64,000 bases of DNA from assembly GCF_012516375.2 (NCBI RefSeq), contig NZ_CP051204.2:6696001-6760000 (forward strand). Reading direction: 5' to 3'. Made by a program: the position numbers and the translations under genes. Below the pieces are notes generated by a model. It saw nothing but the letters and a program-made list of their open reading frames with translations. It had not been told where the DNA came from and did not search any database. Below, one piece after another: positions 1 through 64,000 of this stretch (the first letter of the stretch is position 1; each line of letters begins with the position of its first letter). This DNA comes from Chitinophaga oryzae (GTDB lineage: Bacteria > Bacteroidota > Bacteroidia > Chitinophagales > Chitinophagaceae).

Positions 1-1
1 A

Positions 2-2569
2 GACCTGAGCCAGTACTGGAATAAAATACAGATAGAAGAAAAAGGGCTGGCCGTGCGGGTGCAGCCGGGCATTACCGGCGCGATGGTCAACACCTATCTG
101 AAAAAGCATGCCCGTAAAATCGGCCCTGATCCGTCCAGCATCAACTCGGCCATGATGGGCGGTATCCTGTCCAACAACTCCAGCGGCATGTGCTGCGGCG
201 TGGCGCTCAACTCCTATCACACCACCCGCTACATCCGGTTTATCCTGCCCGACGGCAACACTTTCAGCACAGAGCATAAAAAAGATTACGCCCGTTTTGA
301 GATGGAATGTGCGCCGTTGTTTGTGAGCCTGGCCGACTGCCGCGACCTGATCGCCGCCGACCGCGCTTTACACGACCGTATCCGTCATAAATACCAGACT
401 AAAAATACCGTAGGCTATGCCCTGAACGCTTTCATCGACTATCATCATCCGCTGGACATTATGGCCCACCTGCTGATAGGCGCCGAAGGCACGCTGGCGT
501 TCATCGCCGAAGCCGTGATGGACACCGTGCCGGACTATGCCTACAAATCCACCGCGCTGTTATATTTCCCGACCATCTACGCCGCCTGTCAGGCCATCGT
601 GCCGCTGACCAATGCCGGCGCCCTGATGGTGGAACTGATGGACCGGGCCTCGCTCCACGCCGTGGAAGACATGGATGGTATGCCCGCCATCGTGAAAACG
701 TTGCCGGAAACAGCCGCCGCGCTGCTGATAGAGTTCCAGGAAGAAAGTCAGGCAGCCCTCGACGCCCGTGTCAACGGTTTCATGGCATCCGCCGCCAGCC
801 TCGACATGTCCGAACCGCCGGTATTTACCATCGATCCGGCGGAGCAGGCCTTCTTCTGGAAAATCCGCAAAGGGCTGTTCCCCGCTGTAGGCGCCGTTCG
901 CGCCAGCGGCACCACCGTTATCCTGGAAGACATCGCCTTCCCGGTAGATAAACTTGGCGATGCCATCCTCGATCTGCAAAAACTTTTCGCACAGTATAAT
1001 TATCTCAACGCCATCATCTTCGGACATGCGAAAGACGGCAATATCCACTTTGTGGTCACCCAGTCGTTTAACACGCCCGATGAAGTGACCCGTTACGAAC
1101 TTTTCATGCAGGATGTGGTAGCCCTCGTTGTCAACAAATACGATGGCACGCTCAAAGCCGAACATGGCACCGGCCGTAATATGGCGCCCTTCGTGGAAAC
1201 AGAATGGGGCGGCGATGCCTATGATATCATGAAGAAGATCAAAGAGGCCGCCGATCCGCATAACCTGCTCAATCCCGGCGTGATCATCAACCCCGATGCC
1301 CGCGCTCACCTCAGGCACCTGAAGGAACTGCCTACCGTTGAAGAGGAGGTAGACCGCTGTATCGAATGCGGCTACTGCGAACATAAATGCCCGAGCCGCG
1401 ATATCACCACCACGCCCCGCAGAAGGATCGTGATCCGGAGAGCGCTCAAACAGTTGCAGAAAAACGGCGACAAAGCCAATTATAAAGTCCTCCTTGACCA
1501 GTACCAGTACGATGTACTGGAAACCTGCGCTGTTGACGGCCTCTGTGCCACCGCCTGCCCGGTGGATATCAACACCGGCGACCTGGTGAAACGGCTCCGC
1601 CGCGAGAACCACTCCCCTTCGGCCAACAAACTCGCGTTGCAGGTAGCCAAACATTTCAGGACCGTAGAATGGGCCGCCAGGACTGCTATCCGGGTAGGCA
1701 CCGGCATCAACCGCGTGTTCGGCAAACATGCCATGACCAGTATCACCAAAGGTATCCGCAGCATCATTCCTGCCGTACCCTTATGGTCCGAGCAGCTGCA
1801 ACCCGCGCCCGACCTCGGCATCCTTAAACCGCAGCAGTCCGCCGACGCCTCCATCGTATACTTCCCCGCCTGCATCTCCCGCATGCTCGGCACTTACGAA
1901 GGCAAATCAAAAAACCTGATGGAGACATTCATGAGCGTCTGCCGGAAAGCCGGTATCAGTGTAGTCGTTCCCGATAACCTGAGTGGTACCTGCTGCAGCC
2001 AGATCTTCTCTTCCAAAGGATATAAAGATGCCTATGAACATACCGCCAACCACATCATAGAAAAGCTGTGGCATGACAGCCGCCAGGGCGCGCTGCCGGT
2101 AGTCATCGACGTCAGTTCCTGCGCGTATACGCTGCATCATGTGCGCCCCGCGCTCAACGCTGCCAACAAAGAAAAGTTCGACCAGCTCCGTATCCTCGAC
2201 GCCGTGGACTTCCTGCACGATTTCGTACTCCCAAAGGTCACAGCGGTCAACAAGAAAAAAAGTATCGCGCTGCATCCGGTCTGTTCACTGGAGAAAATGA
2301 AGACAGGGCCTAAGTTCGTAAAAGTGGCCCAGTTCTTTGCAGAAGAGGTAGTAGTGCCAAAGTATGCCGGTTGCTGCGGCATGGCCGGCGACCGCGGATT
2401 CTTGTTCCCTGAACTAACGGCATCGGCTACACGTCCGGAGTCACTGGAAGTGAAATGTAATGAACATGACGGGTATTATTCTTCCACCAAAACCTGTGAG
2501 ATTGCTATGTCTGCAGCGGTGAAGAAGAACTATGAGTCGGTGCTGTACCTGGTGGATGAGGGGTTGTAA
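2..2569 (+). CDS. FAD-binding/Fe-S oxidoreductase (D-lactate dehydrogenase type), 5' partial
   Basis: The reading frame is open to the left edge, so the first roughly 100 residues, including the start of the FAD-binding PCMH domain, lie outside the window. The visible part holds the rest of the FAD domain (motif NNSSGMCCG near 170-200), an FAD-oxidase C-terminal domain (GHAKDGNIHF near 1022-1050 and HGTGRNMAPF near 1164-1194), then a two-cluster ferredoxin-like segment with CIECGYCEHKC near 1358-1390 and CAVDGLCATACP near 1524-1560, and a CCG heterodisulfide-reductase-type domain (CCSQIF near 1991, CCGMAGDRGF near 2372). This order is that of the large FAD/Fe-S D-lactate or 2-hydroxyacid dehydrogenases that pass electrons to the respiratory chain. 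The exact substrate cannot be read from the sequence. Confidence 0.9.
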   Translation, partial: DLSQYWNKIQIEEKGLAVRVQPGITGAMVNTYLKKHARKIGPDPSSINSAMMGGILSNNSSGMCCGVALNSYHTTRYIRFILPDGNTFSTEHKKDYARFEMECAPLFVSLADCRDLIAADRALHDRIRHKYQTKNTVGYALNAFIDYHHPLDIMAHLLIGAEGTLAFIAEAVMDTVPDYAYKSTALLYFPTIYAACQAIVPLTNAGALMVELMDRASLHAVEDMDGMPAIVKTLPETAAALLIEFQEESQAALDARVNGFMASAASLDMSEPPVFTIDPAEQAFFWKIRKGLFPAVGAVRASGTTVILEDIAFPVDKLGDAILDLQKLFAQYNYLNAIIFGHAKDGNIHFVVTQSFNTPDEVTRYELFMQDVVALVVNKYDGTLKAEHGTGRNMAPFVETEWGGDAYDIMKKIKEAADPHNLLNPGVIINPDARAHLRHLKELPTVEEEVDRCIECGYCEHKCPSRDITTTPRRRIVIRRALKQLQKNGDKANYKVLLDQYQYDVLETCAVDGLCATACPVDINTGDLVKRLRRENHSPSANKLALQVAKHFRTVEWAARTAIRVGTGINRVFGKHAMTSITKGIRSIIPAVPLWSEQLQPAPDLGILKPQQSADASIVYFPACISRMLGTYEGKSKNLMETFMSVCRKAGISVVVPDNLSGTCCSQIFSSKGYKDAYEHTANHIIEKLWHDSRQGALPVVIDVSSCAYTLHHVRPALNAANKEKFDQLRILDAVDFLHDFVLPKVTAVNKKKSIALHPVCSLEKMKTGPKFVKVAQFFAEEVVVPKYAGCCGMAGDRGFLFPELTASATRPESLEVKCNEHDGYYSSTKTCEIAMSAAVKKNYESVLYLVDEGL

Positions 2570-2574
2570 AAAAA

Positions 2575-2600
2575 TCGCCGGCCCCTTCGGCGACCGGCGA
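2575..2600 (+). terminator. Hairpin after the oxidoreductase gene
   Basis: A perfect 7-bp stem (TCGCCGG paired with CCGGCGA) with a 12-nt loop starts 5 bases after the stop codon. There is no strong T-tract after it, so it may be a weak terminator or a 3' mRNA-stabilising hairpin. Confidence 0.5.
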
Positions 2601-2720
2601 CTCAATAAACACTACTCCACTTCAACTGACGGTGAAGGGAAGAGATTCGCAATGGTACTTTACTTTAGATAATCGACTCAACAAGCGACCATTGAAACCA
2701 TGGACACGCAAAAAATATCT

Positions 2721-3521
2721 TTATAAAATATGTAAGCTTCCCATTCCGGCGCTGTTATATACGCCGGCGCCGGCATCGGCCAGTAACTTCAGCGCCTGCC
2801 CCACGCCTTTTACTTTTAGCCTGAAGTTCGTATAGCCACGGATTTTCGTTTCCTGCGGCGTATCTGCTTTGATGGTCACCAGCCGGGACTTGGGTGGTCT
2901 TTCCATCATCACCACTTCCACGCTCACCGGGTCAAAGATGGTATCCACTTCATCTTCCCCATACATGGTGATAAATTTCTCCCGCCAGGTATGCACCAGT
3001 TGTTTTACGAAATCCGGATGCTGGGGCGAGAGGAAATCATAGTATCCCCTGTCATTTTTAGTACCGCAAACCAGCGGTGAAAACGGCTGCAGCATCACCT
3101 CCGTGACAGCTGTGTCCGGAATGTCTTCCAGCGGCGTCGGGGTCGGGAGCACTTCTGTGATGATGAAGGCCGCCTGGCTGCGGCGATCGGCGATCTCAAT
3201 GACCTCTCCCTGAAACAGCCCCTGAATAAAGGGCTCCGCCACCTGCGGCAGATGAAAAGAGATCATGAATATGGCTTCGTCAGAAAGAAAACGGAAACGG
3301 TCCCCTTCTATCCGGAAGGCAGTACGGATCTCTGAAAAAGAAAACAGTTTAAATGCTTTGAGGGAGCCAGGATTTGCATAACCCTTGTCATGCAGAAAAG
3401 ACGCATAGTCTTCATCGGCCTGGTGTAATATTCTGGAAATTACTGCCGATAAGGCGTACGGGTAGTTAATTGGAATGACGGCTGCTGGTTGTGTGGCTTT
3501 TAGTTTAACTCTGAAACGCAT
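2721..3521 (-). CDS. cas6: Orphan CRISPR-associated endoribonuclease Cas6
   Basis: Cas6 cuts pre-crRNA within the repeat. The 266-residue protein begins MRFRVKLKA, the usual first beta strand of Cas6, and ends with the glycine-rich GAGVYNSAGMGSLHIL segment that matches the family's C-terminal G-loop (compare GEKNSLGFGM in Pyrococcus Cas6). His44 in FLHDKGY and Lys58 in KLFSF align by eye with the catalytic His46 and Lys52 of the Pyrococcus enzyme; the Tyr31 position is not kept. The frame is open upstream to 3608, but the 29 extra residues would put an unrelated hydrophobic helix before the family start, so ATG at 3521 is preferred. No other cas gene or repeat array was seen in the window, so it stands alone between an oxidoreductase and a terpene synthase. 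It may act on a distant array or have been left by a lost locus. Confidence 0.85.
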   Translation of the reverse strand: MRFRVKLKATQPAAVIPINYPYALSAVISRILHQADEDYASFLHDKGYANPGSLKAFKLFSFSEIRTAFRIEGDRFRFLSDEAIFMISFHLPQVAEPFIQGLFQGEVIEIADRRSQAAFIITEVLPTPTPLEDIPDTAVTEVMLQPFSPLVCGTKNDRGYYDFLSPQHPDFVKQLVHTWREKFITMYGEDEVDTIFDPVSVEVVMMERPPKSRLVTIKADTPQETKIRGYTNFRLKVKGVGQALKLLADAGAGVYNSAGMGSLHIL

Positions 3522-3928
3522 GTTTACTATGAATAAAATGATGGCTGTTGCACTCAACAACACGAACAATACAATCAGATTACTGAACCTATAACGCCCT
3601 CCTTTCAAATAAGTACTATCTCAAAACGAAAAATTTCTGAAAACAGCCAAACGATGCCGGTCAAACACCGGCATTACCACCCTCCAACGGGCACATTCAC
3701 CCCGGTATTATTCCCGGGCACTTGTTAAACCGCGGAATTGCTGCGGCTAATTAACGCCGCCGTCTTAATTTTAGGTGCGTCCTGTTTTGCCCTGCCAGCT
3801 ATCCCGGCCTTATTCGACAGCCAACGAACGAGCAGATTGATCCGTGAAGACTATTTACCACTGGTACAGGGGATCAAAGCACCCAAAGAACGCCCGCCTA
3901 CGCTTTTTAAACACTTAAATATTAGTTT
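3522..3928. other. Intergenic region between cas6 and the terpene synthase gene
   Basis: This 407-bp stretch separates divergently transcribed genes. It holds one perfect hairpin at 3654-3674 (ATGCCGG/CCGGCAT, 7-nt loop) and no convincing gene. A plus-strand frame from 3738 runs into the terpene synthase in another frame and looks accidental. No TAnnTTTG element was found directly upstream of 3929. Confidence 0.5.
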
Positions 3929-4924
3929 ATGGAAACAACAACACTTCCGGGGCTGTACTGCCCCTTCCCGGGAAAACTCAATCCTTTGGTTGAAAAAGCA
4001 GACCGCCATACGGCCGCCTGGGTCCGGAAATTCGGGCTGGACAACAACGACGGCCAGTGGCCACTGTACCAGGAACAGAAATTCACCTGGATGGTAGCCC
4101 GCATGTTCCCCAATGCCGATCTCTTCCGTCTCGCCATCGCGGCAGATTTCAACACGCTCCTTTTCCTCTGGGACGACGAGATCGACCGCATCACCCTCAA
4201 CGACCCCGGCACCAGCTTTGAAGTCCTCGCCGGTAAAATGATCGGTGTCCTGAAAGGCAGGTATAAGGCGGAGCCGCAACAGGACCCGCCCCTGCTGCTC
4301 GCCATGCAGGACATCTGGCTGCGTATGGTACAGATAGGGCCGGCCGACTGGCAGCAACGGTTTATTGCCAGCCTCCAGGCAGCGTTTATGTCCAACAGCT
4401 GGCGCATGCAACATGTGACCGCCACCGGCGGTATCTCCCTGGAAGACTATATGCTGCACCGCCCGGGCATCGGCGGCGCCAACTTCTTCCTCGACCTCGC
4501 AGAAATCATGGAAGGCATACACCTGCCGGCTGCCTGGTACGCCGATCCGCTGATCAAAGACCTCGGCCTGCTTTGCAGCCGGACCATCTGCTGGGCCAAT
4601 GACCTGTTTTCCTATACCAAGGAACTGGAACAGGGCGACGAACTGAACCTCGTCATGCTGATCAAAAACAAAAAACAGCTGCCCCTCAGCAAAGCCGTCA
4701 GCGAAGCCGCCGCTGTTCATGACGATGAAATAAGGCAATTCCTGCATACCGCCGAAATACTGCTGTCACTCAGCTCCGGGCAGGACTATCCGCTGCTGGA
4801 CCGGTATATCCTTATGCTGGAACATATGATGGAAGGAAATATTTCCTGGAGCACTAAAGATACCAGCCGTTACGGTATCGCCAACCAGGAACTGCGAATC
4901 AGGGATTACGCTGAGAATTTGTAG
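3929..4924 (+). CDS. Class I terpene synthase (terpene cyclase family 2)
   Basis: The 331-residue protein has the length and hallmarks of bacterial class I terpene cyclases, which ionise a prenyl diphosphate with Mg2+ and cyclise it. The aspartate-rich motif DDEID is at residues 82-86, the NSE triad NDLFSYTKE at 224-232, and the C-terminal SRY (RY pair that senses diphosphate) lies near residue 310 after WSTKDT. The start is the first ATG and gives the usual METTTLPGLYCPFP-type N-terminus. No prenyltransferase, P450 or other tailoring gene is next to it, so the substrate (farnesyl or geranyl diphosphate most likely) must come from general isoprenoid metabolism and the product is unknown. Its last 26 bases overlap the end of the convergent kinase gene. 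Confidence 0.92.
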   Translation: METTTLPGLYCPFPGKLNPLVEKADRHTAAWVRKFGLDNNDGQWPLYQEQKFTWMVARMFPNADLFRLAIAADFNTLLFLWDDEIDRITLNDPGTSFEVLAGKMIGVLKGRYKAEPQQDPPLLLAMQDIWLRMVQIGPADWQQRFIASLQAAFMSNSWRMQHVTATGGISLEDYMLHRPGIGGANFFLDLAEIMEGIHLPAAWYADPLIKDLGLLCSRTICWANDLFSYTKELEQGDELNLVMLIKNKKQLPLSKAVSEAAAVHDDEIRQFLHTAEILLSLSSGQDYPLLDRYILMLEHMMEGNISWSTKDTSRYGIANQELRIRDYAENL

Positions 4925-6698
4925 TAAGACGAGCTTCAAATCTGATCATTAACTCGTTGAGGCTTTTCAGGTCAATGGGTTTGGTCATAAAATCGTCGGC
5001 GCCGGCTGCGAGCATCTCTGTAATGGATGCTTCGGCCGCGTCGCCGGAAACAATAATCACGATGGCGTTATGCGTTACAGGGTTGGCCTGTAACGCCGCC
5101 AGCGTGGCTTTACCGTCCATGCCCGGCATATGGGAGTCCAGGAAAATAATGTCGGGCTGCGTTGCGATGGCTTTTTCCAACCCTTCTTCTCCACCCAAAG
5201 CAGTGGTAGTACTGCATTCCATCCGTTCGAGGAAACGGCTCAGGATCATATTGCTCATCTGGTTATCATCTACCACCAGCGCTTTCACACCGGGGAAAGT
5301 GCGCAGTGTGATGTTCCTGTTCACCGGGGCAGCCGGCGCAGGCGCCTCCTCCACCGCTGTCAGCGGCAGATTGACGGTAAACACAGACCCTTCGCCGGTT
5401 TTGCTGGTCACGGTGATAGAGCCTCCCATCAGTTCCACGAAACGCTGCACAATGGGCAGTCCAAGCCCGGTCCCGCCAAAAGCGTGTTGTTCAGATACAT
5501 ACGGTGAAAAAATAGTGGACAGCCGCTCCGGCGGAATTCCATCCCCGCTGTCTTTTACCACCAACTGCCATTGTTTGCCGTCAGGCCTGATCTGCACAGT
5601 GACGGTGCTATCGGCATGAGTGAATTTGATCGCATTGAACAACAGGTTATTGAGTATCTGCGTTAGTTTGATCTTATCTCCTTCCAGCCGCGCAGGCATC
5701 TCCGGGGCAACTTCCAAAACAATACTGACATCCCTTACATTCGCGATGTACTGGTAGATGGCCGTCGCTTCCTCCGCCCAGTCCCGCACGTTAAACACGC
5801 CCGACTCCAGCTGCGGCGCCACCCCTTCCTGTTGCCGGAAATGCTCCAGGTTGTTGTTCAGGATCTGCAACACGTTGTGCGAAGCGGAATACAAATGCTC
5901 TATGGACGCTTTCAGTTCAGCCGGGTAAAGATCACTTTTCTGTACCTGCATCAGCAGGTCCTGCGAGATACCATACACCGCGTTAAAAGGATTCCTCATT
6001 TCATGGGAAGTCTCCATGGCCTGCCGCCGCGTGGCTTTGTCCGCCAGTTCCAGCGCGGTGGCTTTCCGTTCCAGCTGCGCATTTTTACGGCGCAGCGTAC
6101 GCACATACAACGCAAAAGTGAGCACGTCCAGCACCAGGATAGCCGGAATCGTCACCCAGCGGATCAAAAACTGCTCGTTAAGCGAGAGCTCCAGCGGCTC
6201 AATAAAATAGTAATAGTAATTCAGTTCACACAATACCAGCGAGATCACTGAAATCGCAATACTGAACTTTATCAGCAGCGGCTTACCATAAAACACCATC
6301 AGCGCAGCGCCTAAAAGAAAAAAGAAAAGCAGGTACACTTCCGTTACCATGCCCAGCAGGGCGCTGAAGTAAACGATGGAAAGATTATGCACAAGAGCGG
6401 TCAGGATGGCTGCTGTATTATGCCAACGGAAATGGTTGAGCATAAGCACCACCACAAACAAAAGGGCTTCTGCGTAAGCGGGCAGCAGGATCTCCAGGTT
6501 ACCGGTAAGATAGTAAATGACGGTTCCGAAGATTAAACAAAGTGCAATAGACGCAAGACTGAGGGTGTTGATGATACTGACTCGTTTCTTCTCCTCTCCT
6601 TCCAGCTGGGCAGTCCCGGTATGTATGATCCCCGCGCGAGCAGCACGGGGTGCAATAGTCTGAAATAGGTCATTGGGATATTGGTTTGCTGAGATCAT
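4899..6698 (-). CDS. Membrane hybrid sensor histidine kinase with receiver domain
   Basis: The 599-residue protein has about six hydrophobic segments between residues 41 and 203, a short coiled linker, a HisKA domain with phospho-acceptor His232 in SHEMRNP, an HATPase_c domain (N-box NNLLFNAIKF at 350-359, DSGDGIP at 383-389, GGTGLGL at 408-414) and a C-terminal receiver domain with phospho-acceptor Asp521 in FLDSHMPGMDG and Lys in FMTKPID. It should autophosphorylate on His232 and relay to Asp521. No response regulator with an output domain is adjacent, so its target is unknown. It has no separate periplasmic sensor domain; the membrane helices themselves may sense the signal. Its 3' end overlaps that of the terpene synthase by 26 bp. 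Confidence 0.93.
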   Translation of the reverse strand: MISANQYPNDLFQTIAPRAARAGIIHTGTAQLEGEEKKRVSIINTLSLASIALCLIFGTVIYYLTGNLEILLPAYAEALLFVVVLMLNHFRWHNTAAILTALVHNLSIVYFSALLGMVTEVYLLFFFLLGAALMVFYGKPLLIKFSIAISVISLVLCELNYYYYFIEPLELSLNEQFLIRWVTIPAILVLDVLTFALYVRTLRRKNAQLERKATALELADKATRRQAMETSHEMRNPFNAVYGISQDLLMQVQKSDLYPAELKASIEHLYSASHNVLQILNNNLEHFRQQEGVAPQLESGVFNVRDWAEEATAIYQYIANVRDVSIVLEVAPEMPARLEGDKIKLTQILNNLLFNAIKFTHADSTVTVQIRPDGKQWQLVVKDSGDGIPPERLSTIFSPYVSEQHAFGGTGLGLPIVQRFVELMGGSITVTSKTGEGSVFTVNLPLTAVEEAPAPAAPVNRNITLRTFPGVKALVVDDNQMSNMILSRFLERMECSTTTALGGEEGLEKAIATQPDIIFLDSHMPGMDGKATLAALQANPVTHNAIVIIVSGDAAEASITEMLAAGADDFMTKPIDLKSLNELMIRFEARLTTNSQRNP

Positions 6699-6774
6699 TC
6701 TCCACGGTAAACATCACATCCTTCATTAATACTGTTACGAAATTAATCACAATTCGCCGTATAAAGATAAAATG

Positions 6775-6782
6775 TATTTTTG
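6775..6782 (+). promoter_or_regulatory. -7 element TATTTTTG for the small secreted protein
   Basis: An exact match to the Bacteroidota -7 consensus TAnnTTTG lies 20 bp before the ATG at 6803. No clear -33 element was seen. Confidence 0.55.
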
Positions 6783-6802
6783 CAATATATTTTTATCTTT
6801 CG

Positions 6803-7186
6803 ATGAATAAATTACTGATTTTTTCGCTGTTTCTGACACTTTCTCCCTTTATGGCGAAAAGCCAGACCTACAAGGCCCCGACAAGCACCAACAAAGTCTT
6901 CCTCGCTACCATTAAAGGAATCACTTATACGTATCAGAACGGTGTCATCACTGTTAAGAATAACGGCCAGTACAATATCGGGGTCCTGCGTATTTCAGCA
7001 GAATCTGCCGAAGACAAAGAACTTTATGGCGTAGCCCTTTTCGAAGACGGGCTGGACAAGGGTCAAACGCAAAAAACCACGGTATATTTCACCCGTGGCC
7101 TTGATAACGAGAAAGAAATCCCGCTGAAAGAAATTAATACTGATAAGCTGGTATTTTGGATTGACAAGGCCACCCGGGCACAATAG
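6803..7186 (+). CDS. Small exported protein of unknown function
   Basis: The 127-residue protein begins with a signal peptide, MNKLLIFSLFLTLSPFMAKS, probably cleaved before QTYKAP. The mature part is about 107 residues, mostly polar and predicted beta-rich, with no recognised motif. The frame is open back to 6686, but ATG 6803 is chosen because it begins the signal peptide and sits just after a TAnnTTTG promoter element. It ends 5 bp before the stop of the convergent GH28-like gene. I do not recognise the family. Confidence 0.75.
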   Translation: MNKLLIFSLFLTLSPFMAKSQTYKAPTSTNKVFLATIKGITYTYQNGVITVKNNGQYNIGVLRISAESAEDKELYGVALFEDGLDKGQTQKTTVYFTRGLDNEKEIPLKEINTDKLVFWIDKATRAQ

Positions 7187-7191
7187 TCATC

Positions 7192-10122
7192 CTAACGGCT
7201 GCCGGCTGTCACCGGCGATTTACCCCAGGCATCCTGGTAAAACACAACATTATTCCAACGAACACCGGAAGACCGGATACTACGCAGCCATTCGCTGATA
7301 CCTGCCGCCCTGATGGTTTTGACGCCGGAGAGCACGGCGCCCTGTACATCGTCGAGGAACAAGGCATAGCGCCCGTCCGGCTGCTCGTACCTGAATGAAC
7401 TTTCCGAGATGCTCAGTCCTTCCACATGACGGGCCCACAGTCCGTACGCAGGCTGTATCCTGAGATTAGACACATTATACTGCCCTACCCCCAGCTCCGG
7501 CGGCCGTTGCGCCGTATCGGCCAGGGGACGCCCGCCTTTGTCAGTGATATGCACATCGTTGAACGCCACATGGCGGATATACCCGGTGTGACGGCCATCC
7601 GGCAACGTAAAATCCAGTCCGCCTTCCACAGCAGCCGCGGCTGGCAGGGCATAACCGGCGATGACAGATGTCGCCCGGTGCTGTGAACCATCGAAGGGCT
7701 TCCAGCGGACACCATTACTAAAAGAGCTGCCCCCGTAGACTTCCGAAATATCAATACTGTTGATCACGATGTTTTCCACCTGTCCGATACTCACGTTTTG
7801 CACCAGCAGTTCCGTCCGTTTCCGGCCTTCTTCTGCAAAAGTATATTGCCCCACCGTAGCGCCTATCACCCGTCCCCTGTTGGAAATGGAGATAAAAAAC
7901 GGCGCCGTGGTGCGCATCATGCGGGACCGCTGGTTTACCGGTCCGGTATGTCCGCAGTTGAGGTGAATATCCTTCACATGCCCGCCGTCGTTGGTGGAGA
8001 TGGAGAACCCGGCCTTATTGGCGCCCAGTACATAAATGTTGTCCACACAGATATCCGTAATATCATCCGCCGTTTCCGAACCTATCTGGAATAGGTTGCA
8101 GTTAGTATCGCCAATGACGTTGCGCACCCGGTAATGCCGCGCCGGACGGGTAAATCCCAGTGAACAGTCAGATCCCGGTTTTACGATATCGTCTGAACTG
8201 ACGCGGGAATAAATATTCTGCACCGTGACCTGGTTACATCCCATAAAATCATAGATATCCCGTACACTGGTCTGATTCATTTTGCCGAAGTAAGTGTCAT
8301 GCACGAAGAGCGTGTCCGTGCCTGTAGCCAGCAGCACAAAGTGGCCTGCACGATCTATCTGCAGCATATTACTGTCATCATACGAAGGCTGCCCGTCTTT
8401 ATCCATATAGTAAGGGACGTCTTTCGCGGAATCATACCAGAGGTCATTATCGCGGTGGATACCGCCTATTTCCACGTTGGTGCATAGTTTCAGCGAAAAC
8501 ATTTTATCCGCCCGTTTGTCGGGAGGGTTGTTCATTACCTTGTCACTGGTGACGAGGTTGCCATTGCCGGTGATGAGTCCGTTGCCGATGATTTTGACAT
8601 TATCGAGCCGTTCTCCGAAGAACATGGCATTGTGGAAATAATGATGCCCTACGTCCTGCTTGGTGAGGTAGTTTTCCGGGTCTTCGTAAGGGCCGCGGTC
8701 TGTGGGTGAGAGGCCGGAGCGATAGGCCTGATCGCTGAACCAGGTCGTTTCCGGGGCGTCGGCGCCTTTCAGCGCACGGATAACGGCCTGCTTGCCGATA
8801 TAGAGGTATACGTTGCTTTGCAGGTGTACCGTGCGTACGTTGTAGGTGCCTTCGCTGAATAGCAGGGTGCCGCCGCCGATGTTATGCATAAAGCGGACCG
8901 CTTCGTTGATAGCGGCGGTATGATCTGTGGTGTCATTGCCCTGCACACCGAACTTCCGGATGTCCAGCATTCCGGTGTAATCACTGGCAATGTTGGAACC
9001 GCCGCGATGCACGCCGTCTTTCACCAGCAGCCGGAAATGATACAGCTTGTCGCGACGCAGGCCGGTAACGGCGGCAGCACCGTGTTCCACGTCTATGCTT
9101 GCTTTGGCGGCCGACCAGTGCCTGCCGCTATCGGTGGAATATTCCATCGTTATCCTGCCGGCGGCGACCGGCGTCCAGCGAAAATGTGCCTGCGTATAGT
9201 CGCGTCGTAATTCGTGATAGGGTTTATCTTTTACCATCACCTTTTTAAAATCGGCGATGGTTTTGGTCACCCAGAGGTCCGCAGTTTCCCCTGCCAGGCC
9301 CGAGCTGGCCAGCACCGCCGGCTGCGAAGTGGTGCAGGCAGCACTGATAAAATATCTTCCGGTGGCCGTCAGCGTAACATCGGGTATCGTCAGCACCAGG
9401 TCGGGCCCGTTGGCCGGGCGCAGGTCCAGGTGGCGCAAGGTAAGCGTAGCGCCGCCGTCTGCAGCCTTGTCAATCATTGCTTCGCCTACACGCGTATAGG
9501 AGTAGCGGGTACCCGTGCGGCCGATGGACTGTCTCGGTAAATCCCTGAGCAGCACGGCGCCGCGGCCGGTCACGTTGACCGTCGTATTCTCCGGCGTGAT
9601 CGTGATGCCTGCCGGGAAATGCAGCGTGATGGTAGCATCCGGGCTGCGCTGACCAGCGGTATATTGAAGCGTGATGGTATTCTTTACTTGTGCCGTTATT
9701 GTTGGCCGCAGCAGCTCCAGCCTGCCGGTGAGGGCGCGCTGCTCCGGGAGCAGGTAGTAAGTCGTGCTGCCCCTGGCGTTGGTGAGTGTGAGACGATCGC
9801 CTGCGAGGATGACGCCCGCAGCTTTGGGTTTGCCGTCTGCTGCAGTTACCTGGCTGCTCAGTACGGCCACATTGGTTTGCAGTTCGGCCAACAGATGCGC
9901 TACTGTGGTAGCAGTGCTGACCAGCCCTTCACCTGCTTTTGTATCTGTTGTATAGGCGAAGGTGCTGCCGGTGACTACTTTGATCGTGTCTCCAAGGATG
10001 GATGCGATATGCGGGGACGCCGGGCCGGCGAGCGCACGCGGCAGTGGCAGCGGTACGGCAGCCGGAGCTTTCGCCGCTCCTGTAACAATGTGGACCAAAA
10101 ACAGGATGAATATGTGTTTCAT
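7192..10122 (-). CDS. Exported right-handed beta-helix glycosidase, GH28 (polygalacturonase)-like
   Basis: The 976-residue protein starts with a signal peptide and is in three parts: an N-terminal beta-rich region (about 20-280) of unknown role, a fibronectin type III-like domain (about 310-382), and from about 388 a pectate-lyase/GH28 parallel beta helix starting with FGVQGNDTTDHTAAINEAV. Within the helix SSDDIVKPGSD and FQIGSETADD resemble the GDD...K and ISIGSE motifs of GH28, so hydrolysis of a uronic-acid polysaccharide is likely; the exact substrate is not shown. The extra N-terminal half makes it about twice the length of a simple polygalacturonase. It stands alone, without SusC/SusD neighbours. 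Confidence 0.8.
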   Translation of the reverse strand: MKHIFILFLVHIVTGAAKAPAAVPLPLPRALAGPASPHIASILGDTIKVVTGSTFAYTTDTKAGEGLVSTATTVAHLLAELQTNVAVLSSQVTAADGKPKAAGVILAGDRLTLTNARGSTTYYLLPEQRALTGRLELLRPTITAQVKNTITLQYTAGQRSPDATITLHFPAGITITPENTTVNVTGRGAVLLRDLPRQSIGRTGTRYSYTRVGEAMIDKAADGGATLTLRHLDLRPANGPDLVLTIPDVTLTATGRYFISAACTTSQPAVLASSGLAGETADLWVTKTIADFKKVMVKDKPYHELRRDYTQAHFRWTPVAAGRITMEYSTDSGRHWSAAKASIDVEHGAAAVTGLRRDKLYHFRLLVKDGVHRGGSNIASDYTGMLDIRKFGVQGNDTTDHTAAINEAVRFMHNIGGGTLLFSEGTYNVRTVHLQSNVYLYIGKQAVIRALKGADAPETTWFSDQAYRSGLSPTDRGPYEDPENYLTKQDVGHHYFHNAMFFGERLDNVKIIGNGLITGNGNLVTSDKVMNNPPDKRADKMFSLKLCTNVEIGGIHRDNDLWYDSAKDVPYYMDKDGQPSYDDSNMLQIDRAGHFVLLATGTDTLFVHDTYFGKMNQTSVRDIYDFMGCNQVTVQNIYSRVSSDDIVKPGSDCSLGFTRPARHYRVRNVIGDTNCNLFQIGSETADDITDICVDNIYVLGANKAGFSISTNDGGHVKDIHLNCGHTGPVNQRSRMMRTTAPFFISISNRGRVIGATVGQYTFAEEGRKRTELLVQNVSIGQVENIVINSIDISEVYGGSSFSNGVRWKPFDGSQHRATSVIAGYALPAAAAVEGGLDFTLPDGRHTGYIRHVAFNDVHITDKGGRPLADTAQRPPELGVGQYNVSNLRIQPAYGLWARHVEGLSISESSFRYEQPDGRYALFLDDVQGAVLSGVKTIRAAGISEWLRSIRSSGVRWNNVVFYQDAWGKSPVTAGSR

Positions 10123-10247
10123 AACGGAAGGGAATTGGACTTAAATTACGCAATCGATTGAAATTATTATAGTCCGGGTCGAATTTTATTGTTTCGCGGC
10201 CATTGCCTGCTCATTACAGCCCGGGAAGAATAAACAGAAAACCGGGG

Positions 10248-10255
10248 TAACTTTG
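10248..10255 (+). promoter_or_regulatory. -7 element TAACTTTG for the VOC gene
   Basis: An exact TAnnTTTG match lies 31 bp upstream of the ATG at 10287, a typical leader length for Bacteroidota. Confidence 0.6.
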
Positions 10256-10286
10256 CAAAAATTCAGCACAAACGAAACCATTCGCC

Positions 10287-10667
10287 ATGAAGATATCAAG
10301 ACTGGACCACCTCGTCCTTACCGTCGCCGATATAGCGGCCACCTGCCGTTTTTATGAAGATATATTAGGCATGGAAGTACAGACCTTCGGCGACAACCGC
10401 ACAGCGCTCCGGTTTGGTCAGCAAAAAATCAATCTGCATCAGCAGGGGAAAGAATTCGAGCCTAAAGCTATACGTCCGGCCCCCGGTTCTGCAGACTTAT
10501 GTTTTATTACCCAAACGCCTATACGTGAAGTGAAAGAAGAACTGGTCAGCAAAAACATTCCCCTCCTGGAATCGGAAGTAAAAAGAACGGGCGCCAATGG
10601 TCCTATCCTCTCCATTTACTTCCGGGACCCGGACGGGAACCTTATTGAAGTAAGCAACTATATTTGA
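10287..10667 (+). CDS. VOC-family protein (glyoxalase/dioxygenase fold, GLOD5-like)
   Basis: This 126-residue protein is a single vicinal-oxygen-chelate domain made of two beta-alpha-beta-beta-beta units. His7 in LDHLVLTV and the C-terminal glutamate in DPDGNLIEV are in the places of VOC metal ligands. The sequence most resembles the GLOD5 subgroup of the glyoxalase/bleomycin-resistance family. The substrate is unknown; members include lactoylglutathione lyases, extradiol dioxygenases and drug-binding proteins. It is transcribed alone from the element at 10248 and is convergent with the CAT-like gene. Confidence 0.88.
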
Positions 10668-10698
10668 TCATTTTAAAATTTGCTCATTATCCCAATAA

Positions 10699-11322
10699 TC
10701 AAATATCCAACTGTCTCTGGAACTCGTCCAGGAACAGCCCCACATGATAGCCATCCATCAGCGCATGATGCACATGTACTGATACCGGCATTGTCATTTT
10801 ACCATCGTTATCGGTCATCTTACCGAAAGAGATCTTCGGACAGCTGTCCGGAAAGGTAAAGCTGCGGGCATGGGACAACCCGGTAAAATTGATCCAGGGC
10901 ATGGAAGAACAATGCACCACGTTTTCACCGGATACGGCAGGTATAAGGCCGGTGCTGCCCTGCACCTTTTCTGTTTCCACGCGCGCAGCAGCAGCAAAGG
11001 TTTCAAAGTCCGCGTGATACGGGAAGTAAGCAAAACCGAAAGTGCCGTCAGGCCGGTTGATGGTCGGGGAAGGATCGATATGATCGTATACCCATACCTG
11101 TTTGTCGATGATACGGTAACGAAAAGGTTCTGTAAGATTCATCGCTACCATGGCCTTATGCAGGTAGTACAGGAAAAACGAATACCCGTACGCCTTGGAT
11201 ACGTAGTAAGCGCGGGTACAATCCACATTAACGCAAACCCCGAAAAAAGGCTCCTCGAACTGACTAAAAAAATGATAATGGTCTTTTCTGGCCCAGTTGT
11301 TTATGTCCAGTTGTTGTTTCAT
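10699..11322 (-). CDS. Chloramphenicol acetyltransferase-like (CAT family) protein
   Basis: The 207-residue length and the motif HHALMDG at residues 185-191 match type A chloramphenicol acetyltransferases, in which the second His (here His186) is the catalytic base and the Asp (Asp190) is structural. The YHFFSQFEEPFFG segment near residue 16 also fits the family. Chromosomal homologues occur widely in Bacteroidota and not all act on chloramphenicol, so an unknown acetyl-acceptor is equally possible. Its ATG overlaps the stop codon of the upstream HAD gene by 4 bp (ATGA), so the two are translationally coupled. Confidence 0.85.
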   Translation of the reverse strand: MKQQLDINNWARKDHYHFFSQFEEPFFGVCVNVDCTRAYYVSKAYGYSFFLYYLHKAMVAMNLTEPFRYRIIDKQVWVYDHIDPSPTINRPDGTFGFAYFPYHADFETFAAAARVETEKVQGSTGLIPAVSGENVVHCSSMPWINFTGLSHARSFTFPDSCPKISFGKMTDNDGKMTMPVSVHVHHALMDGYHVGLFLDEFQRQLDI

Positions 11323-12011
11323 GACAATAGCTGTGGCAGTATCGCCGATATGTTTTCAAAGGAATAAAATCTGTCGTCTTTCACCTCTCCTTCTACCACT
11401 TCATGCGCCCATACAGTGTGATAAGGAATATGGATAGCGTGCCCGCCAATGGCCAGCACCGGCAATACATCCGATTTGATGGAGTTGCCGATCATAAGAA
11501 AAGCTTCCGGTGAGCAATCCAGGTGCCGCAACAGTTTACGGTAGTCTTTCTCCTGTTTATCGCTCATAATTTCGATGTGATGAAAATAATGCGCCAGGCC
11601 GGATTTATTAAGCTTCCTCTCCTGGTCCAGCAGATCGCCTTTGGTAGCGACCACCAGGCGGTATTTACCCTTGAGGGCTTCGAGCACTTCTTTTACACCA
11701 TCCAGCAGTTCGATGTCTTTGGCCAGCTGCTCCTTGCCATATTCCAGCACTTTGGCGATCAGCGCGGGACTGGCATTGTTCTCCGTCACACGCAGAATAG
11801 TTTCTATCATGGCCAGCATGAACGCTTTTACGCCGTAACCATACAGCGGCAGGTTCTGCATCTCTGTTTTAAATAACTCCTGCGCCACGGTATGATGGGG
11901 TAAATAGTCTTCCAGAAGACCGCAGAATTTGTTTTCCACTTCCCTGAAATAGGGTTCATTCACCCATAATGTATCATCCGCATCGAAGGCGATGGTTTGT
12001 ATGCCTTTCAT
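11319..12011 (-). CDS. HAD-superfamily hydrolase
   Basis: This 230-residue protein carries HAD motif I as FDADDTLW near residues 8-15, a helical cap, a motif II region (VVATKGD) and a C-terminal motif III/IV region with IGNSIKSDV. It is probably a small-molecule phosphatase. The frame is open back to 12089, but ATG 12011 puts the catalytic motif at the usual distance from the N-terminus. It is the first gene of a two-gene operon with the CAT-like enzyme and is divergent from the Crp/Fnr regulator 69 bp away, which may control it. Confidence 0.85.
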   Translation of the reverse strand: MKGIQTIAFDADDTLWVNEPYFREVENKFCGLLEDYLPHHTVAQELFKTEMQNLPLYGYGVKAFMLAMIETILRVTENNASPALIAKVLEYGKEQLAKDIELLDGVKEVLEALKGKYRLVVATKGDLLDQERKLNKSGLAHYFHHIEIMSDKQEKDYRKLLRHLDCSPEAFLMIGNSIKSDVLPVLAIGGHAIHIPYHTVWAHEVVEGEVKDDRFYSFENISAILPQLLS

Positions 12012-12080
12012 AAATTCTGAAATTTTCTGTAAAATTAATAGCTTCAACTGCGAAAAAACGGGACATTTGTCCCAGCTACC

Positions 12081-12728
12081 ATGATACATACCAATCGTGC
12101 TATTTTAACCTTCATTGAAAACCAGCTGACACCAGCCGAAAAGAAGGACCGGGTATTTCTGCAAACCTGGCCTGCAGGCGGTCACCTGCTTAAACAGGGG
12201 CAGGGGAACAAATATGTCTTTGTCCAGCAGACAGGGCTTTCCAAAGTGCATATCACAGAAGACAACGGAAAGGATTTTATTGTTCAGTTTTTGGGGGAAG
12301 GAGAACTGCTGGGAGAAATAGAAGTCATTCAGAAGACACCTAACCTGACCACGGTGACCGCCCTTACGGAGGTGACCGCATGGTGTATCACGACAGACTA
12401 TTTTGCTTACCTCATCACACATAACCCGGAGCTGAACCGGCTGCTGCTGTTGTCGCTGGCGCACCGGCTGAACCAGACTTCCGCCCGTGCCTCCTACCAG
12501 CAGGTTTATCCTGCTGAGTATGCCATGCTGAAATTATTGTCCGTACTCGCCACCCAGCAGACCAGTTTTGCCAAGAAAGACCTGGCAGATTACCTGGGCG
12601 TGTCTGTAAGGAGCTTTAACCGTTCCCTCAAGCAGCTGCGGGAGAGAAGTATTGTCCATCCGGATAGTTTTGATCTGTATATCGAGCGGGATGTGTTTGA
12701 GCGGTTGATGCGGGAATATGGGGAGTAA
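12081..12728 (+). CDS. Crp/Fnr-family transcription regulator
   Basis: The 215-residue protein has an N-terminal cyclic-nucleotide-binding-like beta barrel (about 20-115, with FLGEGELLGEI) and a C-terminal winged helix (about 150-210) with KKDLADYLGVSVRSFNRSLKQL as helix-turn-helix. No Fnr-type cysteine cluster is present, so it is unlikely to bind an Fe-S cluster. It is divergent from the HAD/CAT-like operon and is the likely local regulator; the intervening 69 bp is short enough for shared control. Confidence 0.88.
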   Translation: MIHTNRAILTFIENQLTPAEKKDRVFLQTWPAGGHLLKQGQGNKYVFVQQTGLSKVHITEDNGKDFIVQFLGEGELLGEIEVIQKTPNLTTVTALTEVTAWCITTDYFAYLITHNPELNRLLLLSLAHRLNQTSARASYQQVYPAEYAMLKLLSVLATQQTSFAKKDLADYLGVSVRSFNRSLKQLRERSIVHPDSFDLYIERDVFERLMREYGE

Positions 12729-12732
12729 AAAA

Positions 12733-12754
12733 CCCCGGAGGTCGTCCCCCGGGG
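12733..12754 (-). terminator. Rho-independent terminator of the sulfatase gene
   Basis: The stem CCCCGG/CCGGGG is followed on the minus strand by six T residues (plus-strand A-run at 12727-12732). It lies 26 bp past the sulfatase stop codon and could also stop the convergent regulator gene. Confidence 0.8.
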
Positions 12755-12779
12755 CGGAATAGCATCATAAACAAATGGA

Positions 12780-14093
12780 TCAGTATTTATTCATCAACAG
12801 TTTCAGCGATGATACGATGTCCGGGTACTTCTCTGCCACGTTGTGTTTTTCACTGTTGTCGAGTGTCAGGTTATACAATTCCACTTCCGGCATTTTGCCT
12901 TTTTCCACTGTGGCGATACGTAGTTTCCAATCGCCCTGGCGTACTGCTTCCAGTTTCCCGTGCGCACTCAGGTAAAACAGCGGTCTTTCCGGCAGCCGGG
13001 GCTGGCGGCCGGTGATATACCCCCAGCAATTGAAGCCTTCGAGGTTGGCCGGCAGCGGCTGCGTATAGCCGGTGGCGGTAGCCAGCGTTGGCAGGATATC
13101 GTTGATGATAAACGGTTGGTCACCTTCGGTGCCGGCAGGGATACGGCCAGGCGCCCAGGCGATGAACGGCACACGGTGACCGCCTTCGTAGGTATTGGCT
13201 TTTCCACCGCGGAAAGGCCCGGTGGAGCCATGGTCCCACGGCTTCACGATATCGTACTGCAGCATGCGGTCGGGCATAGCGTTCCACGGACCGTTATCGC
13301 TGGTGAACATCACGATGGTGTTTTTATCCAGCTTCAGTGTGCGCAGCAAGGCTATAATCTTCCCGATACAGGCATCCTGCTGTTCAATCACATCTCCGTA
13401 TAGCCCTGCCCGTGACTTACCGGCCCACTCGCGGGGAACCGCCAGTGGCGCGTGCGGCATCGGGAAAGGCAGGTACAGGAAAAACGGCTGGCTGCTGCGG
13501 CTGGCGCGTTGAATATAAGCCAGCGCACTATCGGTGTACCAGCCCATCAGCTTACTGTAGTCCGGCTTTTCGATGACACGGGTATTATCATGGAAAACGG
13601 CCAGCGTGGTATCTGTGTTTACAAAAGGTGACTGGTAATCGTGGCTGTACAGCATTCCGTAGAAATGATCAAAGCCATGCGACAGCGGCCGGCTGTTGGC
13701 CTTGTCGCCAAGGTGCCATTTACCGATCATCATGGTCTGGTAATGGTTGGCTTTAAACATCCTGGCGAGGGTAAAAATACTGTCTGCCAGCGCGTGACGG
13801 TCGCCGGGCGCTATGGCATAAGGCATATCCACTTTATCAGGATACCGGCCGGTAAGCAGCGAAGCCCTGCTGGGCGTACAGGAAGGCGCAGACACCATAA
13901 ATCCGGTACTGTGGAAGCCTTCTTTTGCCAGCCGGTCCAGCTGCGGTGTACGGATCTGCGGGCTGCCGTAGCAGCTGAGGTCACCATATCCCATATCATC
14001 GGCGAGGATAAAGATCACATTCGGCTTGCGCTGCTGTGCGCTGAGCTGTAAGGACAGCAACGCCGGCAGCAGCCATAAGAGCTTTTTCTTCAT
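12780..14093 (-). CDS. Exported arylsulfatase-type sulfatase (Cys-type)
   Basis: The 437-residue protein has a signal peptide ending LSA|QQ, then the sulfatase alkaline-phosphatase-like domain. The metal-binding Asp pair lies in ILADDMGYGD (about 29-38), and the sulfatase signature SCTPSRASLLTGRYP has Cys72 as the residue to be converted to formylglycine, so it needs an anaerobic or oxygen-dependent maturase encoded elsewhere. FTSDNGP supplies further metal ligands. It should remove sulfate esters from a carbohydrate in the periplasm or outside the cell. The nearby exported glycosidases fit a role in polysaccharide use, but there is no PUL around it to name the substrate. Confidence 0.93.
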   Translation of the reverse strand: MKKKLLWLLPALLSLQLSAQQRKPNVIFILADDMGYGDLSCYGSPQIRTPQLDRLAKEGFHSTGFMVSAPSCTPSRASLLTGRYPDKVDMPYAIAPGDRHALADSIFTLARMFKANHYQTMMIGKWHLGDKANSRPLSHGFDHFYGMLYSHDYQSPFVNTDTTLAVFHDNTRVIEKPDYSKLMGWYTDSALAYIQRASRSSQPFFLYLPFPMPHAPLAVPREWAGKSRAGLYGDVIEQQDACIGKIIALLRTLKLDKNTIVMFTSDNGPWNAMPDRMLQYDIVKPWDHGSTGPFRGGKANTYEGGHRVPFIAWAPGRIPAGTEGDQPFIINDILPTLATATGYTQPLPANLEGFNCWGYITGRQPRLPERPLFYLSAHGKLEAVRQGDWKLRIATVEKGKMPEVELYNLTLDNSEKHNVAEKYPDIVSSLKLLMNKY

Positions 14094-14152
14094 TGTTATC
14101 GACTGTTTTCGTACTGCGAATTACAAATTTTACCACAGAGTTTCCGGAGAAA

Positions 14153-16696
14153 TTATCCACGGAGGAAACTGGCCAGGTAAGGCGCCGTACGGCTGCCCTT
14201 CGCTTTGGCGACGGTGCCTGGGGTGCCGGCAGCGACAATATGTCCGCCCTCCTCCCCGGCGCCCGGACCGATATCTATCACCCAGTCACTGGCGGAAACC
14301 ACCCGCATGTCATGCTCCACTACGATCACGGTATTGCCGGCAACAACCAGCCCTTCCAGCTGGGCTACCAGCTTCTCTGTATCCGAAGGATGCAGCCCGG
14401 TAGTAGGCTCGTCGAGCACATACAGGGTGTCGCCGCGTCCCATGCGCTGCAGCTCCGTAGCCAGCTTAATACGCTGTGCTTCGCCTCCTGACAGCTGCGT
14501 GGCCGGCTGCCCCAGCCGCAGGTAACCCAGTCCCACTTCCCGCAACACGCTCAGCGAGCGGTGTATTTTCGGATCATCGGCAAAGAAGTCATAAGCCGCA
14601 TCAACTGTCAGCTCCAGCACTTCCGCAATATTTTTCTCTTTATAGGTGATCTCCAGTGTTTTGGCATTGTACCGCGCACCATGACAGGTGGGGCAAGGGG
14701 CGTATACGCTGGGCAGGAATAAGAGCTCCACCATCACAAAACCTTCACCCTGACAAGTTTCACAGCGTCCTTTGGCGACGTTGAAGGAAAACCGGCCGGC
14801 GTCATATTTCCGGGCACGGGCGGTTTTGGTGTCGGCAAACAGTTTCCGGACATGATCAAACAATCCCGTATAGGTGGCGAGGTTAGAACGGGGCGTACGG
14901 CCTATAGGCTTCTGATCTACCTGCACCAGCCTGCTGATATGCTCCATCCCTGCCATGATACGGCCATCCAGCGTAGCAGGCGCCGGCTGTTCCAGCGCGT
15001 CCCCTTCTTCCGCTTCTGCGGGCAGTTCCATCCCCAGCTGCGCTGCTACCAGTTCCACCAGCACCTGGCTGACGAGACTGGATTTACCGGAGCCGGAAAT
15101 ACCTGTTACCGTTGTCATACAACCCAGCGGAAACGCAGCGTCGAGCTGATGAAGATTATTGCGGGTCACTCCTTCCAGCTGCAGCCACCGGGTGGGCTTA
15201 CGGGGCTGGCGGGGCTTCACCTGTTCTTCTGCAAACAGAAATTCCCGGGTACGGGAGGCTTTCACCGCCGCCAGGCCGGCAGTGGGCCCGCTATAGAGGA
15301 TATGCCCTCCATGCTCGCCGGCAGCGGGTCCTACGTCTACGATCCAGTCGGCATGGCGGATCACGTCCAGATCATGCTCCACCACAAAGAGGGAGTTGCC
15401 GGAGGCTTTCAGCCTTTCGAGGGCACGCAGCAGCGCGGCGGTATCCGCCGGATGCAGCCCTGCAGATGGTTCGTCCAGCACATATACTACGCCGAACAGG
15501 TTGGAGCGTACCTGTGTGGCCAGCCTGAGGCGTTGCAGTTCACCGGGCGATAAGGTAGGCGTGCTCCGTTCCAGCAACAGGTATCCCAACCCCAGGTCCA
15601 GCAGCACTTCCAGCCGGCCTACCAGGTCGGCCGCGATGCGCTGCGCCACGATGGCCTTTTCGGGATGGTCTGTATGATGGTTCTCTTTCCCTTCCGCGTA
15701 GGGCCGCATCAGCTCTGTGAGGCGCGACAGCGGCAGGCGCGCGATCCCGCCGATGTCCATGCCGGCAAAAGTCACCGACAAAGAGGCGGGTTGCAACCGC
15801 TTGCCGTGACAGGTCGGGCATTCCGCACTCTCCATGTATTGTGATACCCGTTTTTTCATGGAGGCGCTTTCGGTATTGGCGAAGGTGTGCAACACATAAC
15901 GGCGGGCGCCGGAAAAGGTGCCCATATAGGAAGGCTCCACCTTTTGTTTGATGGCGCGTTTTACTTCTTCATGCGTAAAACCCGGATATACCGGCACCAC
16001 CGGTTGTTCTTCGGTAAACAGTATCCAGTCGCGGTCTTTTTTGGGTAGCTCTTTCCACGGCTTATCCACGTCATAACCGAGGGTGATGAGGATGTCCCGC
16101 AGGTTTTGGCCATACCAGGCGGTGGGCCAGGAGGCGATGGCGCGCTCCCGGATGGTAAGCGTATCGTCCGGCACCATGGAGCGCTCCGTTACCTCATACA
16201 CCCTGCCCAGGCCGTGGCATTGCGGGCAGGCCCCTGCCGGCGTATTGGGCGAAAAAGCCTCTGCTTCCAGGTGTGGTTGCCCCTTGGGATAGTGCCCCGC
16301 ACGGGAATAGAGCATCCGCAGCAGGTTCGACAGCGTGGTCACACTGCCCACTGACGACCGGGTGGTGGGCAGGCCCCGTTGCTGCTGCAGCGCCACCGCC
16401 GGCGGCAACCCGGTGATCTCATCCACCTCCGGTACCGACATCTGGTGAAACAGCCGGCGCGCATATGGCGATACCGACTCCAGGTAACGGCGCTGCGCTT
16501 CTGCGTAAAGTGTTCCGAAGGCCAGCGATGATTTGCCAGACCCTGATACACCGGTAAATACCACCAGTGCATCTCTCGGTATGTCGAGGTCTACATTTTT
16601 GAGGTTATGCTCGCGTGCCCCGCGTACACGCAAAAATCCCTTTTGTTCCGGTGATGCAGGGTTTCCTGTTGTTTTTTGCATGCATTCGGCGCACAA
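14153..16696 (-). CDS. UvrA2-type excinuclease ATPase paralogue
   Basis: The protein has two ABC ATPase modules with Walker [10 protein letters not shown] near residue 50 and GISGSGKSS near 545, ABC signatures [12 protein letters not shown] and [12 protein letters not shown], and UvrA zinc-binding pairs [24 protein letters not shown] and CPTCHGAR. At 847 residues it is about 100 shorter than housekeeping UvrA (about 940), as in UvrA2/DrrC-like paralogues that lack the UvrB-binding domain and are linked to DNA-drug tolerance. Another ATG at 16681 (MQKTTG) could be the true start. It is probably not the sole UvrA of the genome. Confidence 0.88.
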
Positions 16697-16792
16697 AGAC
16701 TGTGCCCGCTGTCTTCATCCGTGGAAAAAATCAAAGAAAGGATATTCTCAACTCGCGGAAGATGGTTCAAAATAATCGGTTATCATAAAAGA

Positions 16793-16816
16793 GGGCATCC
16801 CTGTCACGGGATGCCC
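16793..16816 (-). terminator. Terminator of the type IX-secreted Ig protein gene
   Basis: A perfect 9-bp stem (GGGCATCCC/GGGATGCCC) with a 6-nt loop is followed on the minus strand by TCTTTT. It lies 23 bp past the stop codon. Confidence 0.75.
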
Positions 16817-16838
16817 TGTCTTTATAAATAAAATGCCA

Positions 16839-18986
16839 TTATCGCTTCAGTACTACCCTCCCTGTATGGATTTCATTCCTGTTGTTCCTGATCTCTATGA
16901 AGTAAACACCGTCAGCCAGCCGCGGAGAAATCGAAAAGTTATTACCCGTCAGCACCTCGCGCTGCACCTCCACGCCATGAACATTCCTGAGAATAAGCAC
17001 ACTGCCGGGAAGTAACTTGTCTATATTCAGCCGCACCGCGCCGGAACTGGGATTGGGGAACAATTCCAGGGTATATCTCAGCGGTTTTTTCTGTACCGTG
17101 TGCGCCTGCTGCATACACTGGTTAACAATCACTGTCACGGGCGTACGTTGAGGATACTCACACCCATATCCCCCTGCTGCATAATACACCGTCGTGTTTT
17201 GCGGGCTTACCTTGTAATCGCTGCCGGTATACAGTCTGCTTCCGCCGGTGGGCACGTTATACCACCGGATACGGGACTGTGTATATACAGGATCAAATGC
17301 ATGGAGCACTACACTGTCGCCCCTGCATATCACTACGGTATCTGTCGTTACCTGTGGTTTGGCAGCATACCCGTCTGTATTCATACGGCGGTAAGCAGAA
17401 TCTGATCGGCACCCTGTCACAGCATCCACCGCCTGTACCCATATATCCACCGCTGCCGGCAGAGGCGTTGGGTAACCCGGAACAAAGAAGGTATCCGTAT
17501 TCAGAACTAAGTAAGCGGTGTCCAGTAACAGCTGCGTGGTATACCGGAACTTCACCCTCACCCGGTAGCTGTAGCCAGGCTGATAATTCTGTACTTTTAT
17601 TTTAGTAGCGCCGCAGGTCATTCCCTGTGGCACGGAATACACCGGGTCCGGCAGCTTGCGTACGTTCACCGTTACCTTTGTGCGCTGCAGATTTTCGCAA
17701 TGGTAGCCCGGAACTACATAGTAATGCGTGGTATCCAACGGTCCGACTTTAAAATATTTTCCCCTGTGCAACTCCACTCCGCCCGTGGGCACATTATACC
17801 AGCGTATATTCAGCAGGGGATTGTTTTCCTGTCCATGACCGTAGGCGTAGAGCGTAACGCTGTCTCCTTTGCAGATAGTCACATTGTCGGGCACAGCATC
17901 GGCGTAGGTACCATGCGCGCCCAGGATCATTGTCTGCATCACGGTATCCGACCGGCATCCTGTGATCTTGCTGACCGCCTGTATGTAAAGATTAACGGTA
18001 ACATTTAAGTAAGCGTTCAGGTCTCTGACAACCACCGTATCCCCGTTTGTTACGGTATAGGACGAGTCCAGCAATAGTCCGTCAATCCCCGTATACACCG
18101 TACGTACGTTATAATAAACATCCGGCGTATAGTTGTCGATTCCGATTCCGGTTGTATTGCAGACAATGCTGGGTGTTACAGAAAACACCGGATTGGCTGG
18201 CTTGGGGTGTACCACCACGGTTATCTTTTTACGCGTGCTGGTACATCCGTTCAGGGCGGCCTCCGCGTAATAAACAGTGGTGACTGCGGGACTTACCTTG
18301 TAGGTAGCACCAGTATAAAGCAGGGAACCTCCGCCGGATGCGCTATACCATCGTACCGCTGTTCCGGCCGGCACTGCAGCCGCAAGCGCTGCTGTGTCGC
18401 CGCTGCAGAGATTGGTGCTGTCCGGCAACACCGGTGGCGGTAACGCTGGTTTACGATAGGCATAATACACCTGAAAGGCATTCAGCAGCCCAACAAGGCT
18501 GCTGGTCAAAGTGACCCTTACCCGGTCAAAAGTTCCCACAGGCTTCAGGGTGATCTCACCGCGATTATTGCCCCAGGCCCTGAAATTGCTGCTGTCTACC
18601 AGATGTGCATCGTTATTGGGAACGGTGCCGTTGAAGGTTTGCACGGTTAGACCGCCCAGCAAATTGAGCGACAGGATGGAATTTGCACTGCCGATACCGA
18701 TCACCAGGGAATCGCAGCCAGCGGTGCTGCCAGCAGGGAAATTAAGCGTCTGGTATACCGAAACACCCAGTAACCCTACGGTAATGTTAAACGTGGAATA
18801 ATCGTTCAGATTACTGTTCACCGCATTGTCTCCATTAGTGACGCCACACAACAGGCATAGGCCGGTCACGCCACTGGTCTGGCTGTTGGCGTACGTCTGC
18901 GCCCGGGCGCTGTAAGCAAACAGGCAGATAAAGAGAAAGCTGAGGTACAGTACTTTTTTTAATGTGTAAAATTTGGATAGCATCAT
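16839..18986 (-). CDS. Type IX-secreted protein with alternating Ig-like modules
   Basis: The 715-residue protein has a signal peptide ending ARA|QTYA and a C-terminal type A T9SS sorting domain (FPNPSSGAVRLNI...DGVYFIEI...GRVVLKR over the last about 75 residues), so it should cross the outer membrane by the gliding-associated secretion system and be anchored or released. Between them, after an N-terminal jelly-roll-like domain, there are five alternating modules: module A (CxGD...RWYxxxxGG...YKVSP..TTVYY...GC...R...VxV) appears three times and module B (PVxSV...CxxTxI...NYxP...VR...LLLD..Y.V.N.DT...QAV...TGCRSD) twice, giving A-B-A-B-A. Module A matches the Ig-like CHU_C-associated type. It probably acts as a surface adhesin or binding scaffold; the ligand is unknown. 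ATG 18983 is an equally good start. Confidence 0.85.
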   Translation of the reverse strand: MMLSKFYTLKKVLYLSFLFICLFAYSARAQTYANSQTSGVTGLCLLCGVTNGDNAVNSNLNDYSTFNITVGLLGVSVYQTLNFPAGSTAGCDSLVIGIGSANSILSLNLLGGLTVQTFNGTVPNNDAHLVDSSNFRAWGNNRGEITLKPVGTFDRVRVTLTSSLVGLLNAFQVYYAYRKPALPPPVLPDSTNLCSGDTAALAAAVPAGTAVRWYSASGGGSLLYTGATYKVSPAVTTVYYAEAALNGCTSTRKKITVVVHPKPANPVFSVTPSIVCNTTGIGIDNYTPDVYYNVRTVYTGIDGLLLDSSYTVTNGDTVVVRDLNAYLNVTVNLYIQAVSKITGCRSDTVMQTMILGAHGTYADAVPDNVTICKGDSVTLYAYGHGQENNPLLNIRWYNVPTGGVELHRGKYFKVGPLDTTHYYVVPGYHCENLQRTKVTVNVRKLPDPVYSVPQGMTCGATKIKVQNYQPGYSYRVRVKFRYTTQLLLDTAYLVLNTDTFFVPGYPTPLPAAVDIWVQAVDAVTGCRSDSAYRRMNTDGYAAKPQVTTDTVVICRGDSVVLHAFDPVYTQSRIRWYNVPTGGSRLYTGSDYKVSPQNTTVYYAAGGYGCEYPQRTPVTVIVNQCMQQAHTVQKKPLRYTLELFPNPSSGAVRLNIDKLLPGSVLILRNVHGVEVQREVLTGNNFSISPRLADGVYFIEIRNNRNEIHTGRVVLKR

Positions 18987-19054
18987 GGGTAAACATTTGA
19001 TGGTTATTAAAAGGGAATATGTATGCGTTTTCGTGGATATATCAGAATAAGGTT

Positions 19055-19081
19055 TTACCGGAAGGACTTATCTTCCGGTAA
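19055..19081. repeat. Perfect 10-bp inverted repeat between divergent genes
   Basis: TTACCGGAAG and CTTCCGGTAA flank a 7-nt spacer, 69 bp before the T9SS protein start and about 200 bp before the lipoprotein start. It could be an operator or a leader hairpin; nothing in the sequence decides between them. Confidence 0.5.
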
Positions 19082-19278
19082 TGAAAATATCGACGACGAC
19101 TATAAATAAGACTGCAGTAAAATGATGCCGGGCCGGTCTCTTGCAGCGTTTACGCTTCAGCACGTCTGCCCGCACCGCTCATTTGCAAACCTTGTTCAGC
19201 AGTAAAAAGTCACACGTTCATATAATAAATTTTGCGCTTATCCTGTTTATATTGCAGCGTTATCACCAAACAACTGTC

Positions 19279-20328
19279 ATGAGAGCTTATCCCCTGCTGG
19301 TCCTGCTATTCGTTATTACAGCGGCCTGTAAAAAAGAAACTACCGGCATGCAGCACGCATCCGGCTATGATGCTATTGATAAAATACTGGACGATTCCGT
19401 TCCGGTGCGGTTCAACGGAAAGTGTTACGCGGTTATCCATGTCAACGGACAGGAAGTATATAACAGAAGTTACGGCGGCTACGACGGCAATACCCGTCAA
19501 CTCGTCGCCTCCTGTTCCAAATGGCTGTCAGGCGCCGTACTGATGAGCCTTGTGGACGAAGGGAAACTGAAACTGTCTGATACCGTAGGCAAGTTTCTGC
19601 CGGTGTTTACCGCCAAAGGGAAAGGCAACATCACGATTGCGCAGTTGTTTTCCCATACTTCCGGCTTTCCCGGCAACTCCAGCCAGGGATATGAGTCCAA
19701 TCCGCTGCTGACGCTGGAAGCAGCCGTAGACGCCATCGGACGCAATGTGCCGTTGATGAGCCCACCCGGAAACGTTTTTTATTACGGTGGGGTAAGTATG
19801 CAGATAGCAGGACGCATCTGTGAGATAGTCAGTGGTAAAAGCTGGAAGGAAGTATCGGCTGCCAAATTATTTATCCCGTGTGGGATGACCAGCACGGATT
19901 ACGGTCTTACAGCCAATCCCGTTATAGCCGGCGGCGCCCGCAGTACCCCGAACGACTATATGAAATTTCTGGATATGCTGGTCAACAAGGGCGTTACCGC
20001 CAATGGTACGCGTGTGCTCAGCGAGGCGGCGGTTACTGTTATGGAACAGGGGCAGATCACCGGTGTAACAGTAGGCTACACGCCCTATCCGCTGGCATGG
20101 CTTGACACGCCTGACTTTTATGGCATCGGCAACTGGCGTGATGTCACCGGCGCCGGTGGCGCCATCGTCGAAAGCAGTAGTCCCGGCGCTTTTGGCAGCC
20201 ACCCGTGGATCAACTATCCGAAGAAAACGACCGGTATCATCTTTACATTTATCGCGCAGGAAGGTTATCTCACTACGGCCCCCACTTGTTTAAAAGTGAG
20301 GAACGCAGTGAGAAGTATTGTGCCGTAG
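19279..20328 (+). CDS. Serine hydrolase lipoprotein, beta-lactamase/esterase (class C-like) family
   Basis: Starting at ATG 19279 the 349-residue protein begins MRAYPLLVLLFVITAACKKE, a lipoprotein signal with lipobox Cys17. The serine-hydrolase SxxK motif is SCSK at residues 78-81, LFSHTSGFPG follows near 124-133, and YYGG at 168-171 sits at the Y-x-N position. The fold is that of class C beta-lactamases, DD-peptidases and related esterases (PF00144); a true drug-hydrolysing role is not implied. Residues before Met47 of the longer open frame do not look like a leader and are left out. The gene ends 2 bp before the convergent zwf stop. Confidence 0.88.
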   Translation: MRAYPLLVLLFVITAACKKETTGMQHASGYDAIDKILDDSVPVRFNGKCYAVIHVNGQEVYNRSYGGYDGNTRQLVASCSKWLSGAVLMSLVDEGKLKLSDTVGKFLPVFTAKGKGNITIAQLFSHTSGFPGNSSQGYESNPLLTLEAAVDAIGRNVPLMSPPGNVFYYGGVSMQIAGRICEIVSGKSWKEVSAAKLFIPCGMTSTDYGLTANPVIAGGARSTPNDYMKFLDMLVNKGVTANGTRVLSEAAVTVMEQGQITGVTVGYTPYPLAWLDTPDFYGIGNWRDVTGAGGAIVESSSPGAFGSHPWINYPKKTTGIIFTFIAQEGYLTTAPTCLKVRNAVRSIVP

Positions 20329-20330
20329 TA

Positions 20331-21851
20331 TTACTTGCTAACGGCCAGTTTCTTGATTGTTTCACGGGAGGGAAGCCTGTACCATTCTTTGGCGTATGGC
20401 TTCAGCAGGTTGCTGCCGGCCACCGGTCCCCAGGTACCGGATTCATAAAACTGTAAAAGTTTGGAGGGTGATTTTTTCCAGGCGTCGAGGATGGGCATCA
20501 CTACTTTCCAGGCTGCCTCCACCTGGTCGGCACGCATAAAGAGGGTGGCATCGCCATGCAGCACGTCCAGCAGCAGCGCTTCGTAAGCTTCCGGCAGGGA
20601 CTCCGTATAGGCTTCCTGGTAGGTGAAGTCCATCTCCACCGGTACTAGTTTCATTTGCAGCCCGGGCACCTTGCTTTCAAACAGGAGGCTGATTTCCAGC
20701 TCCGGCTGTATACTGATGATCAGCCTGTTGGGAACAATATCGTCTCTGAAGATTTTATGCGGCGAGTCTTTGAACTGCACCACGATCACGGACGACTGCC
20801 GCGTCATGGATTTACCCGTACGCAGGAAAAAAGGCACTCCTTCCCAGCGCGGGTTATCGATCATCATTTTCATCGCCACGAATGTTTCCGTATTGGATTC
20901 AGGCGACACCTGTTCTTCCTGACGGTAAGCGATCCGCTGCACTTCGTCTACTTCGCCGGCGGTGTATTGCGCCCTTACTACATTCTTAAATACCTGCTGC
21001 GTGGTAAACGGCCGGATACTTTTCAGCACTTTGGTTTTGGCATCACGGATAGCTTCCGCCTTGTAGGCGCCGGGGCACTCCATGGCCACGATGCACAACA
21101 ACTGCAGCAGGTGGTTCTGGATCATGTCGCGCAGGGCGCCGCTGGCATCGTAGTAGCCGCCGCGTTTGCCTACACTCACCTGTTCGGCTACACTGATTTG
21201 TATATGATCGATGTAGTTTTTGTTCCACAACGGTTCGAACACGAAGTTGGCGAAGCGGAAAGCCATGATGTTTTGCACCGTTTCCTTGCCCAGATAGTGG
21301 TCGATACGGTATACCTGCTTCTCTGAAAAACGTTTGGTGAGGAAGTGGTTCAGTTTCCGGGCAGTAGCCAGGTCGGTGCCAAATGGTTTCTCCACCACGA
21401 TACGGTCATGCGTTTTGTTGCTGCATAACTTGCGGGTGGCTAAAGCTTCAGCGATCACTTCTATGAACCGTGGCGCCACAGCGAAGTAAAACATCCGGTT
21501 GCCCCGTTGTTTGCTGCTCTTCTCAAAGTCTTCCACTTTTGCTTTCAGGGAGACATAGGTTTCCTTTTTGGTAAAGTCGCCTTGCAGGTAACTGATGCGT
21601 GCAGCGAATTCGGCCCATTTCGACGGCTCCGCCTTCCCGTTACGGCTGAATTCATTCACCCCGGACAGCAGGTCGTTTTTAAATGCGGCTTCATCTACCG
21701 TCTGAAAGTCGACACAGAAGATCTCGAATAAAGCGGGCAGGTGGTTTTCTATAAACAGATTATATAGTGCGGGTATCAGCTTACGGCGGGTAAGATCTCC
21801 CCGGGCACCGAAAATCGTTATCGCGGCTGGATATGCTTTTTTAGGTTTCAT
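20331..21851 (-). CDS. zwf: Glucose-6-phosphate 1-dehydrogenase
   Basis: The 506-residue enzyme oxidises glucose 6-phosphate to 6-phosphogluconolactone with NADP+, the first step of the oxidative pentose phosphate pathway. The N-terminal dinucleotide-binding loop is GARGDLTRRKL (about 15-25) and the substrate-binding catalytic motif RIDHYLGKE is present, followed by the C-terminal domain with FFLRTGKSM. The ATG at 21851 (MKPKKAYP) is preferred over 21869. No 6-phosphogluconolactonase or gnd gene is next to it; transketolase lies 13 kb away on the same strand. Confidence 0.96.
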   Translation of the reverse strand: MKPKKAYPAAITIFGARGDLTRRKLIPALYNLFIENHLPALFEIFCVDFQTVDEAAFKNDLLSGVNEFSRNGKAEPSKWAEFAARISYLQGDFTKKETYVSLKAKVEDFEKSSKQRGNRMFYFAVAPRFIEVIAEALATRKLCSNKTHDRIVVEKPFGTDLATARKLNHFLTKRFSEKQVYRIDHYLGKETVQNIMAFRFANFVFEPLWNKNYIDHIQISVAEQVSVGKRGGYYDASGALRDMIQNHLLQLLCIVAMECPGAYKAEAIRDAKTKVLKSIRPFTTQQVFKNVVRAQYTAGEVDEVQRIAYRQEEQVSPESNTETFVAMKMMIDNPRWEGVPFFLRTGKSMTRQSSVIVVQFKDSPHKIFRDDIVPNRLIISIQPELEISLLFESKVPGLQMKLVPVEMDFTYQEAYTESLPEAYEALLLDVLHGDATLFMRADQVEAAWKVVMPILDAWKKSPSKLLQFYESGTWGPVAGSNLLKPYAKEWYRLPSRETIKKLAVSK

Positions 21852-22008
21852 ATCCTGAAAATAACCCAATTTCAGTTAACGGGTGCAACAGTTTTACAGC
21901 AGGAAGGTTATCATTTTATTTATAAAAAATATTTCAATTAAAAGCTTATTTATTAAATAAATTTAATAATAAACATTATCTTATGTGCCAGTAACAACTT
22001 TCCCGCTC

Positions 22009-23514
22009 ATGAAAACACGCGTTATTCTGTTAATGGCCTGCCTGATGGGCAGCTTCGCCCTGGCGGCACAGACTCCCAAAACGGCTGCCCTGTCTAAAAA
22101 AACATTACAGGACAAGATCAAAGGCGGCTGGGCCGGGCAAACCATTGGGGTGACCTTTGGCGGCCCTTATGAATTCCGGTTCAACGGCACCTATATCCAG
22201 GACTATCAGTCACTGGAATGGCACAATGGTTATGTAAAAGAGGTGATGGACAGCTTTCCCGGCCTGTACGATGATCTTTACATGGACCTTACATTCGTGG
22301 ACGTCATGGAACGTCACGGCCTTGACGCGCCGGCAGATTCTTTCGCCCAGGCGTTTGCCCATGCAGGTTATGTGTTGTGGCACGCCAACCAGGCGGCGCG
22401 CTACAATATCCTCAACGGCCTCCGGCCGCCCGCTTCCGGTCACTGGCAGCACAACATGCACGCAGACTGCATCGATTACCAGATAGAAGCGGATTACGCC
22501 GGCCTGATGAGCCCCGGCATGCCTAATGCGGCTTCGCAGATCAGCCACAAAATCGGGCACATCATGAACTATGGCAACGGCTGGTACGGCGGCGTGTATG
22601 TAGGCGCCATGTACTCACTGGCATTTGTTTCGAATGATATGCAGCAGATCGTCCGCGACGCGTTGCGTGTCATCCCTGCCAACACACAATTCTATCAGTG
22701 TATGGCCGATGTTATCCGCTGGCATAAACAGTTTCCGGACGACTGGCATCGTACCTGGTTTGAACTGCAAAAGAAATGGTCGTCAGACATCAGTTGCCCC
22801 AGCGCCGTCTTCGACCCGGTGAATATCGATGCCACCATTAACTGCGCCTATGTGATCATGGGATTGCTGTATGGCAACGGCGATTATGCCAAAACGCTGG
22901 AGATCTCCACACGCGCCGGCCAGGACGCCGACTGTAATCCTTCCACCGCGGGCGGTATCCTCGGCACTATGCTGGGATATGACAAAATTCCGCAAAAATG
23001 GAAAGACGGACTGGCAGGATCGGAAGACATCAACTTTAAATATACCAGCATCTCCCTCAACAAAGCCTACGACATCAGCTATCGTCATGCGCTGGAAAAT
23101 ATCAAACGGCATGGCGGGAAAGAGCAGGGCGACAAGGTGATCATCCCACTGCAGACACCGGAACCGGTGGCCTTTGAAGAGAGCTTTCCGGGCCTCCTGC
23201 CTGTTCGTAAAAAAGAGTTCTATGTAAACGGCAATGACATCAGTCTTTCTTTTGAAGGAAACGGGTTTGTGCTCAGCGGGCACGCCGCTAAAAAGAGGGA
23301 AGTACCGGACCACGTCATTATCGCCACCGTCAGCATTGACGGCCAGGTAACGGATACCATCAGGATGCCGACCAATTACCAGGTACGCAAAGATGAAATT
23401 TGCTACCGGCTGGACCTTCCCGCAGGTAAACATACGGTCAAGGTGCAGGTCATTAATCCGCATCCCGATTATGAACTGCGTACAGGCTATTACGTTACCT
23501 TCCGCAAAAAATAA
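22009..23514 (+). CDS. Exported ADP-ribosylglycohydrolase-family protein
   Basis: From ATG 22009 the 501-residue protein begins with a signal peptide, MKTRVILLMACLMGSFALAA, cleaved before QTPK. Residues about 30-350 form an ADP-ribosyl-glycohydrolase (DraG-type) all-helical domain: the N-terminal KIKGGWAGQTIGVTFGG loop and the C-terminal GQDADCNPSTAGGILG metal-binding motif are both intact, as are acidic residues in DDLYMDLTF. The last about 120 residues are an extra beta-rich domain. Classical members act inside the cell on ADP-ribosylated protein, so an exported version probably has another substrate, perhaps a nucleoside or N-glycosidic carbohydrate. It lies alone, 3 bp from the convergent VIT1 gene. 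Confidence 0.87.
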   Translation: MKTRVILLMACLMGSFALAAQTPKTAALSKKTLQDKIKGGWAGQTIGVTFGGPYEFRFNGTYIQDYQSLEWHNGYVKEVMDSFPGLYDDLYMDLTFVDVMERHGLDAPADSFAQAFAHAGYVLWHANQAARYNILNGLRPPASGHWQHNMHADCIDYQIEADYAGLMSPGMPNAASQISHKIGHIMNYGNGWYGGVYVGAMYSLAFVSNDMQQIVRDALRVIPANTQFYQCMADVIRWHKQFPDDWHRTWFELQKKWSSDISCPSAVFDPVNIDATINCAYVIMGLLYGNGDYAKTLEISTRAGQDADCNPSTAGGILGTMLGYDKIPQKWKDGLAGSEDINFKYTSISLNKAYDISYRHALENIKRHGGKEQGDKVIIPLQTPEPVAFEESFPGLLPVRKKEFYVNGNDISLSFEGNGFVLSGHAAKKREVPDHVIIATVSIDGQVTDTIRMPTNYQVRKDEICYRLDLPAGKHTVKVQVINPHPDYELRTGYYVTFRKK

Positions 23515-23516
23515 GC

Positions 23517-24206
23517 TTATCCGCCGATCAACCGGGCGATGCCAAACGCACAACCGGCGGCAATAGTACCGATAACGGCCACACGAACGCCGCCGAGCAG
23601 GGGATTCAACCCGGTGAGGCGGCTCTTGAAATACCCGAAAACAAAGAGGCACACGATGGTGATCATGGCCGATATCTTCAGCCCTTCTATCCCGTCGTCC
23701 ACGAAGAAATAAGGCATCAGCGGAATCAGTCCGCCGATGATATAGGAGACGCCGATATTAAGTGCGCTTTTCGTAGCCCTGCGGGCGTCCGGTTTCTCCA
23801 GCCCCAGTTCATACTTCATCATAAAATCAGCCCAGCGGTCTTTGTCCGTGATCAGTTCCGCAGCTGCCTTCTGCTGCAGCTCCCGGCTCAGCCCCAGTTC
23901 CGCGAAGAAGGTTTCCACCTCTTCCCGCTCCCGCTCCGGTACCGCTTCTATTTCTTCGTACTCCCGTTTCAGTTCACTGTTATAATGGTCCTGTTCCGTC
24001 TTTCCGGCCAGGTAGCCTCCCAGTCCCATCGCAATGGAGCCCGCTGCAATTTCCGCCAGCCCGGCGATCACGATGAGGTTTACGTCTTTCACGGTACCAC
24101 TGAGGCCCGCCGCCAGTGCAAAGGGAACGGTGAGCCCATCGGACATGCCGATCACGATATCACGTAGCAGCTCAGAGCCAGTGAAATGTTTTTCCTGATG
24201 TGTCAT
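23517..24206 (-). CDS. VIT1/CCC1-family Fe2+/Mn2+ transporter
   Basis: The 229-residue membrane protein has an N-terminal amphipathic start with GSELLRDIVIGMSDGLTVPFALAAGL, typical of the VIT1/CCC1 family, then about five membrane segments split by an acidic cytoplasmic helical hairpin rich in Glu (about 75-125), which in the family is a metal-binding domain. It should move iron or manganese across the membrane. ATG 24206 (MTHQEKHF) is chosen over the distal start at 24332 because a TAnnTTTG element lies between them. Confidence 0.88.
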   Translation of the reverse strand: MTHQEKHFTGSELLRDIVIGMSDGLTVPFALAAGLSGTVKDVNLIVIAGLAEIAAGSIAMGLGGYLAGKTEQDHYNSELKREYEEIEAVPEREREEVETFFAELGLSRELQQKAAAELITDKDRWADFMMKYELGLEKPDARRATKSALNIGVSYIIGGLIPLMPYFFVDDGIEGLKISAMITIVCLFVFGYFKSRLTGLNPLLGGVRVAVIGTIAAGCAFGIARLIGG

Positions 24207-24251
24207 ATAATGAAGCTGTTTGATAGTGCTGAAAAATAGGGAGATACAGCA

Positions 24252-24259
24252 CAAAAATA
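24252..24259 (-). promoter_or_regulatory. -7 element for the VIT1-family gene
   Basis: The minus strand reads TATTTTTG, an exact TAnnTTTG match, 46 bp upstream of the chosen start at 24206. Confidence 0.5.
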
Positions 24260-24496
24260 AATTGTCCGCCCTAATTATTTGCAGTAAATTTATGCACTTC
24301 CCCGTTGTGTACCATGCGTACATTCTTTTCACCTAAAGGTCGCTTTTGAACAGGGCATGGTTGAAAAAATCCGGATTCATTGCCTTAAAGGTGTTGAAAG
24401 CACTGGAAACAGCTCTTGGGATACTGATTACCCCGCCCTTCAGGGACAATCCCCGCCGCCTGATTTTTTTATCCGGCATCAATTTCCAAATATGTT

Positions 24497-24504
24497 TATC
24501 TTTG
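24497..24504 (+). promoter_or_regulatory. -7 element TATCTTTG for the metal-efflux operon
   Basis: An exact TAnnTTTG match lies 17 bp before the ATG at 24522, leaving a short leader. Confidence 0.6.
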
Positions 24505-24521
24505 GCCCGGATATATCAATT

Positions 24522-24920
24522 ATGAAAAAGGCCACTGCAATAATCCTCTTATTGGTGTACCTGTTTGGCAGTACCGATGCCAGCCAGTTACTCAAGTTCC
24601 CTTTGCTGGTGGAGCATTTCAAAAAACATAAGCAGGAGAATGTTCATATGACCCTGCTGACGTTCCTGAAACTGCACTATGTGGACGAGCAGCCTTTTGA
24701 CGATGATTATCTGCAGGACATGCAGCTGCCGTTCAAAACACCGGATATTATCTGCATGGCACTGGTCACCGTAATGCCTCCAACGCCGGCTACCCTGTAT
24801 ACACCCGTGATAGAACTGCCCCGGGAAGCTTACCTGATCATCAATGACGGTCCCCCTCCCTACCGGCTGCCGGACAATGTTTTCCAGCCTCCCAAATCCC
24901 TGTCAGCGTCCTTGTCCTGA
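24522..24920 (+). CDS. Small exported protein heading the RND metal-efflux operon
   Basis: The 132-residue protein has a signal peptide (MKKATAIILLLVYLFGSTDA) and a mature part rich in His, Met, Asp and Glu in its first half (EHFKKHKQENVHM, then DEQPFDDDYLQDM) and proline-rich at its end (PPPYRLP). Similar small exported proteins often precede CusA/CzcA-type pump genes in Bacteroidota; a periplasmic metal-binding or sensing role is an inference from the composition and place. The following pump gene starts 183 bp downstream. Confidence 0.7.
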   Translation: MKKATAIILLLVYLFGSTDASQLLKFPLLVEHFKKHKQENVHMTLLTFLKLHYVDEQPFDDDYLQDMQLPFKTPDIICMALVTVMPPTPATLYTPVIELPREAYLIINDGPPPYRLPDNVFQPPKSLSASLS

Positions 24921-25103
24921 TATAACTGAATGATGCAGGCTATCATGCCGGCTGCAACGCTTTGCGCTGCAGGACCGCTTTTTTTACCGGCGCCTGAACC
25001 TTTTCTGTCCTCCCCGGGTTAAAAAACCGGGAGCGCGGCATTGTTGTGGTGCAACGGGAAAGCACATCATTCTGGATTCGTCAATTCTCTTAAAGTTTAC
25101 GTT

Positions 25104-28100
25104 TTGTTAAACAGCATTATCCGTTTTTCCATTAAAAACAAGCTCATCATCGGCCTGTTTATACTGGCGCTGATTGGATGGGGAAGCTATTCCGTTACCC
25201 AGCTGCCCATCGATGCGGTGCCCGACATCACCAACAACCAGGTGCTCGTCATTTCCTCCGCCCCAAGCCTGGGAGCGCCCGATGTGGAACGCTTTATCAC
25301 CGTGCCTATCGAACAGGCTACCCGCAATATTCCCGGTATTATCGAACAACGCAGCTTCTCCCGTTTCGGACTAAGCCTGGTAACCATCGTCTTCAATGAC
25401 CAGACAGATGTTTACTGGGCCAGGCAACAGGTAAGCGAACGGTTGATACAGGTGCGCCAGCAAATACCGCCAGGCATGACAGAACCGGAGCTCGGTCCGG
25501 TGACCACCGGCCTGGGTGAGATATTCCAGTATGTGGTAAAACCCAAGCCAGGCTATGAGGGCAAATACGACCTCACCACCCTGCGCGATATACAGGACTG
25601 GACCGTCAGGCGCCAGCTGCTGGGCACCGAAGGCGTGGCCGATGTCAGCTCTTTCGGCGGCACCGTCAAACAATATGAAGTGGCGGTCAACCCCGACAAG
25701 CTGAAAAGCTACCAGATCACCATCTCCGACGTGTTCCGCGCCCTGCAGGAAAACAACCAGAACACCGGCGGCGCCTATATCGAAAAAGGCCCCAGCGTGC
25801 TGTTCATCCGCAGCGAAGGGCTCGTCCAGAACCAGGAAGACATCGGCAACATCGCCGTTAAGCGGATCAACAACGGTATCCCCGTCCTGGTCCGCGACGT
25901 AGCCACCGTGAAAACAGGCACCGCCATCCGCTACGGCGCCGTAGTACTGAACGGTGAAAGCGAAGTAGCCGGCGCAGTGGTGATGATGCTGAAAGGAGAA
26001 AACAGTAATAAAGTCATCACCAATATCAAAGAGAAGATCGCGGCCATCGAAAAAACACTGCCGGAAGGCGTGGCCATCGAACCTTTCCTCGACCGGACCA
26101 AAATGGTGGACAACGCTATCTCCACGGTGGAACGCAACCTGCTGGAAGGCGCGGCCATCGTGATACTGGTACTGGTCATCTTCATGGGCAATATCCGAGC
26201 AGGCCTCATCGTAGCCTCCGTCATACCACTGTCCATGATGTTCGCCCTCATCATGATGAACCTGTTCGGCGTCAGCGGCAACCTGATGAGCCTCGGCGCG
26301 CTGGACTTCGGCCTGCTGGTAGACGGCGCCGTCATCATCATCGAAGCGGTGATGCATAAGCTCACGCGGGGCGCCACGCTCAGCGGCGTCAAACAACTCA
26401 CGCAGGAACAGATGGACGACGAAGTGGAGTCCTCCGCCAAAACCATGATGAACAGCGCCGCTTTCGGTCAGGTGATCATCCTCATCGTATACCTGCCCAT
26501 CCTCTCGCTGCAAGGCATCGAAGGAAAAATGTTCCGCCCCATGGCGGAAACCGTATCCTTCGCTATCCTCGGCGCATGCATCCTGTCACTCACCTACGTG
26601 CCCATGATGGGCGCCCTGTTCCTCAACAAAAAACTCAGCCATAAGGAAAGTTTCGCAGATAAAATGATGGAACGCGTTAAACGCCTCTACGATCCGCTGC
26701 TGCAAAAAGCGCTGGGCATCCCCAAACTGATCGTAGGCGTGGCGCTGCTGTTACTGCTGGTGGCTGCGTTTATCCTTTCCCGTATGGGCGGTGAATTTAT
26801 CCCGCAACTGGAAGAAGGCGACTTTGCCATCGATACCCGGATGCTGACCGGCTCCTCGCTCACCACCACCATCAAAGGCACCAGCCAGGCGGCACAGGTG
26901 CTGCGCAGAGATTTTCCGGAGGTGGAGAAAGTAGTGGTCAAAATAGGCTCCGGGGAGATACCCACCGACCCCATGCCCATGGAAGCGGCCGACCTGATGG
27001 TGATCCTTAAACCCAAACACCAGTGGACCAGCGCTTCCACCTTCCCCGAACTGGCAGGCAAGATGAGCAAAGCGCTGGAAGAAATACCGGGTATCACCAC
27101 CGGCTTCCAGTTCCCCGTACAGATGCGTTTCAACGAACTGATGACCGGCGCCCGCCAGGACGTGGTCTGCAAAATATTCGGCGACGACCTCGACACCCTC
27201 GCTGCCTATGCAGACAAAATAGGGGCCGTCATCGGCACCGTCAAAGGCGCGAAAGACCTCTATGTGGAAACCGTGACCGGTATCCCCCAGCTGCTGGTCA
27301 ACTATAACCGGGAGGCCATCGCCCGCTACGGCGCCTCCGTCAGCGATGTCAACAACACCATACAGGCCGCCTACGCCGGCGCTGCTGCCGGACTGGTATT
27401 TGAAAACGACCGGCGCTACGACCTTGTGGTACGTATGAACGAAGAGCAGAAAAAAGACCTGGACGAGATGAACAACCTCCAGGTAGGACTGCCCAACGGG
27501 GAACAGGTACCGCTGCATGTACTCGCCGACATCAGTATAAAAGACGGCCCCTACCAGATACAACGGGAAGACGCCCGCCGCAGGATCACCGTGGGCTTCA
27601 ACGTGCGCGGCCGCGACGTTCAGAGCATCGTAAAAGAACTGCAAACAAAAGTCAACAGGCAGATCAAACTGCCGACCGGCTATTATATCACTTACGGCGG
27701 ACAGTATGAAAACCTGCAGCACGCCACCAAAAGGCTCAGTATAGCCCTGCCCGTTGCCCTGCTGCTGATATTCCTCATGCTGTTTTTTGCCTTCCGTAAA
27801 CTGAAATACTGCCTGCTGATATTCTCTGCCATCCCGCTGTCGGCCATTGGCGGCGTATTCACGCTGTGGCTGCGCGGCATGCCGTTCAGCATCTCCGCCG
27901 GCATCGGTTTTATCGCCCTGTTCGGCGTGGCAGTATTAAACGGGATCGTATTAATCGGAGAAATGAACCAGTTAAAAAACAGTGGCATGACCAACATCCG
28001 GCAGATTATCATACAGGCCACCCACGACCGGTTAAGACCTGTGCTGATGACCGCCACCGTAGCTTCCCTCGGCTTCCTGCCGATGGCGCTGAGCAACGGC

Positions 28101-29468
28101 GCCGGCGCAGAAGTGCAACGCCCGCTGGCCACCGTGGTGATAGGAGGATTGATCACAGCAACGCTGCTCACGCTCGTGGTGCTCCCCGCCCTCTTTTTGT
28201 TATTTGAAGAAGGATGGAAAAGACCCAAACCAGCCGCGCTGATGGTGCTTCTGCTCATCGCTGCACCTTCCCTGCTGAAAGCACAGGAAGTCCGCCCGCT
28301 GACGTTGCAACAGGCCCTTCAGACCGCACAGCAACAAAACCTGCAATTGAAGCTCAACCAGCAGCAGGCAGCCTACTACGAAGCCATCACCCGCAGCAGC
28401 ACCGACCTGCCCAAAACATCGCTGGCAGCTGAACTAGGCAACGTCAATAGCGCCGCTTTTGATAATAAGTTCACCCTGTCGCAAGGCTTCTCTTTCCCTG
28501 CCGTCTACAAAAGACAACGGCAGGTATATGAGCGGGAATGGCAACAGGCCAAACTACAAACCGCCCTGCAGCAGGCGGAAGTGGCCCGTCTCGTCAAACT
28601 GGCCTACCTCCAGCTGCAATTCCTGAAAGCCAAGAAAACACTGCTGCAAAAAACCGACAGTATCCTGTCCAGCTATTCCAAAGTAGCCCAAATCCGCTAT
28701 GAGAACGGCGAGAGCAATCTCCTCGAAAAAGCGACGCTCGACAACCAGGCGCAACAGGCCCGTATACAGCTGGACATGGTGCAGGCAGACCAGAAAACGG
28801 CCGTTGCCCAGCTGGGCATGCTGCTGCATGAAACCACTGCCAACATCGATCCGGTGGACAGTCTGTCCAATGCCGTCGTATTGTTCGACAGCACCACGCT
28901 GCAACAACATCCGTTCCTCCGCGCTTACCAGCAGCAACAGGAAGTGGCCAACAGCAAAACACAACTGGAAAAAGCAAAGCTGTTGCCCGACTGGTCTCTC
29001 GGCTATACCAACCAATCCTTCACCGGATGGCAGTCGGATAAAAACAGGGTGGAAAGTTATTACGGCGGTGGGCACCGGTTCTCCGCCGCGCAGATCGGGA
29101 TCGGTATCCCCATCTTCACATCGGCACAAAGAGCGCGTATAAAAGCCGCACAACAGCTGCAGGCCAGCGCCGCCACGGCCACAGCACTGGCCACCGTACA
29201 GCTTCGCACCCAACTCGAACAAAACTGGAACGACTATCAGAAATACCAGCAGGCTATCCGCTACTATCAGCAATCGGCCCTTAAACAATCCGATATCATC
29301 ATCCGGACGGCCAATATCAGCTATAAAAACGGCGAAATAGGGTACATCGAATGGAGTACCCTCATCAGCAATGCCATCGCCCTGCAAAGCCAGTATATCG
29401 ATGTTTTGAAGGAACTGAACACCCGGAAAACAGAACTGGAGTACTTATTACAATTCAATCAGCAATAA
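25104..29468 (+). CDS. Heavy-metal efflux RND pump (CusA/CzcA type) fused to a TolC-type outer-membrane factor
   Basis: The 1454-residue product joins two proteins that are usually separate. Residues 1 to about 1040 are a complete HME-RND pump: the first helix IIRFSIKNKLIIG, the periplasmic porter, the proton-relay helix with DFGLLVDGAV, and the last helix ending LPALFLLFEEGW. Then come KRPK, a hydrophobic run MVLLLIAAPSLLKA and AQ at 1060-1061, which together look like an internal signal peptide with cleavage before Gln1061 (base 28284). The last 394 residues are an outer-membrane efflux protein of TolC type, rich in Gln and in long helices. The family N-terminus matches a TTG start at 25104 (MLNSIIRFSIK); no ATG is available nearby. 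One base separates it from the adaptor gene. Confidence 0.9.
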   Translation: MLNSIIRFSIKNKLIIGLFILALIGWGSYSVTQLPIDAVPDITNNQVLVISSAPSLGAPDVERFITVPIEQATRNIPGIIEQRSFSRFGLSLVTIVFNDQTDVYWARQQVSERLIQVRQQIPPGMTEPELGPVTTGLGEIFQYVVKPKPGYEGKYDLTTLRDIQDWTVRRQLLGTEGVADVSSFGGTVKQYEVAVNPDKLKSYQITISDVFRALQENNQNTGGAYIEKGPSVLFIRSEGLVQNQEDIGNIAVKRINNGIPVLVRDVATVKTGTAIRYGAVVLNGESEVAGAVVMMLKGENSNKVITNIKEKIAAIEKTLPEGVAIEPFLDRTKMVDNAISTVERNLLEGAAIVILVLVIFMGNIRAGLIVASVIPLSMMFALIMMNLFGVSGNLMSLGALDFGLLVDGAVIIIEAVMHKLTRGATLSGVKQLTQEQMDDEVESSAKTMMNSAAFGQVIILIVYLPILSLQGIEGKMFRPMAETVSFAILGACILSLTYVPMMGALFLNKKLSHKESFADKMMERVKRLYDPLLQKALGIPKLIVGVALLLLLVAAFILSRMGGEFIPQLEEGDFAIDTRMLTGSSLTTTIKGTSQAAQVLRRDFPEVEKVVVKIGSGEIPTDPMPMEAADLMVILKPKHQWTSASTFPELAGKMSKALEEIPGITTGFQFPVQMRFNELMTGARQDVVCKIFGDDLDTLAAYADKIGAVIGTVKGAKDLYVETVTGIPQLLVNYNREAIARYGASVSDVNNTIQAAYAGAAAGLVFENDRRYDLVVRMNEEQKKDLDEMNNLQVGLPNGEQVPLHVLADISIKDGPYQIQREDARRRITVGFNVRGRDVQSIVKELQTKVNRQIKLPTGYYITYGGQYENLQHATKRLSIALPVALLLIFLMLFFAFRKLKYCLLIFSAIPLSAIGGVFTLWLRGMPFSISAGIGFIALFGVAVLNGIVLIGEMNQLKNSGMTNIRQIIIQATHDRLRPVLMTATVASLGFLPMALSNGAGAEVQRPLATVVIGGLITATLLTLVVLPALFLLFEEGWKRPKPAALMVLLLIAAPSLLKAQEVRPLTLQQALQTAQQQNLQLKLNQQQAAYYEAITRSSTDLPKTSLAAELGNVNSAAFDNKFTLSQGFSFPAVYKRQRQVYEREWQQAKLQTALQQAEVARLVKLAYLQLQFLKAKKTLLQKTDSILSSYSKVAQIRYENGESNLLEKATLDNQAQQARIQLDMVQADQKTAVAQLGMLLHETTANIDPVDSLSNAVVLFDSTTLQQHPFLRAYQQQQEVANSKTQLEKAKLLPDWSLGYTNQSFTGWQSDKNRVESYYGGGHRFSAAQIGIGIPIFTSAQRARIKAAQQLQASAATATALATVQLRTQLEQNWNDYQKYQQAIRYYQQSALKQSDIIIRTANISYKNGEIGYIEWSTLISNAIALQSQYIDVLKELNTRKTELEYLLQFNQQ

Positions 29469-29469
29469 C

Positions 29470-30618
29470 ATGCGGAAGATATTCATATACATCGTCATCA
29501 CCGGCTTCTTATACGCCTGCAACAACCAGCCGGCAGCAGAAAAATCACCGGCCGAAAACCAGCCGGCGCCGGATAACAATACCGTCACCCTCGACAGCGT
29601 CCAGAAAAAGAATGCGGGCATCGTGCTCGACAGCCCGCGGACAGCGAACATACACGCTACCCTGCGCGCCACCGGCATGGTGGACGTACCCCCGCAAAAC
29701 CTTATCTCCATCAGCTTTCCCATGGGCGGTTACCTGAAAAGCACACGGCTGCTGCCCGGCAGCCAGGTGGCGAAAGGTGAAATCATCGGCACCATGGAGG
29801 ACCAGAGTTACGTGCAGCTGCAACAGGAATACCTGACCGCCAAAGCCAATATGGAATACCTGTCTGCCGACATGGACAGGCAAAGGACCCTCAGCGAGGC
29901 TGACGCTATCAGCAAAAAAAGATACCAGCAGGTCCTCAATGAATATAAAACCGCGCAGGTCACCCTGAAAGCAGTGGGAGAAAAACTACGGATCATCAAT
30001 ATCAACCCGGATAAACTGACGGTGGGCAGCATTTCCCGGACGGCGCCCATTTACTCTCCCATCAATGGTTATGTCACAAAAGTCAATGTCAACATCGGCC
30101 GTTATGTAATGCCGTCCGACGTACTGTTTGAACTGGTGAACCCGGAAGATATACACGCGGCCATTACCGTGTTTGAGAAAGACATCCCGGCCTTCCACAA
30201 AGGGCTGCAAGGCAAAGTCACGCTGGTAGACAGGCCCGACAAAGTATACGATATCGAGACCATCCTCGTTACCAAAAACATCAGCGACAACCGCAGCGGC
30301 CTTATCCACTGCCATTTTGAAAACCCGGGCCATGACCTGCTGCCCGGCATGTTCCTCAACGCTACTTTTGAAATGGACAGCCAGCAGGCCCTCACCGTAC
30401 CGGAAGAAGCCGTGGTGCGTTATATGGGCAAAGACTATGTGTTTGTAACCAAAGATGGTAACAGCTTCACACTGACGCCGGTCAATGCCGGCCTGAAAGA
30501 AAATAACAGGATACAATTGTTGCCTGGCGGGAAAGATCTCGGCAACGAAAAGATTGTGACGACGGGCGCCTACGCATTGTTAGGTAAACTGAAAAACACC
30601 GCCGGAGAAGAAGAATAA
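29470..30618 (+). CDS. RND efflux periplasmic adaptor lipoprotein (CusB/CzcB-like)
   Basis: The 382-residue membrane-fusion protein begins MRKIFIYIVITGFLYACNNQ, with lipobox Cys17. It has a split lipoyl/barrel-sandwich domain (ISFPMGGYLKSTRLLPGSQVAKGEIIG and TAPIYSPINGYVTKVNVNIGRYV) around a helical hairpin of about 70 residues, then a beta-barrel domain and a membrane-proximal domain ending ALLGKLKNT. It should join the RND pump to its outer-membrane channel. It starts 1 bp after the pump-TolC fusion stop codon, so the operon codes the full tripartite system in two polypeptides. No His-rich C-terminal metal-binding tail is present. Confidence 0.92.
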   Translation: MRKIFIYIVITGFLYACNNQPAAEKSPAENQPAPDNNTVTLDSVQKKNAGIVLDSPRTANIHATLRATGMVDVPPQNLISISFPMGGYLKSTRLLPGSQVAKGEIIGTMEDQSYVQLQQEYLTAKANMEYLSADMDRQRTLSEADAISKKRYQQVLNEYKTAQVTLKAVGEKLRIININPDKLTVGSISRTAPIYSPINGYVTKVNVNIGRYVMPSDVLFELVNPEDIHAAITVFEKDIPAFHKGLQGKVTLVDRPDKVYDIETILVTKNISDNRSGLIHCHFENPGHDLLPGMFLNATFEMDSQQALTVPEEAVVRYMGKDYVFVTKDGNSFTLTPVNAGLKENNRIQLLPGGKDLGNEKIVTTGAYALLGKLKNTAGEEE

Positions 30619-30627
30619 ATTCATTTA

Positions 30628-30678
30628 TCATTTGGTTATTGGGTCATTTAATGCGTAAATGACCCAATAACCAAATGA
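30628..30678. terminator. Perfect 23-bp palindrome, bidirectional terminator
   Basis: Arms 30628-30650 and 30656-30678 are perfect reverse complements around a 5-nt loop (ATGCG). The element sits exactly between the convergent adaptor and GH95 genes. It is AT-rich and lacks a T-tract, unlike the GC-rich terminators elsewhere in the window, and shares the core TTTGGTTATT with the element at 52322-52395. Confidence 0.7.
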
Positions 30679-30686
30679 TTGACTAT

Positions 30687-33071
30687 TTAGCGTAGTAACG
30701 CATCCAGCGGATAGTCTTTACCAGCTTCGGTATTGAGCACTACGATCTGGTCGCGGTAACGCACCTGGCAGCCGCCTCCTTTAGTGGCATGCAGCGTAGC
30801 AGCGACCAGTTTTCCATCCTTCCATGACATATTTACCACGAAACCGCCACGGGCACAGAGCCCGTTGACCGTTCCGTTTTTCCATTCTGCCGGCAGCGCC
30901 GGCAGCAGCGTGATCATGTTTTCATGGCTTTGCAGCAGCATCTCGGCGATGCCGGCCGTGGCGCCGAAATTGCCATCTATCTGAAAGGGCGGATGGAGGT
31001 TAAACAGGTTGTAAGCGGATTTATGCGCCAGGATGATGTTAAACGCTTTTAAAGCTTCTGGTCCGTTTTTCAGGCGCGCCCACATGTTGGTCACCCAGGC
31101 AGCGCTCCATCCTGTTTGTGCGCCGCCGTGTTCCAGGCGGTATTCGAGCGATTTACGGGCAGCATTGACATACTGTGGCGTCTGGGCTTCGTTGAAAGCA
31201 TTGCCCGGATAAAGGGCGTATAAATGCGACATATGACGATGCCCCGGTTCTTTCTCCGGATAAGGTTTGGCCCACTCCAGCACCCTGCCGTCTTCGCCTA
31301 TCTGCGGTTGCAGCAGGTTGTTTTTAGCGTCGCGCAGTTTGTCGAGGAAAGGGTCGGTCTGTTGCAGCACCTCTGCAGCCTGCAGTACGTTGGTGAACAG
31401 TTCGTGTATCACTTCCTGGTCATGGGAAGGTCCCATGCTGATAGTACCGTTGCTGCCATCGGGTGCCTCAAACGCGTTCTCCGGCGACGATGCCGGTCCG
31501 GACACCAGTTTACCCGTCACCGGATCTTTCACCAGCCAGCCCATATAAAAACGCGCTACTTCGCGCAAGGTAGGATATACTTTACGCAGATAAGCGGTAT
31601 CGCGGGTAAAAGCGAAATGTTCCCAGAGGTGTTCGCAGATCCACCCGCTGGAGCCGGCGGTAAGCCCCCAGGAAGGATGCTCGCCGGGAGAGGTGAAGCC
31701 CCATACGTTCACGATGGGGCCGATGCACCAACCGGTACCGCCAAACTGTACGGCAGCCGAGCGGGCAGCCGGTTTGTCCAGGCTCTGGACAAAATTGGTG
31801 AGCGACAAATGCAACTCGCCGAGGTTCGTCACTTCTGCCGGCCAGTAGTTCATCTGTACGTTGATGTCGGTATGATAGTCGCCATTCCAGGGAGCCAGCG
31901 TTTTATTGCCCCAGATGCCCTGCAGATTGGCCGGCAGCGTGTTCTTGCGTGCGGAGGAGATCAACAGGTAACGGCCGTACTGGAAATACAGTTCGGTGAG
32001 GTGGTTGTCGTTACCTGTTTCCTTAATGCGTTGCAGCCGGACATCGGTGGGGATATCATCAGCGGTATCATCTGCCAGCTGCAAAGCAACGCGGTTGTAT
32101 AAACGCTGATAGTCTTTTATATGCGCCTGTTTCAACTGGGCGTAGGGCAGCGCAGCAGCAGCCTGCAGCGCTTTGGCCGTCAGCCCTTTAAAGTCACGTC
32201 CTTTATAAACGGGGTAGTTGGGCAGGTAGTCGGTGGAAGCAGCCAGGTACAGCACCACTTCATCAGCGCCTTTTACGGTCATCCGGTCACCGGAGTAAGT
32301 CACCTGTCCGCCTTTGTTGCGGGCTTGTAAGCGGGCGATGTATTTCATGCCGTCGCCCCCTTTGCCGTTGTTCAGCGCGCCGGACATCTCCAGTTCATTG
32401 CCGGCGGCTTTGGTGGTAAAACGTTCGGGGCGGTCCATGGTGGCGGAGAAACTGATAGCGCCTTTTTTATCGGCCGACAGTTTTACGGCCAGCACATTAG
32501 CAGGCGCACTCACAAAATATTCACGGGTGTAATGCACGCCGTCCTGTTCGTAGCTGACACGCACGATGGCATCATCCAGCTGCAGGCTGCGCTGATAGCT
32601 GGTACACCGGCTGCTTTTGCCGAAATCCAGCCGCAGGTCGCCCAATGTCTGAAAGGAGCCGAAAGGCACCTTCGAACCGTCGCCGTTGCCGGAGCCGGCG
32701 CCTTTGCAGACCTGTGTTTTATTGGTAAGTTCAGTGGCTTCTTTAAACTTGCCCTGGAACAGGAGGTTCCGTATTTCCGGGAGATATCTGGCTGCTTCGG
32801 GATTATCGTTGTCTGCCTGGCTGCCGTTCCATAAAGTTTTTTCATTGAGCTGTATCCGTTCCTGGTTGACATCGCCGAATACCATGGCGCCGATATTGCC
32901 ATTACCGATGGGCAGGGCCTGCAGCCACGCCGGATCATCTTTCCAGGGGGAAGTGCCATCTTTCGCGGTAGCGTTGGCGGGGGATGTATACCACAGCTTC
33001 ATGGAGCGTTGCTGTGCAAATCCTGTGGCGGTGGTTGCTGCCGCCAACAGACAGGTGATGAGATATTTCAT
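30687..33071 (-). CDS. Exported GH95 alpha-L-fucosidase-type glycosidase
   Basis: The 794-residue protein has a signal peptide (ending GFA|QQ) and the full GH95 layout: an N-terminal beta-sandwich with LWYTSPANATAKDG and LPIGNGNIGAMVFGDVNQERIQLNEKTLWNGS, and an (alpha/alpha)6 barrel with HTDINVQMNYWPAEVTNLGE, which holds the catalytic Asn pair region, and GNFGATAGIAEMLLQSHE near the C-terminus. GH95 enzymes invert alpha-1,2-L-fucosides or act on related L-galactosides. It has no SusC/D partners here. The substrate specificity within GH95 cannot be told from the sequence. Confidence 0.94.
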   Translation of the reverse strand: MKYLITCLLAAATTATGFAQQRSMKLWYTSPANATAKDGTSPWKDDPAWLQALPIGNGNIGAMVFGDVNQERIQLNEKTLWNGSQADNDNPEAARYLPEIRNLLFQGKFKEATELTNKTQVCKGAGSGNGDGSKVPFGSFQTLGDLRLDFGKSSRCTSYQRSLQLDDAIVRVSYEQDGVHYTREYFVSAPANVLAVKLSADKKGAISFSATMDRPERFTTKAAGNELEMSGALNNGKGGDGMKYIARLQARNKGGQVTYSGDRMTVKGADEVVLYLAASTDYLPNYPVYKGRDFKGLTAKALQAAAALPYAQLKQAHIKDYQRLYNRVALQLADDTADDIPTDVRLQRIKETGNDNHLTELYFQYGRYLLISSARKNTLPANLQGIWGNKTLAPWNGDYHTDINVQMNYWPAEVTNLGELHLSLTNFVQSLDKPAARSAAVQFGGTGWCIGPIVNVWGFTSPGEHPSWGLTAGSSGWICEHLWEHFAFTRDTAYLRKVYPTLREVARFYMGWLVKDPVTGKLVSGPASSPENAFEAPDGSNGTISMGPSHDQEVIHELFTNVLQAAEVLQQTDPFLDKLRDAKNNLLQPQIGEDGRVLEWAKPYPEKEPGHRHMSHLYALYPGNAFNEAQTPQYVNAARKSLEYRLEHGGAQTGWSAAWVTNMWARLKNGPEALKAFNIILAHKSAYNLFNLHPPFQIDGNFGATAGIAEMLLQSHENMITLLPALPAEWKNGTVNGLCARGGFVVNMSWKDGKLVAATLHATKGGGCQVRYRDQIVVLNTEAGKDYPLDALLR

Positions 33072-33241
33072 ATGGGCTGCTGTTTACATTGCTATGGACG
33101 AAAGATAATAATATTATTGGCTGTCCGTATGCTTTGCAGCAGATCCTGGCGGGCACTAATCGTATTTTAATGGAGAGTAACGGTATTTTAACTTTTTTCC
33201 GCCGTTTCTATGATTTAAATTAATAGTCACAAAGGTTGATT

Positions 33242-33547
33242 ATGGCAAATGAGAACAACAAATCACCCCATATCCTTAACACCTCCAGTAATCTGCTGGG
33301 GTTTTGCCTGATAGTGCTCACCTCTATCAAAGTGGCGCGTTTTAATCAGATCACGATCATTGACGATACTACTGGCATTGCGGCGATCCTGCTGACGGGG
33401 AGTTGTCTGCTGTCTTTTCTGTCGATGCGCTCGAAGGTGAGGCGGAGGAGTGAAAAACTGGAGGAAGCTGCAGATTACATCTTCCTCCTGTCTTTGGTAT
33501 GCATCAGTGTAACGATCATTATCGTTTCCTTCAACCTGTTGGCTTAA
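33242..33547 (+). CDS. Small three-helix membrane protein of unknown function
   Basis: The 101-residue protein has three predicted membrane segments (about 15-32, 40-58 and 76-98) with a basic cytoplasmic loop RSKVRRRSEKLEE between the second and third. ATG 33242 (MANENNKS) is chosen over 33236. I do not recognise the family. It lies alone between divergent GH95 and a convergent beta-barrel gene. Confidence 0.65.
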   Translation: MANENNKSPHILNTSSNLLGFCLIVLTSIKVARFNQITIIDDTTGIAAILLTGSCLLSFLSMRSKVRRRSEKLEEAADYIFLLSLVCISVTIIIVSFNLLA

Positions 33548-33555
33548 CAGGTTGA

Positions 33556-34332
33556 TTATTTGTTTTTGATACGGTAAGAATAACCCAGTACTACCACGCC
33601 CGCGCCGGTGTTGTTTTCACCGTTTTTGGCATCTTTCTGGATTTTCACGAAACCGTAGTTGCCACCACCTTCAATGAAGATAGCGCTTCTGCCGTTGAGA
33701 TGATACGCCAGTCCTACATGACCGGAGATACCGAAGTTGGCTTTTTTCAGGTCGTTTTTGATGTCCTGATCACGGGTAAAATCTACCGCAGGAAAAGGCA
33801 GTGGTTGCTTATGTGCATCATCTGCGAAGATCTGGCTGGTACCACTTGTTTCATTTTTACCATTCAGCAGAAAACTAACGAATGGACCAGCAGCCACATA
33901 CAAATCCCATTTAGGACTAAAACCGAAATGATATTTAGCCAGTACTGGTACCATCAGGTAATTAAACTTGGCCTCACTCTTATATGTAGCATACAAATAA
34001 GGAGGTACGGGCTGCCCCATTTGCTGAAACGCACCCGCCATTTCAGGTGTTGGCGCAAATCCCTGGTTACCGTCTTTTTTCCCGCCCTGGGAAGAATATC
34101 TTATTTCAGGCTGGATGGAAAAACGTTTGGTGAGATGAAATTCTGCATGTATGCCTGCGTCCAGCCCCAGCCTGGAGCTCCAGCCGCTATTGATTGGATT
34201 GGAAGAACTGCCGGATGTCAGATTAGGGATACTCAAGCCAGCCTTTGCGCCGAGATCAATTTGTGCTTTTGCCATGAAGGGACACAGCGCAGCGGCTGCA
34301 ATAACGGCAACGGCTAAACGTAATTTTTTCAT
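33556..34332 (-). CDS. Outer-membrane beta-barrel protein (PorT-like/OMP_b-brl family)
   Basis: From ATG 34332 the 258-residue protein has a signal peptide ending MAKA|QIDLG, followed by alternating amphipathic beta strands: GAKAGLSIPNL, FSIQPEIRYSSQGGKK, FNYLMVPVLAKYHF, WDLYVAAGPFVSFLL, FGISGHVGLAYHL, and a final strand ending in VLGYSYRIKNK. This is the 8-stranded outer-membrane protein type (PF13568) common in Bacteroidota. Its function is not known. A -33/-7 promoter pair is visible upstream (34392-34421). Confidence 0.87.
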   Translation of the reverse strand: MKKLRLAVAVIAAAALCPFMAKAQIDLGAKAGLSIPNLTSGSSSNPINSGWSSRLGLDAGIHAEFHLTKRFSIQPEIRYSSQGGKKDGNQGFAPTPEMAGAFQQMGQPVPPYLYATYKSEAKFNYLMVPVLAKYHFGFSPKWDLYVAAGPFVSFLLNGKNETSGTSQIFADDAHKQPLPFPAVDFTRDQDIKNDLKKANFGISGHVGLAYHLNGRSAIFIEGGGNYGFVKIQKDAKNGENNTGAGVVVLGYSYRIKNK

Positions 34333-34733
34333 AAGGTTTTGTTTGTAAAAGAATAGTTTCTCCCGGTAGCATTTCATACCGGTTAATCACCTAAAGCTAC
34401 GACTATAGGATTAAATACAAACAATATTTTTGTTAATCATTCGGACAAACGACAGCTATCTCTCCCGGGCCGGCGGCAAAATACCGGATCAATTTATCAA
34501 GTAGCGATGCTGTTTTCTTTCGTTTGCTGAAGTCCGGGACCCGGCCTTTTTGACACCTGCCGGCATCAGCTGCCTCCGCCGCCCATATGAACCGGCTGTC
34601 GCGGTCTTCCGGAGGTTTATCACCGGGTATGATATATCGTATAGCCGGAATCGTTAGTAGCCGGCTGTAAAGACTGAATGGTCCTATCCTGACAACAATT
34701 ACCATGGCGGCTCACCTTCAGCGTGCCGTCCGG
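34333..34733. other. Intergenic region with a weak minus-strand ORF
   Basis: This stretch lies between tkt and the beta-barrel gene. It has the promoter at 34392-34421 and a 90-codon minus-strand frame (34433-34705) whose product has no signal peptide, no motif and irregular composition; I do not support it as a gene. Confidence 0.4.
34392..34421 (-). promoter_or_regulatory. -33/-7 promoter of the beta-barrel gene
   Basis: On the minus strand TTTG (34418-34421) is followed after 18 bp by TAGCTTTA (34392-34399), a one-mismatch match to TAnnTTTG. The spacing suits the Bacteroidota primary sigma factor, with a leader of about 55 nt to the start at 34332. Confidence 0.55.
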
Positions 34734-36755
34734 TCAAACGCGATCTGCTTTTTCATACTGCAGCAGTTTACGTGATTTTTCCAGCACATTGTCTACGGTA
34801 AACCCGTAGTGTTTAAACAACTCTTTGGCAGGCGCGCTGGAACCGAAATGAGAAAGCCCGATGACCGCCCCTCTTTCACCGGTCCACCGTTCCCATCCTT
34901 CCGGAGAACCGGCTTCGATGGCCAGCCGCACTTTTACGGCCAGAGGCAACACCTGCTGCCGGTAACTTTCAGGCTGCTCGCTGAACAGTTCCCAGCTGGG
35001 CATGCTTACCACCCTGGCATCAATATCATCCTCCCATAGCTTTTGCTGTGCGTCCAGCGCCAGCTGCACCTCTGAGCCGGTAGCAATCAGTATCAGCGCC
35101 GGCAGCGCTCCTCTTTCTTTCGACAGGATGTAAGCCCCCTGTTGCAGGTTGCTCGCAGGCGCCACTTTGCTGCGGTCGGCAACCGGCAGTTTCTGTCGCG
35201 TTAATACCAGCATGGTAGGCCCTTTGGTGCGGGTGATGGCCGTATGCCACGCCCACACGGCTTCGTTGGCATCTGCCGGCCGTATCACGCAGAGATGCGG
35301 CATCGCACGCAGGGAGGCCAGGTGTTCCACCGGCTGATGCGTAGTCCCGTCTTCACCCAGTCCAATACTGTCATGCGTCATCACGTAGATCACCGGCAGC
35401 TCCATGATGCAGGCCAGGCGAATAGCCGGCCGCGCATAATCGGTGAAGATGAAAAAGGTAGCTGCATAAGTCCTCACACCGCTATGTAACTGCAGCCCGG
35501 AACTGGCGGCGCACATCACATGCTCGCGGATCCCCCAGGCGATATTGCGGTTTTCATAATGCGCTTTGCTGAAATAACCGGATGATTTGATCAGCGTGAG
35601 CGTAGAAGGTTCCAGGTCGCCACTGCCGCCGATCAGCCAGGGCAGTTTGTCCGCCACGGCGTTCAGGAAGCCGGAAGACACCTCCCGCGTGGCTTTGGGA
35701 CCGTCTTCCGGTTTATATACCGGTACCTCTTTGTCCCACCCATCGGGCAGCTGCTGGGCTATGTACTGCTGCAACAAGGCAAACTGCCCCGGGTATTTAT
35801 TTTCATATTGCTCTTTCAGCGCATTCCACGATTGTTCGGCTTCCTTTCCTTTCTCAATGACCTTCTTCATATACTCCCTTACTTCATCGGGCACCAGGAA
35901 ATCCTGGTCTGCCGGCCACCCGTAGAATTCCCTGGTGAGTTTGATCTCCTCCGCACCCAGCGGCGCCCCATGTGCCTCGGGCGTATCCTGCCTGTTGGGG
36001 GCGCCATAACCGATATGTGTGCGCAACAGGATCATAGACGGTTTATCCGTCACCGCTTTGGCCGCAGCAAAAGCATCCGATATGGCCTTCAGGTCGTTGC
36101 CCTTGTCGCCCAGGTCCTGCACATGCCAGTGATATGCTTCAAACCGTTTAGCCACATCGTCGGAATATGTCAGCGAGGTATTACCTTCTATCGTGATATG
36201 ATTATTATCGTATAAGCATATAAGTTTACCTAATCCAAGATGGCCAGCCACAGAGGCGGCTTCATGGGAGGCGCCCTCCATCAGGTCGCCATCGCTGCAG
36301 AACACATAGGTATGGTGGTCCACCAGCTTCATATCATCTTTATTAAAAATAGCGGCCAGATGCGCTTCGGCCATCGCCAGACCCACGGCGGTCATAATAC
36401 CTTGTCCCAGCGGACCGGTGGTGGTTTCCACCCCGGGCGTCAGCCGGTATTCCGGATGGCCCGGCGTATTGCTTTCCCATTGCCGGAAAGCCTTGATATC
36501 GTCCAGCGAAATATCATAACCGGTGAGATGTAATACCGCATATTGTAGCATCGAAGCGTGGCCATTGGACAACACAAAGCGGTCGCGGTTAAACCAGTCC
36601 GGCTTCCGGGGATTATACCGCAGGTGTTCCGTCCACAACACAAACGCCGCCGGCGCCAGCGCCATCGGCGTACCGGGATGTCCTGAATTCGCTTTCTGTA
36701 CCGCATCCATTGCGAGGCAACGAATGGTGTTAATACATTTTTCTTCGATGGTCAT
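34734..36755 (-). CDS. tkt: Transketolase
   Basis: The 673-residue thiamine-diphosphate enzyme moves two-carbon units between sugar phosphates in the non-oxidative pentose phosphate pathway. The N-terminal signature [13 protein letters not shown], the TPP-binding motif CSDGDLMEG...YDNN, the second-half pyrimidine domain with [12 protein letters not shown], and [21 protein letters not shown] are all intact. ATG 36755 (MTIEEKC) is the likelier start, with 36764 (MKAMTIEEK) possible. Housekeeping gene; no transaldolase next to it. Confidence 0.96.
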
Positions 36756-36827
36756 TGCTTTCATGATATGGCATTTAAGTGGAGAAATCAGGTAAGCAAA
36801 GCCACAAATAAGGTACCAACAGGAGGA

Positions 36828-36951
36828 ATTTTCGATTTTTTGATTTAGGGATTTAGGGATTTAAAAAAATGCAGCGGATAAAAAAAATGCAGCGAAGATC
36901 ATATGATAATCTCCGCTGCATTTTAAATTCAAAAATCAAAAAATCGAAAAT
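36828..36951. terminator. Nested long palindrome downstream of the tricorn-type protease gene
   Basis: Outer arms 36828-36846 and 36933-36951 are perfect 19-bp reverse complements. Inside them ATGCAGCGGA (36869-36878) pairs with TCCGCTGCAT (36912-36921), and a second copy of AATGCAGCG (36887-36895) competes for the same partner. It starts 11 bp past the protease stop on the minus strand and also precedes tkt, so it may end protease transcripts or act as an attenuator for tkt. Confidence 0.6.
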
Positions 36952-36962
36952 CTAAAAATGAT

Positions 36963-39900
36963 TTATTTGATTTCTTTCAGCATTTCTTTCACCGCCGTTT
37001 CCAGCTGGTCGTCTTTACCGGCCAGGAAATCCTCGTAGCGCAGTGGCACGCGGATATCCGGTTCTACCTGCAGGTTCTCTGTAGGACGGCCTTCTTTACC
37101 GATGGTAGCGATCATCGGGATACCGAATACGATAGTCGGATCGATTTGTCTTTCCCACCATACGGCAGTACCGGTGCCGGGAACAGGCATACCGATCAGT
37201 TTACCCAGCTTACCCTGTTTGTAGATATAAGGGAAGATAAACGCGTCGCTGTAGTTGCCTTCACTCATCAGTACGCAGCTGGGAGCCTGCCACTGGCCTT
37301 GCGGTTCGCCACCCTTCAGCAGGTCGCCCTGTGGTGCGAAGTCGAGGTATTTTTTACCGCTGAGGAAGTTGTACAGGTCGTCATGCAGCCATCCGCCGCC
37401 ATTGAAGCGGGTATCTACGATCAGCGCCTGTTTGCCCCTGTTCTTACCCATTACTTCGTCGTAAACGGAACGGAAGCTGGCGTCGTTCATGCCCTGTACG
37501 TGCACATAACCTACTTTGCCACCGCTGAGTTTGTCCACCATTTTGCGCATGTTGTTCACCCAGCGTTTATACATCAGGGCGCTTTCTTCGCCGCTGCTGA
37601 CAGGTTTCACGGTTTCTTCCCATTGTTTGCCGTCGGCGTCGGTGAAGCTGATCAGCACATTGCGGCCTGCTTTGCGATTGAGCAGTTCTGCCCAGTCGAT
37701 TTTAGCGGTAACGGCTTCGCCGTCTATTTTGTTGATCACGGCGCCAGCTTTCATCTTGCTGCCTGCTTTGTCAAACGGACCGGCAGTGATGACTTCATCT
37801 ACTTTCAGGCCGTCTTTGGTGTAACGTTCATCATACAGCAGACCGAGGGACGCAGTAGCGTCGCCATCGGGGCGTACGGGGGAGTAACGGCCACCGGTGT
37901 GGGAACCGTTCAGTTCACCCAGCATTTCGCTGAGCAGTTCCTGGAAATCGTAGTTGTTGCTGATATGCGGGAGGAAACGGGCATAAGCATCGCGGTACAT
38001 TTTCCAGTCCATATTGCGGATGGTAGGATCGTAGAATTTCTCTTTCACCTGTTTCCATGCGTGGTCCAGCATGTAAGCGCGTTCTGCGGCCTGGTCCAGC
38101 AGCATTTCGGAGTTGATGCTGATCGGCGTGATTTTACCGGAAGCGGCATCTACTTTCACTACGCTGCCCCTGTTGCTCACAAAGAGGGAGTTACCGTCTT
38201 TGCTGAGTTCCAGGCTGCCGGGCGTACCGCCCAGTTTGGCCAGGATTTTAGTATCGCCGGTGCGGGGTTCTGTCACCCACAGGTCGTAGCCTTTTTCAAA
38301 GGCAGCGGTATAATACAGTTTGCTGTTGTCTTTGCTCAGCACGTAGTCAGCGATGGAAGCGCTGTTGATGGTGAGGCGCTGCTGGCGCTCTTCCAGGTTG
38401 CTGAAGTCAGGACGGAAGTCTTTTTTCGCAGCAGCCGTATCCTTTTTGGCGGCTGTGTCTTTACCGCCTTTTTTGGCGTTGTCTTCCTGGTCTTTCAGCA
38501 GGTTAAATTCATCTTTCGTCAGTTTGTATTTATCGAAAGCTTCCTGGTCGAAGAATACCGCGTAGATATCTGTTTCGCGGCTCCCCTGGCGGGCCAGCGA
38601 CTTACGGCCTTCGCGGCTGCTTTCCCAGGTCAGCATTTTACCATCGCTGCTCCATTTGAGGTTACCCTCGCCGAAGCCGCTGTTTACGGGGTAGATGTTT
38701 TCTCCTTTACCGTCAACAGGGATAATGGTGGCGTTGCTGGTGAAAGCGTATCCTCTCTGGTCTTCCACTACGATCCATTTGCTGTCGGGGCTCCAGGAGA
38801 AACTCCAGTCGCCGTCGGAATAGGAATGGTTATGGCCTTTAGGCAGCAGCGTGCGGCTTTTGCCGGAAGCGATATTGAATACTTTGAGCAGGTTACGGTC
38901 TTCCACATACGCTATTTCTTTCCCGTCGGGAGAGAATAACGGCTGGAACTCTTCCGCAGCGGTGGCAATGAGCGGCTCTTCTTTCAGCACGGTGGCAGCA
39001 AAGAAATAAGGCTCTTCCTTACGTACGATGGTGCTCTGATAGATGTCCCAGTTACCGTTGCGTTCAGCGGCATATACCACGCGTTTGCCATCGGGAGACC
39101 ATTGCACCATCCTTTCCTGTTGCGGGGTGTTGGTGATCCTTTTGGTCATAGCGCCTTCCACACTGGTCACAAATACTTCGCCGCGGGCCACGAAAGCCAT
39201 CTGTTTGCCGTCGGGGCTCATGGCAAATTCAGTCACGTTGCCGTTTACCGGCAGCGGCTTCTGTATGCCGTTACGGCCGTCATTGAAAATGCGCACATTG
39301 ACTTTCTGCGGTTTATCGCCTTCTTTCAGCGTGTATATCTCTCCGTTATAAGTAAAACAGAAAGTGTTATTGGAAGAGCGGGACAGATGACGTACCGGAT
39401 GTTTTTCAAAACGGGTCAGCTGTTCCATTTTGTTTTTATCTCCTACAGACGATTTGAAGAGGTTCTGGGAGATACCGCCTTTTTCACTCAGGTAATAGAT
39501 GCTGTTATCGTTGCCGAACAGCGGCTCGCGGTCTTCCCCTTCATAGGAGGACACCTGCTGATAGCTGCCTTTGCCGATATCATACACCCAGATGTCGCGG
39601 GTAACGGAAGACACGTGGTGTTTACGCCAGGGATCTTCATAGCCTTTGCGGTCCTGGAAGATGATCTGATCGCCTTTGCTGTTGTAGCGGGCGAATTCGG
39701 CGCCGGCAGCGCTGACCAGCATGGGGCGGCCACCCGTTACAGTCACGGTGTACAGGTTGTCGAACAAGCGGTAGCTGAAACGGATGCTGGCCGCAGGAGC
39801 GTTACGCCCGCTGCCGAAGAGCACCTGTTTGTTGTCCGGCGTAAAGTCGTACGGATAGTCCGCATTACTGTGACTGGTCAGCCTCACGGGCGTACCGCCT

Positions 39901-40190
39901 TCAGCAGGCATCACAAACACGTCGAAGTTGCCGTAACGGTCACTCGCAAAAGCGATGTATTTACCGTCATGGCTCCAGACAGGCATCATATCCTGCGCCT
40001 CATGAATGGTCAGGGGAACAGCAACGCCGCCGTTGGCGTCTACCCGGTAGATATCTCCTTTATAACCAAAGGCGATCGTCTTTCCATCGGGCGAGATGGC
40101 GGGATAACGCAACCAGAGCGCGTTTTCCTGGGCATAGGTGGCAGTGGCGGCCATGAGCCAGGCTGCACAGGTGAATAAAAATTTCTTCAT
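36963..40190 (-). CDS. Exported tricorn-type S41 protease
   Basis: The 1075-residue protein has a signal peptide (ending TYA|QEN), then two beta-propeller regions built from WD40-like PD40 repeats with the typical SPDGK and WSPDSKW words (about 25-650), a basic linker with repeated AAKKD, a helical domain, a PDZ domain near 800-860 (AGAVINKIDGEAVT), and the C-terminal S41 peptidase domain. The nucleophile is Ser981 in MSEGNYSDAF, and the nearby GTGTAVWWE is typical of tricorn homologues. It should degrade peptides in the periplasm. The propellers probably gate access to the active site. Confidence 0.93.
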   Translation of the reverse strand: MKKFLFTCAAWLMAATATYAQENALWLRYPAISPDGKTIAFGYKGDIYRVDANGGVAVPLTIHEAQDMMPVWSHDGKYIAFASDRYGNFDVFVMPAEGGTPVRLTSHSNADYPYDFTPDNKQVLFGSGRNAPAASIRFSYRLFDNLYTVTVTGGRPMLVSAAGAEFARYNSKGDQIIFQDRKGYEDPWRKHHVSSVTRDIWVYDIGKGSYQQVSSYEGEDREPLFGNDNSIYYLSEKGGISQNLFKSSVGDKNKMEQLTRFEKHPVRHLSRSSNNTFCFTYNGEIYTLKEGDKPQKVNVRIFNDGRNGIQKPLPVNGNVTEFAMSPDGKQMAFVARGEVFVTSVEGAMTKRITNTPQQERMVQWSPDGKRVVYAAERNGNWDIYQSTIVRKEEPYFFAATVLKEEPLIATAAEEFQPLFSPDGKEIAYVEDRNLLKVFNIASGKSRTLLPKGHNHSYSDGDWSFSWSPDSKWIVVEDQRGYAFTSNATIIPVDGKGENIYPVNSGFGEGNLKWSSDGKMLTWESSREGRKSLARQGSRETDIYAVFFDQEAFDKYKLTKDEFNLLKDQEDNAKKGGKDTAAKKDTAAAKKDFRPDFSNLEERQQRLTINSASIADYVLSKDNSKLYYTAAFEKGYDLWVTEPRTGDTKILAKLGGTPGSLELSKDGNSLFVSNRGSVVKVDAASGKITPISINSEMLLDQAAERAYMLDHAWKQVKEKFYDPTIRNMDWKMYRDAYARFLPHISNNYDFQELLSEMLGELNGSHTGGRYSPVRPDGDATASLGLLYDERYTKDGLKVDEVITAGPFDKAGSKMKAGAVINKIDGEAVTAKIDWAELLNRKAGRNVLISFTDADGKQWEETVKPVSSGEESALMYKRWVNNMRKMVDKLSGGKVGYVHVQGMNDASFRSVYDEVMGKNRGKQALIVDTRFNGGGWLHDDLYNFLSGKKYLDFAPQGDLLKGGEPQGQWQAPSCVLMSEGNYSDAFIFPYIYKQGKLGKLIGMPVPGTGTAVWWERQIDPTIVFGIPMIATIGKEGRPTENLQVEPDIRVPLRYEDFLAGKDDQLETAVKEMLKEIK

Positions 40191-40450
40191 AAGCTTTAAA
40201 AGCGATTTGTTGTTTGGTCAGTATGGCAAAATAAAAAAAAGCGGCAGGAGTTCCGGCTAATTAATGATAAATGGTACATTCAGGTGATGGTCAGTGGCAG
40301 GCGATTTCCTCCTGCCGGCAGGGCTATTCCGGGGTGATACCGCTGCCTTTGACGGCGCTATGGTCTTCCACCATTGTTATGATCAAAAAATACAGGCAGA
40401 TGTTTGTCCAAATTGCGGATACGCTGTTCGTCAGGGATAAAACTACCTGC

Positions 40451-40822
40451 ATGAAAAAGGAAAAAATCATTTACCGGGCCGCTACGGCCGCAATTGCCCT
40501 GATTTCTATTGGTGGCGCCATTGGACTGCTTACTTCTTCTTTTATGATCCAAACCGTTGACCAGATGGGATATCCCGGCTACTTCCGGGTGGAACTGGCC
40601 ATAGGGAAGATCATCGGGGGCCTTGTGCTGCTGCTGCCGGTCGCCCCCAACATCAAGGAATGGGCTTACGCCGGCCTGGCGATCAACGTGTTATCTGCTT
40701 TTGTGGCTTTCGCCGCCATCCATGGAACGCCCGGTCAGTACGTATGGCCGGCGGTGGCCCTGCTGCTGTTGATTGTTTCCTATGCCTGCTTTAAAAAAAT
40801 AAACATGCGGGCGGCGGTATAA
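40451..40822 (+). CDS. DoxX-like small membrane protein
   Basis: Starting at ATG 40451 the 123-residue protein has four predicted membrane helices and fits the DoxX-like family (PF13564), with the YFRVELAIGKIIGGLVLLLP segment typical of it. The role of these proteins is mostly unknown; some sit with redox enzymes. The longer frame from 40271 lacks any sign of being coding. It is a single gene with no operon partner. Confidence 0.82.
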   Translation: MKKEKIIYRAATAAIALISIGGAIGLLTSSFMIQTVDQMGYPGYFRVELAIGKIIGGLVLLLPVAPNIKEWAYAGLAINVLSAFVAFAAIHGTPGQYVWPAVALLLLIVSYACFKKINMRAAV

Positions 40823-40887
40823 CGTCGGTCCCCCGCTCAAAAGTCTTTTATATGTAGTATGCCATAAGGAAGTGATCTCACTCCTTT

Positions 40888-40908
40888 CCCCGGGTTTAAA
40901 GCCCGGGG
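40888..40908. repeat. REP-like GC palindrome
   Basis: CCCCGGG and CCCGGGG pair perfectly around TTTAAAG in the gap between the DoxX-like gene and the DUF2089 operon, 66 bp after a stop codon. A related but imperfect sequence starting TCCCCGGGTT is at 25011-25031. It may be a terminator or part of a dispersed palindrome family. Confidence 0.5.
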
Positions 40909-40948
40909 CTAATCCGTTTATGTCTGCTTACCCACTATGTTTTTTATT

Positions 40949-40997
40949 AATTTTATTAAACTAAAAATCAATTTTATTAAAAATTGATTTAATTTTG
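40949..40997 (+). promoter_or_regulatory. Operator-promoter of the DUF2089 operon
   Basis: The 12-mer AATTTTATTAAA occurs at 40949-40960 and again at 40970-40981, exactly 21 bp (two helical turns) apart. A perfect 10-bp palindrome with a 4-nt spacer spans 40966-40989, and an exact TAnnTTTG element (TAATTTTG) follows at 40990-40997. The start codon at 41005 is only 7 bp after that element, so the transcript may be nearly leaderless. Confidence 0.55.
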
Positions 40998-41004
40998 TTT
41001 AACC

Positions 41005-41304
41005 ATGAAGCCAATAAAGAAATTCTTACCACTTTCCTGCCCGAGCTGTGCTTCGCCTTTAAAAGTGACCTCACTGGCCTGTGAAGCCTGCGACACCACA
41101 GTTTCCGGCAGCTTTGAACTACCGCTGCTGGCGCGGCTGCCGGCAGACGATCTGCAGTTTGTGATTGATTTTGTGAAAAGCAGCGGCAGCCTGAAAGTGA
41201 TGGCGCAGCAGCTGGGGCTCAGTTACCCTACGGTGCGCAACCGGCTCGATGATATCATCGCCAACATAGAAACAATCGAGAAAAACATAAAAGCATCCCG
41301 ATGA
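41005..41304 (+). CDS. DUF2089-family zinc-ribbon/HTH regulator
   Basis: This 99-residue protein has an N-terminal zinc ribbon with CPSCASP and CEACDT (Cys pairs near residues 12-15 and 29-32), and a C-terminal helix-turn-helix (MAQQLGLSYPTVRNRLDDII, about 68-87), which is the layout of DUF2089. It is the first gene of a three-gene operon and overlaps the next gene by 4 bp. Because the palindrome-rich promoter lies directly in front, autoregulation is plausible but inferred. Confidence 0.88.
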   Translation: MKPIKKFLPLSCPSCASPLKVTSLACEACDTTVSGSFELPLLARLPADDLQFVIDFVKSSGSLKVMAQQLGLSYPTVRNRLDDIIANIETIEKNIKASR

Positions 41305-41855
41305 ACACCTGGTTACTACGTCCGTTTACCTACATCGCCGGCAGCAAAGCGTTGCTCCTCGGATGGGCCGTCATGCTGGTCACCTCTGTGGTGGCTTATT
41401 TCAGCAAGACCCATTTCGACGGTGCTATCGACGCCCATGCCGGCGCCACTGTTATGCCTTATTTTATTTATCTCCTGGAAGCGGTGATCGCCTGGGGATG
41501 CATGGTACTGGCCTGTTACGCAGCGGCGGCTATCTTCGCCCGCAGCTCCTTCCGCCTCATTGATATTGCCGGCACGCTGGCGCTGGCACGCACGCCGCTG
41601 CTGGCCATCGCGCTGATCAACTTCGGGATGCCGGTGGTAGAAAATCCTATGGATATTAACCCGACAGTCATCACGCTGGCGCTGATCTCCCTGCCCTTCT
41701 TTATCTGGATGCTGGTGCTGATGTACCAGGGCTTCAGCGTTTCTGTCAACATGAAAGGCAACAAAGCGGTGATCGTTTTCATCGTGGCCCTGATAGTGGC
41801 GGAAGTCATTTCCAAAGCACTCATCTCTTTCACCTTTCCGCTCCTGCTACCCTGA
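41301..41855 (+). CDS. Multi-pass membrane protein (YIP1-like)
   Basis: This 184-residue protein has five predicted membrane helices and the layout of bacterial YIP1-like proteins (RPFTYIAGSKALLLGW start). It overlaps the DUF2089 gene by 4 bp (ATGA) and is followed after 14 bp by an exported hydrolase gene. DUF2089 regulators next to such membrane proteins suggest a small envelope-linked unit, but the function is unknown. Confidence 0.75.
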   Translation: MNTWLLRPFTYIAGSKALLLGWAVMLVTSVVAYFSKTHFDGAIDAHAGATVMPYFIYLLEAVIAWGCMVLACYAAAAIFARSSFRLIDIAGTLALARTPLLAIALINFGMPVVENPMDINPTVITLALISLPFFIWMLVLMYQGFSVSVNMKGNKAVIVFIVALIVAEVISKALISFTFPLLLP

Positions 41856-41869
41856 ATAAAAATTACGGT

Positions 41870-43123
41870 ATGAAAAAAATTTGTTTACTGGCCACCCTGC
41901 TGTTATCCTTTTCTCCGGAGATAACAGCGCAGGCCAACTACCCTGCTGCCGCCACCAAAGTACAACGCTACTACAACCAGCAGCAGGCCGATAGCCTCTA
42001 CCGCATGTTCGGCCCCGCCATCAAAGCGGCATTGCCACCGGACCAGACACGCGCCATGCTGGCGCAGCTGCATGGTCAGCTGGGGGATATGATGCAACTC
42101 ACTTCCACCGGCGGCGATGCCAACAGCCATACCTGGAGAGCCGATTTCACCAAAGGCACCCTAACGATGCTCATCGCATTGAATCCTGACAACCTGATGG
42201 AAGGATTTCGCTTTGTTCCCTACCAGGAGAAAAAAGCCACGGAGACGGAGGCTGACAATTATAACCTCCCTGCTGCCGGCGTCACCCTCCACGGTACGCT
42301 TACTCTCCCGGTAAGTAATGGTCCGGTGCCGGTGGTACTGGTCATCGCAGGTTCCGGCCCTACTGACCGGAATGGCAACAACAACATAGGGCTAAAGACC
42401 AACGCCTACAAGATGCTGGCAGAAACATTGCAGGCCAATGGTATCGCCTGCGTGCGTTACGACAAACGGGGCGTAGGCGCCAGCGCTACGGGCAAACCGG
42501 AAACAGATATCTCTTTTGAAGGCACCGTGAACGACGCCGCCGGATACATCACTATGCTGAAAGCAGACAAACGTTTTTCCCGCGTTATTGTGGCCGGTCA
42601 CAGTGAAGGATCGATGATCGGCGTGCTGGCCCTGCAACGCAGTCCGGGAGACCGGTTCATTTCCCTTGCGGGGCCCGGCGAGCCTATAGATCTTATCCTC
42701 ATAAGGCAGCTGATGGTACAGGCACCCACACTGGCAGGCAAAGCGAAAGCCATGCTGGACAGCCTCAAACAGGGACATAAAGTATTCAACACAGAACCTG
42801 CGTTGAAGGGAATGTTTTATCCCGAAGTACAACCTTATATGATGGCCTGGTTAAAATATGCGCCGCAACAGGAAATCGCTCAACTGAAGATGCCCATCCT
42901 GATCGTACAGGGCACCACAGATGTACAGATAAGCGTAAAAGATGCGCAGCTGCTGAAACAGGGCGCTCCTGGCGCGCAACTGAAAATCATCGGCCAGATG
43001 AACCACGTGCTGAAAACAGCGCCGGCCGCCAGCGGTGTTGGCGATGCCAGCTACACGGACCCCAGCCGGCCGCTGAACCCGGAGCTGGTAAAAGTGATGG
43101 TAGATTTTATACAAAGCAGGTAA
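41870..43123 (+). CDS. Exported alpha/beta hydrolase with N-terminal DUF3887-like domain
   Basis: The 417-residue protein has a signal peptide ending ITA|QANY, an N-terminal domain of about 100 residues resembling DUF3887 (YYNQQQADSLYRMFG), and an alpha/beta-hydrolase domain with oxyanion-loop motif IAGSGPTDRNGNN, nucleophile Ser in GHSEGS near residue 246, Asp in QGTTDVQI and His in MNHVLK near the C-terminus. An esterase or peptidase role in the periplasm is likely. It is the third gene of the DUF2089 operon. Confidence 0.88.
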   Translation: MKKICLLATLLLSFSPEITAQANYPAAATKVQRYYNQQQADSLYRMFGPAIKAALPPDQTRAMLAQLHGQLGDMMQLTSTGGDANSHTWRADFTKGTLTMLIALNPDNLMEGFRFVPYQEKKATETEADNYNLPAAGVTLHGTLTLPVSNGPVPVVLVIAGSGPTDRNGNNNIGLKTNAYKMLAETLQANGIACVRYDKRGVGASATGKPETDISFEGTVNDAAGYITMLKADKRFSRVIVAGHSEGSMIGVLALQRSPGDRFISLAGPGEPIDLILIRQLMVQAPTLAGKAKAMLDSLKQGHKVFNTEPALKGMFYPEVQPYMMAWLKYAPQQEIAQLKMPILIVQGTTDVQISVKDAQLLKQGAPGAQLKIIGQMNHVLKTAPAASGVGDASYTDPSRPLNPELVKVMVDFIQSR

Positions 43124-43127
43124 GCCG

Positions 43128-44318
43128 TTATTGTTCGCGGGAACTTCTTTTCCGCATCTCTTCAAAAAACGGCGTTCTTCTTTCCTCCACACACCTCAAT
43201 GCATAAAGATACAGAGCAGCTGACCACGACTGCCAGTTCTGGCCTTTAGGCTGCCCGTCCTGCGCGCGCAGCCACTCGTTGAAACCATACGCCAGCGGCT
43301 GCGCGTGCGACGGCTTCACCGCCTGCGCCAGCGCATACAGCTTCTTTTCCGCCAGTTGATACTTCCTGGCGGCTACTAACGCGGCTATATATACGCCGCA
43401 GACAAAAGGCCATATGCCGCCGTTGTGGTAATCGCCGGGCATATTAAACTCTGCGTCCCGCGGCCGCCAGTCCGGATCGCCGGGCTGCACGAAAGGAAAA
43501 AAATTCGGCGGCAGTTCAGACGCCAGGTCTCCCCTCTCCCGCATCACGTTGCATTCTGTTTCAATCCAGGCGATCATACGCTCGGCCCTCGACGGGGATG
43601 CTATGCCCGTAAGGATAGCGAGACTGTTGCCCAACAGATCGAATCTTTCGCTGCTGTATATCTTATAAGACCAGCACGCATAATAGGGCTTACTCTTTAC
43701 CGTGAGCCCTTCATGCACATGCCGCTGCATATAATTACAGGTGATGGTAAAATGCCGCATCTCCTGCAGAAAGGCATCGGCCCGCTGGTGGCGGTCAAAC
43801 ATACGCAGTCCGGCATAAACCAGCGTATTCACATACAATCCGTATCCCAACACCCATTGCTCATCGCGCCAGTCGCTCGTAGGCAGCTGCGCTACCAGCA
43901 GCCGGTCGGAAGGACTCTGGTAATACAACCAGGTCAGCGCTTTCTCCGCGGCCTCCTGCAGAAAGTCTGTATTCCCTGTGAGTTGCCGGTAGATACTGAT
44001 GCCCACCAGGAACAACGGCGTCGTGTCGCTGGCGCCCAGGTTTTCCGGGTCATGTGCCAGCGAAGGCACATGGCCGTGTTCCGTCTGGTTCTTCGCCAGC
44101 ACTTCCAGCACCCTGCGCATGCTGACGATCAGTTGTTCGTCGCCGGAAACGGCGATACCAAAAAAAGTAAAGACCATATCACGGGTGTAGGGTTCCGAAT
44201 ATGCCCAGCCGGCGGTGCGCGGCAAGCCCGTACAAGGGCCGCGGCGGTTATGACGCAGCACTTCCAGCGCCGCTATCCTGGCCTGTTCCACTTCTGCTGT
44301 ATTGGTGTACGTTTTCAT
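43128..44318 (-). CDS. Six-hairpin glycosidase-like protein (invertase/GH100-like)
   Basis: The 396-residue protein has the repeated helical pattern of (alpha/alpha)6 glycosidases, with RDMVFTFFGIAVSG near the N-terminus, DWRDEQWVLGYG in the middle and MPGDYHNGGIWPFVCG near residue 300. The YHNGGxWP word recalls GH100 neutral invertases and amylo-1,6-glucosidase relatives. No signal peptide is present, so it is probably cytoplasmic. It overlaps the upstream glycosyltransferase gene by 4 bp and is the third gene of a coupled deacetylase-glycosyltransferase-glycosidase operon, so it likely works on the product of that pathway rather than on a food polysaccharide. Confidence 0.75.
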   Translation of the reverse strand: MKTYTNTAEVEQARIAALEVLRHNRRGPCTGLPRTAGWAYSEPYTRDMVFTFFGIAVSGDEQLIVSMRRVLEVLAKNQTEHGHVPSLAHDPENLGASDTTPLFLVGISIYRQLTGNTDFLQEAAEKALTWLYYQSPSDRLLVAQLPTSDWRDEQWVLGYGLYVNTLVYAGLRMFDRHQRADAFLQEMRHFTITCNYMQRHVHEGLTVKSKPYYACWSYKIYSSERFDLLGNSLAILTGIASPSRAERMIAWIETECNVMRERGDLASELPPNFFPFVQPGDPDWRPRDAEFNMPGDYHNGGIWPFVCGVYIAALVAARKYQLAEKKLYALAQAVKPSHAQPLAYGFNEWLRAQDGQPKGQNWQSWSAALYLYALRCVEERRTPFFEEMRKRSSREQ

Positions 44319-45457
44319 ACGATACCCAGTTTTTCCTGTATAATCTCCAAAAACCGACGGGCCACCACCCGGTAGTCAAAGCGCTGTTTCACGCGGGCCC
44401 TTCCCGCGGCGCCCATCTGTATCCGCAGGTCCCTGTTGAGCAGCAACTCGCTGAGATGCGCAGCGATATCTGCCGCATCGGCCCGGTAGTCGACGGTACG
44501 GGGCCTGTCGAATACCACGGTACGCCTGCCTTCATAGCCGGACTCCGTGCCTACCACCACCTCATGTAATACCACCTCCCGGGCAACTCCGGCCAGCAGG
44601 GCCGTTTCTCCGTGCACCAGCGTATCCAGCATACCCATAGCGCGCATACTGACGACAGGTTTACCACAGGCGCCCGCTTCCACCTGCGTCATACCGAAGC
44701 CCTCCAGCCGGGAAGGTGCGGCGTAGATATCGCAAGCCCCTATCAGGTACGGCATGAAGTTGCGCGAAATTTTATATTGCGTATAGATCACCTGCCGGTC
44801 AATTCCCAGTTCACGCGCCAGCTGTATGTCCGCTTCGTTCTGATTGTCTGTCCGCTCCTGCGGCCATACCTTGCAGACATATTTCCACGGCGGCATCCTG
44901 CCGTTGAGCTGTGCCAGCGCATGCATTACCTCCTGTGCGCCCTTTGAAGCCGCATCGCCGCCAATGGTGAGGATCATCAGCTCGTGCTCCCCGATGCCCA
45001 GCGCTTCTCTTACAGCGGCCACTTTAGGATCGGTGGCCGGAAAAGGATGGAACGCGTCCGTATCACATCCTACCGGCAGCACTTCAATATGTCTGCCGCT
45101 GATGCCATCGCGGACATACATTTCTTTTACCCAGTTGGAGGTGACCAGCAGCAGCGGCAGGGCGTTGAGCACGTCCTGGTAGTTGGCGATGTAACCATCG
45201 GCTACCAGCCAGGGCACTGCCGTACAACCGAAACGCTGCGGATGCAGCACCAGGTGAGGAACATATCCCCAATACCCAACGCCCGTGACCACATCGGGCC
45301 TGAACCAACGGTAATACCATTCTTTTTCCTGGTTGGATTCATAATGTACTGCCTGCACATCGACGCCGAGTTCTTTCAGGCCCCGGTACAGCAGGTCTCC
45401 CTGGGTGGCCAGGCCGCCAGGGCCCGCCGGATAGTCATATAACACGAGTACTTTCAT
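44315..45457 (-). CDS. GT4-family glycosyltransferase
   Basis: From ATG 45457 (MKVLVLYDYPAGPGG) the 380-residue protein has the GT-B fold of family GT4: an N-terminal acceptor domain with the glycine-rich loop and a C-terminal nucleotide-sugar domain with LTIGGDAASKGAQEVMHAL and the EX7E region in PSRLEGFGMTQVEAGACGKPVV. It should move a sugar from a nucleotide sugar to an unknown acceptor with retention. The chosen start overlaps the PIG-L gene stop by 4 bp (ATGA); the longer start at 45484 is less likely. It lacks the BshA-type N-terminal signature. Confidence 0.87.
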   Translation of the reverse strand: MKVLVLYDYPAGPGGLATQGDLLYRGLKELGVDVQAVHYESNQEKEWYYRWFRPDVVTGVGYWGYVPHLVLHPQRFGCTAVPWLVADGYIANYQDVLNALPLLLVTSNWVKEMYVRDGISGRHIEVLPVGCDTDAFHPFPATDPKVAAVREALGIGEHELMILTIGGDAASKGAQEVMHALAQLNGRMPPWKYVCKVWPQERTDNQNEADIQLARELGIDRQVIYTQYKISRNFMPYLIGACDIYAAPSRLEGFGMTQVEAGACGKPVVSMRAMGMLDTLVHGETALLAGVAREVVLHEVVVGTESGYEGRRTVVFDRPRTVDYRADAADIAAHLSELLLNRDLRIQMGAAGRARVKQRFDYRVVARRFLEIIQEKLGIV

Positions 45458-46098
45458 GGCAGGATACGGTTTCTGTTCAGCCATTGTGCCGCCTCCGCTA
45501 CCGTGCTGAACGTCCGGAATGCTTCCGCAGAGGGGGTAATCTTCGCTTCCCAGCTATCCTGACTAAATCCATATATATCGGTGATCAATGCTTTTTTCTG
45601 TTGATAGATGCCGGCCGGCAATGACAGGTAAAAATCTGCTGTGGGGTCTGCCAGCGGAAAATGACTGCGGTTGCCATCCTGATAGGCAAAAAACCAGAGC
45701 TCCGGTGAAGACAACCGCCGGTCCTGCCACAACTGAAACACCGCTTCGCTGACTTCCTCATGCCGGCGGTGCCTGGTATACTCTCCGCAAATGTTGTGGG
45801 TAATGATCAGGTCAAACTGTGTACAGGGCAACAGTCGCAGTACCTGTTCCGCCACAGCCGGTACGGACAGTGGCGCCTGCTCCGGGCCGTCGTCCATATC
45901 CGCCATTTTCCCTGTGGCCCCCAGCGCCTGTAAGACGGTGGCAAAGCGGGGCGCTCTGTCGGTATCACCTGCCCGGCAGATACAGGCTATAAAGCAGGCC
46001 CATTCAGGATGGCTCAGCAAGGTGCCGCCTGCCCACAACGTTTCATCGTCCGGATGCGCCACAATAACGGCCACCTTTTTCTGTCTTGAAGATTGCAT
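45454..46098 (-). CDS. PIG-L-family (LmbE-like) deacetylase
   Basis: The 214-residue protein holds the zinc-binding motif AHPDDE at residues 14-19 and a downstream His-rich segment GEYTRHRRHEEV that supplies the third ligand. Members remove the acetyl group from N-acetylglucosaminyl compounds (mycothiol, bacillithiol and GPI precursors, teicoplanin). It is the first gene of the operon, so its likely substrate is an N-acetyl sugar conjugate handled also by the following glycosyltransferase and glycosidase. No signal peptide. Confidence 0.9.
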   Translation of the reverse strand: MQSSRQKKVAVIVAHPDDETLWAGGTLLSHPEWACFIACICRAGDTDRAPRFATVLQALGATGKMADMDDGPEQAPLSVPAVAEQVLRLLPCTQFDLIITHNICGEYTRHRRHEEVSEAVFQLWQDRRLSSPELWFFAYQDGNRSHFPLADPTADFYLSLPAGIYQQKKALITDIYGFSQDSWEAKITPSAEAFRTFSTVAEAAQWLNRNRILP

Positions 46099-46236
46099 GG
46101 TTGCTCAGGTGATATACCGATGAGCAAGGCATCAAGAAACGTACCCGAACACGACAGGCTCTTTCATCATTGCCCGATGCCATACCGGGATTTTTCCCAA
46201 TAACAATTGATTAACCCCTGATTGTCATTTTGAATT

Positions 46237-46244
46237 TATTTTTG
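46237..46244 (+). promoter_or_regulatory. -7 element TATTTTTG for a small gene
   Basis: An exact TAnnTTTG match 61 bp before the ATG at 46306, in the gap next to the divergent PIG-L operon. Confidence 0.5.
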
Positions 46245-46305
46245 TCAGGCTATTCACCCATGGTTAGGAAGCCTAATATCAACCAACCATTCCTACAGCT
46301 ATTGT

Positions 46306-46539
46306 ATGAGCAGGAATAATGCTTTTTCAGACAAGAATGAAAAGCTGAAACACTATGCGACCATGGCGGCGCGCATGGATGAAAAGATGAACAGGCTGAT
46401 CGGCCGGGGCGCGTTTACCATACTCACGCTGGACCAGCTATCCCTTGACCCGTTAGGCAAGATGGATATGAATACGGAGCAGCTGCCGGCAGCCCGTCCC
46501 GGCGATTCACCGGGAGCATCGCACAAAGCGATACTGTAG
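46306..46539 (+). CDS. Small hypothetical protein
   Basis: The 77-residue frame (MSRNNAFSDKNEKLKHY start) has a charged helical first half and a proline-rich tail. It starts with ATG downstream of a TAnnTTTG element, which is the main support. No family is recognised and it may be lineage-specific. Confidence 0.45.
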   Translation: MSRNNAFSDKNEKLKHYATMAARMDEKMNRLIGRGAFTILTLDQLSLDPLGKMDMNTEQLPAARPGDSPGASHKAIL

Positions 46540-46983
46540 GCTTCTGCAACCACGCCTCCCGCACCTTACCCGCCGGCAGGCAAAATACCTCCGGCCGAAG
46601 GTCTTCGCACCACTTCCGTCATGACGGTACTATCAATCGTATGTGACGTACTGCTGCCCCTTCATGCCATGATGCCGCTGGCGCAAAAGATCAAAAGAAG
46701 TGCTGTTCTCTGGTATATCAGCAGCAACAGGCCCGAAGGGATACAAATACATACCGCCCCCTTCCGACAGGTGATCGACATCCGCCACAACAGGCGTTAT
46801 CAGTACCACCACTCCCGCAACGATACAGGCAACCTCCCTCCTTCAAGAGGCATTGCGTTACATTTACGCATTACATACCGCATACTGAAGTTACAGCCCT
46901 GCGATGGCGACGATGACGATGATGATGACTAATATTCTCCCTGCTATAGAGAATATTATCATTTAACCTTCAACCCTCTCTTC
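46540..46983. other. Intergenic region with simple repeat and inverted repeat
   Basis: This 444-bp stretch has no convincing gene. A 103-codon plus-strand frame (46621-46932) ends in eight acidic Asp codons made by a GAT/GAC triplet run at 46907-46929 and has no family-like features. Just after it, a perfect 10-bp inverted repeat (46930-46939 with 46949-46958) precedes the gene at 46984. Confidence 0.5.
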
Positions 46984-47211
46984 ATGTATAAAAAGGAAGA
47001 AGCCCTTCAATTTGTAAACGGGATGATTACCGATATGGAGGCGAAACGCAACAGGAGTGATCAGGACAGCGACGAACTGGAACTGTGGAAAATACATCGT
47101 GACCAGATCATGGCGGCGGCTTCTGATGAAGCGCTCTGCAAACGCATCGTTTTCATGAGAAAAACAATGGTTGATCTGGGGCTTGGCCATAAACTTCGTC
47201 ACGCTCCATAA
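46984..47211 (+). CDS. Small charged hypothetical protein
   Basis: The 75-residue protein (MYKKEEALQFVNGMITDMEAKRNRSDQDSDELELW) is all-helical and charged, without signal peptide or known motif. A strong terminator follows 17 bp after the stop, and the frame has a normal start, so it is probably real. It is convergent with the type III PKS operon. Confidence 0.6.
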   Translation: MYKKEEALQFVNGMITDMEAKRNRSDQDSDELELWKIHRDQIMAAASDEALCKRIVFMRKTMVDLGLGHKLRHAP

Positions 47212-47228
47212 AAAAACCTGCTATCAAA

Positions 47229-47257
47229 AAAAGGAGTGGCCGCTGGCTACTCCTTTT
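47229..47257. terminator. Bidirectional terminator at the end of the type III PKS operon
   Basis: AAAAGGAGTGGCC pairs with GGCTACTCCTTTT (one G-T wobble) around a GCT loop. T-runs lie on both sides, so it serves both the small plus-strand gene and the minus-strand operon, whose last stop codon is at 47262. Confidence 0.8.
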
Positions 47258-47261
47258 GTAT

Positions 47262-47756
47262 TTATATCTTCAGGCTGACCATCTCCCGGTAATCGCCATG
47301 GTGACTGACCGACGCCGGCCGGACATCTCCGCCGGTATCCCGGACAAAGGGCACGCCCGCTTCATCTTTCAGCAACTCCTCTCCCGGCCCCTGCCGGTAT
47401 ACGACCTGCGGCCACCAATGAGCTGAAGCTACGGCTACCGTATGCAGGCAATCACCGGCAACGACTGTACGAAAGGGAAAATACCGGTCTTTATAATGCA
47501 CCGTGCCCGCCTCTCCTCCGCAGAGCTGCACCCGGTATCGCAGCGGCGCATATATCCGCTGCCGTGTGTCCCGGTGGATGATCTTATACGCCGCCTCCTT
47601 GGCGCTCCACAGCTGCCATATCATCCGGTCCGGATCAGCAGCCTGCCCGATCAGCAGCTGTTCTCCCGGAGAGAATATTTTATCCAGGTAGCCTTTCCGG
47701 CGCCAGTTACTTTCCACTGCCGCCAGCCGGAGGTCTACCACGTCATTGCCGATCAT
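47262..47756 (-). CDS. 4'-phosphopantetheinyl transferase of the type III PKS cluster
   Basis: This 164-residue protein carries IGNDVVDL at the N-terminus (Mg2+-binding Asp5 region) and WSAKEAAYK at residues 50-58, the two signatures of the Sfp/AcpS superfamily. It should load phosphopantetheine onto the ACP encoded just before it; the two genes overlap by 4 bp, which points to a dedicated pair. The C-terminal part includes PASVSHHGDY. It is the last gene of the operon. Confidence 0.88.
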   Translation of the reverse strand: MIGNDVVDLRLAAVESNWRRKGYLDKIFSPGEQLLIGQAADPDRMIWQLWSAKEAAYKIIHRDTRQRIYAPLRYRVQLCGGEAGTVHYKDRYFPFRTVVAGDCLHTVAVASAHWWPQVVYRQGPGEELLKDEAGVPFVRDTGGDVRPASVSHHGDYREMVSLKI

Positions 47757-48007
47757 GGCGCCGCCAGCTTGTTTTCCACCACTTCCATCGCCGCACGTAC
47801 GTTGATCATCTTTTCCATGGACTCGTTATCGATGACGATGTTAAATTTCTCTTCCACATCCAGCACCACATCCACCAGGTTGGCAGAGTTGATTTTCAGG
47901 TCACGGAGGAAGTCCGTGTCTTCATTGAGTGTTGCCAGCGCCTCGGGATTTTTGGTATAAGGCGCCACCACTTCCTTAATAGTGGCCATTAAGGCTGTTT
48001 TATCCAT
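47753..48007 (-). CDS. Acyl carrier protein of the type III PKS cluster
   Basis: From ATG 48007 this 84-residue acidic protein has the four-helix ACP pattern. Ser41 in KINSANLVDVVLDVEEKF is at the phosphopantetheine site; the usual DSL is replaced by NSA, which marks it as different from housekeeping AcpP. The ATG at 48040 would overlap the KAS gene and is not favoured. It lies 4 bp after the KAS gene and overlaps the transferase gene by 4 bp. Confidence 0.9.
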   Translation of the reverse strand: MDKTALMATIKEVVAPYTKNPEALATLNEDTDFLRDLKINSANLVDVVLDVEEKFNIVIDNESMEKMINVRAAMEVVENKLAAP

Positions 48008-48011
48008 GATA

Positions 48012-49286
48012 TCAGGGTTTATATTTTTTAAGAATAACACAGGCGTTCACATCACCAAAACCGAAACTGGCTTTGGCAATCACCTGAAGGTCTTTATATA
48101 CCAGTTGCTGCGGTATCTTTTCCCGCGGCACGATGGCCGCGATCTCCGGATGCAGGTCTTCGCTGTTGATATTGGGAAACAGAAAACCCTGTTGCAGCTG
48201 CAATACCGCTGCCACCAGCTCTATACTGCCGGATGCGCTGAGGCAATGTCCGACCAGGCATTTGAGCGCATTGACATAGGGGAACTTCGTTCCGCTCCTG
48301 TTGAGCGCAAGGCTCCAGTTCACCACTTCCGTGGCATCTTTGCTGGTGGCCGTCAGATGGCCGTTGATAGCATCTATTTCATCGGGATGTATGCCTGCTT
48401 CGCGAACGGCTTCCCGGATACAACGCTGCACCGCTTCGCTGTTGGGAGCCGTCATGCTGCCTTCATTGCGTTGCCCGCCGGAATTCACATGCCCGCCGGC
48501 AATCTCCGCATAAATCGTCGCGTTTCTTTCCAGCGCGCTCTCCAGCGATTCCACCACCAGCGCGCCGGCTCCCGCTCCGGGTACAAACCCGCTGGCGGTG
48601 GCGCTCATGGGCCTGGAACCGGCGGCGGGCCTGTCGTTATTTTTGAAGGTACATACTTTCATGGCATCGAAGCCGCCCCATACGTAAGGGCCGCCGTCGG
48701 TGGTGCTGCCGGCCAGTATCCGCCGCGCCTTGCCGGCACGTATCCGGTCGTAGGCCATCAGCAGACTCTCTGCGCCGGTAGTACAGGCCGATGAATTGGT
48801 GGTCACCTGGTTGCCCAGTGCCAGCTTGCCGCCGAGCCAGGCGCTGATGCCGCTGGCCATGGTCTGCGCAACAACGGTGCTGCCTAAACGCCGTACCTGC
48901 AGTTCATCCACCCGGTGAATGGCTTCCCGCATCTTATCTACCCCGGAAGAACCGGTGCCGAATATCACGCCGCTGTCCCAGTCGGGCTGCTGCGCTTCTT
49001 TCCCTCCCGGCAAACGGGCGTCCTGCCAGGCTTCCATGCCTGCCATTACGCCATATAACACCGCTCCGCTGTTGAAACCTTTCAGTTCCAGCGGATCAAA
49101 ATACTGCAGCTTCAACGCTTCTGTCACCTCCGGCGTTCCGGCTATGCGGCAGGAAAAATCCAGCGCCTCCAGCTGCGGATCAAAACGGATACCCGATATT
49201 CCCTGCTTCACCGCTTCGGTAAAAGCAGGAATGCCCGTTCCGTTGGGGGCTACCACGCCCATCCCTGTTATCACTACTCTCTCCAT
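48012..49286 (-). CDS. Beta-ketoacyl-ACP synthase (FabF-like) of the type III PKS cluster
   Basis: The 424-residue thiolase-fold enzyme has the complete Cys-His-His set: Cys168 in NSSACTTG, His310 in NGHLTAT and His347 in LVGHCLSASG, with Lys342. It should condense malonyl-ACP with an acyl chain. The local words differ from housekeeping FabF (NAHGTST becomes NGHLTAT, and KSxxGH becomes KCLVGH), which suggests a special chain length or partner. It lies between the dehydratase and ACP genes, without a malonyltransferase or ketoreductase gene nearby. Confidence 0.92.
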   Translation of the reverse strand: MERVVITGMGVVAPNGTGIPAFTEAVKQGISGIRFDPQLEALDFSCRIAGTPEVTEALKLQYFDPLELKGFNSGAVLYGVMAGMEAWQDARLPGGKEAQQPDWDSGVIFGTGSSGVDKMREAIHRVDELQVRRLGSTVVAQTMASGISAWLGGKLALGNQVTTNSSACTTGAESLLMAYDRIRAGKARRILAGSTTDGGPYVWGGFDAMKVCTFKNNDRPAAGSRPMSATASGFVPGAGAGALVVESLESALERNATIYAEIAGGHVNSGGQRNEGSMTAPNSEAVQRCIREAVREAGIHPDEIDAINGHLTATSKDATEVVNWSLALNRSGTKFPYVNALKCLVGHCLSASGSIELVAAVLQLQQGFLFPNINSEDLHPEIAAIVPREKIPQQLVYKDLQVIAKASFGFGDVNACVILKKYKP

Positions 49287-49294
49287 CTGCTGTC

Positions 49295-49322
49295 AATTAC
49301 GAATTACGAATTACAAATTACG
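49295..49322. repeat. Four tandem 7-bp repeats across a stop codon
   Basis: AATTACG, AATTACG, AATTACA and AATTACG follow each other without gaps. The array fills the gap between the KAS and dehydratase genes and includes the dehydratase stop codon (49311-49313). Change in copy number would alter spacing and possibly the last residues of the dehydratase. Confidence 0.75.
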
Positions 49323-49754
49323 ATTGACGGGAGGAACGATCATGCCGGCGATCTCCCCGCTGCTGACGGTCTCCCCCTGTACATTGACCATCGTTACCCG
49401 GCATTTTAGTTTACCAAAACGGAAATATATTTTTTCGCCGGTCACCGTGACTTTCTCTCCAGGCAATACCGGCCGCATAAACTCCACATGGATGGAGGTA
49501 AGGCCGAAAGACACGCCCTCCGGGCCTCCGGTGAGATAGATGCCGAGGCATACCAGTCCGATCTGCGCCATTACTTCCGTCAGCAGCACACCGGGCGTCA
49601 CCGGGTATCCTTTAAAATGTCCTTTGTAACAATCCATGTCCGGGCGGAAAGTAAAACTTCCTGTCACCTGCTGTTCGTCAATTGCTTCGAGCGTATCCAC
49701 AAACAGGAAAGGTGCGCTGTAGGGTAATTTTTCCAGTATAGCTGCTGTCGTCAT
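49311..49754 (-). CDS. 3-hydroxyacyl-ACP dehydratase, FabZ-like hotdog protein
   Basis: The 147-residue protein has one hotdog domain with the catalytic His46 in YKGHFKGYPVTPG and Glu60 in LLTEVMAQIG, as in FabZ (GHFPxxPVxPG...EAxAQ). It should remove water from 3-hydroxyacyl-ACP in the cluster's own chain-building cycle. It starts 8 bp after the enoyl reductase gene and ends inside the tandem 7-mer repeat. Confidence 0.9.
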   Translation of the reverse strand: MTTAAILEKLPYSAPFLFVDTLEAIDEQQVTGSFTFRPDMDCYKGHFKGYPVTPGVLLTEVMAQIGLVCLGIYLTGGPEGVSFGLTSIHVEFMRPVLPGEKVTVTGEKIYFRFGKLKCRVTMVNVQGETVSSGEIAGMIVPPVNRNL

Positions 49755-49762
49755 AAATCCGT

Positions 49763-50554
49763 TTACTGTATATGTGCGCCGCCGTCTACCGGGATCACGG
49801 CCCCGTTCACCCAGGCGGCTTCATCTTTGCATAAAAGGTATACCATATTGGCCACATCTTCCGCGGTGGTCAGCCGGCCGAATGGACTGCGGGCCACGCT
49901 ATGCGCCAGCAGCTGCTCATGGCCGGGGATCATGCGCAGGGAGCGGGTGTCTGTTACCCCGGCCTGTATACAGTTGGACCGTATGCCATAGCGGGCAAAC
50001 TCCAGCGCGATGCTGCGGCTGATAGCTTCCAGCGCAGCTTTGGCTGCAGATACCGCCGCATAGTGTTTCCAGGCGCGGTGGCTCCCTTCGCTGGTAAACG
50101 ATAATACACGGGCATCTGCGGCAAAAAGCCCCTGTTCCCACGTCTCCCTTGTCCAGTCGTACAGGCTCACCGCCATATGGTCCAGCGTGATCATCAGATC
50201 GTCCGTCTGCAGTGCGGGTGCATCCGTCATCGCTTTCAGCGTGCCTTTGGCCACGCTGTGCAACAGGCAACGGACACGCCCCTGCGGTCCCATTTTTTTC
50301 TGCAGCTCCTGTAATACGAGCGTACGCCGCTCCGCCTGTGCCGCGTTGATATTAAACGTCACCACCTGTACGCCGGTTGCCCGCAGCGCTTCAAATGCGG
50401 CGTTCACCGTTTCCATTTCTATGCCGGCATTGCGGTGCACGATACATACATGCATACCGTGCGCCGCCAGCTTAAAGGCTGACGCCAGCCCTAACCCGCT
50501 GCTGCCGCCCAGCACGAGCGCCCAGTATTCTTTCGATGCAAACTCTTTTACCAT
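49763..50554 (-). CDS. SDR enoyl-ACP reductase, FabL-like
   Basis: This 263-residue SDR has a nucleotide-binding loop GGSSGLGLA at 17-25 and the catalytic pair Tyr165...Lys172 in YAAVSAAKAALEA. The Y-x6-K spacing marks enoyl-ACP reductases (FabI/FabL), not ketoreductases (Y-x3-K), and the C-terminal part (RSNCIQAGVTDT...GAVIPVDGG) resembles Bacillus FabL. It should saturate the enoyl-ACP in the cluster's cycle. It overlaps the type III PKS gene by 7 bp. A FabG-like ketoreductase is not in the cluster and must come from elsewhere. Confidence 0.83.
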   Translation of the reverse strand: MVKEFASKEYWALVLGGSSGLGLASAFKLAAHGMHVCIVHRNAGIEMETVNAAFEALRATGVQVVTFNINAAQAERRTLVLQELQKKMGPQGRVRCLLHSVAKGTLKAMTDAPALQTDDLMITLDHMAVSLYDWTRETWEQGLFAADARVLSFTSEGSHRAWKHYAAVSAAKAALEAISRSIALEFARYGIRSNCIQAGVTDTRSLRMIPGHEQLLAHSVARSPFGRLTTAEDVANMVYLLCKDEAAWVNGAVIPVDGGAHIQ

Positions 50555-51600
50555 TGTAACAATATTCTTTGTGCGGAAAATCCGGGACCGAAACTCAGCA
50601 TCAGCCCTTTATCGCCCGGTGGCACCCCCCTGTCGAGAATACGCTCCAGCACATACAACACTGTGGCGCTTGACATGTTGCCATATAACCGCAATACTTC
50701 TTTGGTATCGTCAATATTTTTCCCGGAGCCGGCGAACAGCTCTTCCACCGTCTGGATAATCTTCCTTCCGCCGGGATGGAAGATCAGCTGGTTCACTTCT
50801 TCCATGGAGGTGCCGTGGCGCGCCAGGAAAGGATGGATGATATCGCCGAAATGCGCCGCTATCTGTTCAGGCACGGCAATGTCCAGCACCATCTGCAGGC
50901 CGGAGTTGGAGAGATGGAAACCCATCAGGTGCGTGGCATCGTAAAAGTGATACATCTCCGTGCCTATGATAGCCGGTCCGGCATCTTCTTCATGGGACGA
51001 CAAGATCACGCAGGCGGCGCCATCGCCGAAGATGGCAGCCGAGACAATATTGGCCATCGAAAAATCCTGATGCTGAAAGGTAGCCGTGGGCGATTCCACC
51101 GCCACCACTGCCGCACGTTTTCCCGGATTGGCCTTCAGGAAATTATAGGCGTAGATCATCCCCGAAACGCCGGCGGCGCAACCCATCTCCGTAACGGGCA
51201 ACCGTACAATGTCCTGCCGCATTTGCAGGGTATTGATCAGGTAAGCGTCCATAGAGGGGATCATAAAACCGGTACAGCTGACAGTGATGATAAAATCGAT
51301 ATCGCTCCCCTTCAGGCCCGCCTTTTCCAGCGCGCCCTGCAGACAACGCCGTCCGAGCTCCGTTCCTTCGCGGATATACAAATTGTTTTTTTCTTCAAAG
51401 GAGGTGCAACGGAACACTTCTTCCGCATTCATGATAGAATAGCGCTGGTCCACCGCTGCATTCTCAAAGATTTTTTTCACTTTTCTGATAAACCGTTCGT
51501 CTTGTCCGGCCAGCCACAGGTCCAGGTACGGCATGATTTCGCTGGTAGGCCTGGTATATGGCGGTAATGCCTTGGCTACTGATTGAATTTTTACGCTCAT
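50548..51600 (-). CDS. Type III polyketide synthase
   Basis: The 350-residue chalcone-synthase-fold enzyme has the catalytic triad Cys141 (TEMGCAAG), His275 (IFHPGGRK) and Asn308 (LYGNMSSA). It extends an acyl starter with malonyl units and cyclises the product. With dedicated fatty-acid genes downstream, the starter is probably a long acyl chain, giving an alkylresorcinol or alkylpyrone. Its ATG overlaps the methyltransferase stop by 4 bp, and its end overlaps the enoyl reductase start by 7 bp, so these genes are translationally coupled. Confidence 0.93.
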   Translation of the reverse strand: MSVKIQSVAKALPPYTRPTSEIMPYLDLWLAGQDERFIRKVKKIFENAAVDQRYSIMNAEEVFRCTSFEEKNNLYIREGTELGRRCLQGALEKAGLKGSDIDFIITVSCTGFMIPSMDAYLINTLQMRQDIVRLPVTEMGCAAGVSGMIYAYNFLKANPGKRAAVVAVESPTATFQHQDFSMANIVSAAIFGDGAACVILSSHEEDAGPAIIGTEMYHFYDATHLMGFHLSNSGLQMVLDIAVPEQIAAHFGDIIHPFLARHGTSMEEVNQLIFHPGGRKIIQTVEELFAGSGKNIDDTKEVLRLYGNMSSATVLYVLERILDRGVPPGDKGLMLSFGPGFSAQRILLQW

Positions 51601-52307
51601 AAATTAGATATAATCCATTGGTAACGGAAAGCCCATTTCCAGCGGAGGCTTTGACGCCTGATATTTAGTTTTTGTGACAGCTGCATCAGCTCCGACCGTT
51701 TGAATCCGCGCATGATGGAGGTCAGGCCGTCATAGCGCGTCATTTCTTCCAGGCGCAGTGCATAACACAGCAGTTGAAATAACCGGTAGGCCAGACCGCT
51801 GCGATGCAGGTCGTTGACCACAATTCCGGCAGATGCGCACCGGCGGAAATGCTGCATCAGCGCCAGTATCTCCGGATCGGTAAAATGGTGCAGCGTCAGT
51901 GTCAGCAGGAGAATGTCTCCCTCCATTTCAGGGACCGGGCCCTGCGTAACATCGAGGCAATGATAAGTGATTTCCGGGAAGTCAGCGGACAGTTCCCCTG
52001 CCAGGCGGACGGTGAACGGATTGGCATCGATGCCCGTCAGCCTCAGCTTCCATTGTTTTTTCCTGCCGTGTTCCGCGAGTGTCCGTAACATGTCGCCGTT
52101 GCCGCAGCCGATGTCCACGATACGTACTTCCCTGCCGGGGGGCAGGTGGCGCATCAGCATGTCTACGCCTTTTACCGTGATACGGTTGCCTCCCAGCCGC
52201 CGGTTGATCTGCGCTATCTTTTCCAGCGCCCGTTGCAGCCGTTCACCTTCCATGGAAAAATCATCCATGATTTCAGGCGCCAGTATACGCTGTGAGGTAT
52301 CAGGCAT
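51597..52307 (-). CDS. SAM-dependent methyltransferase of the type III PKS cluster
   Basis: The 236-residue class I methyltransferase has the SAM motif VDIGCGNGD at 64-72, and LTLTLHHF as motif IV-like segment. Its place between a flavoenzyme and a type III PKS gene parallels SrsB in the Streptomyces griseus srsABC phenolic-lipid operon, where the methyltransferase O-methylates an alkylresorcinol. It is coupled to the PKS gene by a 4-bp overlap. Substrate inferred only. Confidence 0.85.
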   Translation of the reverse strand: MPDTSQRILAPEIMDDFSMEGERLQRALEKIAQINRRLGGNRITVKGVDMLMRHLPPGREVRIVDIGCGNGDMLRTLAEHGRKKQWKLRLTGIDANPFTVRLAGELSADFPEITYHCLDVTQGPVPEMEGDILLLTLTLHHFTDPEILALMQHFRRCASAGIVVNDLHRSGLAYRLFQLLCYALRLEEMTRYDGLTSIMRGFKRSELMQLSQKLNIRRQSLRWKWAFRYQWIISNL

Positions 52308-52321
52308 ATGCTCATTTTAAT

Positions 52322-52395
52322 ATTTTGTTATTTGGTTATTTAAATATTTAAAATGACAACCTGGCTTAAATAATTAAATAACGAAATAATCAAAT
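52322..52395. repeat. Imperfect AT-rich palindrome inside the type III PKS operon
   Basis: Arms 52335-52351 and 52366-52382 are reverse complements with one mismatch, extended outward with one mismatch each (52328-52334 with 52383-52389). It fills the gap between the flavoenzyme and methyltransferase genes, where it could attenuate transcription. The core TTTGGTTATT is shared with the palindrome at 30628. Confidence 0.6.
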
Positions 52396-52397
52396 GA

Positions 52398-53524
52398 CTA
52401 GATAATTAAATTCCCGTGTGTTTGCCGGATAATAAACGGCAATATCGCCGGGACTGACGCCATTTGCTGCACCAGCCAGGTCGACAGCCGGTCTTTCAGG
52501 AACAGGTTGTTGAGCAGCCGCCCCATTTTCATCCGGTAGCTGAATGCTTTTTCCCACTCCCGGGTGTAATCCGTTTCCATCCTGTGGCGGTCGTACGCCG
52601 CATCGTTGCAATAGCGCAGGACAGCGGTGGCCGCTAGCCGGGCGCTGTGGATGGCCATGGCCATCCCGTTGCCGCACAGCGGATGAATAAGGCCGGCGGT
52701 ATCTCCCGTCAGCAGCATATGTTGTTCCACTTTTGTTTTCCGTTCAAAAGAAATCTGGCTGATGGCCAGCGGCTGATCAAACAAGGGCCGGCTGTTGCCA
52801 AAAATTGTTTTCAGGTGATGATTCCGGTACAGCACTTCTTCGCGGTGCCGGTCAATATCGCCGTAGCGGCGGAAGCTGTCCATCTGTACGAGGTAGCAGA
52901 TATTGAGCGCGCCTGTCTCCGTTTTGGATACACCGCAGTAGCCGCCGGGAAAATTGTGCAGGGCCACCAGCCCGTCGGGGAAATCGCCTTCATAGTGTCC
53001 TTTCACGGCCAGCCAGGGGGCGGGCTTGCGGAGGAAGGCGCGCGACAGCCGTTGGTCCAGTGTGGAGCGTTTACCGAAGGCGCCCAGCACGACGGTGCCC
53101 GTCAGCGGGGATGTGTTTTCACCCGCACTATATAACTGTTGTCACCGTGATACTCCACATCGGTGACGGTGTCGGTGATCAGCCGTACGCCTGCCGCCAG
53201 TGCTTTGTTGAGCAGGAAATGGTCGAGCGTGTAGCGGCTGACGCCGAAGCCGCCCAGCGGCAGTGTGGCGGAGATGGTTTTCCCGTTGGCCGCCGAGAGC
53301 AGCAGCCGGGAGATGTCCGCCGGCGCCAATACTGCCGGGTCGGCGCCCAGCCATTGCAGGTAGGGCAATACTTCATTGGAAATATATTCTCCGCAGACCT
53401 TATGGCGGGGGTAGGTATTTTTTTCAACCAGCGACACGGGCAGTCCTGCCCTGGCAAGGTGGATGGCGCTGGTGAGGCCGGCAAGGCCGCCTCCGATAAT
53501 GATAATATGATGCTCTAAGCCCAT
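52398..53524 (-). pseudogene. FAD-dependent oxidoreductase (geranylgeranyl-reductase/monooxygenase family), frameshifted
   Basis: Two adjoining frames together make one typical flavoenzyme of about 375 residues. The N-terminal part (53102-53524) has the FAD-binding loop GGGLAGLTSAIHLARAG and YPRHKVCGEYIS; the C-terminal part (52398-53090 and upstream in frame to about 53116) has VLGAFGKRSTLD and the FAD-contact motif GDTAGLIHPLCGNGMAM. The first frame ends with TGA at 53102-53104, and the second is in the -1 frame relative to it, so one base is missing (or two added) near 53104-53125, in the sequence around AAAACACATCCCC. Both halves are otherwise well preserved, so this is a recent mutation, a sequencing error or a recoded gene. 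In the cluster it would hydroxylate or oxidise the phenolic lipid, as SrsC does in Streptomyces. Confidence 0.85.
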
Positions 53525-53594
53525 GTACATGAGCAATATACGACATATTTAACAGTACAGTTGCCGTTTTGCGGCAGTGGGCCGGGGCGGGAGA

Positions 53595-53960
53595 TCAGGG
53601 GGAATGGGGCGCGCCGGTGGTGAGGATGTCCGTTGGCGGAGACGGGGGCGGCGCATTTTTTTTGCTGATGATGATCACTTTGCCGGATATTTCCCAGGAG
53701 TAATGGAGCGGCAGGAGTATATCATCGAGCAGGCGGCGCAGCTCAGCATCTGACTGCTGCAGGGACACCCTGGCGTCGTAGGGGGCGGTGTGGCTGCCGA
53801 AGAAGCGAAGGCCGGTCTGCTGGCTGATCAGTTTAAAGACTTCCCGCAGCGGGACGTTGCGGACGTTCACGTTGACCTTTATTTTCTCCGCCTGGTTGGC
53901 GATGCTGTGAGGTGAGCGGTAAAAGAGGGGGAGCCAGAGGATAAGGAAACGTATCTTCAT
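53595..53960 (-). CDS. Stand-alone STN-domain exported protein
   Basis: The 121-residue protein has a signal-like hydrophobic start (MKIRFLILWLPLFY) and one secretin/TonB short N-terminal (STN) domain: VNVNVRNVPLREVFKLISQQTGLRF...LDDILLPLHYSWEISGKVIIISKK. It ends with a proline-rich tail instead of the CarboxypepD_reg and TonB-receptor domains that follow STN in SusC-like proteins. STN domains normally contact a FecR anti-sigma factor in the periplasm. It is the first gene upstream of the flavoenzyme in the type III PKS operon and divergent from a sigma/FecR pair. It may be a receptor remnant or a specialised signalling piece. Confidence 0.8.
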   Translation of the reverse strand: MKIRFLILWLPLFYRSPHSIANQAEKIKVNVNVRNVPLREVFKLISQQTGLRFFGSHTAPYDARVSLQQSDAELRRLLDDILLPLHYSWEISGKVIIISKKNAPPPSPPTDILTTGAPHSP

Positions 53961-54370
53961 AAAATAATGACGAGGGAAGTTTGAAATCGTGAATAGCTAA
54001 AGGGGTGATACCGGTCAGGGGTTTTTCAATGAGGCGCTGGATCGTAAAAAATCATTACATATATCCAAACGCATCGGGCAGCAGAAAGTACTATAGGCGG
54101 CGTATGAATTCCGCGGAGCTTCCCAAACCCACCGGTAACTAATTCGTGCTTTACAAATGCTTAACAAATCCCGGATGGTTGCGGTTGTTTTCCCGATGGG
54201 AGAATATCTTAATTTGGTAACAGTATATTAACGCACAGTTAATACTATTCATGTAACTGTTCTGAAGACCCCTTTTATTTTAATTCCCGGATAACCATTG
54301 GCAGATACAGGAGTATTATTTATTGACCGGTAAGTTATGCTAAAACATAATTCAATTGGGGGAAAGTACG
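53961..54370. other. Divergent control region between the STN/type III PKS operon and the sigma/FecR genes
   Basis: No gene is visible in these 410 bp. No exact TAnnTTTG element was found close to either start codon, which would fit control by an alternative sigma factor, though this is not proof. The plus-strand ORF could begin at a TTG at 54356, but the ATG at 54371 is a better start. Confidence 0.5.
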
Positions 54371-54916
54371 ATGGAACCTTACACTGATGCACAATTGGTA
54401 GCTGATCTGAAGATCGGCAGCGAGTGGGCATTCACCCAACTTTATAACCGTTACTACAAACGGCTGCACATCGAGGCCAACTACGTGTTGAAAGACGCGG
54501 AGGAGGCGGCTGACGTGGTGCATGATGTGCTGATCATCATCTGGAACCGCAGGGACAAGCTGGCGGACAACCTCCATCTGAAAAGTTATCTGACCACCTG
54601 CGTGCGGAACAAATGTATGGACCGTATCCGGCGTAGCGTCGTAAAAGAGCGCAATGTACATCAATATATGAGCCTTAAAGAGCTCACCACCTGTATTAAT
54701 CCTATGGAACGGAAAGAACTGTCGCTTCAGCTGGCTACTGCTATCAATGCCCTGCCGGTAGCGCAGCGGACCGTCTTTGAATTGTCATACATGGAAGATA
54801 AAACGCAACGGGAAATCGTGGCGGAAAAAAACCTCTCTCTGCAAACGGTGAAAAATCAAATGAGCACTACCCTCAGAATTCTGAGAAAAAAACTAAAATC
54901 TTCCCGCGACCTATAG
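54371..54916 (+). CDS. ECF-type RNA polymerase sigma factor
   Basis: The 181-residue protein has sigma region 2 (about 20-85: FTQLYNRYYKRLHIEA, DVVHDVLIIIWNRRDKL, LKSYLTTCVRNKCMDRIR) and region 4 (about 115-175: LPVAQRTVFELSYMEDKTQREIVAEKNLSLQTVKNQM). It is the Bacteroidota-specific ECF type paired with FecR anti-sigma factors, here encoded 45 bp downstream. Such pairs usually control a SusC/SusD operon next door; none follows here. Free sigma would be released when an outer-membrane receptor signals through FecR. Confidence 0.93.
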   Translation: MEPYTDAQLVADLKIGSEWAFTQLYNRYYKRLHIEANYVLKDAEEAADVVHDVLIIIWNRRDKLADNLHLKSYLTTCVRNKCMDRIRRSVVKERNVHQYMSLKELTTCINPMERKELSLQLATAINALPVAQRTVFELSYMEDKTQREIVAEKNLSLQTVKNQMSTTLRILRKKLKSSRDL

Positions 54917-54961
54917 TACTTTTTGTCGTGAACACCGTTAATAGGATAACATCCGATTCAA

Positions 54962-56077
54962 ATGGATTATGAAAAAATCAGAGAACTCTCTTTGGATGAG
55001 CTGCTGGATATGATCAGCGAGGAAGACAAAGCCTTTCTGCACAGCGCCATCAGGGAAGATCTCCAGGCACGCAATATCTGGGAAAGCATCCAGCGGGACC
55101 GCCCCCGGCTACTGGCTGATGCTAGCGAAAGCCATGATCAGCATCCCGTGGAGGAGGTACTAACGGACCTCAGCAAACGGAGCGGGCGTCGCTACGTGCT
55201 GAAAGCCAGCAGTATTGCCGCCGCCTGTTTGCTCGCCATTACCGCCGGCTGGTACCTGTTCAGACCTGCTGAACGGCCACCGCTGGCAACGATATCGGAC
55301 AGCGTCCCCAATACCATCCGCCTCGTGACGGCTGAAGGCAAAACCATTGACCTCAGCAACGATTCCGCAGGCATCCGGGTAGGCGGCGCCGTATTAAATA
55401 ACACACAGCGCACGCTCAGCTTCGACGCCAGCCACCAGAGCGGCAGCGGGATCAACACCCTCACCGTTCCGGCCGGCAAGGACTATCACCTGCTGCTGGC
55501 GGATGGCACCCGTATACAACTAAACGCTGCCACCACCATCAGCTTCCCGTTCTCCTTCCCGGGCAAAACCCGCGAAGTGACAATTAACGGGGAAGCCTAT
55601 CTCCAGGTTGCCGCCAAAGCAGGCCAGCCCTTTATTGTGCACCTGCCAGGCAATACGGTGAATGTACTGGGCACAGCCTTTAACATCAATACCTATGATT
55701 CCGGCCTCGTGAAAGTAGCGCTCGTGGAAGGCTCCGTAAAAGTAGCCACCGGCAAAAAGGACATCGTCCTCAAACCAGGCTACGAACTCACCAGCGCCCG
55801 CGACGGCATCACCAAAGAAGCCTTCGATGCGGACAAGGTGCTGGGCTGGCGCACAGGCGTATACACCTTTGAAAACGCTTCCCTGCAGGAACTGGCCCCC
55901 GTCATCATGCGGTGGTTCGGCGTCACCATCGCCCTGGATAATCCAAGAGTCCGCAGCAGACGCTTCTTCGGCATCATCGACAGAAACCAGCCCCTGCAGG
56001 CCTTCCTGCATAACCTGGAACGCGCAGACGGCATCAAATCCAGCTACGATCAGCAAGGCGTTCTCCATTTCGAATAG
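54962..56077 (+). CDS. FecR-family anti-sigma factor
   Basis: The 371-residue protein has an N-terminal cytoplasmic sigma-binding region, one membrane segment at about 81-100, a periplasmic FecR domain (about 170-265, with LLLADGTRIQLNAATTISFPFSF and GEAYLQVA) and a C-terminal DUF4974 domain (about 295-371: FENASLQELAPVIMRWFGVTI). DUF4974 in this family contacts STN domains. It forms a pair with the sigma gene upstream. The partner STN could be the orphan protein encoded divergently at 53595-53960. Confidence 0.93.
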   Translation: MDYEKIRELSLDELLDMISEEDKAFLHSAIREDLQARNIWESIQRDRPRLLADASESHDQHPVEEVLTDLSKRSGRRYVLKASSIAAACLLAITAGWYLFRPAERPPLATISDSVPNTIRLVTAEGKTIDLSNDSAGIRVGGAVLNNTQRTLSFDASHQSGSGINTLTVPAGKDYHLLLADGTRIQLNAATTISFPFSFPGKTREVTINGEAYLQVAAKAGQPFIVHLPGNTVNVLGTAFNINTYDSGLVKVALVEGSVKVATGKKDIVLKPGYELTSARDGITKEAFDADKVLGWRTGVYTFENASLQELAPVIMRWFGVTIALDNPRVRSRRFFGIIDRNQPLQAFLHNLERADGIKSSYDQQGVLHFE

Positions 56078-56200
56078 GCACTTTTTAACAAGGCACTGTT
56101 CCCCAAAAACCGACCGGAATACACGGCTGCGGCCTGTAAGCATCCGCATTGCGTATATTATAGACACCGATTATCTATTTTATTTTAACCGACCTGAAAC

Positions 56201-58840
56201 ATGTTACGACAAATCAGCGTTGCATTCCTCCTTATAGGATGCACCACCCTCAGTATCCTCGTATCCGGCCAAACGGCAGTATCCTGGAAAATGACATCGT
56301 CCCCCCTGCAAACCAGGTGGGCCAAAGATGTCAACCCTGCCAATACCCTGCCCGAATACCCCCGGCCGCAAATGGTGCGGCCCAACTGGGAAAACCTGAA
56401 CGGCCTCTGGCAATACGCCATCACCAGCGCCGGCACACAAACACCGCCGGCCTCTTTTGACGGCCAGATACTCGTTCCCTTCCCGCTCGAGTCAGCCCTC
56501 TCCGGCGTCAAAAAAACATTACAGCCTGATCAGCGCCTGTGGTACAAAAGAACATTCGACAAACCCGCCGCCAAAGGGAAAGACAGAGTACTGCTGCATT
56601 TCGGCGCTGTGGATTTCGATGCGACCATCTACCTCAACGGGAAAAAAATCGGCAACCACACCGGCGGCTATACGGGATTCCAATTCGATATCACCGATCA
56701 ACTGAAAGATAAAAACAATGAACTGGTAGTATCCGTGCTCGATCCCACCGACGCCGGAGACAACCCGCACGGTAAACAGGTACTGCATCCCCAGAATATC
56801 CTGTACACCGGCACCAGCGGCATCTGGCAGACAGTATGGCTGGAAACCGTGCCCCCGGTGTATATCGACAAGCTGAAAATGACGCCGCAGGTAGATCAGC
56901 AACTGCTCGACCTCCGCGTGAACACCGCCGGCAATAACAACGGCTATACGGTGGAAGCGATCGCCTCCGGCAACGGCGCCGTTATCGGCAGCGTCAAAGG
57001 CAAAGCCAATACCGACCTGCAGCTGCCTGTGCCCAACGCACGCCTCTGGTCGCCCAACGAACCCTTCCTATATAACCTCACCATAAAGCTGCTGTACAAC
57101 AACAAAGTAGTCGACACCGTGAGTTCCTACTTCGGCATGCGTAAAATAGAAATCAAAAAAGACGAACACGGACAGGAACGCATTTTCCTCAACGGCAAAT
57201 ACACCTATAACCTCGGCGTACTCGACCAGGGCTTCTGGCCCGACGGCCTGTATACAGCCCCTACTGACGAAGCCCTCAAATTCGATGTGCTCGCCATCAA
57301 ATCCATGGGCTTCAATACCATCCGCAAACACGTGAAAGTAGAACCCTCCCGCTGGTACTACCACTGCGATAAAGAAGGTATCCTCGTATGGCAGGACATG
57401 GTGACCTGCGCCAACACCACCGTCGATGCCCGCAAAAACTTTGAAAAAGAAAACATCGCTACCGTCGAACACTGTTTCAATCATCCCGCTGTCGTGTGCT
57501 GGGTGCTGTTCAACGAAGGATGGGCACGATATGATCAGCAAAGGCTGACAGAAGCGATGAAACAGATGGACCCCTCCCGCATCGTTAACGGCCATACCGG
57601 CGAAAACTACGACAGGGAGTCTCCAAAAGACGCCAACGAAAAATGGAAAAGCAGCGACCTCACTGACGTGCACGAATATCCCGGCCCGGGCATTTCCCCT
57701 GCCCTGCCCGGCAAAGCCAGGGTACTCGGCGAATGGGGCGGCGTACAGGTGAAAACACCTAACCACCAATGGAATGAAGCCGACGGATGGGGCTACATCT
57801 CCATTCCCGCTGCTGCCTTCGCCCGCAAATACGGCTTCATGAACAAACACCTGAAAATATATGAAGAAGAAGGTCTTAGCGGCTCTATCTACACAGAACC
57901 CTTCGATGTGGAAACTGAAGAAAACGGACTGATCTCCTACGACCGGGAGGTCATTAAAATACCTGTGGGTCAACTGAGACAGATACACAGCGCTTTCGTG
58001 CCGCCTACCAGCGACGTGGCCGCCGCCTTCATCGTCAAAGACATCGACACCACCAATCCTGACAACCGGTACACCGCCCTGCTGGCGGAATACAACAACG
58101 GCAAAAAAGACGGTCCTTTCCTGCAGGAACTCGCCCAGATGGCCCTGCGCGTAAACGACAAAACCAACGCCGTAAAAATTGCGAATGACTACATCGGACA
58201 AATGAAAGCGCCCCTGACCCGCAGCCAGATGTCTTTTGTGAATAAATTCACGACCAACAGCCGCGACAAAGGCTTCACACTCCTGCTGGACAACCGCGAC
58301 CAGATCAACCAGACACTGGGCAAACGACAGGCCGACGTGAAACTGATGACCATCATCTACGGCGAAGAAATTCAGCCGCATGTGCAAAACGCAGGCGCCA
58401 CGCCCGACTGGAACAAAATAGAAGCAAAAACCAAACAATACGGCGCCCCGGGAGAAGAAATATTCCTGCGCGCTAAAACCATCCACTTCCTGAACCAGAA
58501 GGACTGGAACAATTTCGCCGCTACCGCGGATCAATACGTGGGTAAATGCGCGCCGTATATTTCCGCCAATGAACTGAACACCTACGCATGGACCGTCTTC
58601 GAAAACATCTCTGACCCCACCCACCTCAGTAACGCGGCCAACTGGTGCCAGCATATGCTGAAAGCGGATAACAACCCGGCTTACATTGACACATATGCTA
58701 ATGTGCTCTATAAAGCAGGAAAAAAAGACGACGCTATCGCTACGGAAGAAAAGGCAGTTGAACTGGCGCCGGCCAGCGATAAAAAGACTTATCAGGATAT
58801 CCTGGATAAAATGAAAAAAGGTGAAAAGACCTGGAAATAA
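56201..58840 (+). CDS. Exported GH2 glycosidase with extra C-terminal helical domain
   Basis: The 879-residue protein has a signal peptide (ending VSG|QTA), the GH2 sugar-binding jelly roll (YKRTF...LNGKKIGNHTGGYTGFQFDIT), an Ig-like domain, and a TIM barrel with acid/base Glu439 in VLFNEGW and nucleophile Glu566 in SGSIYTEPFDVE. These are the two catalytic residues of GH2, probably a beta-galactosidase or beta-glucuronidase type. From about residue 605 there is an unusual extension of 270 residues made of helices, with a TPR-like end (NTYAWTVFENI...DTYANVLYKAGKKDDAIATEEKAVELAP), which is more like the tail of certain Bacteroidota thioredoxin-family proteins. It follows FecR by 123 bp on the same strand. 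Confidence 0.88.
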   Translation: MLRQISVAFLLIGCTTLSILVSGQTAVSWKMTSSPLQTRWAKDVNPANTLPEYPRPQMVRPNWENLNGLWQYAITSAGTQTPPASFDGQILVPFPLESALSGVKKTLQPDQRLWYKRTFDKPAAKGKDRVLLHFGAVDFDATIYLNGKKIGNHTGGYTGFQFDITDQLKDKNNELVVSVLDPTDAGDNPHGKQVLHPQNILYTGTSGIWQTVWLETVPPVYIDKLKMTPQVDQQLLDLRVNTAGNNNGYTVEAIASGNGAVIGSVKGKANTDLQLPVPNARLWSPNEPFLYNLTIKLLYNNKVVDTVSSYFGMRKIEIKKDEHGQERIFLNGKYTYNLGVLDQGFWPDGLYTAPTDEALKFDVLAIKSMGFNTIRKHVKVEPSRWYYHCDKEGILVWQDMVTCANTTVDARKNFEKENIATVEHCFNHPAVVCWVLFNEGWARYDQQRLTEAMKQMDPSRIVNGHTGENYDRESPKDANEKWKSSDLTDVHEYPGPGISPALPGKARVLGEWGGVQVKTPNHQWNEADGWGYISIPAAAFARKYGFMNKHLKIYEEEGLSGSIYTEPFDVETEENGLISYDREVIKIPVGQLRQIHSAFVPPTSDVAAAFIVKDIDTTNPDNRYTALLAEYNNGKKDGPFLQELAQMALRVNDKTNAVKIANDYIGQMKAPLTRSQMSFVNKFTTNSRDKGFTLLLDNRDQINQTLGKRQADVKLMTIIYGEEIQPHVQNAGATPDWNKIEAKTKQYGAPGEEIFLRAKTIHFLNQKDWNNFAATADQYVGKCAPYISANELNTYAWTVFENISDPTHLSNAANWCQHMLKADNNPAYIDTYANVLYKAGKKDDAIATEEKAVELAPASDKKTYQDILDKMKKGEKTWK

Positions 58841-58841
58841 A

Positions 58842-59210
58842 ATGAAATCAGCAGCGGCGTACTACGAAATGTCCCTGCTCGCCGCTGCTCATTTTAATGT
58901 CCAACCATTCCTGTCTGACTACGTGATGGTACACACCCTTTTCCCTTTGTGCCATGAAACAGCAGCAGGCTATATGGACAGTGGCGCCCTCAGAAGGTTG
59001 CTGCTCAATACACTTGGCCAGTTTCAGGTGTTGCCGGAAAAAAATCAGCTCCTGCTGACATTCGATAACGGCTACACGCTCGCTCACTTCAACAGTGATC
59101 TTACATGGACCGAATTTTTCTCCGGCGGATGTGTCGCCTTTGAAGGTCCCATGCTGAGCAGGATAAGAGCTCAGTACAAAGACTGGGGACTGACAGAAAA
59201 CGCCGCTTAG
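58842..59210 (+). CDS. Hypothetical protein downstream of GH2
   Basis: The 122-residue protein (MKSAAAYYEMSLLAAAHFNVQPFL) begins 1 bp after the GH2 stop codon, so the two are co-transcribed and probably coupled. It has no signal peptide and no recognised domain; the frame ends just before a strong terminator. The longer start at 58821 overlaps GH2 and is not needed. Confidence 0.7.
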   Translation: MKSAAAYYEMSLLAAAHFNVQPFLSDYVMVHTLFPLCHETAAGYMDSGALRRLLLNTLGQFQVLPEKNQLLLTFDNGYTLAHFNSDLTWTEFFSGGCVAFEGPMLSRIRAQYKDWGLTENAA

Positions 59211-59256
59211 TAAATACTTTCATTTGCGGGTGCGAAAGCACCAATTATTCAAACAG

Positions 59257-59288
59257 GCCTGCATTGTTTTTACAATGTGGGCTTTTTT
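59257..59288 (+). terminator. Rho-independent terminator after the GH2 operon
   Basis: GCCTGCATTGT pairs with ACAATGTGGGC (two G-T wobbles) around TTTT, followed directly by six T residues (59283-59288). Confidence 0.88.
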
Positions 59289-59364
59289 CTTTTACCCATA
59301 CCCTCCCAGGTTTGTATGTTCGTTCCACAATCTGTAAATTTCCGGTGTCCGTCAACCTGAATTC

Positions 59365-60627
59365 ATGCAGATCATCACCCGCGACGCCACGACCCAACAG
59401 CTTGAAGCTGCCATCGCGCAAAACCACCGCGACCTGTTCTTACTCGATGCCCGTATAAAAAACGGCGTTATCCACCAGCAAGATGGTCTTTGCTGGACCT
59501 ACACCGAAAAGGAAGGCGCCGGCACCATCCTCTTTCCGGCACTATCGGATAACATCGCCCCGCTGAACGCGATGATGGATTTCTATCAGCAACACCAGGG
59601 GAAACACATCGGATGCTGGTCCTTACAGCCCGCGGAAACAGCACACCTGGATGCGCTGCTTCTTGCAAGGGGCTTCCAGCCCGGATGGCAACCCTGCTGG
59701 ATGTCGCTGGACCTGCAAACGATCAACACCGGCTTCCCTTTACCGGAAGGACTGCATATTGCGGCCGACAACGAAACGCCCCTCCACACCATTACAGCGC
59801 TGCCGTATGCCGGTGATAACAACAGCTGCTCAACGGGCCTGCAACACGAAGACCAGGCGCAGGTACAGCGCTTTGTAGCCGCGCTGAACGGCACCATCGT
59901 CGCACAAACCCTGTTGTTGTTCGGTGGCGGGGTGGCAGGCATTTACAATGTAGGCGTGGTACCCGAAGCCAGAGGGAAAGGCATCGGCAAAGCTATCGTC
60001 AGCGCCGCCTGCCTGTATGCAAGGGAAAAAGGATATCACTATGCTACCCTCAATGCCAACCCGATGGGCAGACCAGTATATGAGCAATTAGGATTTCAGT
60101 GGATCGGCGACGGCCTAACCTGGTGGATCACCGATGACCGGCTGCAAAGCCGTCCGCCTGACGCTGCCGGGACAGCCCTCGCGGAAGCTGTCGGCAAAGG
60201 AGATATGGCGGCATTGGCCGCTTTCGCCGGCGCTGACCTGAACAAGCCTCTCTGCAACGGCATGCAGCTGCTGGAACTGGCCGCCCACTGCGGGCAACCG
60301 GCTGCAGCGGAATGGCTGATAGCCCATGGCGCCGCCTGCAGCGCACTGGATGCATGGAACCTCGGCTGGAAAGACCGCGCCGCCGCGCTGCTGGCAGAAA
60401 ACCCGGCAGAAGTAAACCGTTTGTACGGAAATTTCCAATATACGTTACTGCACGTCGCCGTAGAAAAAAACGATATCGCATTGGCCCAACTGGCTTTGTC
60501 TGCCGGACCCGACCTGCAAATTACAGACGCCATCCACGAGGGCAATGCGCTCGGATGGGCCTACTACCTGGACAGGCCAGCAATTGAAGCGATGATCAAA
60601 GCATATCAGTCGGCACAGGGACTTTAA
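59365..60627 (+). CDS. GNAT acetyltransferase fused to ankyrin repeats
   Basis: The 420-residue protein has a GNAT-like N-terminal half, with the clear acetyl-CoA motif VGVVPEARGKGIGKAIVSAA near residues 195-214 and PVYEQLGFQWIG after it. Residues about 270-410 form ankyrin-type helical repeats (NGMQLLELAAHCGQPAAAEWLIAHGA and TLLHVAVEKNDIALAQLAL). The first 110 residues may be a degenerate second GNAT lobe. The acetyl acceptor is unknown; the ankyrin part probably binds a protein partner. It has its own unit between a terminator and a convergent region. I know of no characterised protein with this layout. Confidence 0.85.
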   Translation: MQIITRDATTQQLEAAIAQNHRDLFLLDARIKNGVIHQQDGLCWTYTEKEGAGTILFPALSDNIAPLNAMMDFYQQHQGKHIGCWSLQPAETAHLDALLLARGFQPGWQPCWMSLDLQTINTGFPLPEGLHIAADNETPLHTITALPYAGDNNSCSTGLQHEDQAQVQRFVAALNGTIVAQTLLLFGGGVAGIYNVGVVPEARGKGIGKAIVSAACLYAREKGYHYATLNANPMGRPVYEQLGFQWIGDGLTWWITDDRLQSRPPDAAGTALAEAVGKGDMAALAAFAGADLNKPLCNGMQLLELAAHCGQPAAAEWLIAHGAACSALDAWNLGWKDRAAALLAENPAEVNRLYGNFQYTLLHVAVEKNDIALAQLALSAGPDLQITDAIHEGNALGWAYYLDRPAIEAMIKAYQSAQGL

Positions 60628-60639
60628 CCCAACGGGCAG

Positions 60640-60783
60640 CTATTCCAGGGGATCGCTGTCTTCCAGGTTCTCCGCACTAACGGGAACGGTACAACGATAA
60701 CTGACGGTGATGCCATACGGATCGCTGCTTCTGCCTGTAGCAGTCCGAATGAAGACGGGTAGGTTGGATGGGGGGGTGGTCAT
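60640..60783 (-). CDS. Candidate 47-residue small protein
   Basis: An ATG-started 47-codon minus-strand frame (MTTPPSNLPVFIRTATGR start, ends NLEDSDPLE) fills most of the gap between the GNAT-ankyrin and DUF2064 genes. An exact TAnnTTTG element (minus-strand TATTTTTG) lies at 60788-60795, only 4 bp before the ATG, so any transcript would be leaderless. No family is recognised; it could be accidental. Confidence 0.35.
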   Translation of the reverse strand: MTTPPSNLPVFIRTATGRSSDPYGITVSYRCTVPVSAENLEDSDPLE

Positions 60784-60867
60784 CTGTCAAAAATAGGACA
60801 TCTCCGGAAAAATCCGTTGTGATCTACTCCACATCAGGCGAATCAGAGATAATCATGGCCATCACCG

Positions 60868-61455
60868 TTACAGCCAGTCCTCCGGCACGTCGGCCAGCTC
60901 CTGCACCACATTCAGCGTTGGCAGGAAGGTAAACCGGAGTTCCTGTTTGTTGATGGCTGTCAACAGACGGCGGAGCCAATGAGAAGCGCCCGCATCCATG
61001 AAATCAAACAATTCGGGATAAAAACGTTGCATGCCCAGCAGATAAAACCCACCGTGTTGCGCCGGGCCGATGACCACCTGGTTATGCCTGAGGGCGGCAA
61101 AAGCTTCCTCCAGCAGTTCGGGCGACAGGTGGGGGCAGTCCATACCGATCATGACCACTTCCTGGTAACCGGTTGCAAACACCATGTTAAAAGCCAGTAA
61201 CATGGATTCGCCGGCGTCGTGGCCCAGCTTCGGGAAAATGATGTACTCCTCCCATAAGCCGTAATCGGCCATGTCTTCCAGCACTACATACTTGTCCATG
61301 TGGATATAGGAAGCTGTTTCCTGGGTATGACTCAGTAGCTGATGGAGTATCTCACGGGTTTTAAAATCGCCTACAGTATCTTTTAGACGGGTGTTCGCAA
61401 TGGTGACCTCCTTGTCTCTCGCAAGAACGATCAATGCCTGGTTGAATACTTTCAT
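60868..61455 (-). CDS. GT-A glycosyltransferase-fold protein, DUF2064 family
   Basis: The 195-residue protein fits the DUF2064/TIGR04282 family: VVMIGMDCPHLSPELLEEAF (nucleotide-sugar binding core with Asp), VVIGPAQHGGFYLLGM and the closing LADVPEDWL. The N-terminal part, where the family has a KTRLA-like motif, is only loosely kept (ANTRLKDTVGD). Members are sugar transferases of unclear substrate; some lie near arsenosugar genes, none of which are present here. It is a single gene. Confidence 0.8.
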   Translation of the reverse strand: MKVFNQALIVLARDKEVTIANTRLKDTVGDFKTREILHQLLSHTQETASYIHMDKYVVLEDMADYGLWEEYIIFPKLGHDAGESMLLAFNMVFATGYQEVVMIGMDCPHLSPELLEEAFAALRHNQVVIGPAQHGGFYLLGMQRFYPELFDFMDAGASHWLRRLLTAINKQELRFTFLPTLNVVQELADVPEDWL

Positions 61456-61656
61456 AAAAGCCAGGGTTTAAGGATTTAGCAACATCAATTTACGGGATTT
61501 CAGGGGGAATGGTTGTTTGCAGATTGTTAATAAGAACATTTACCCCCATTTATAATTGTTAATCTTCTCAGGATAACCCGTAGTTAATGCGGCAGCCATT
61601 AAAATCCGGCAAAAACAGTAAATTGTCCGATATTTGTTACCCTATTTCAACTTTTT

Positions 61657-63732
61657 ATGAAAGTTTGCATTGCAGAAAAACCAAGTGTGGCCAGGGACAT
61701 AGCAGAAGTAATCGGTGCGAAGCAACGCAAGGATGGCTACTACGAAGGCAATGGCTACCAGGTGACCTGGACTTTCGGCCATTTTTGTACACTGAAGGAA
61801 CCGCATGATTATTATGAACAATGGAAATTCTGGCGGCTGGAAGATCTCCCCATGATCCCGCCCAGCTTTGGTATCAAGCTGATAGAAAACAACGGCGTGC
61901 AAAAGCAGTTCAAAGTGATCGAGCAACTGGTACAGCAATGTGACGAAGTGATCAACTGTGGGGATGCCGGCCAGGAAGGCGAGCTGATTCAAAGGTGGGT
62001 ACTGCTTAAAGCCAAATGCACCGCCCCCGTCAGGCGACTATGGATTTCCTCCCTCACGGAAGAGGCTATACGTAATGGCTTTCAGCAGCTACGGGACGCC
62101 AGTCAATATGACAACCTTTATGCCGCAGGCAGCGCCCGCGCTATCGGCGACTGGCTCCTGGGCATGAACGCCACCCGTTTGTTCACCAAAAAATTTGCCG
62201 TTGGTAAAACCGTACTGTCCATCGGACGCGTGCAAACCCCTACCCTCGCCATGATTGTGGCCCGGCAGAAAGAGATCAACGCGTTTGTGTCGGAGGATTA
62301 CTGGGAACTGAAAACCGTGTACCGCGACACCGAATTCACTGCCGCCATCGACCGCCTCGGCAGCGTGGAGAAAGCACAGAAAGGTCTGGCCTATTTACAG
62401 GAACATCCTTTTGAAGTGACTTCTTTCGAGAAAAAAGATGGTAAGGAGGGCAATCCCCGCCTGTTTGACCTCACCTCCCTGCAGGTAGCGGCCAACAAAA
62501 AATACGCGTACTCCGCCGACGATACCCTTAAATATGTGCAGAACCTCTACGAGAAAAAACTGGTCACCTACCCCCGCGTAGATACCACCTATCTCTCGGA
62601 AGACCTGCACCCGAAAGTTGCCGGCATTCTCCAGGACATGACGCCTTACGCGGCGCTCACCGCCCCCGTGCTGGCCAGCCCCATTCCGAAACTGAAAACC
62701 GTCTTCGATGATAAAAAGGTGACAGATCACCATGCCATCATCCCGACAGGCGTGCATCCCGGCGGCGGACTGCCACCGGAAGAAAAAAGGATCTACGATC
62801 TTATCGCCCGCCGCTTCATCGCGGCATTCTACCCGGAATGTAAAATATCCAACACCACGGTATTGGGAAAAGTAGGCCAGGTGCCGTTTAAAGTCACAGG
62901 TAAACAAATCATTGAACCGGGCTGGAAAGAAGTGTATGCCAACGATACCAGCATCAAAAAAGAAGGGGAAGAAGAAGAAAAATTCATTCCCGATTTTGTG
63001 GTAGGAGAAAGCGGACCGCATACGCCCCGCATCCATCAGGGTAAAACCTCTCCGCCCAAAGCCTTTACAGAAGCGAGCCTGCTCCGCGCCATGGAAACGG
63101 CCGGCAAACAGGTGGATGATGAAGAAATGCGCGAGCTGCTGAAAGACAACGGCATCGGCCGCCCTTCTACCCGTGCCAATATCATTGAAACACTGTTCCG
63201 CCGCAAATACATCGACAAAAAGAAAAAAAATATCTTCGCCACCCAAACCGGTATCGATCTGATCGACACCATCCGGACGGAGCTGCTCAAAAGCCCCGAA
63301 CTGACCGGCCAGTGGGAACGCAAGCTGCGCCTGATCGAGAAAGGGGAATATGCCATGGACACATTCAAAGACGAACTGATCGCCATGGTGGTAGACCTCA
63401 CCAAAGAAGTGAAAACGGCCAGTTATAAAACCATTACCATCGCGCCCGATACCCCGGCGCCTGCACCGGCCACAGAAGATAAGCCTAAAAAGGAACGCAA
63501 ACCCAGGGAAAAGAAAGCACTGGACCTTAGCGCGCTCAACTGCCCCAAATGCAGGGAGCATCTGCTGTTAAAAGGCAATAGCGCCTACGGCTGCGCTAAT
63601 TTCAAAGTATGTGGCTTTAAAATTCCTTTTGAAGTAAAAGGGAAAAAACTGACCGATAAACAGGTCCACGACCTGGTAACGAAGGGCAAAGCCGGTAAGC
63701 TAACCCTCACCGACACATTCGATATTCAATAA
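61657..63732 (+). CDS. topB: DNA topoisomerase III
   Basis: The 691-residue type IA topoisomerase has the N-terminal TOPRIM domain (CIAEKPSVARDIAEVIG; GDAGQEGELIQRW with the metal-binding acidic residues), the catalytic core with SIGRVQTPTLAM and active-site Tyr305 in LVTYPRVDT, and a C-terminal zinc ribbon with CPKCREH...CANFKVCGF after a basic proline-rich linker (EDKPKKERKPREKK). It decatenates and relaxes DNA through single-strand passage. The length (E. coli TopB is 653) and motif order are normal. Confidence 0.95.
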   Translation: MKVCIAEKPSVARDIAEVIGAKQRKDGYYEGNGYQVTWTFGHFCTLKEPHDYYEQWKFWRLEDLPMIPPSFGIKLIENNGVQKQFKVIEQLVQQCDEVINCGDAGQEGELIQRWVLLKAKCTAPVRRLWISSLTEEAIRNGFQQLRDASQYDNLYAAGSARAIGDWLLGMNATRLFTKKFAVGKTVLSIGRVQTPTLAMIVARQKEINAFVSEDYWELKTVYRDTEFTAAIDRLGSVEKAQKGLAYLQEHPFEVTSFEKKDGKEGNPRLFDLTSLQVAANKKYAYSADDTLKYVQNLYEKKLVTYPRVDTTYLSEDLHPKVAGILQDMTPYAALTAPVLASPIPKLKTVFDDKKVTDHHAIIPTGVHPGGGLPPEEKRIYDLIARRFIAAFYPECKISNTTVLGKVGQVPFKVTGKQIIEPGWKEVYANDTSIKKEGEEEEKFIPDFVVGESGPHTPRIHQGKTSPPKAFTEASLLRAMETAGKQVDDEEMRELLKDNGIGRPSTRANIIETLFRRKYIDKKKKNIFATQTGIDLIDTIRTELLKSPELTGQWERKLRLIEKGEYAMDTFKDELIAMVVDLTKEVKTASYKTITIAPDTPAPAPATEDKPKKERKPREKKALDLSALNCPKCREHLLLKGNSAYGCANFKVCGFKIPFEVKGKKLTDKQVHDLVTKGKAGKLTLTDTFDIQ

Positions 63733-63734
63733 AA

Positions 63735-63758
63735 AACCCCGGGCCTGTGCCCGGGGTT
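63735..63758. terminator. Bidirectional terminator between topB and an SDR gene
   Basis: AACCCCGGGC pairs perfectly with GCCCGGGGTT around CTGT; an A-run precedes and a T-run (63762-63767) follows, suiting both convergent genes. Confidence 0.9.
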
Positions 63759-63765
63759 ATCTTTT

Positions 63766-64000
63766 TTAGTAACCGGTACCTACCGTTGTTGTTTTCCACG
63801 CTTCTACTTCTTCTTTAACAGCATCGATTTTAGCATATACCATGTTATACGCGTCTTCACCGAGGAAGAGGTGCACCGGCGGGTTTTCCGCTTCGCTCAC
63901 CTGTATAATGGCGTCAGCGGCTTTCTCCGGGTCACCGGGCTGATTGTGATTGATTTCATTCACATGCAGGGCCTGTGCTTCCCTTACCAGCTGGTAATCG
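63766..64000 (-). CDS. SDR-family oxidoreductase, C-terminal part
   Basis: The frame is open to the right edge, so the gene starts beyond the window. The visible 77 residues contain the C-terminal signature of a classical SDR subfamily: NQPGDPEKAADAIIQVSEAENPPVHLFLGEDAY..., ending EVEAWKTTTVGTGY. The nucleotide-binding and catalytic parts are not seen, so the substrate cannot be judged. Confidence 0.8.
   Translation of the reverse strand, partial: DYQLVREAQALHVNEINHNQPGDPEKAADAIIQVSEAENPPVHLFLGEDAYNMVYAKIDAVKEEVEAWKTTTVGTGY

Follow-up and report, generated by a model that had tools for sequence, protein, structure and literature searches.

The srsABC operon of Streptomyces griseus comprises genes for a type III polyketide synthase (PKS), a methyltransferase (MT) and a flavoprotein hydroxylase. 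To our knowledge no beta-ketoacyl synthase (KS), dehydratase (DH), enoyl reductase (ER), acyl carrier protein (ACP) or phosphopantetheinyl transferase (PPT) is linked to srs, and the genes of the germicidin synthase Gcs and of SCO7671 are likewise not known to have a private ACP, KS or PPT alongside. The products of the latter two enzymes are short pyrones, and arsABCD of Azotobacter vinelandii uses type I fatty acid synthase (FAS) proteins. PMC6274091 records ArsB/ArsC, SCO7671 and Gcs as type III PKSs accepting acyl-ACP, with hexanoyl-ACP as the substrate of Gcs and SCO7671. In cylindrocyclophane biosynthesis a line of type I PKSs, begun on a free-standing ACP, delivers the chain to the type III PKS CylI (PMC8086630). 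Dialkylresorcinol (DAR) rings form by the condensation of two fatty-acid intermediates (PMC3992019), and for Azoarcus a DAR cluster that includes KS and ACP genes (darJ, darC) has already been published (PMC3949708).

We analysed a stretch of 64,000 nucleotides, here called the window, from the chromosome of Chitinophaga oryzae (GCF_012516375.2, NZ_CP051204.2). Eight genes occupy 47,262-53,536 on the minus strand (Table 1); open reading frames and domain profiles agree with the identities that an earlier note on this DNA had given them. Only the upper boundary has to be moved, from 53,524 to the start of the flavoenzyme frame at 53,536. Overlaps join PPT and ACP (4 bases), ACP and KS (29), ER and PKS (7) and PKS and MT (4), and gaps of 24, 8 and 90 bases separate KS from DH, DH from ER and MT from the flavoenzyme. 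The consensus scan behind the possible terminator finds 10 hairpin-type sites in the region versus 8.1 in shuffled sequences. In gene composition the operon resembles srsABC, with PKS, MT and FAD enzyme adjacent, the hydroxylase role of the last being only predicted. Unlike the ars cluster and the type I PKSs that elongate the cylindrocyclophane chain, the FAS enzymes among the eight genes are all single-domain type II proteins working with a free-standing ACP. The earlier note had spoken of a type II FAS set of its own. The linkage of KS, DH, ER, ACP and PPT stands, but the wording is too strong, since ketoreductase, acyltransferase and FabH must be borrowed and neither ER nor PPT is universal; the note itself had stated that a ketoreductase and a malonyltransferase are absent, and we too find neither among the eight genes.

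Table 1. Genes of the operon and the possible terminator at its 3′ end (positions in the window)
Feature	Position	Strand	Remarks
FAD-dependent oxidoreductase (GG-reductase/aromatic hydroxylase superfamily)	52398..53536	-	split frame: 53102-53536 and 52398-53090
SAM methyltransferase (PRK06202-like; class I)	51597..52307	-	profile matches; 104/104 PKS loci
Type III polyketide synthase, Cys141-His275-Asn308	50548..51600	-	chalcone synthase N and C domains
FabL-like enoyl-ACP reductase (SDR, Tyr-x6-Lys)	49763..50554	-	optional in relatives, 49/104 PKS loci
FabZ-like 3-hydroxyacyl-ACP dehydratase (His46, Glu60)	49311..49754	-	FabA-like hot-dog, 43 bits
Beta-ketoacyl-ACP synthase, clade apart from housekeeping FabF/FabB	48012..49286	-	ketoacyl-synthase N and C domains
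Private acyl carrier protein with NSANLVD at its attachment site	47753..48040	-	PP-binding 21.1 bits (cut-off 20.8)
Sfp/AcpS-superfamily phosphopantetheinyl transferase	47262..47756	-	ACPS 42.6 bits
13-bp hairpin between A and T runs, possible terminator	47229..47257		consensus scan only

The residues which we take to be catalytic are intact in all genes except the frameshifted flavoenzyme, as the earlier note had seen, and they are also nearly invariant among relatives. This holds for Cys141, His275 and Asn308 of the PKS (101/101 aligned rows), Cys168, His310, Lys342 and His347 of the KS (98/98), His46 and Glu60 of the DH (96/96), the PPT motif (86/86) and Ser52 of the ACP (85/85). In the ER, Ser155 and Lys172 are kept in 47 of 47 rows and Tyr165 in 45 of them; the rows are script-called reading frames of relatives and hence fewer than the loci. 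The Tyr-x6-Lys spacing of this SDR is presumably that of enoyl reductases and not of FabG, and FabL (3oic) is its closest match in the PDB, so we set aside a role as ketoreductase. The PKS has the chalcone-synthase fold with the Cys-His-Asn triad. Its structure model lies nearest to Pks11 and then to CylI; by sequence Pks11 is again the nearest, CylI sharing 26% identity. We make no call of the ring type from active-site residue 228: it is phenylalanine in 101 of 101 rows, and in Pks11, an alpha-pyrone synthase by name, the aligned residue is the likewise aromatic tryptophan.

The frameshift that the earlier note had seen in the flavoenzyme is confirmed, and this is the sole broken gene of the eight. 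Chitinophaga fulva and Chitinophaga varians carry one uninterrupted frame at the same place (loci L087 and L088). In Pfam, FAD oxidoreductase families recognise the N-terminal piece, and no family recognises the C-terminal one, which is found by models of the geranylgeranyl (GG)-reductase type in NCBIfam. When the intact L087 protein was modelled, the closest structure was 3-hydroxybenzoate 6-hydroxylase; next came FAD halogenases, PhzS, a GG-reductase-like protein and UbiI. By sequence there are also matches to families of geranylgeranyl reductases and halogenases. Calling the enzyme a hydroxylase would thus be a guess, one pick among related flavoenzymes.

Orthologs of the PKS (at least 66% identity) and of the KS (at least 59%) occur in the identical set of 33 of 395 Bacteroidota genomes. 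MT, DH and KS lie near the PKS in each of the 104 examined loci with a PKS ortholog (102 distinct), so that the conservation of neighbours on which the earlier note had staked its reading is complete for these genes, and the gene order is almost invariant. The ER is present in 49 of the 104 loci and missing from 55, as counted by tblastn score (the ER of L122 included, the unrelated opposite-strand SDRs of L050 and L139 left out), and the PPT is undetected in at least eight. By these counts neither ER nor PPT is essential to the operon. Within about 10 kb of the PKS no FMO was found in two Dyadobacter loci among the 104. A ninth gene does not recur across lineages, as no flanking family reaches more than 22 of 101 loci. 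The commonest neighbour, found in these 22 loci, is an acetyl-CoA synthetase-like AMP-binding ligase, confined to Flavobacteriaceae and mostly 3-6 kb from the PKS; it looks like a gene of ordinary acetate metabolism. Among 20 distant Bacteroidota type III PKS loci (below 40% identity) 17 are without any operon partner, L072 has only a weak SDR match (24%) at a distance of 6 kb, and L085 and L086 hold a trio of FMO, MT and PKS without the acyl genes. Thus, this kind of PKS can also be fed otherwise.

The ER-DH-KS-ACP-PPT block is not restricted to type III PKS loci. It also adjoins DarA/B/G/H in nine loci without a type III PKS, where DarA and the KS III-like DarB form the ring and the MT/FMO pair is absent. 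In the KS tree the PKS-linked set (26 rows) forms one clade and the DAR-linked set another, each at a support of 100, and the ER tree divides its copies likewise. NSANLVD or a near variant surrounds the carrier serine in 102 of 102 ACPs from PKS loci and in 9 of 9 from DAR loci, versus none of eight ACPs with other partners among the loci looked at. It is not a mark of a private PPT, since the eight PKS loci with undetected PPT retain it. A DarB above the NF053539 cut-off (550 bits) adjoins the block in L189 and L190; the window operon has none, and the only such DarB of the genome, at 1.4225 Mb, has an adjacent ACP and KS that are not of the operon's clade. As DAR rings come from two fatty-acid intermediates (PMC3992019), the block here adjoins a known acyl-to-ring pathway, which lends independent support to the idea of a hand-over. 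Nevertheless a dedicated block is not strictly required for a DAR, since according to the same paper darA and darB of C. pinensis sufficed in a heterologous host. We tentatively propose, at somewhat less than even odds, that KS, DH, often ER, the NSANLVD ACP and often PPT could form a portable acyl-supply block, coupled in Bacteroidota to unrelated ring formers (type III PKS; DarA/DarB), with the ACP motif as a recognition code for chain uptake without a CoA intermediate.

For the operon itself we favour the following pathway, with a probability of about 0.6 judged from the sequences. The operon would make one modified lipid, probably of the alkylresorcinol type (or alkylpyrone type). Together with housekeeping FabG, FabD and FabH, the KS, DH and, where present, ER would extend a fatty acyl chain carried by the private ACP, itself activated by the operon PPT. 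The chain would then pass directly, without a CoA intermediate, from the ACP onto the active-site cysteine of the PKS. The PKS would add malonyl-CoA units and close an aromatic ring, giving an alkylresorcinol or alkylresorcylic acid; an alkylpyrone ring seems the less likely outcome. Finally, the MT would methylate and the flavoenzyme hydroxylate the ring, possibly in this order, to a methoxy-phenol or quinone. In the present strain the broken flavoenzyme, unless it is a sequencing error, should lead to the accumulation of the non-hydroxylated product.

That KS, ER and ACP are merely housekeeping genes next to a PKS would suit their homology to FabF, FabL, FabZ and AcpP, but is hardly credible. 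Elsewhere in the genome lie other KS genes and five ACPs besides that of the operon; an ACP there scores above the AcpP cut-off and has a KS next to it. Three further PPTs, FabI-like SDRs and a further dehydratase, the last in a long frame, are also present. The operon KS is only 24-32% identical to six other KSs of the genome, falls outside their clade at a support of 100 and does not group with FabF/FabB. The trees contain 23 operon KSs picked for spread from the 98 called; two very long rows (L010, L016) were dropped from the later ones, and the last, which also omits the divergent KSs L012, L014 and L015 of this genome, compares with three of its own KSs and E. coli FabF/FabB. Moreover, the PKS is missing from 35 of 79 Chitinophaga genomes. 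As far as sequence allows, the extra copies and the separate KS clade refute the housekeeping reading, and the operon genes are not the sole housekeeping copies, the case that the earlier note had said would refute its reading.

It is unlikely, though less so, that an ordinary acyl-CoA primes the PKS while the block makes a second chain, joined later as an ester or a second alkyl group. ArsB and ArsC do take acyl-CoA starters (PMC6274091), the DAR products of the sister pathway bear two chains (PMC3992019), and both the block-less trios and the ligase point the same way; given this ligase, an acyl-CoA route may operate in the Flavobacteriaceae lineage. However, no acyltransferase, thioesterase or ligase recurs beside the operon across lineages, and PKS and KS of this clade share the same 33 genomes. 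Still less probable is a DpgA-like reaction in which the PKS uses malonyl-CoA only and its aryl product primes KS, DH and ER, resulting in an aryl-ended chain. Aryl-primed type II chains have been proposed for flexirubin polyenes (PMC3992019), and DpgA (NF042429) is the best NCBIfam model of the PKS. Yet the score of 181 bits is far below the cut-off of 425, the block-less PKS of L085 scores similarly (171 bits), no DpgB/D-like gene is among the eight, and Pks11 is nearest by both sequence and fold, with CylI, an enzyme acting on an alkyl chain, next by fold. The reading is therefore weak on its score and on the similar score of L085.

The operon is widespread, and the principle of a type III PKS fed by acyl-ACP is already known. 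The earlier note had considered a type II hand-over with a private ACP and activating transferase apparently unusual. In the literature searched, which covers few of the subscription journals, we found no report of a product of the operon or of the shared block. Several of PMC3098273, PMC7477175, PMC6274091, PMC8086630, PMC12565237, PMC9100364, PMC5916927, PMC9606717, PMC7440613, PMC10734526, PMC9248904, PMC3949708, PMC7317107 and PMC3992019 report antiSMASH T3PKS clusters in Bacteroidota and name no product in their accessible parts. In two surveys of Flavobacteriaceae such clusters make up about 9-11% of the predicted biosynthetic clusters, again without a named product in the accessible text (PMC7440613, PMC10734526). 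If much of this class were the present operon, one lipid class and one mechanism would account for it. What is new is the acyl block common to type III PKS and DAR loci with its shared ACP motif. Because the operon varies naturally in whether ER, PPT or FMO is present, and because a sister block exists in the DAR loci, ACP and KS swaps can put chain uptake from the ACP by the PKS to a direct test.

Some minor observations may be added. A DUF294/CBS protein adjoins 21 of 101 loci, all in Flavobacteriaceae, and an ABC ATPase group, whose loose grouping may have merged families, lies near 18 of 101 loci in several genera. Related KS-DH-ACP sets are also found beside GNAT and glycosyltransferase, FcoT/TauD or AMP-ligase genes.

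The most useful result of the follow-up is that the acyl-supply block of the operon, that is, enoyl reductase (ER), dehydratase (DH), ketosynthase (KS), ACP and phosphopantetheinyl transferase (PPT), also occurs beside dialkylresorcinol (DAR) genes. Five genomes with KS matches of 47-51% identity led us to the block in other gene settings. At two loci, L189 and L190, it reads PPT-ACP-KS-DH-ER and is divergent from the genes of a 166-residue protein, a DarA-like protein and DarB. Against a cut-off of 550 bits, DarB scored 615 and 635; as tested in L189, DarG scored 191 bits (cut-off 170) and DarH 443 bits (cut-off 300). The DarA-like protein matched no family model and is presumed to be such from its position. 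Querying 294 Chitinophagaceae genomes with the DAR-linked KS gave matches in 23, the genomes of the window and of L189 included. We fetched 20 of the other 21 loci (G603 was left out): seven have the DAR arrangement, five the operon of the type III polyketide synthase (PKS; L204-L206, L212 and L213, the latter two repeating L156 and L094), six have other partners and two (L199, L202) are too short to tell. Overall the block is joined to DAR genes in nine loci, each with ACP and PPT. All nine have a protein of about 166 residues ahead of DarA; the L189 copy had no match in Pfam or NCBIfam.

The KS tree (55 rows, rooted on three KSs of the window's genome and E. coli FabF and FabB) places the 26 PKS-linked rows in one clade (100/99) and the DAR-linked rows in another (100/100). 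A minimum of four changes of partner class suffices, also with L199 and L202 unlabelled. The KS of L190, from the family coded f3, sits with the Chitinophagaceae DAR loci and apart from the Pedobacter PKS loci, and Chitinophagaceae rows are found in both clades. Thus the split tracks the partner and not taxonomy. In the ER tree the two sets are likewise apart (DAR 100/100, PKS 85/88). With no resolution at the base of the KS tree and FabB on a long branch, we claim separate clades and no order of events.

Both sets share a motif at the ACP attachment serine. It reads NSANLVD in 100 and NSSHLVD in two of the 102 PKS-linked ACPs, and NSANLVD in eight and NSANMVD in one of the nine DAR-linked ACPs. 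None of eight ACPs from loci with other partners has it (a ninth such locus had no ACP match), nor does any of five further ACPs detected elsewhere in the genome of the window. The motif is not simply a tag for the PPT because loci devoid of a PPT retain it. The nearest rows to the DAR clade in the KS tree, L203 and L207 (99/95), have ACPs that lack the motif; it therefore tracks the ring-forming partner more closely than the descent of the KS, although either pattern could be explained by two changes.

DAR rings are described as condensed from two fatty-acid intermediates (PMC3992019), and the block in the DAR loci therefore plausibly supplies ACP-bound chains to the ring former. By analogy, the block of the PKS operon would supply the starter of the PKS. 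Type III PKSs accepting acyl-ACP are known: ArsB and ArsC are served by ArsA through its ACP domain, whereas SCO7671 and Gcs take hexanoyl-ACP (PMC6274091). The closest structures to the predicted PKS (pLDDT 88.5) are Pks11 and CylI. For the flavoenzyme (protein of the sister-species locus L087, pLDDT 87) the nearest structure is 3-hydroxybenzoate 6-hydroxylase, followed by halogenases, PhzS, a GG-reductase-like protein and UbiI; sequence profiles point instead to the geranylgeranyl-reductase superfamily and the monooxygenase QhpG. Next to a PKS that forms a ring, hydroxylation of that ring is the likelier role.

The earlier note had described eight genes on one strand, only the flavoenzyme being broken. 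This holds: flavoenzyme, methyltransferase, PKS, ER, DH, KS, ACP and PPT follow in this order, and the other seven genes are intact. Both sister species, C. fulva and C. varians, have one open flavoenzyme frame (378 codons in L087). The catalytic residues, said to be present, are invariant in the rows examined (PKS 101, KS 98, DH 96, PPT 86, ACP 85). The ER tyrosine is kept in 45 of 47 rows; the other two are probably an unrelated opposite-strand SDR of L050 and L139. Since the region gave 10 terminator-like sites and its shuffles 8.1, the hairpin at the operon end is noteworthy by length alone.

Features of the window, its genome (G000) and compared loci
Feature	Position	Strand	Remark
Flavoenzyme, two pieces	window 53102-53536 and 52398-53090	-	frame interrupted between pieces (mutation or sequencing error)
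13-bp hairpin with A and T runs	directly 3' of final stop codon		terminator-type scan
Short STN-domain protein	window 53595-53960	-	immediately upstream of operon
Sigma factor-like and FecR-like ORFs	window 54356-56077	+	opposite strand; named from translations
Second DarB-family match	G000:C1:6766248-6767369		384 bits (DarB cut-off 550); in 641-codon frame, ~6 kb beyond right end of window, ~17 kb from operon
DarB, another ACP, KS, permease-like ORF	G000:C1, 1.4225-1.4284 Mb
Three KS, two ACP, a DH, a PPT	G000:C1, 7.141-7.163 Mb		probably aryl polyene/flexirubin cluster
Protein of about 166 residues	L189:11751-12251		before DarA
KS-DH-ACP set	L203:5396-11169		genome G538
ABC ATPase	L054:13823-14764		near operon

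Of 395 genomes drawn evenly from the phylum, 88 contain a match to the type III PKS (E 1e-40). Orthologs at 66-100% identity occur in 33, the window's included, and the next best match has 38%. The KS search, also of 395 phylum genomes, gave 33 matches at 59-100%, in the identical set of genomes, and five more at 47-51%. Within the genus the PKS is present in 44 of 79 genomes; the PKSs of Chitinophaga flava, C. fulva and C. varians are 91-96% identical to the window's, which places the window in Chitinophaga. The 104 PKS loci that we examined hold 102 distinct PKS sequences. Besides the window they comprise 20 of the remaining 32 phylum orthologs, the top 80 among at least 576 matches of a genome-collection scan, and three loci that came from the family search. 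A tblastn search of each locus shows the neighbours kept with the PKS: methyltransferase, DH and KS in 104/104, flavoenzyme in 102, and ACP also in 102 (the two loci without ACP, L118 and L140, are on short contigs), in nearly fixed order. PPT was not detected in eight of the 104, apart from these two short-contig loci. ER is found in 49/104 (named Chitinophaga 10/10, Winogradskyella 7/7, Pedobacter 0/17, Flavobacterium 1/20). The commonest outside neighbour, an acetyl-CoA synthetase-like ligase, occurs in just 22/101 loci, all Flavobacteriaceae; the eight genes are therefore the operon limits across lineages. ABC ATPase genes, a loose grouping that may lump different ATPases, lie near the operon in 18/101 loci of several genera. 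Of the 55 distant PKS matches (below 40% identity) 20 were fetched, and 17 of these show no partner genes. L072 has a weak SDR match 6 kb off and no other partner; L085 and L086, from two genomes of the same order, have a flavoenzyme-methyltransferase-PKS trio without the block, the PKS being ~30% identical.

The operon genes are not the housekeeping copies of the 8.36-Mb, single-contig genome, in which the window spans G000:C1:6696001-6760000. The genome holds 19 KS-family matches, part of which are domains within large PKSs; the sole ACP above the AcpP cut-off, at 0.682 Mb adjoining a KS; a dehydratase at 7.89 Mb in a 481-codon frame, presumably an LpxC-FabZ fusion by its length; FabI-like SDRs, none reaching that model's cut-off; and three further PPTs. 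Six other KSs of the genome were compared with the operon KS and share 24-32% identity with it. A tree of 23 operon KSs, these six and E. coli FabF and FabB, from which two long rows had been removed, unites the operon KSs in one group at 100/100.

In gene composition the operon is similar to srsABC, which we take to comprise type III PKS, methyltransferase and flavoenzyme, and in the proposed transfer to ars or Gcs; beyond these it has a private type II chain builder. Clusters called T3PKS are reported to be common in Flavobacteriaceae (PMC7440613, PMC10734526) and also in Bacteroidetes, so the operon genes have been counted before. Full-text searches of the open literature, which misses most subscription papers, showed us no account of the whole operon, of its product or of the block shared with DAR genes.

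The block also varies in geometry and has further partners. In Dyadobacter (L123, L136) methyltransferase and PKS are divergent from it, with the geometry of the DAR loci. In L191-L193, from another family, KS-DH-ACP (plus ER in L191) has genes for a GNAT protein and a family 2 glycosyltransferase as neighbours (Pfam on L191 and L192), perhaps a glycolipid pathway. The L203 set, of the same KS superclade, adjoins FcoT-thioesterase, TauD dioxygenase, Rieske and LCM methyltransferase genes and bears a resemblance to isonitrile-lipid clusters. L207-L211 hold more KS-DH sets with other partners, such as an AMP-ligase (L207) or an apolipoprotein N-acyltransferase-like protein (L209), with two KSs apiece in L208-L211. 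Among the PKS loci, flavoenzyme, methyltransferase and KS are split into several frames in the complete genome of Lacinutrix neustonica (L155; decay or sequencing errors), the KS of L064 (G084) has one in-frame TAA, and in L140 the operon lies on a contig of 5.3 kb assigned to a Candidatus Nitrotoga MAG, which probably stems from Bacteroidota and was misbinned.
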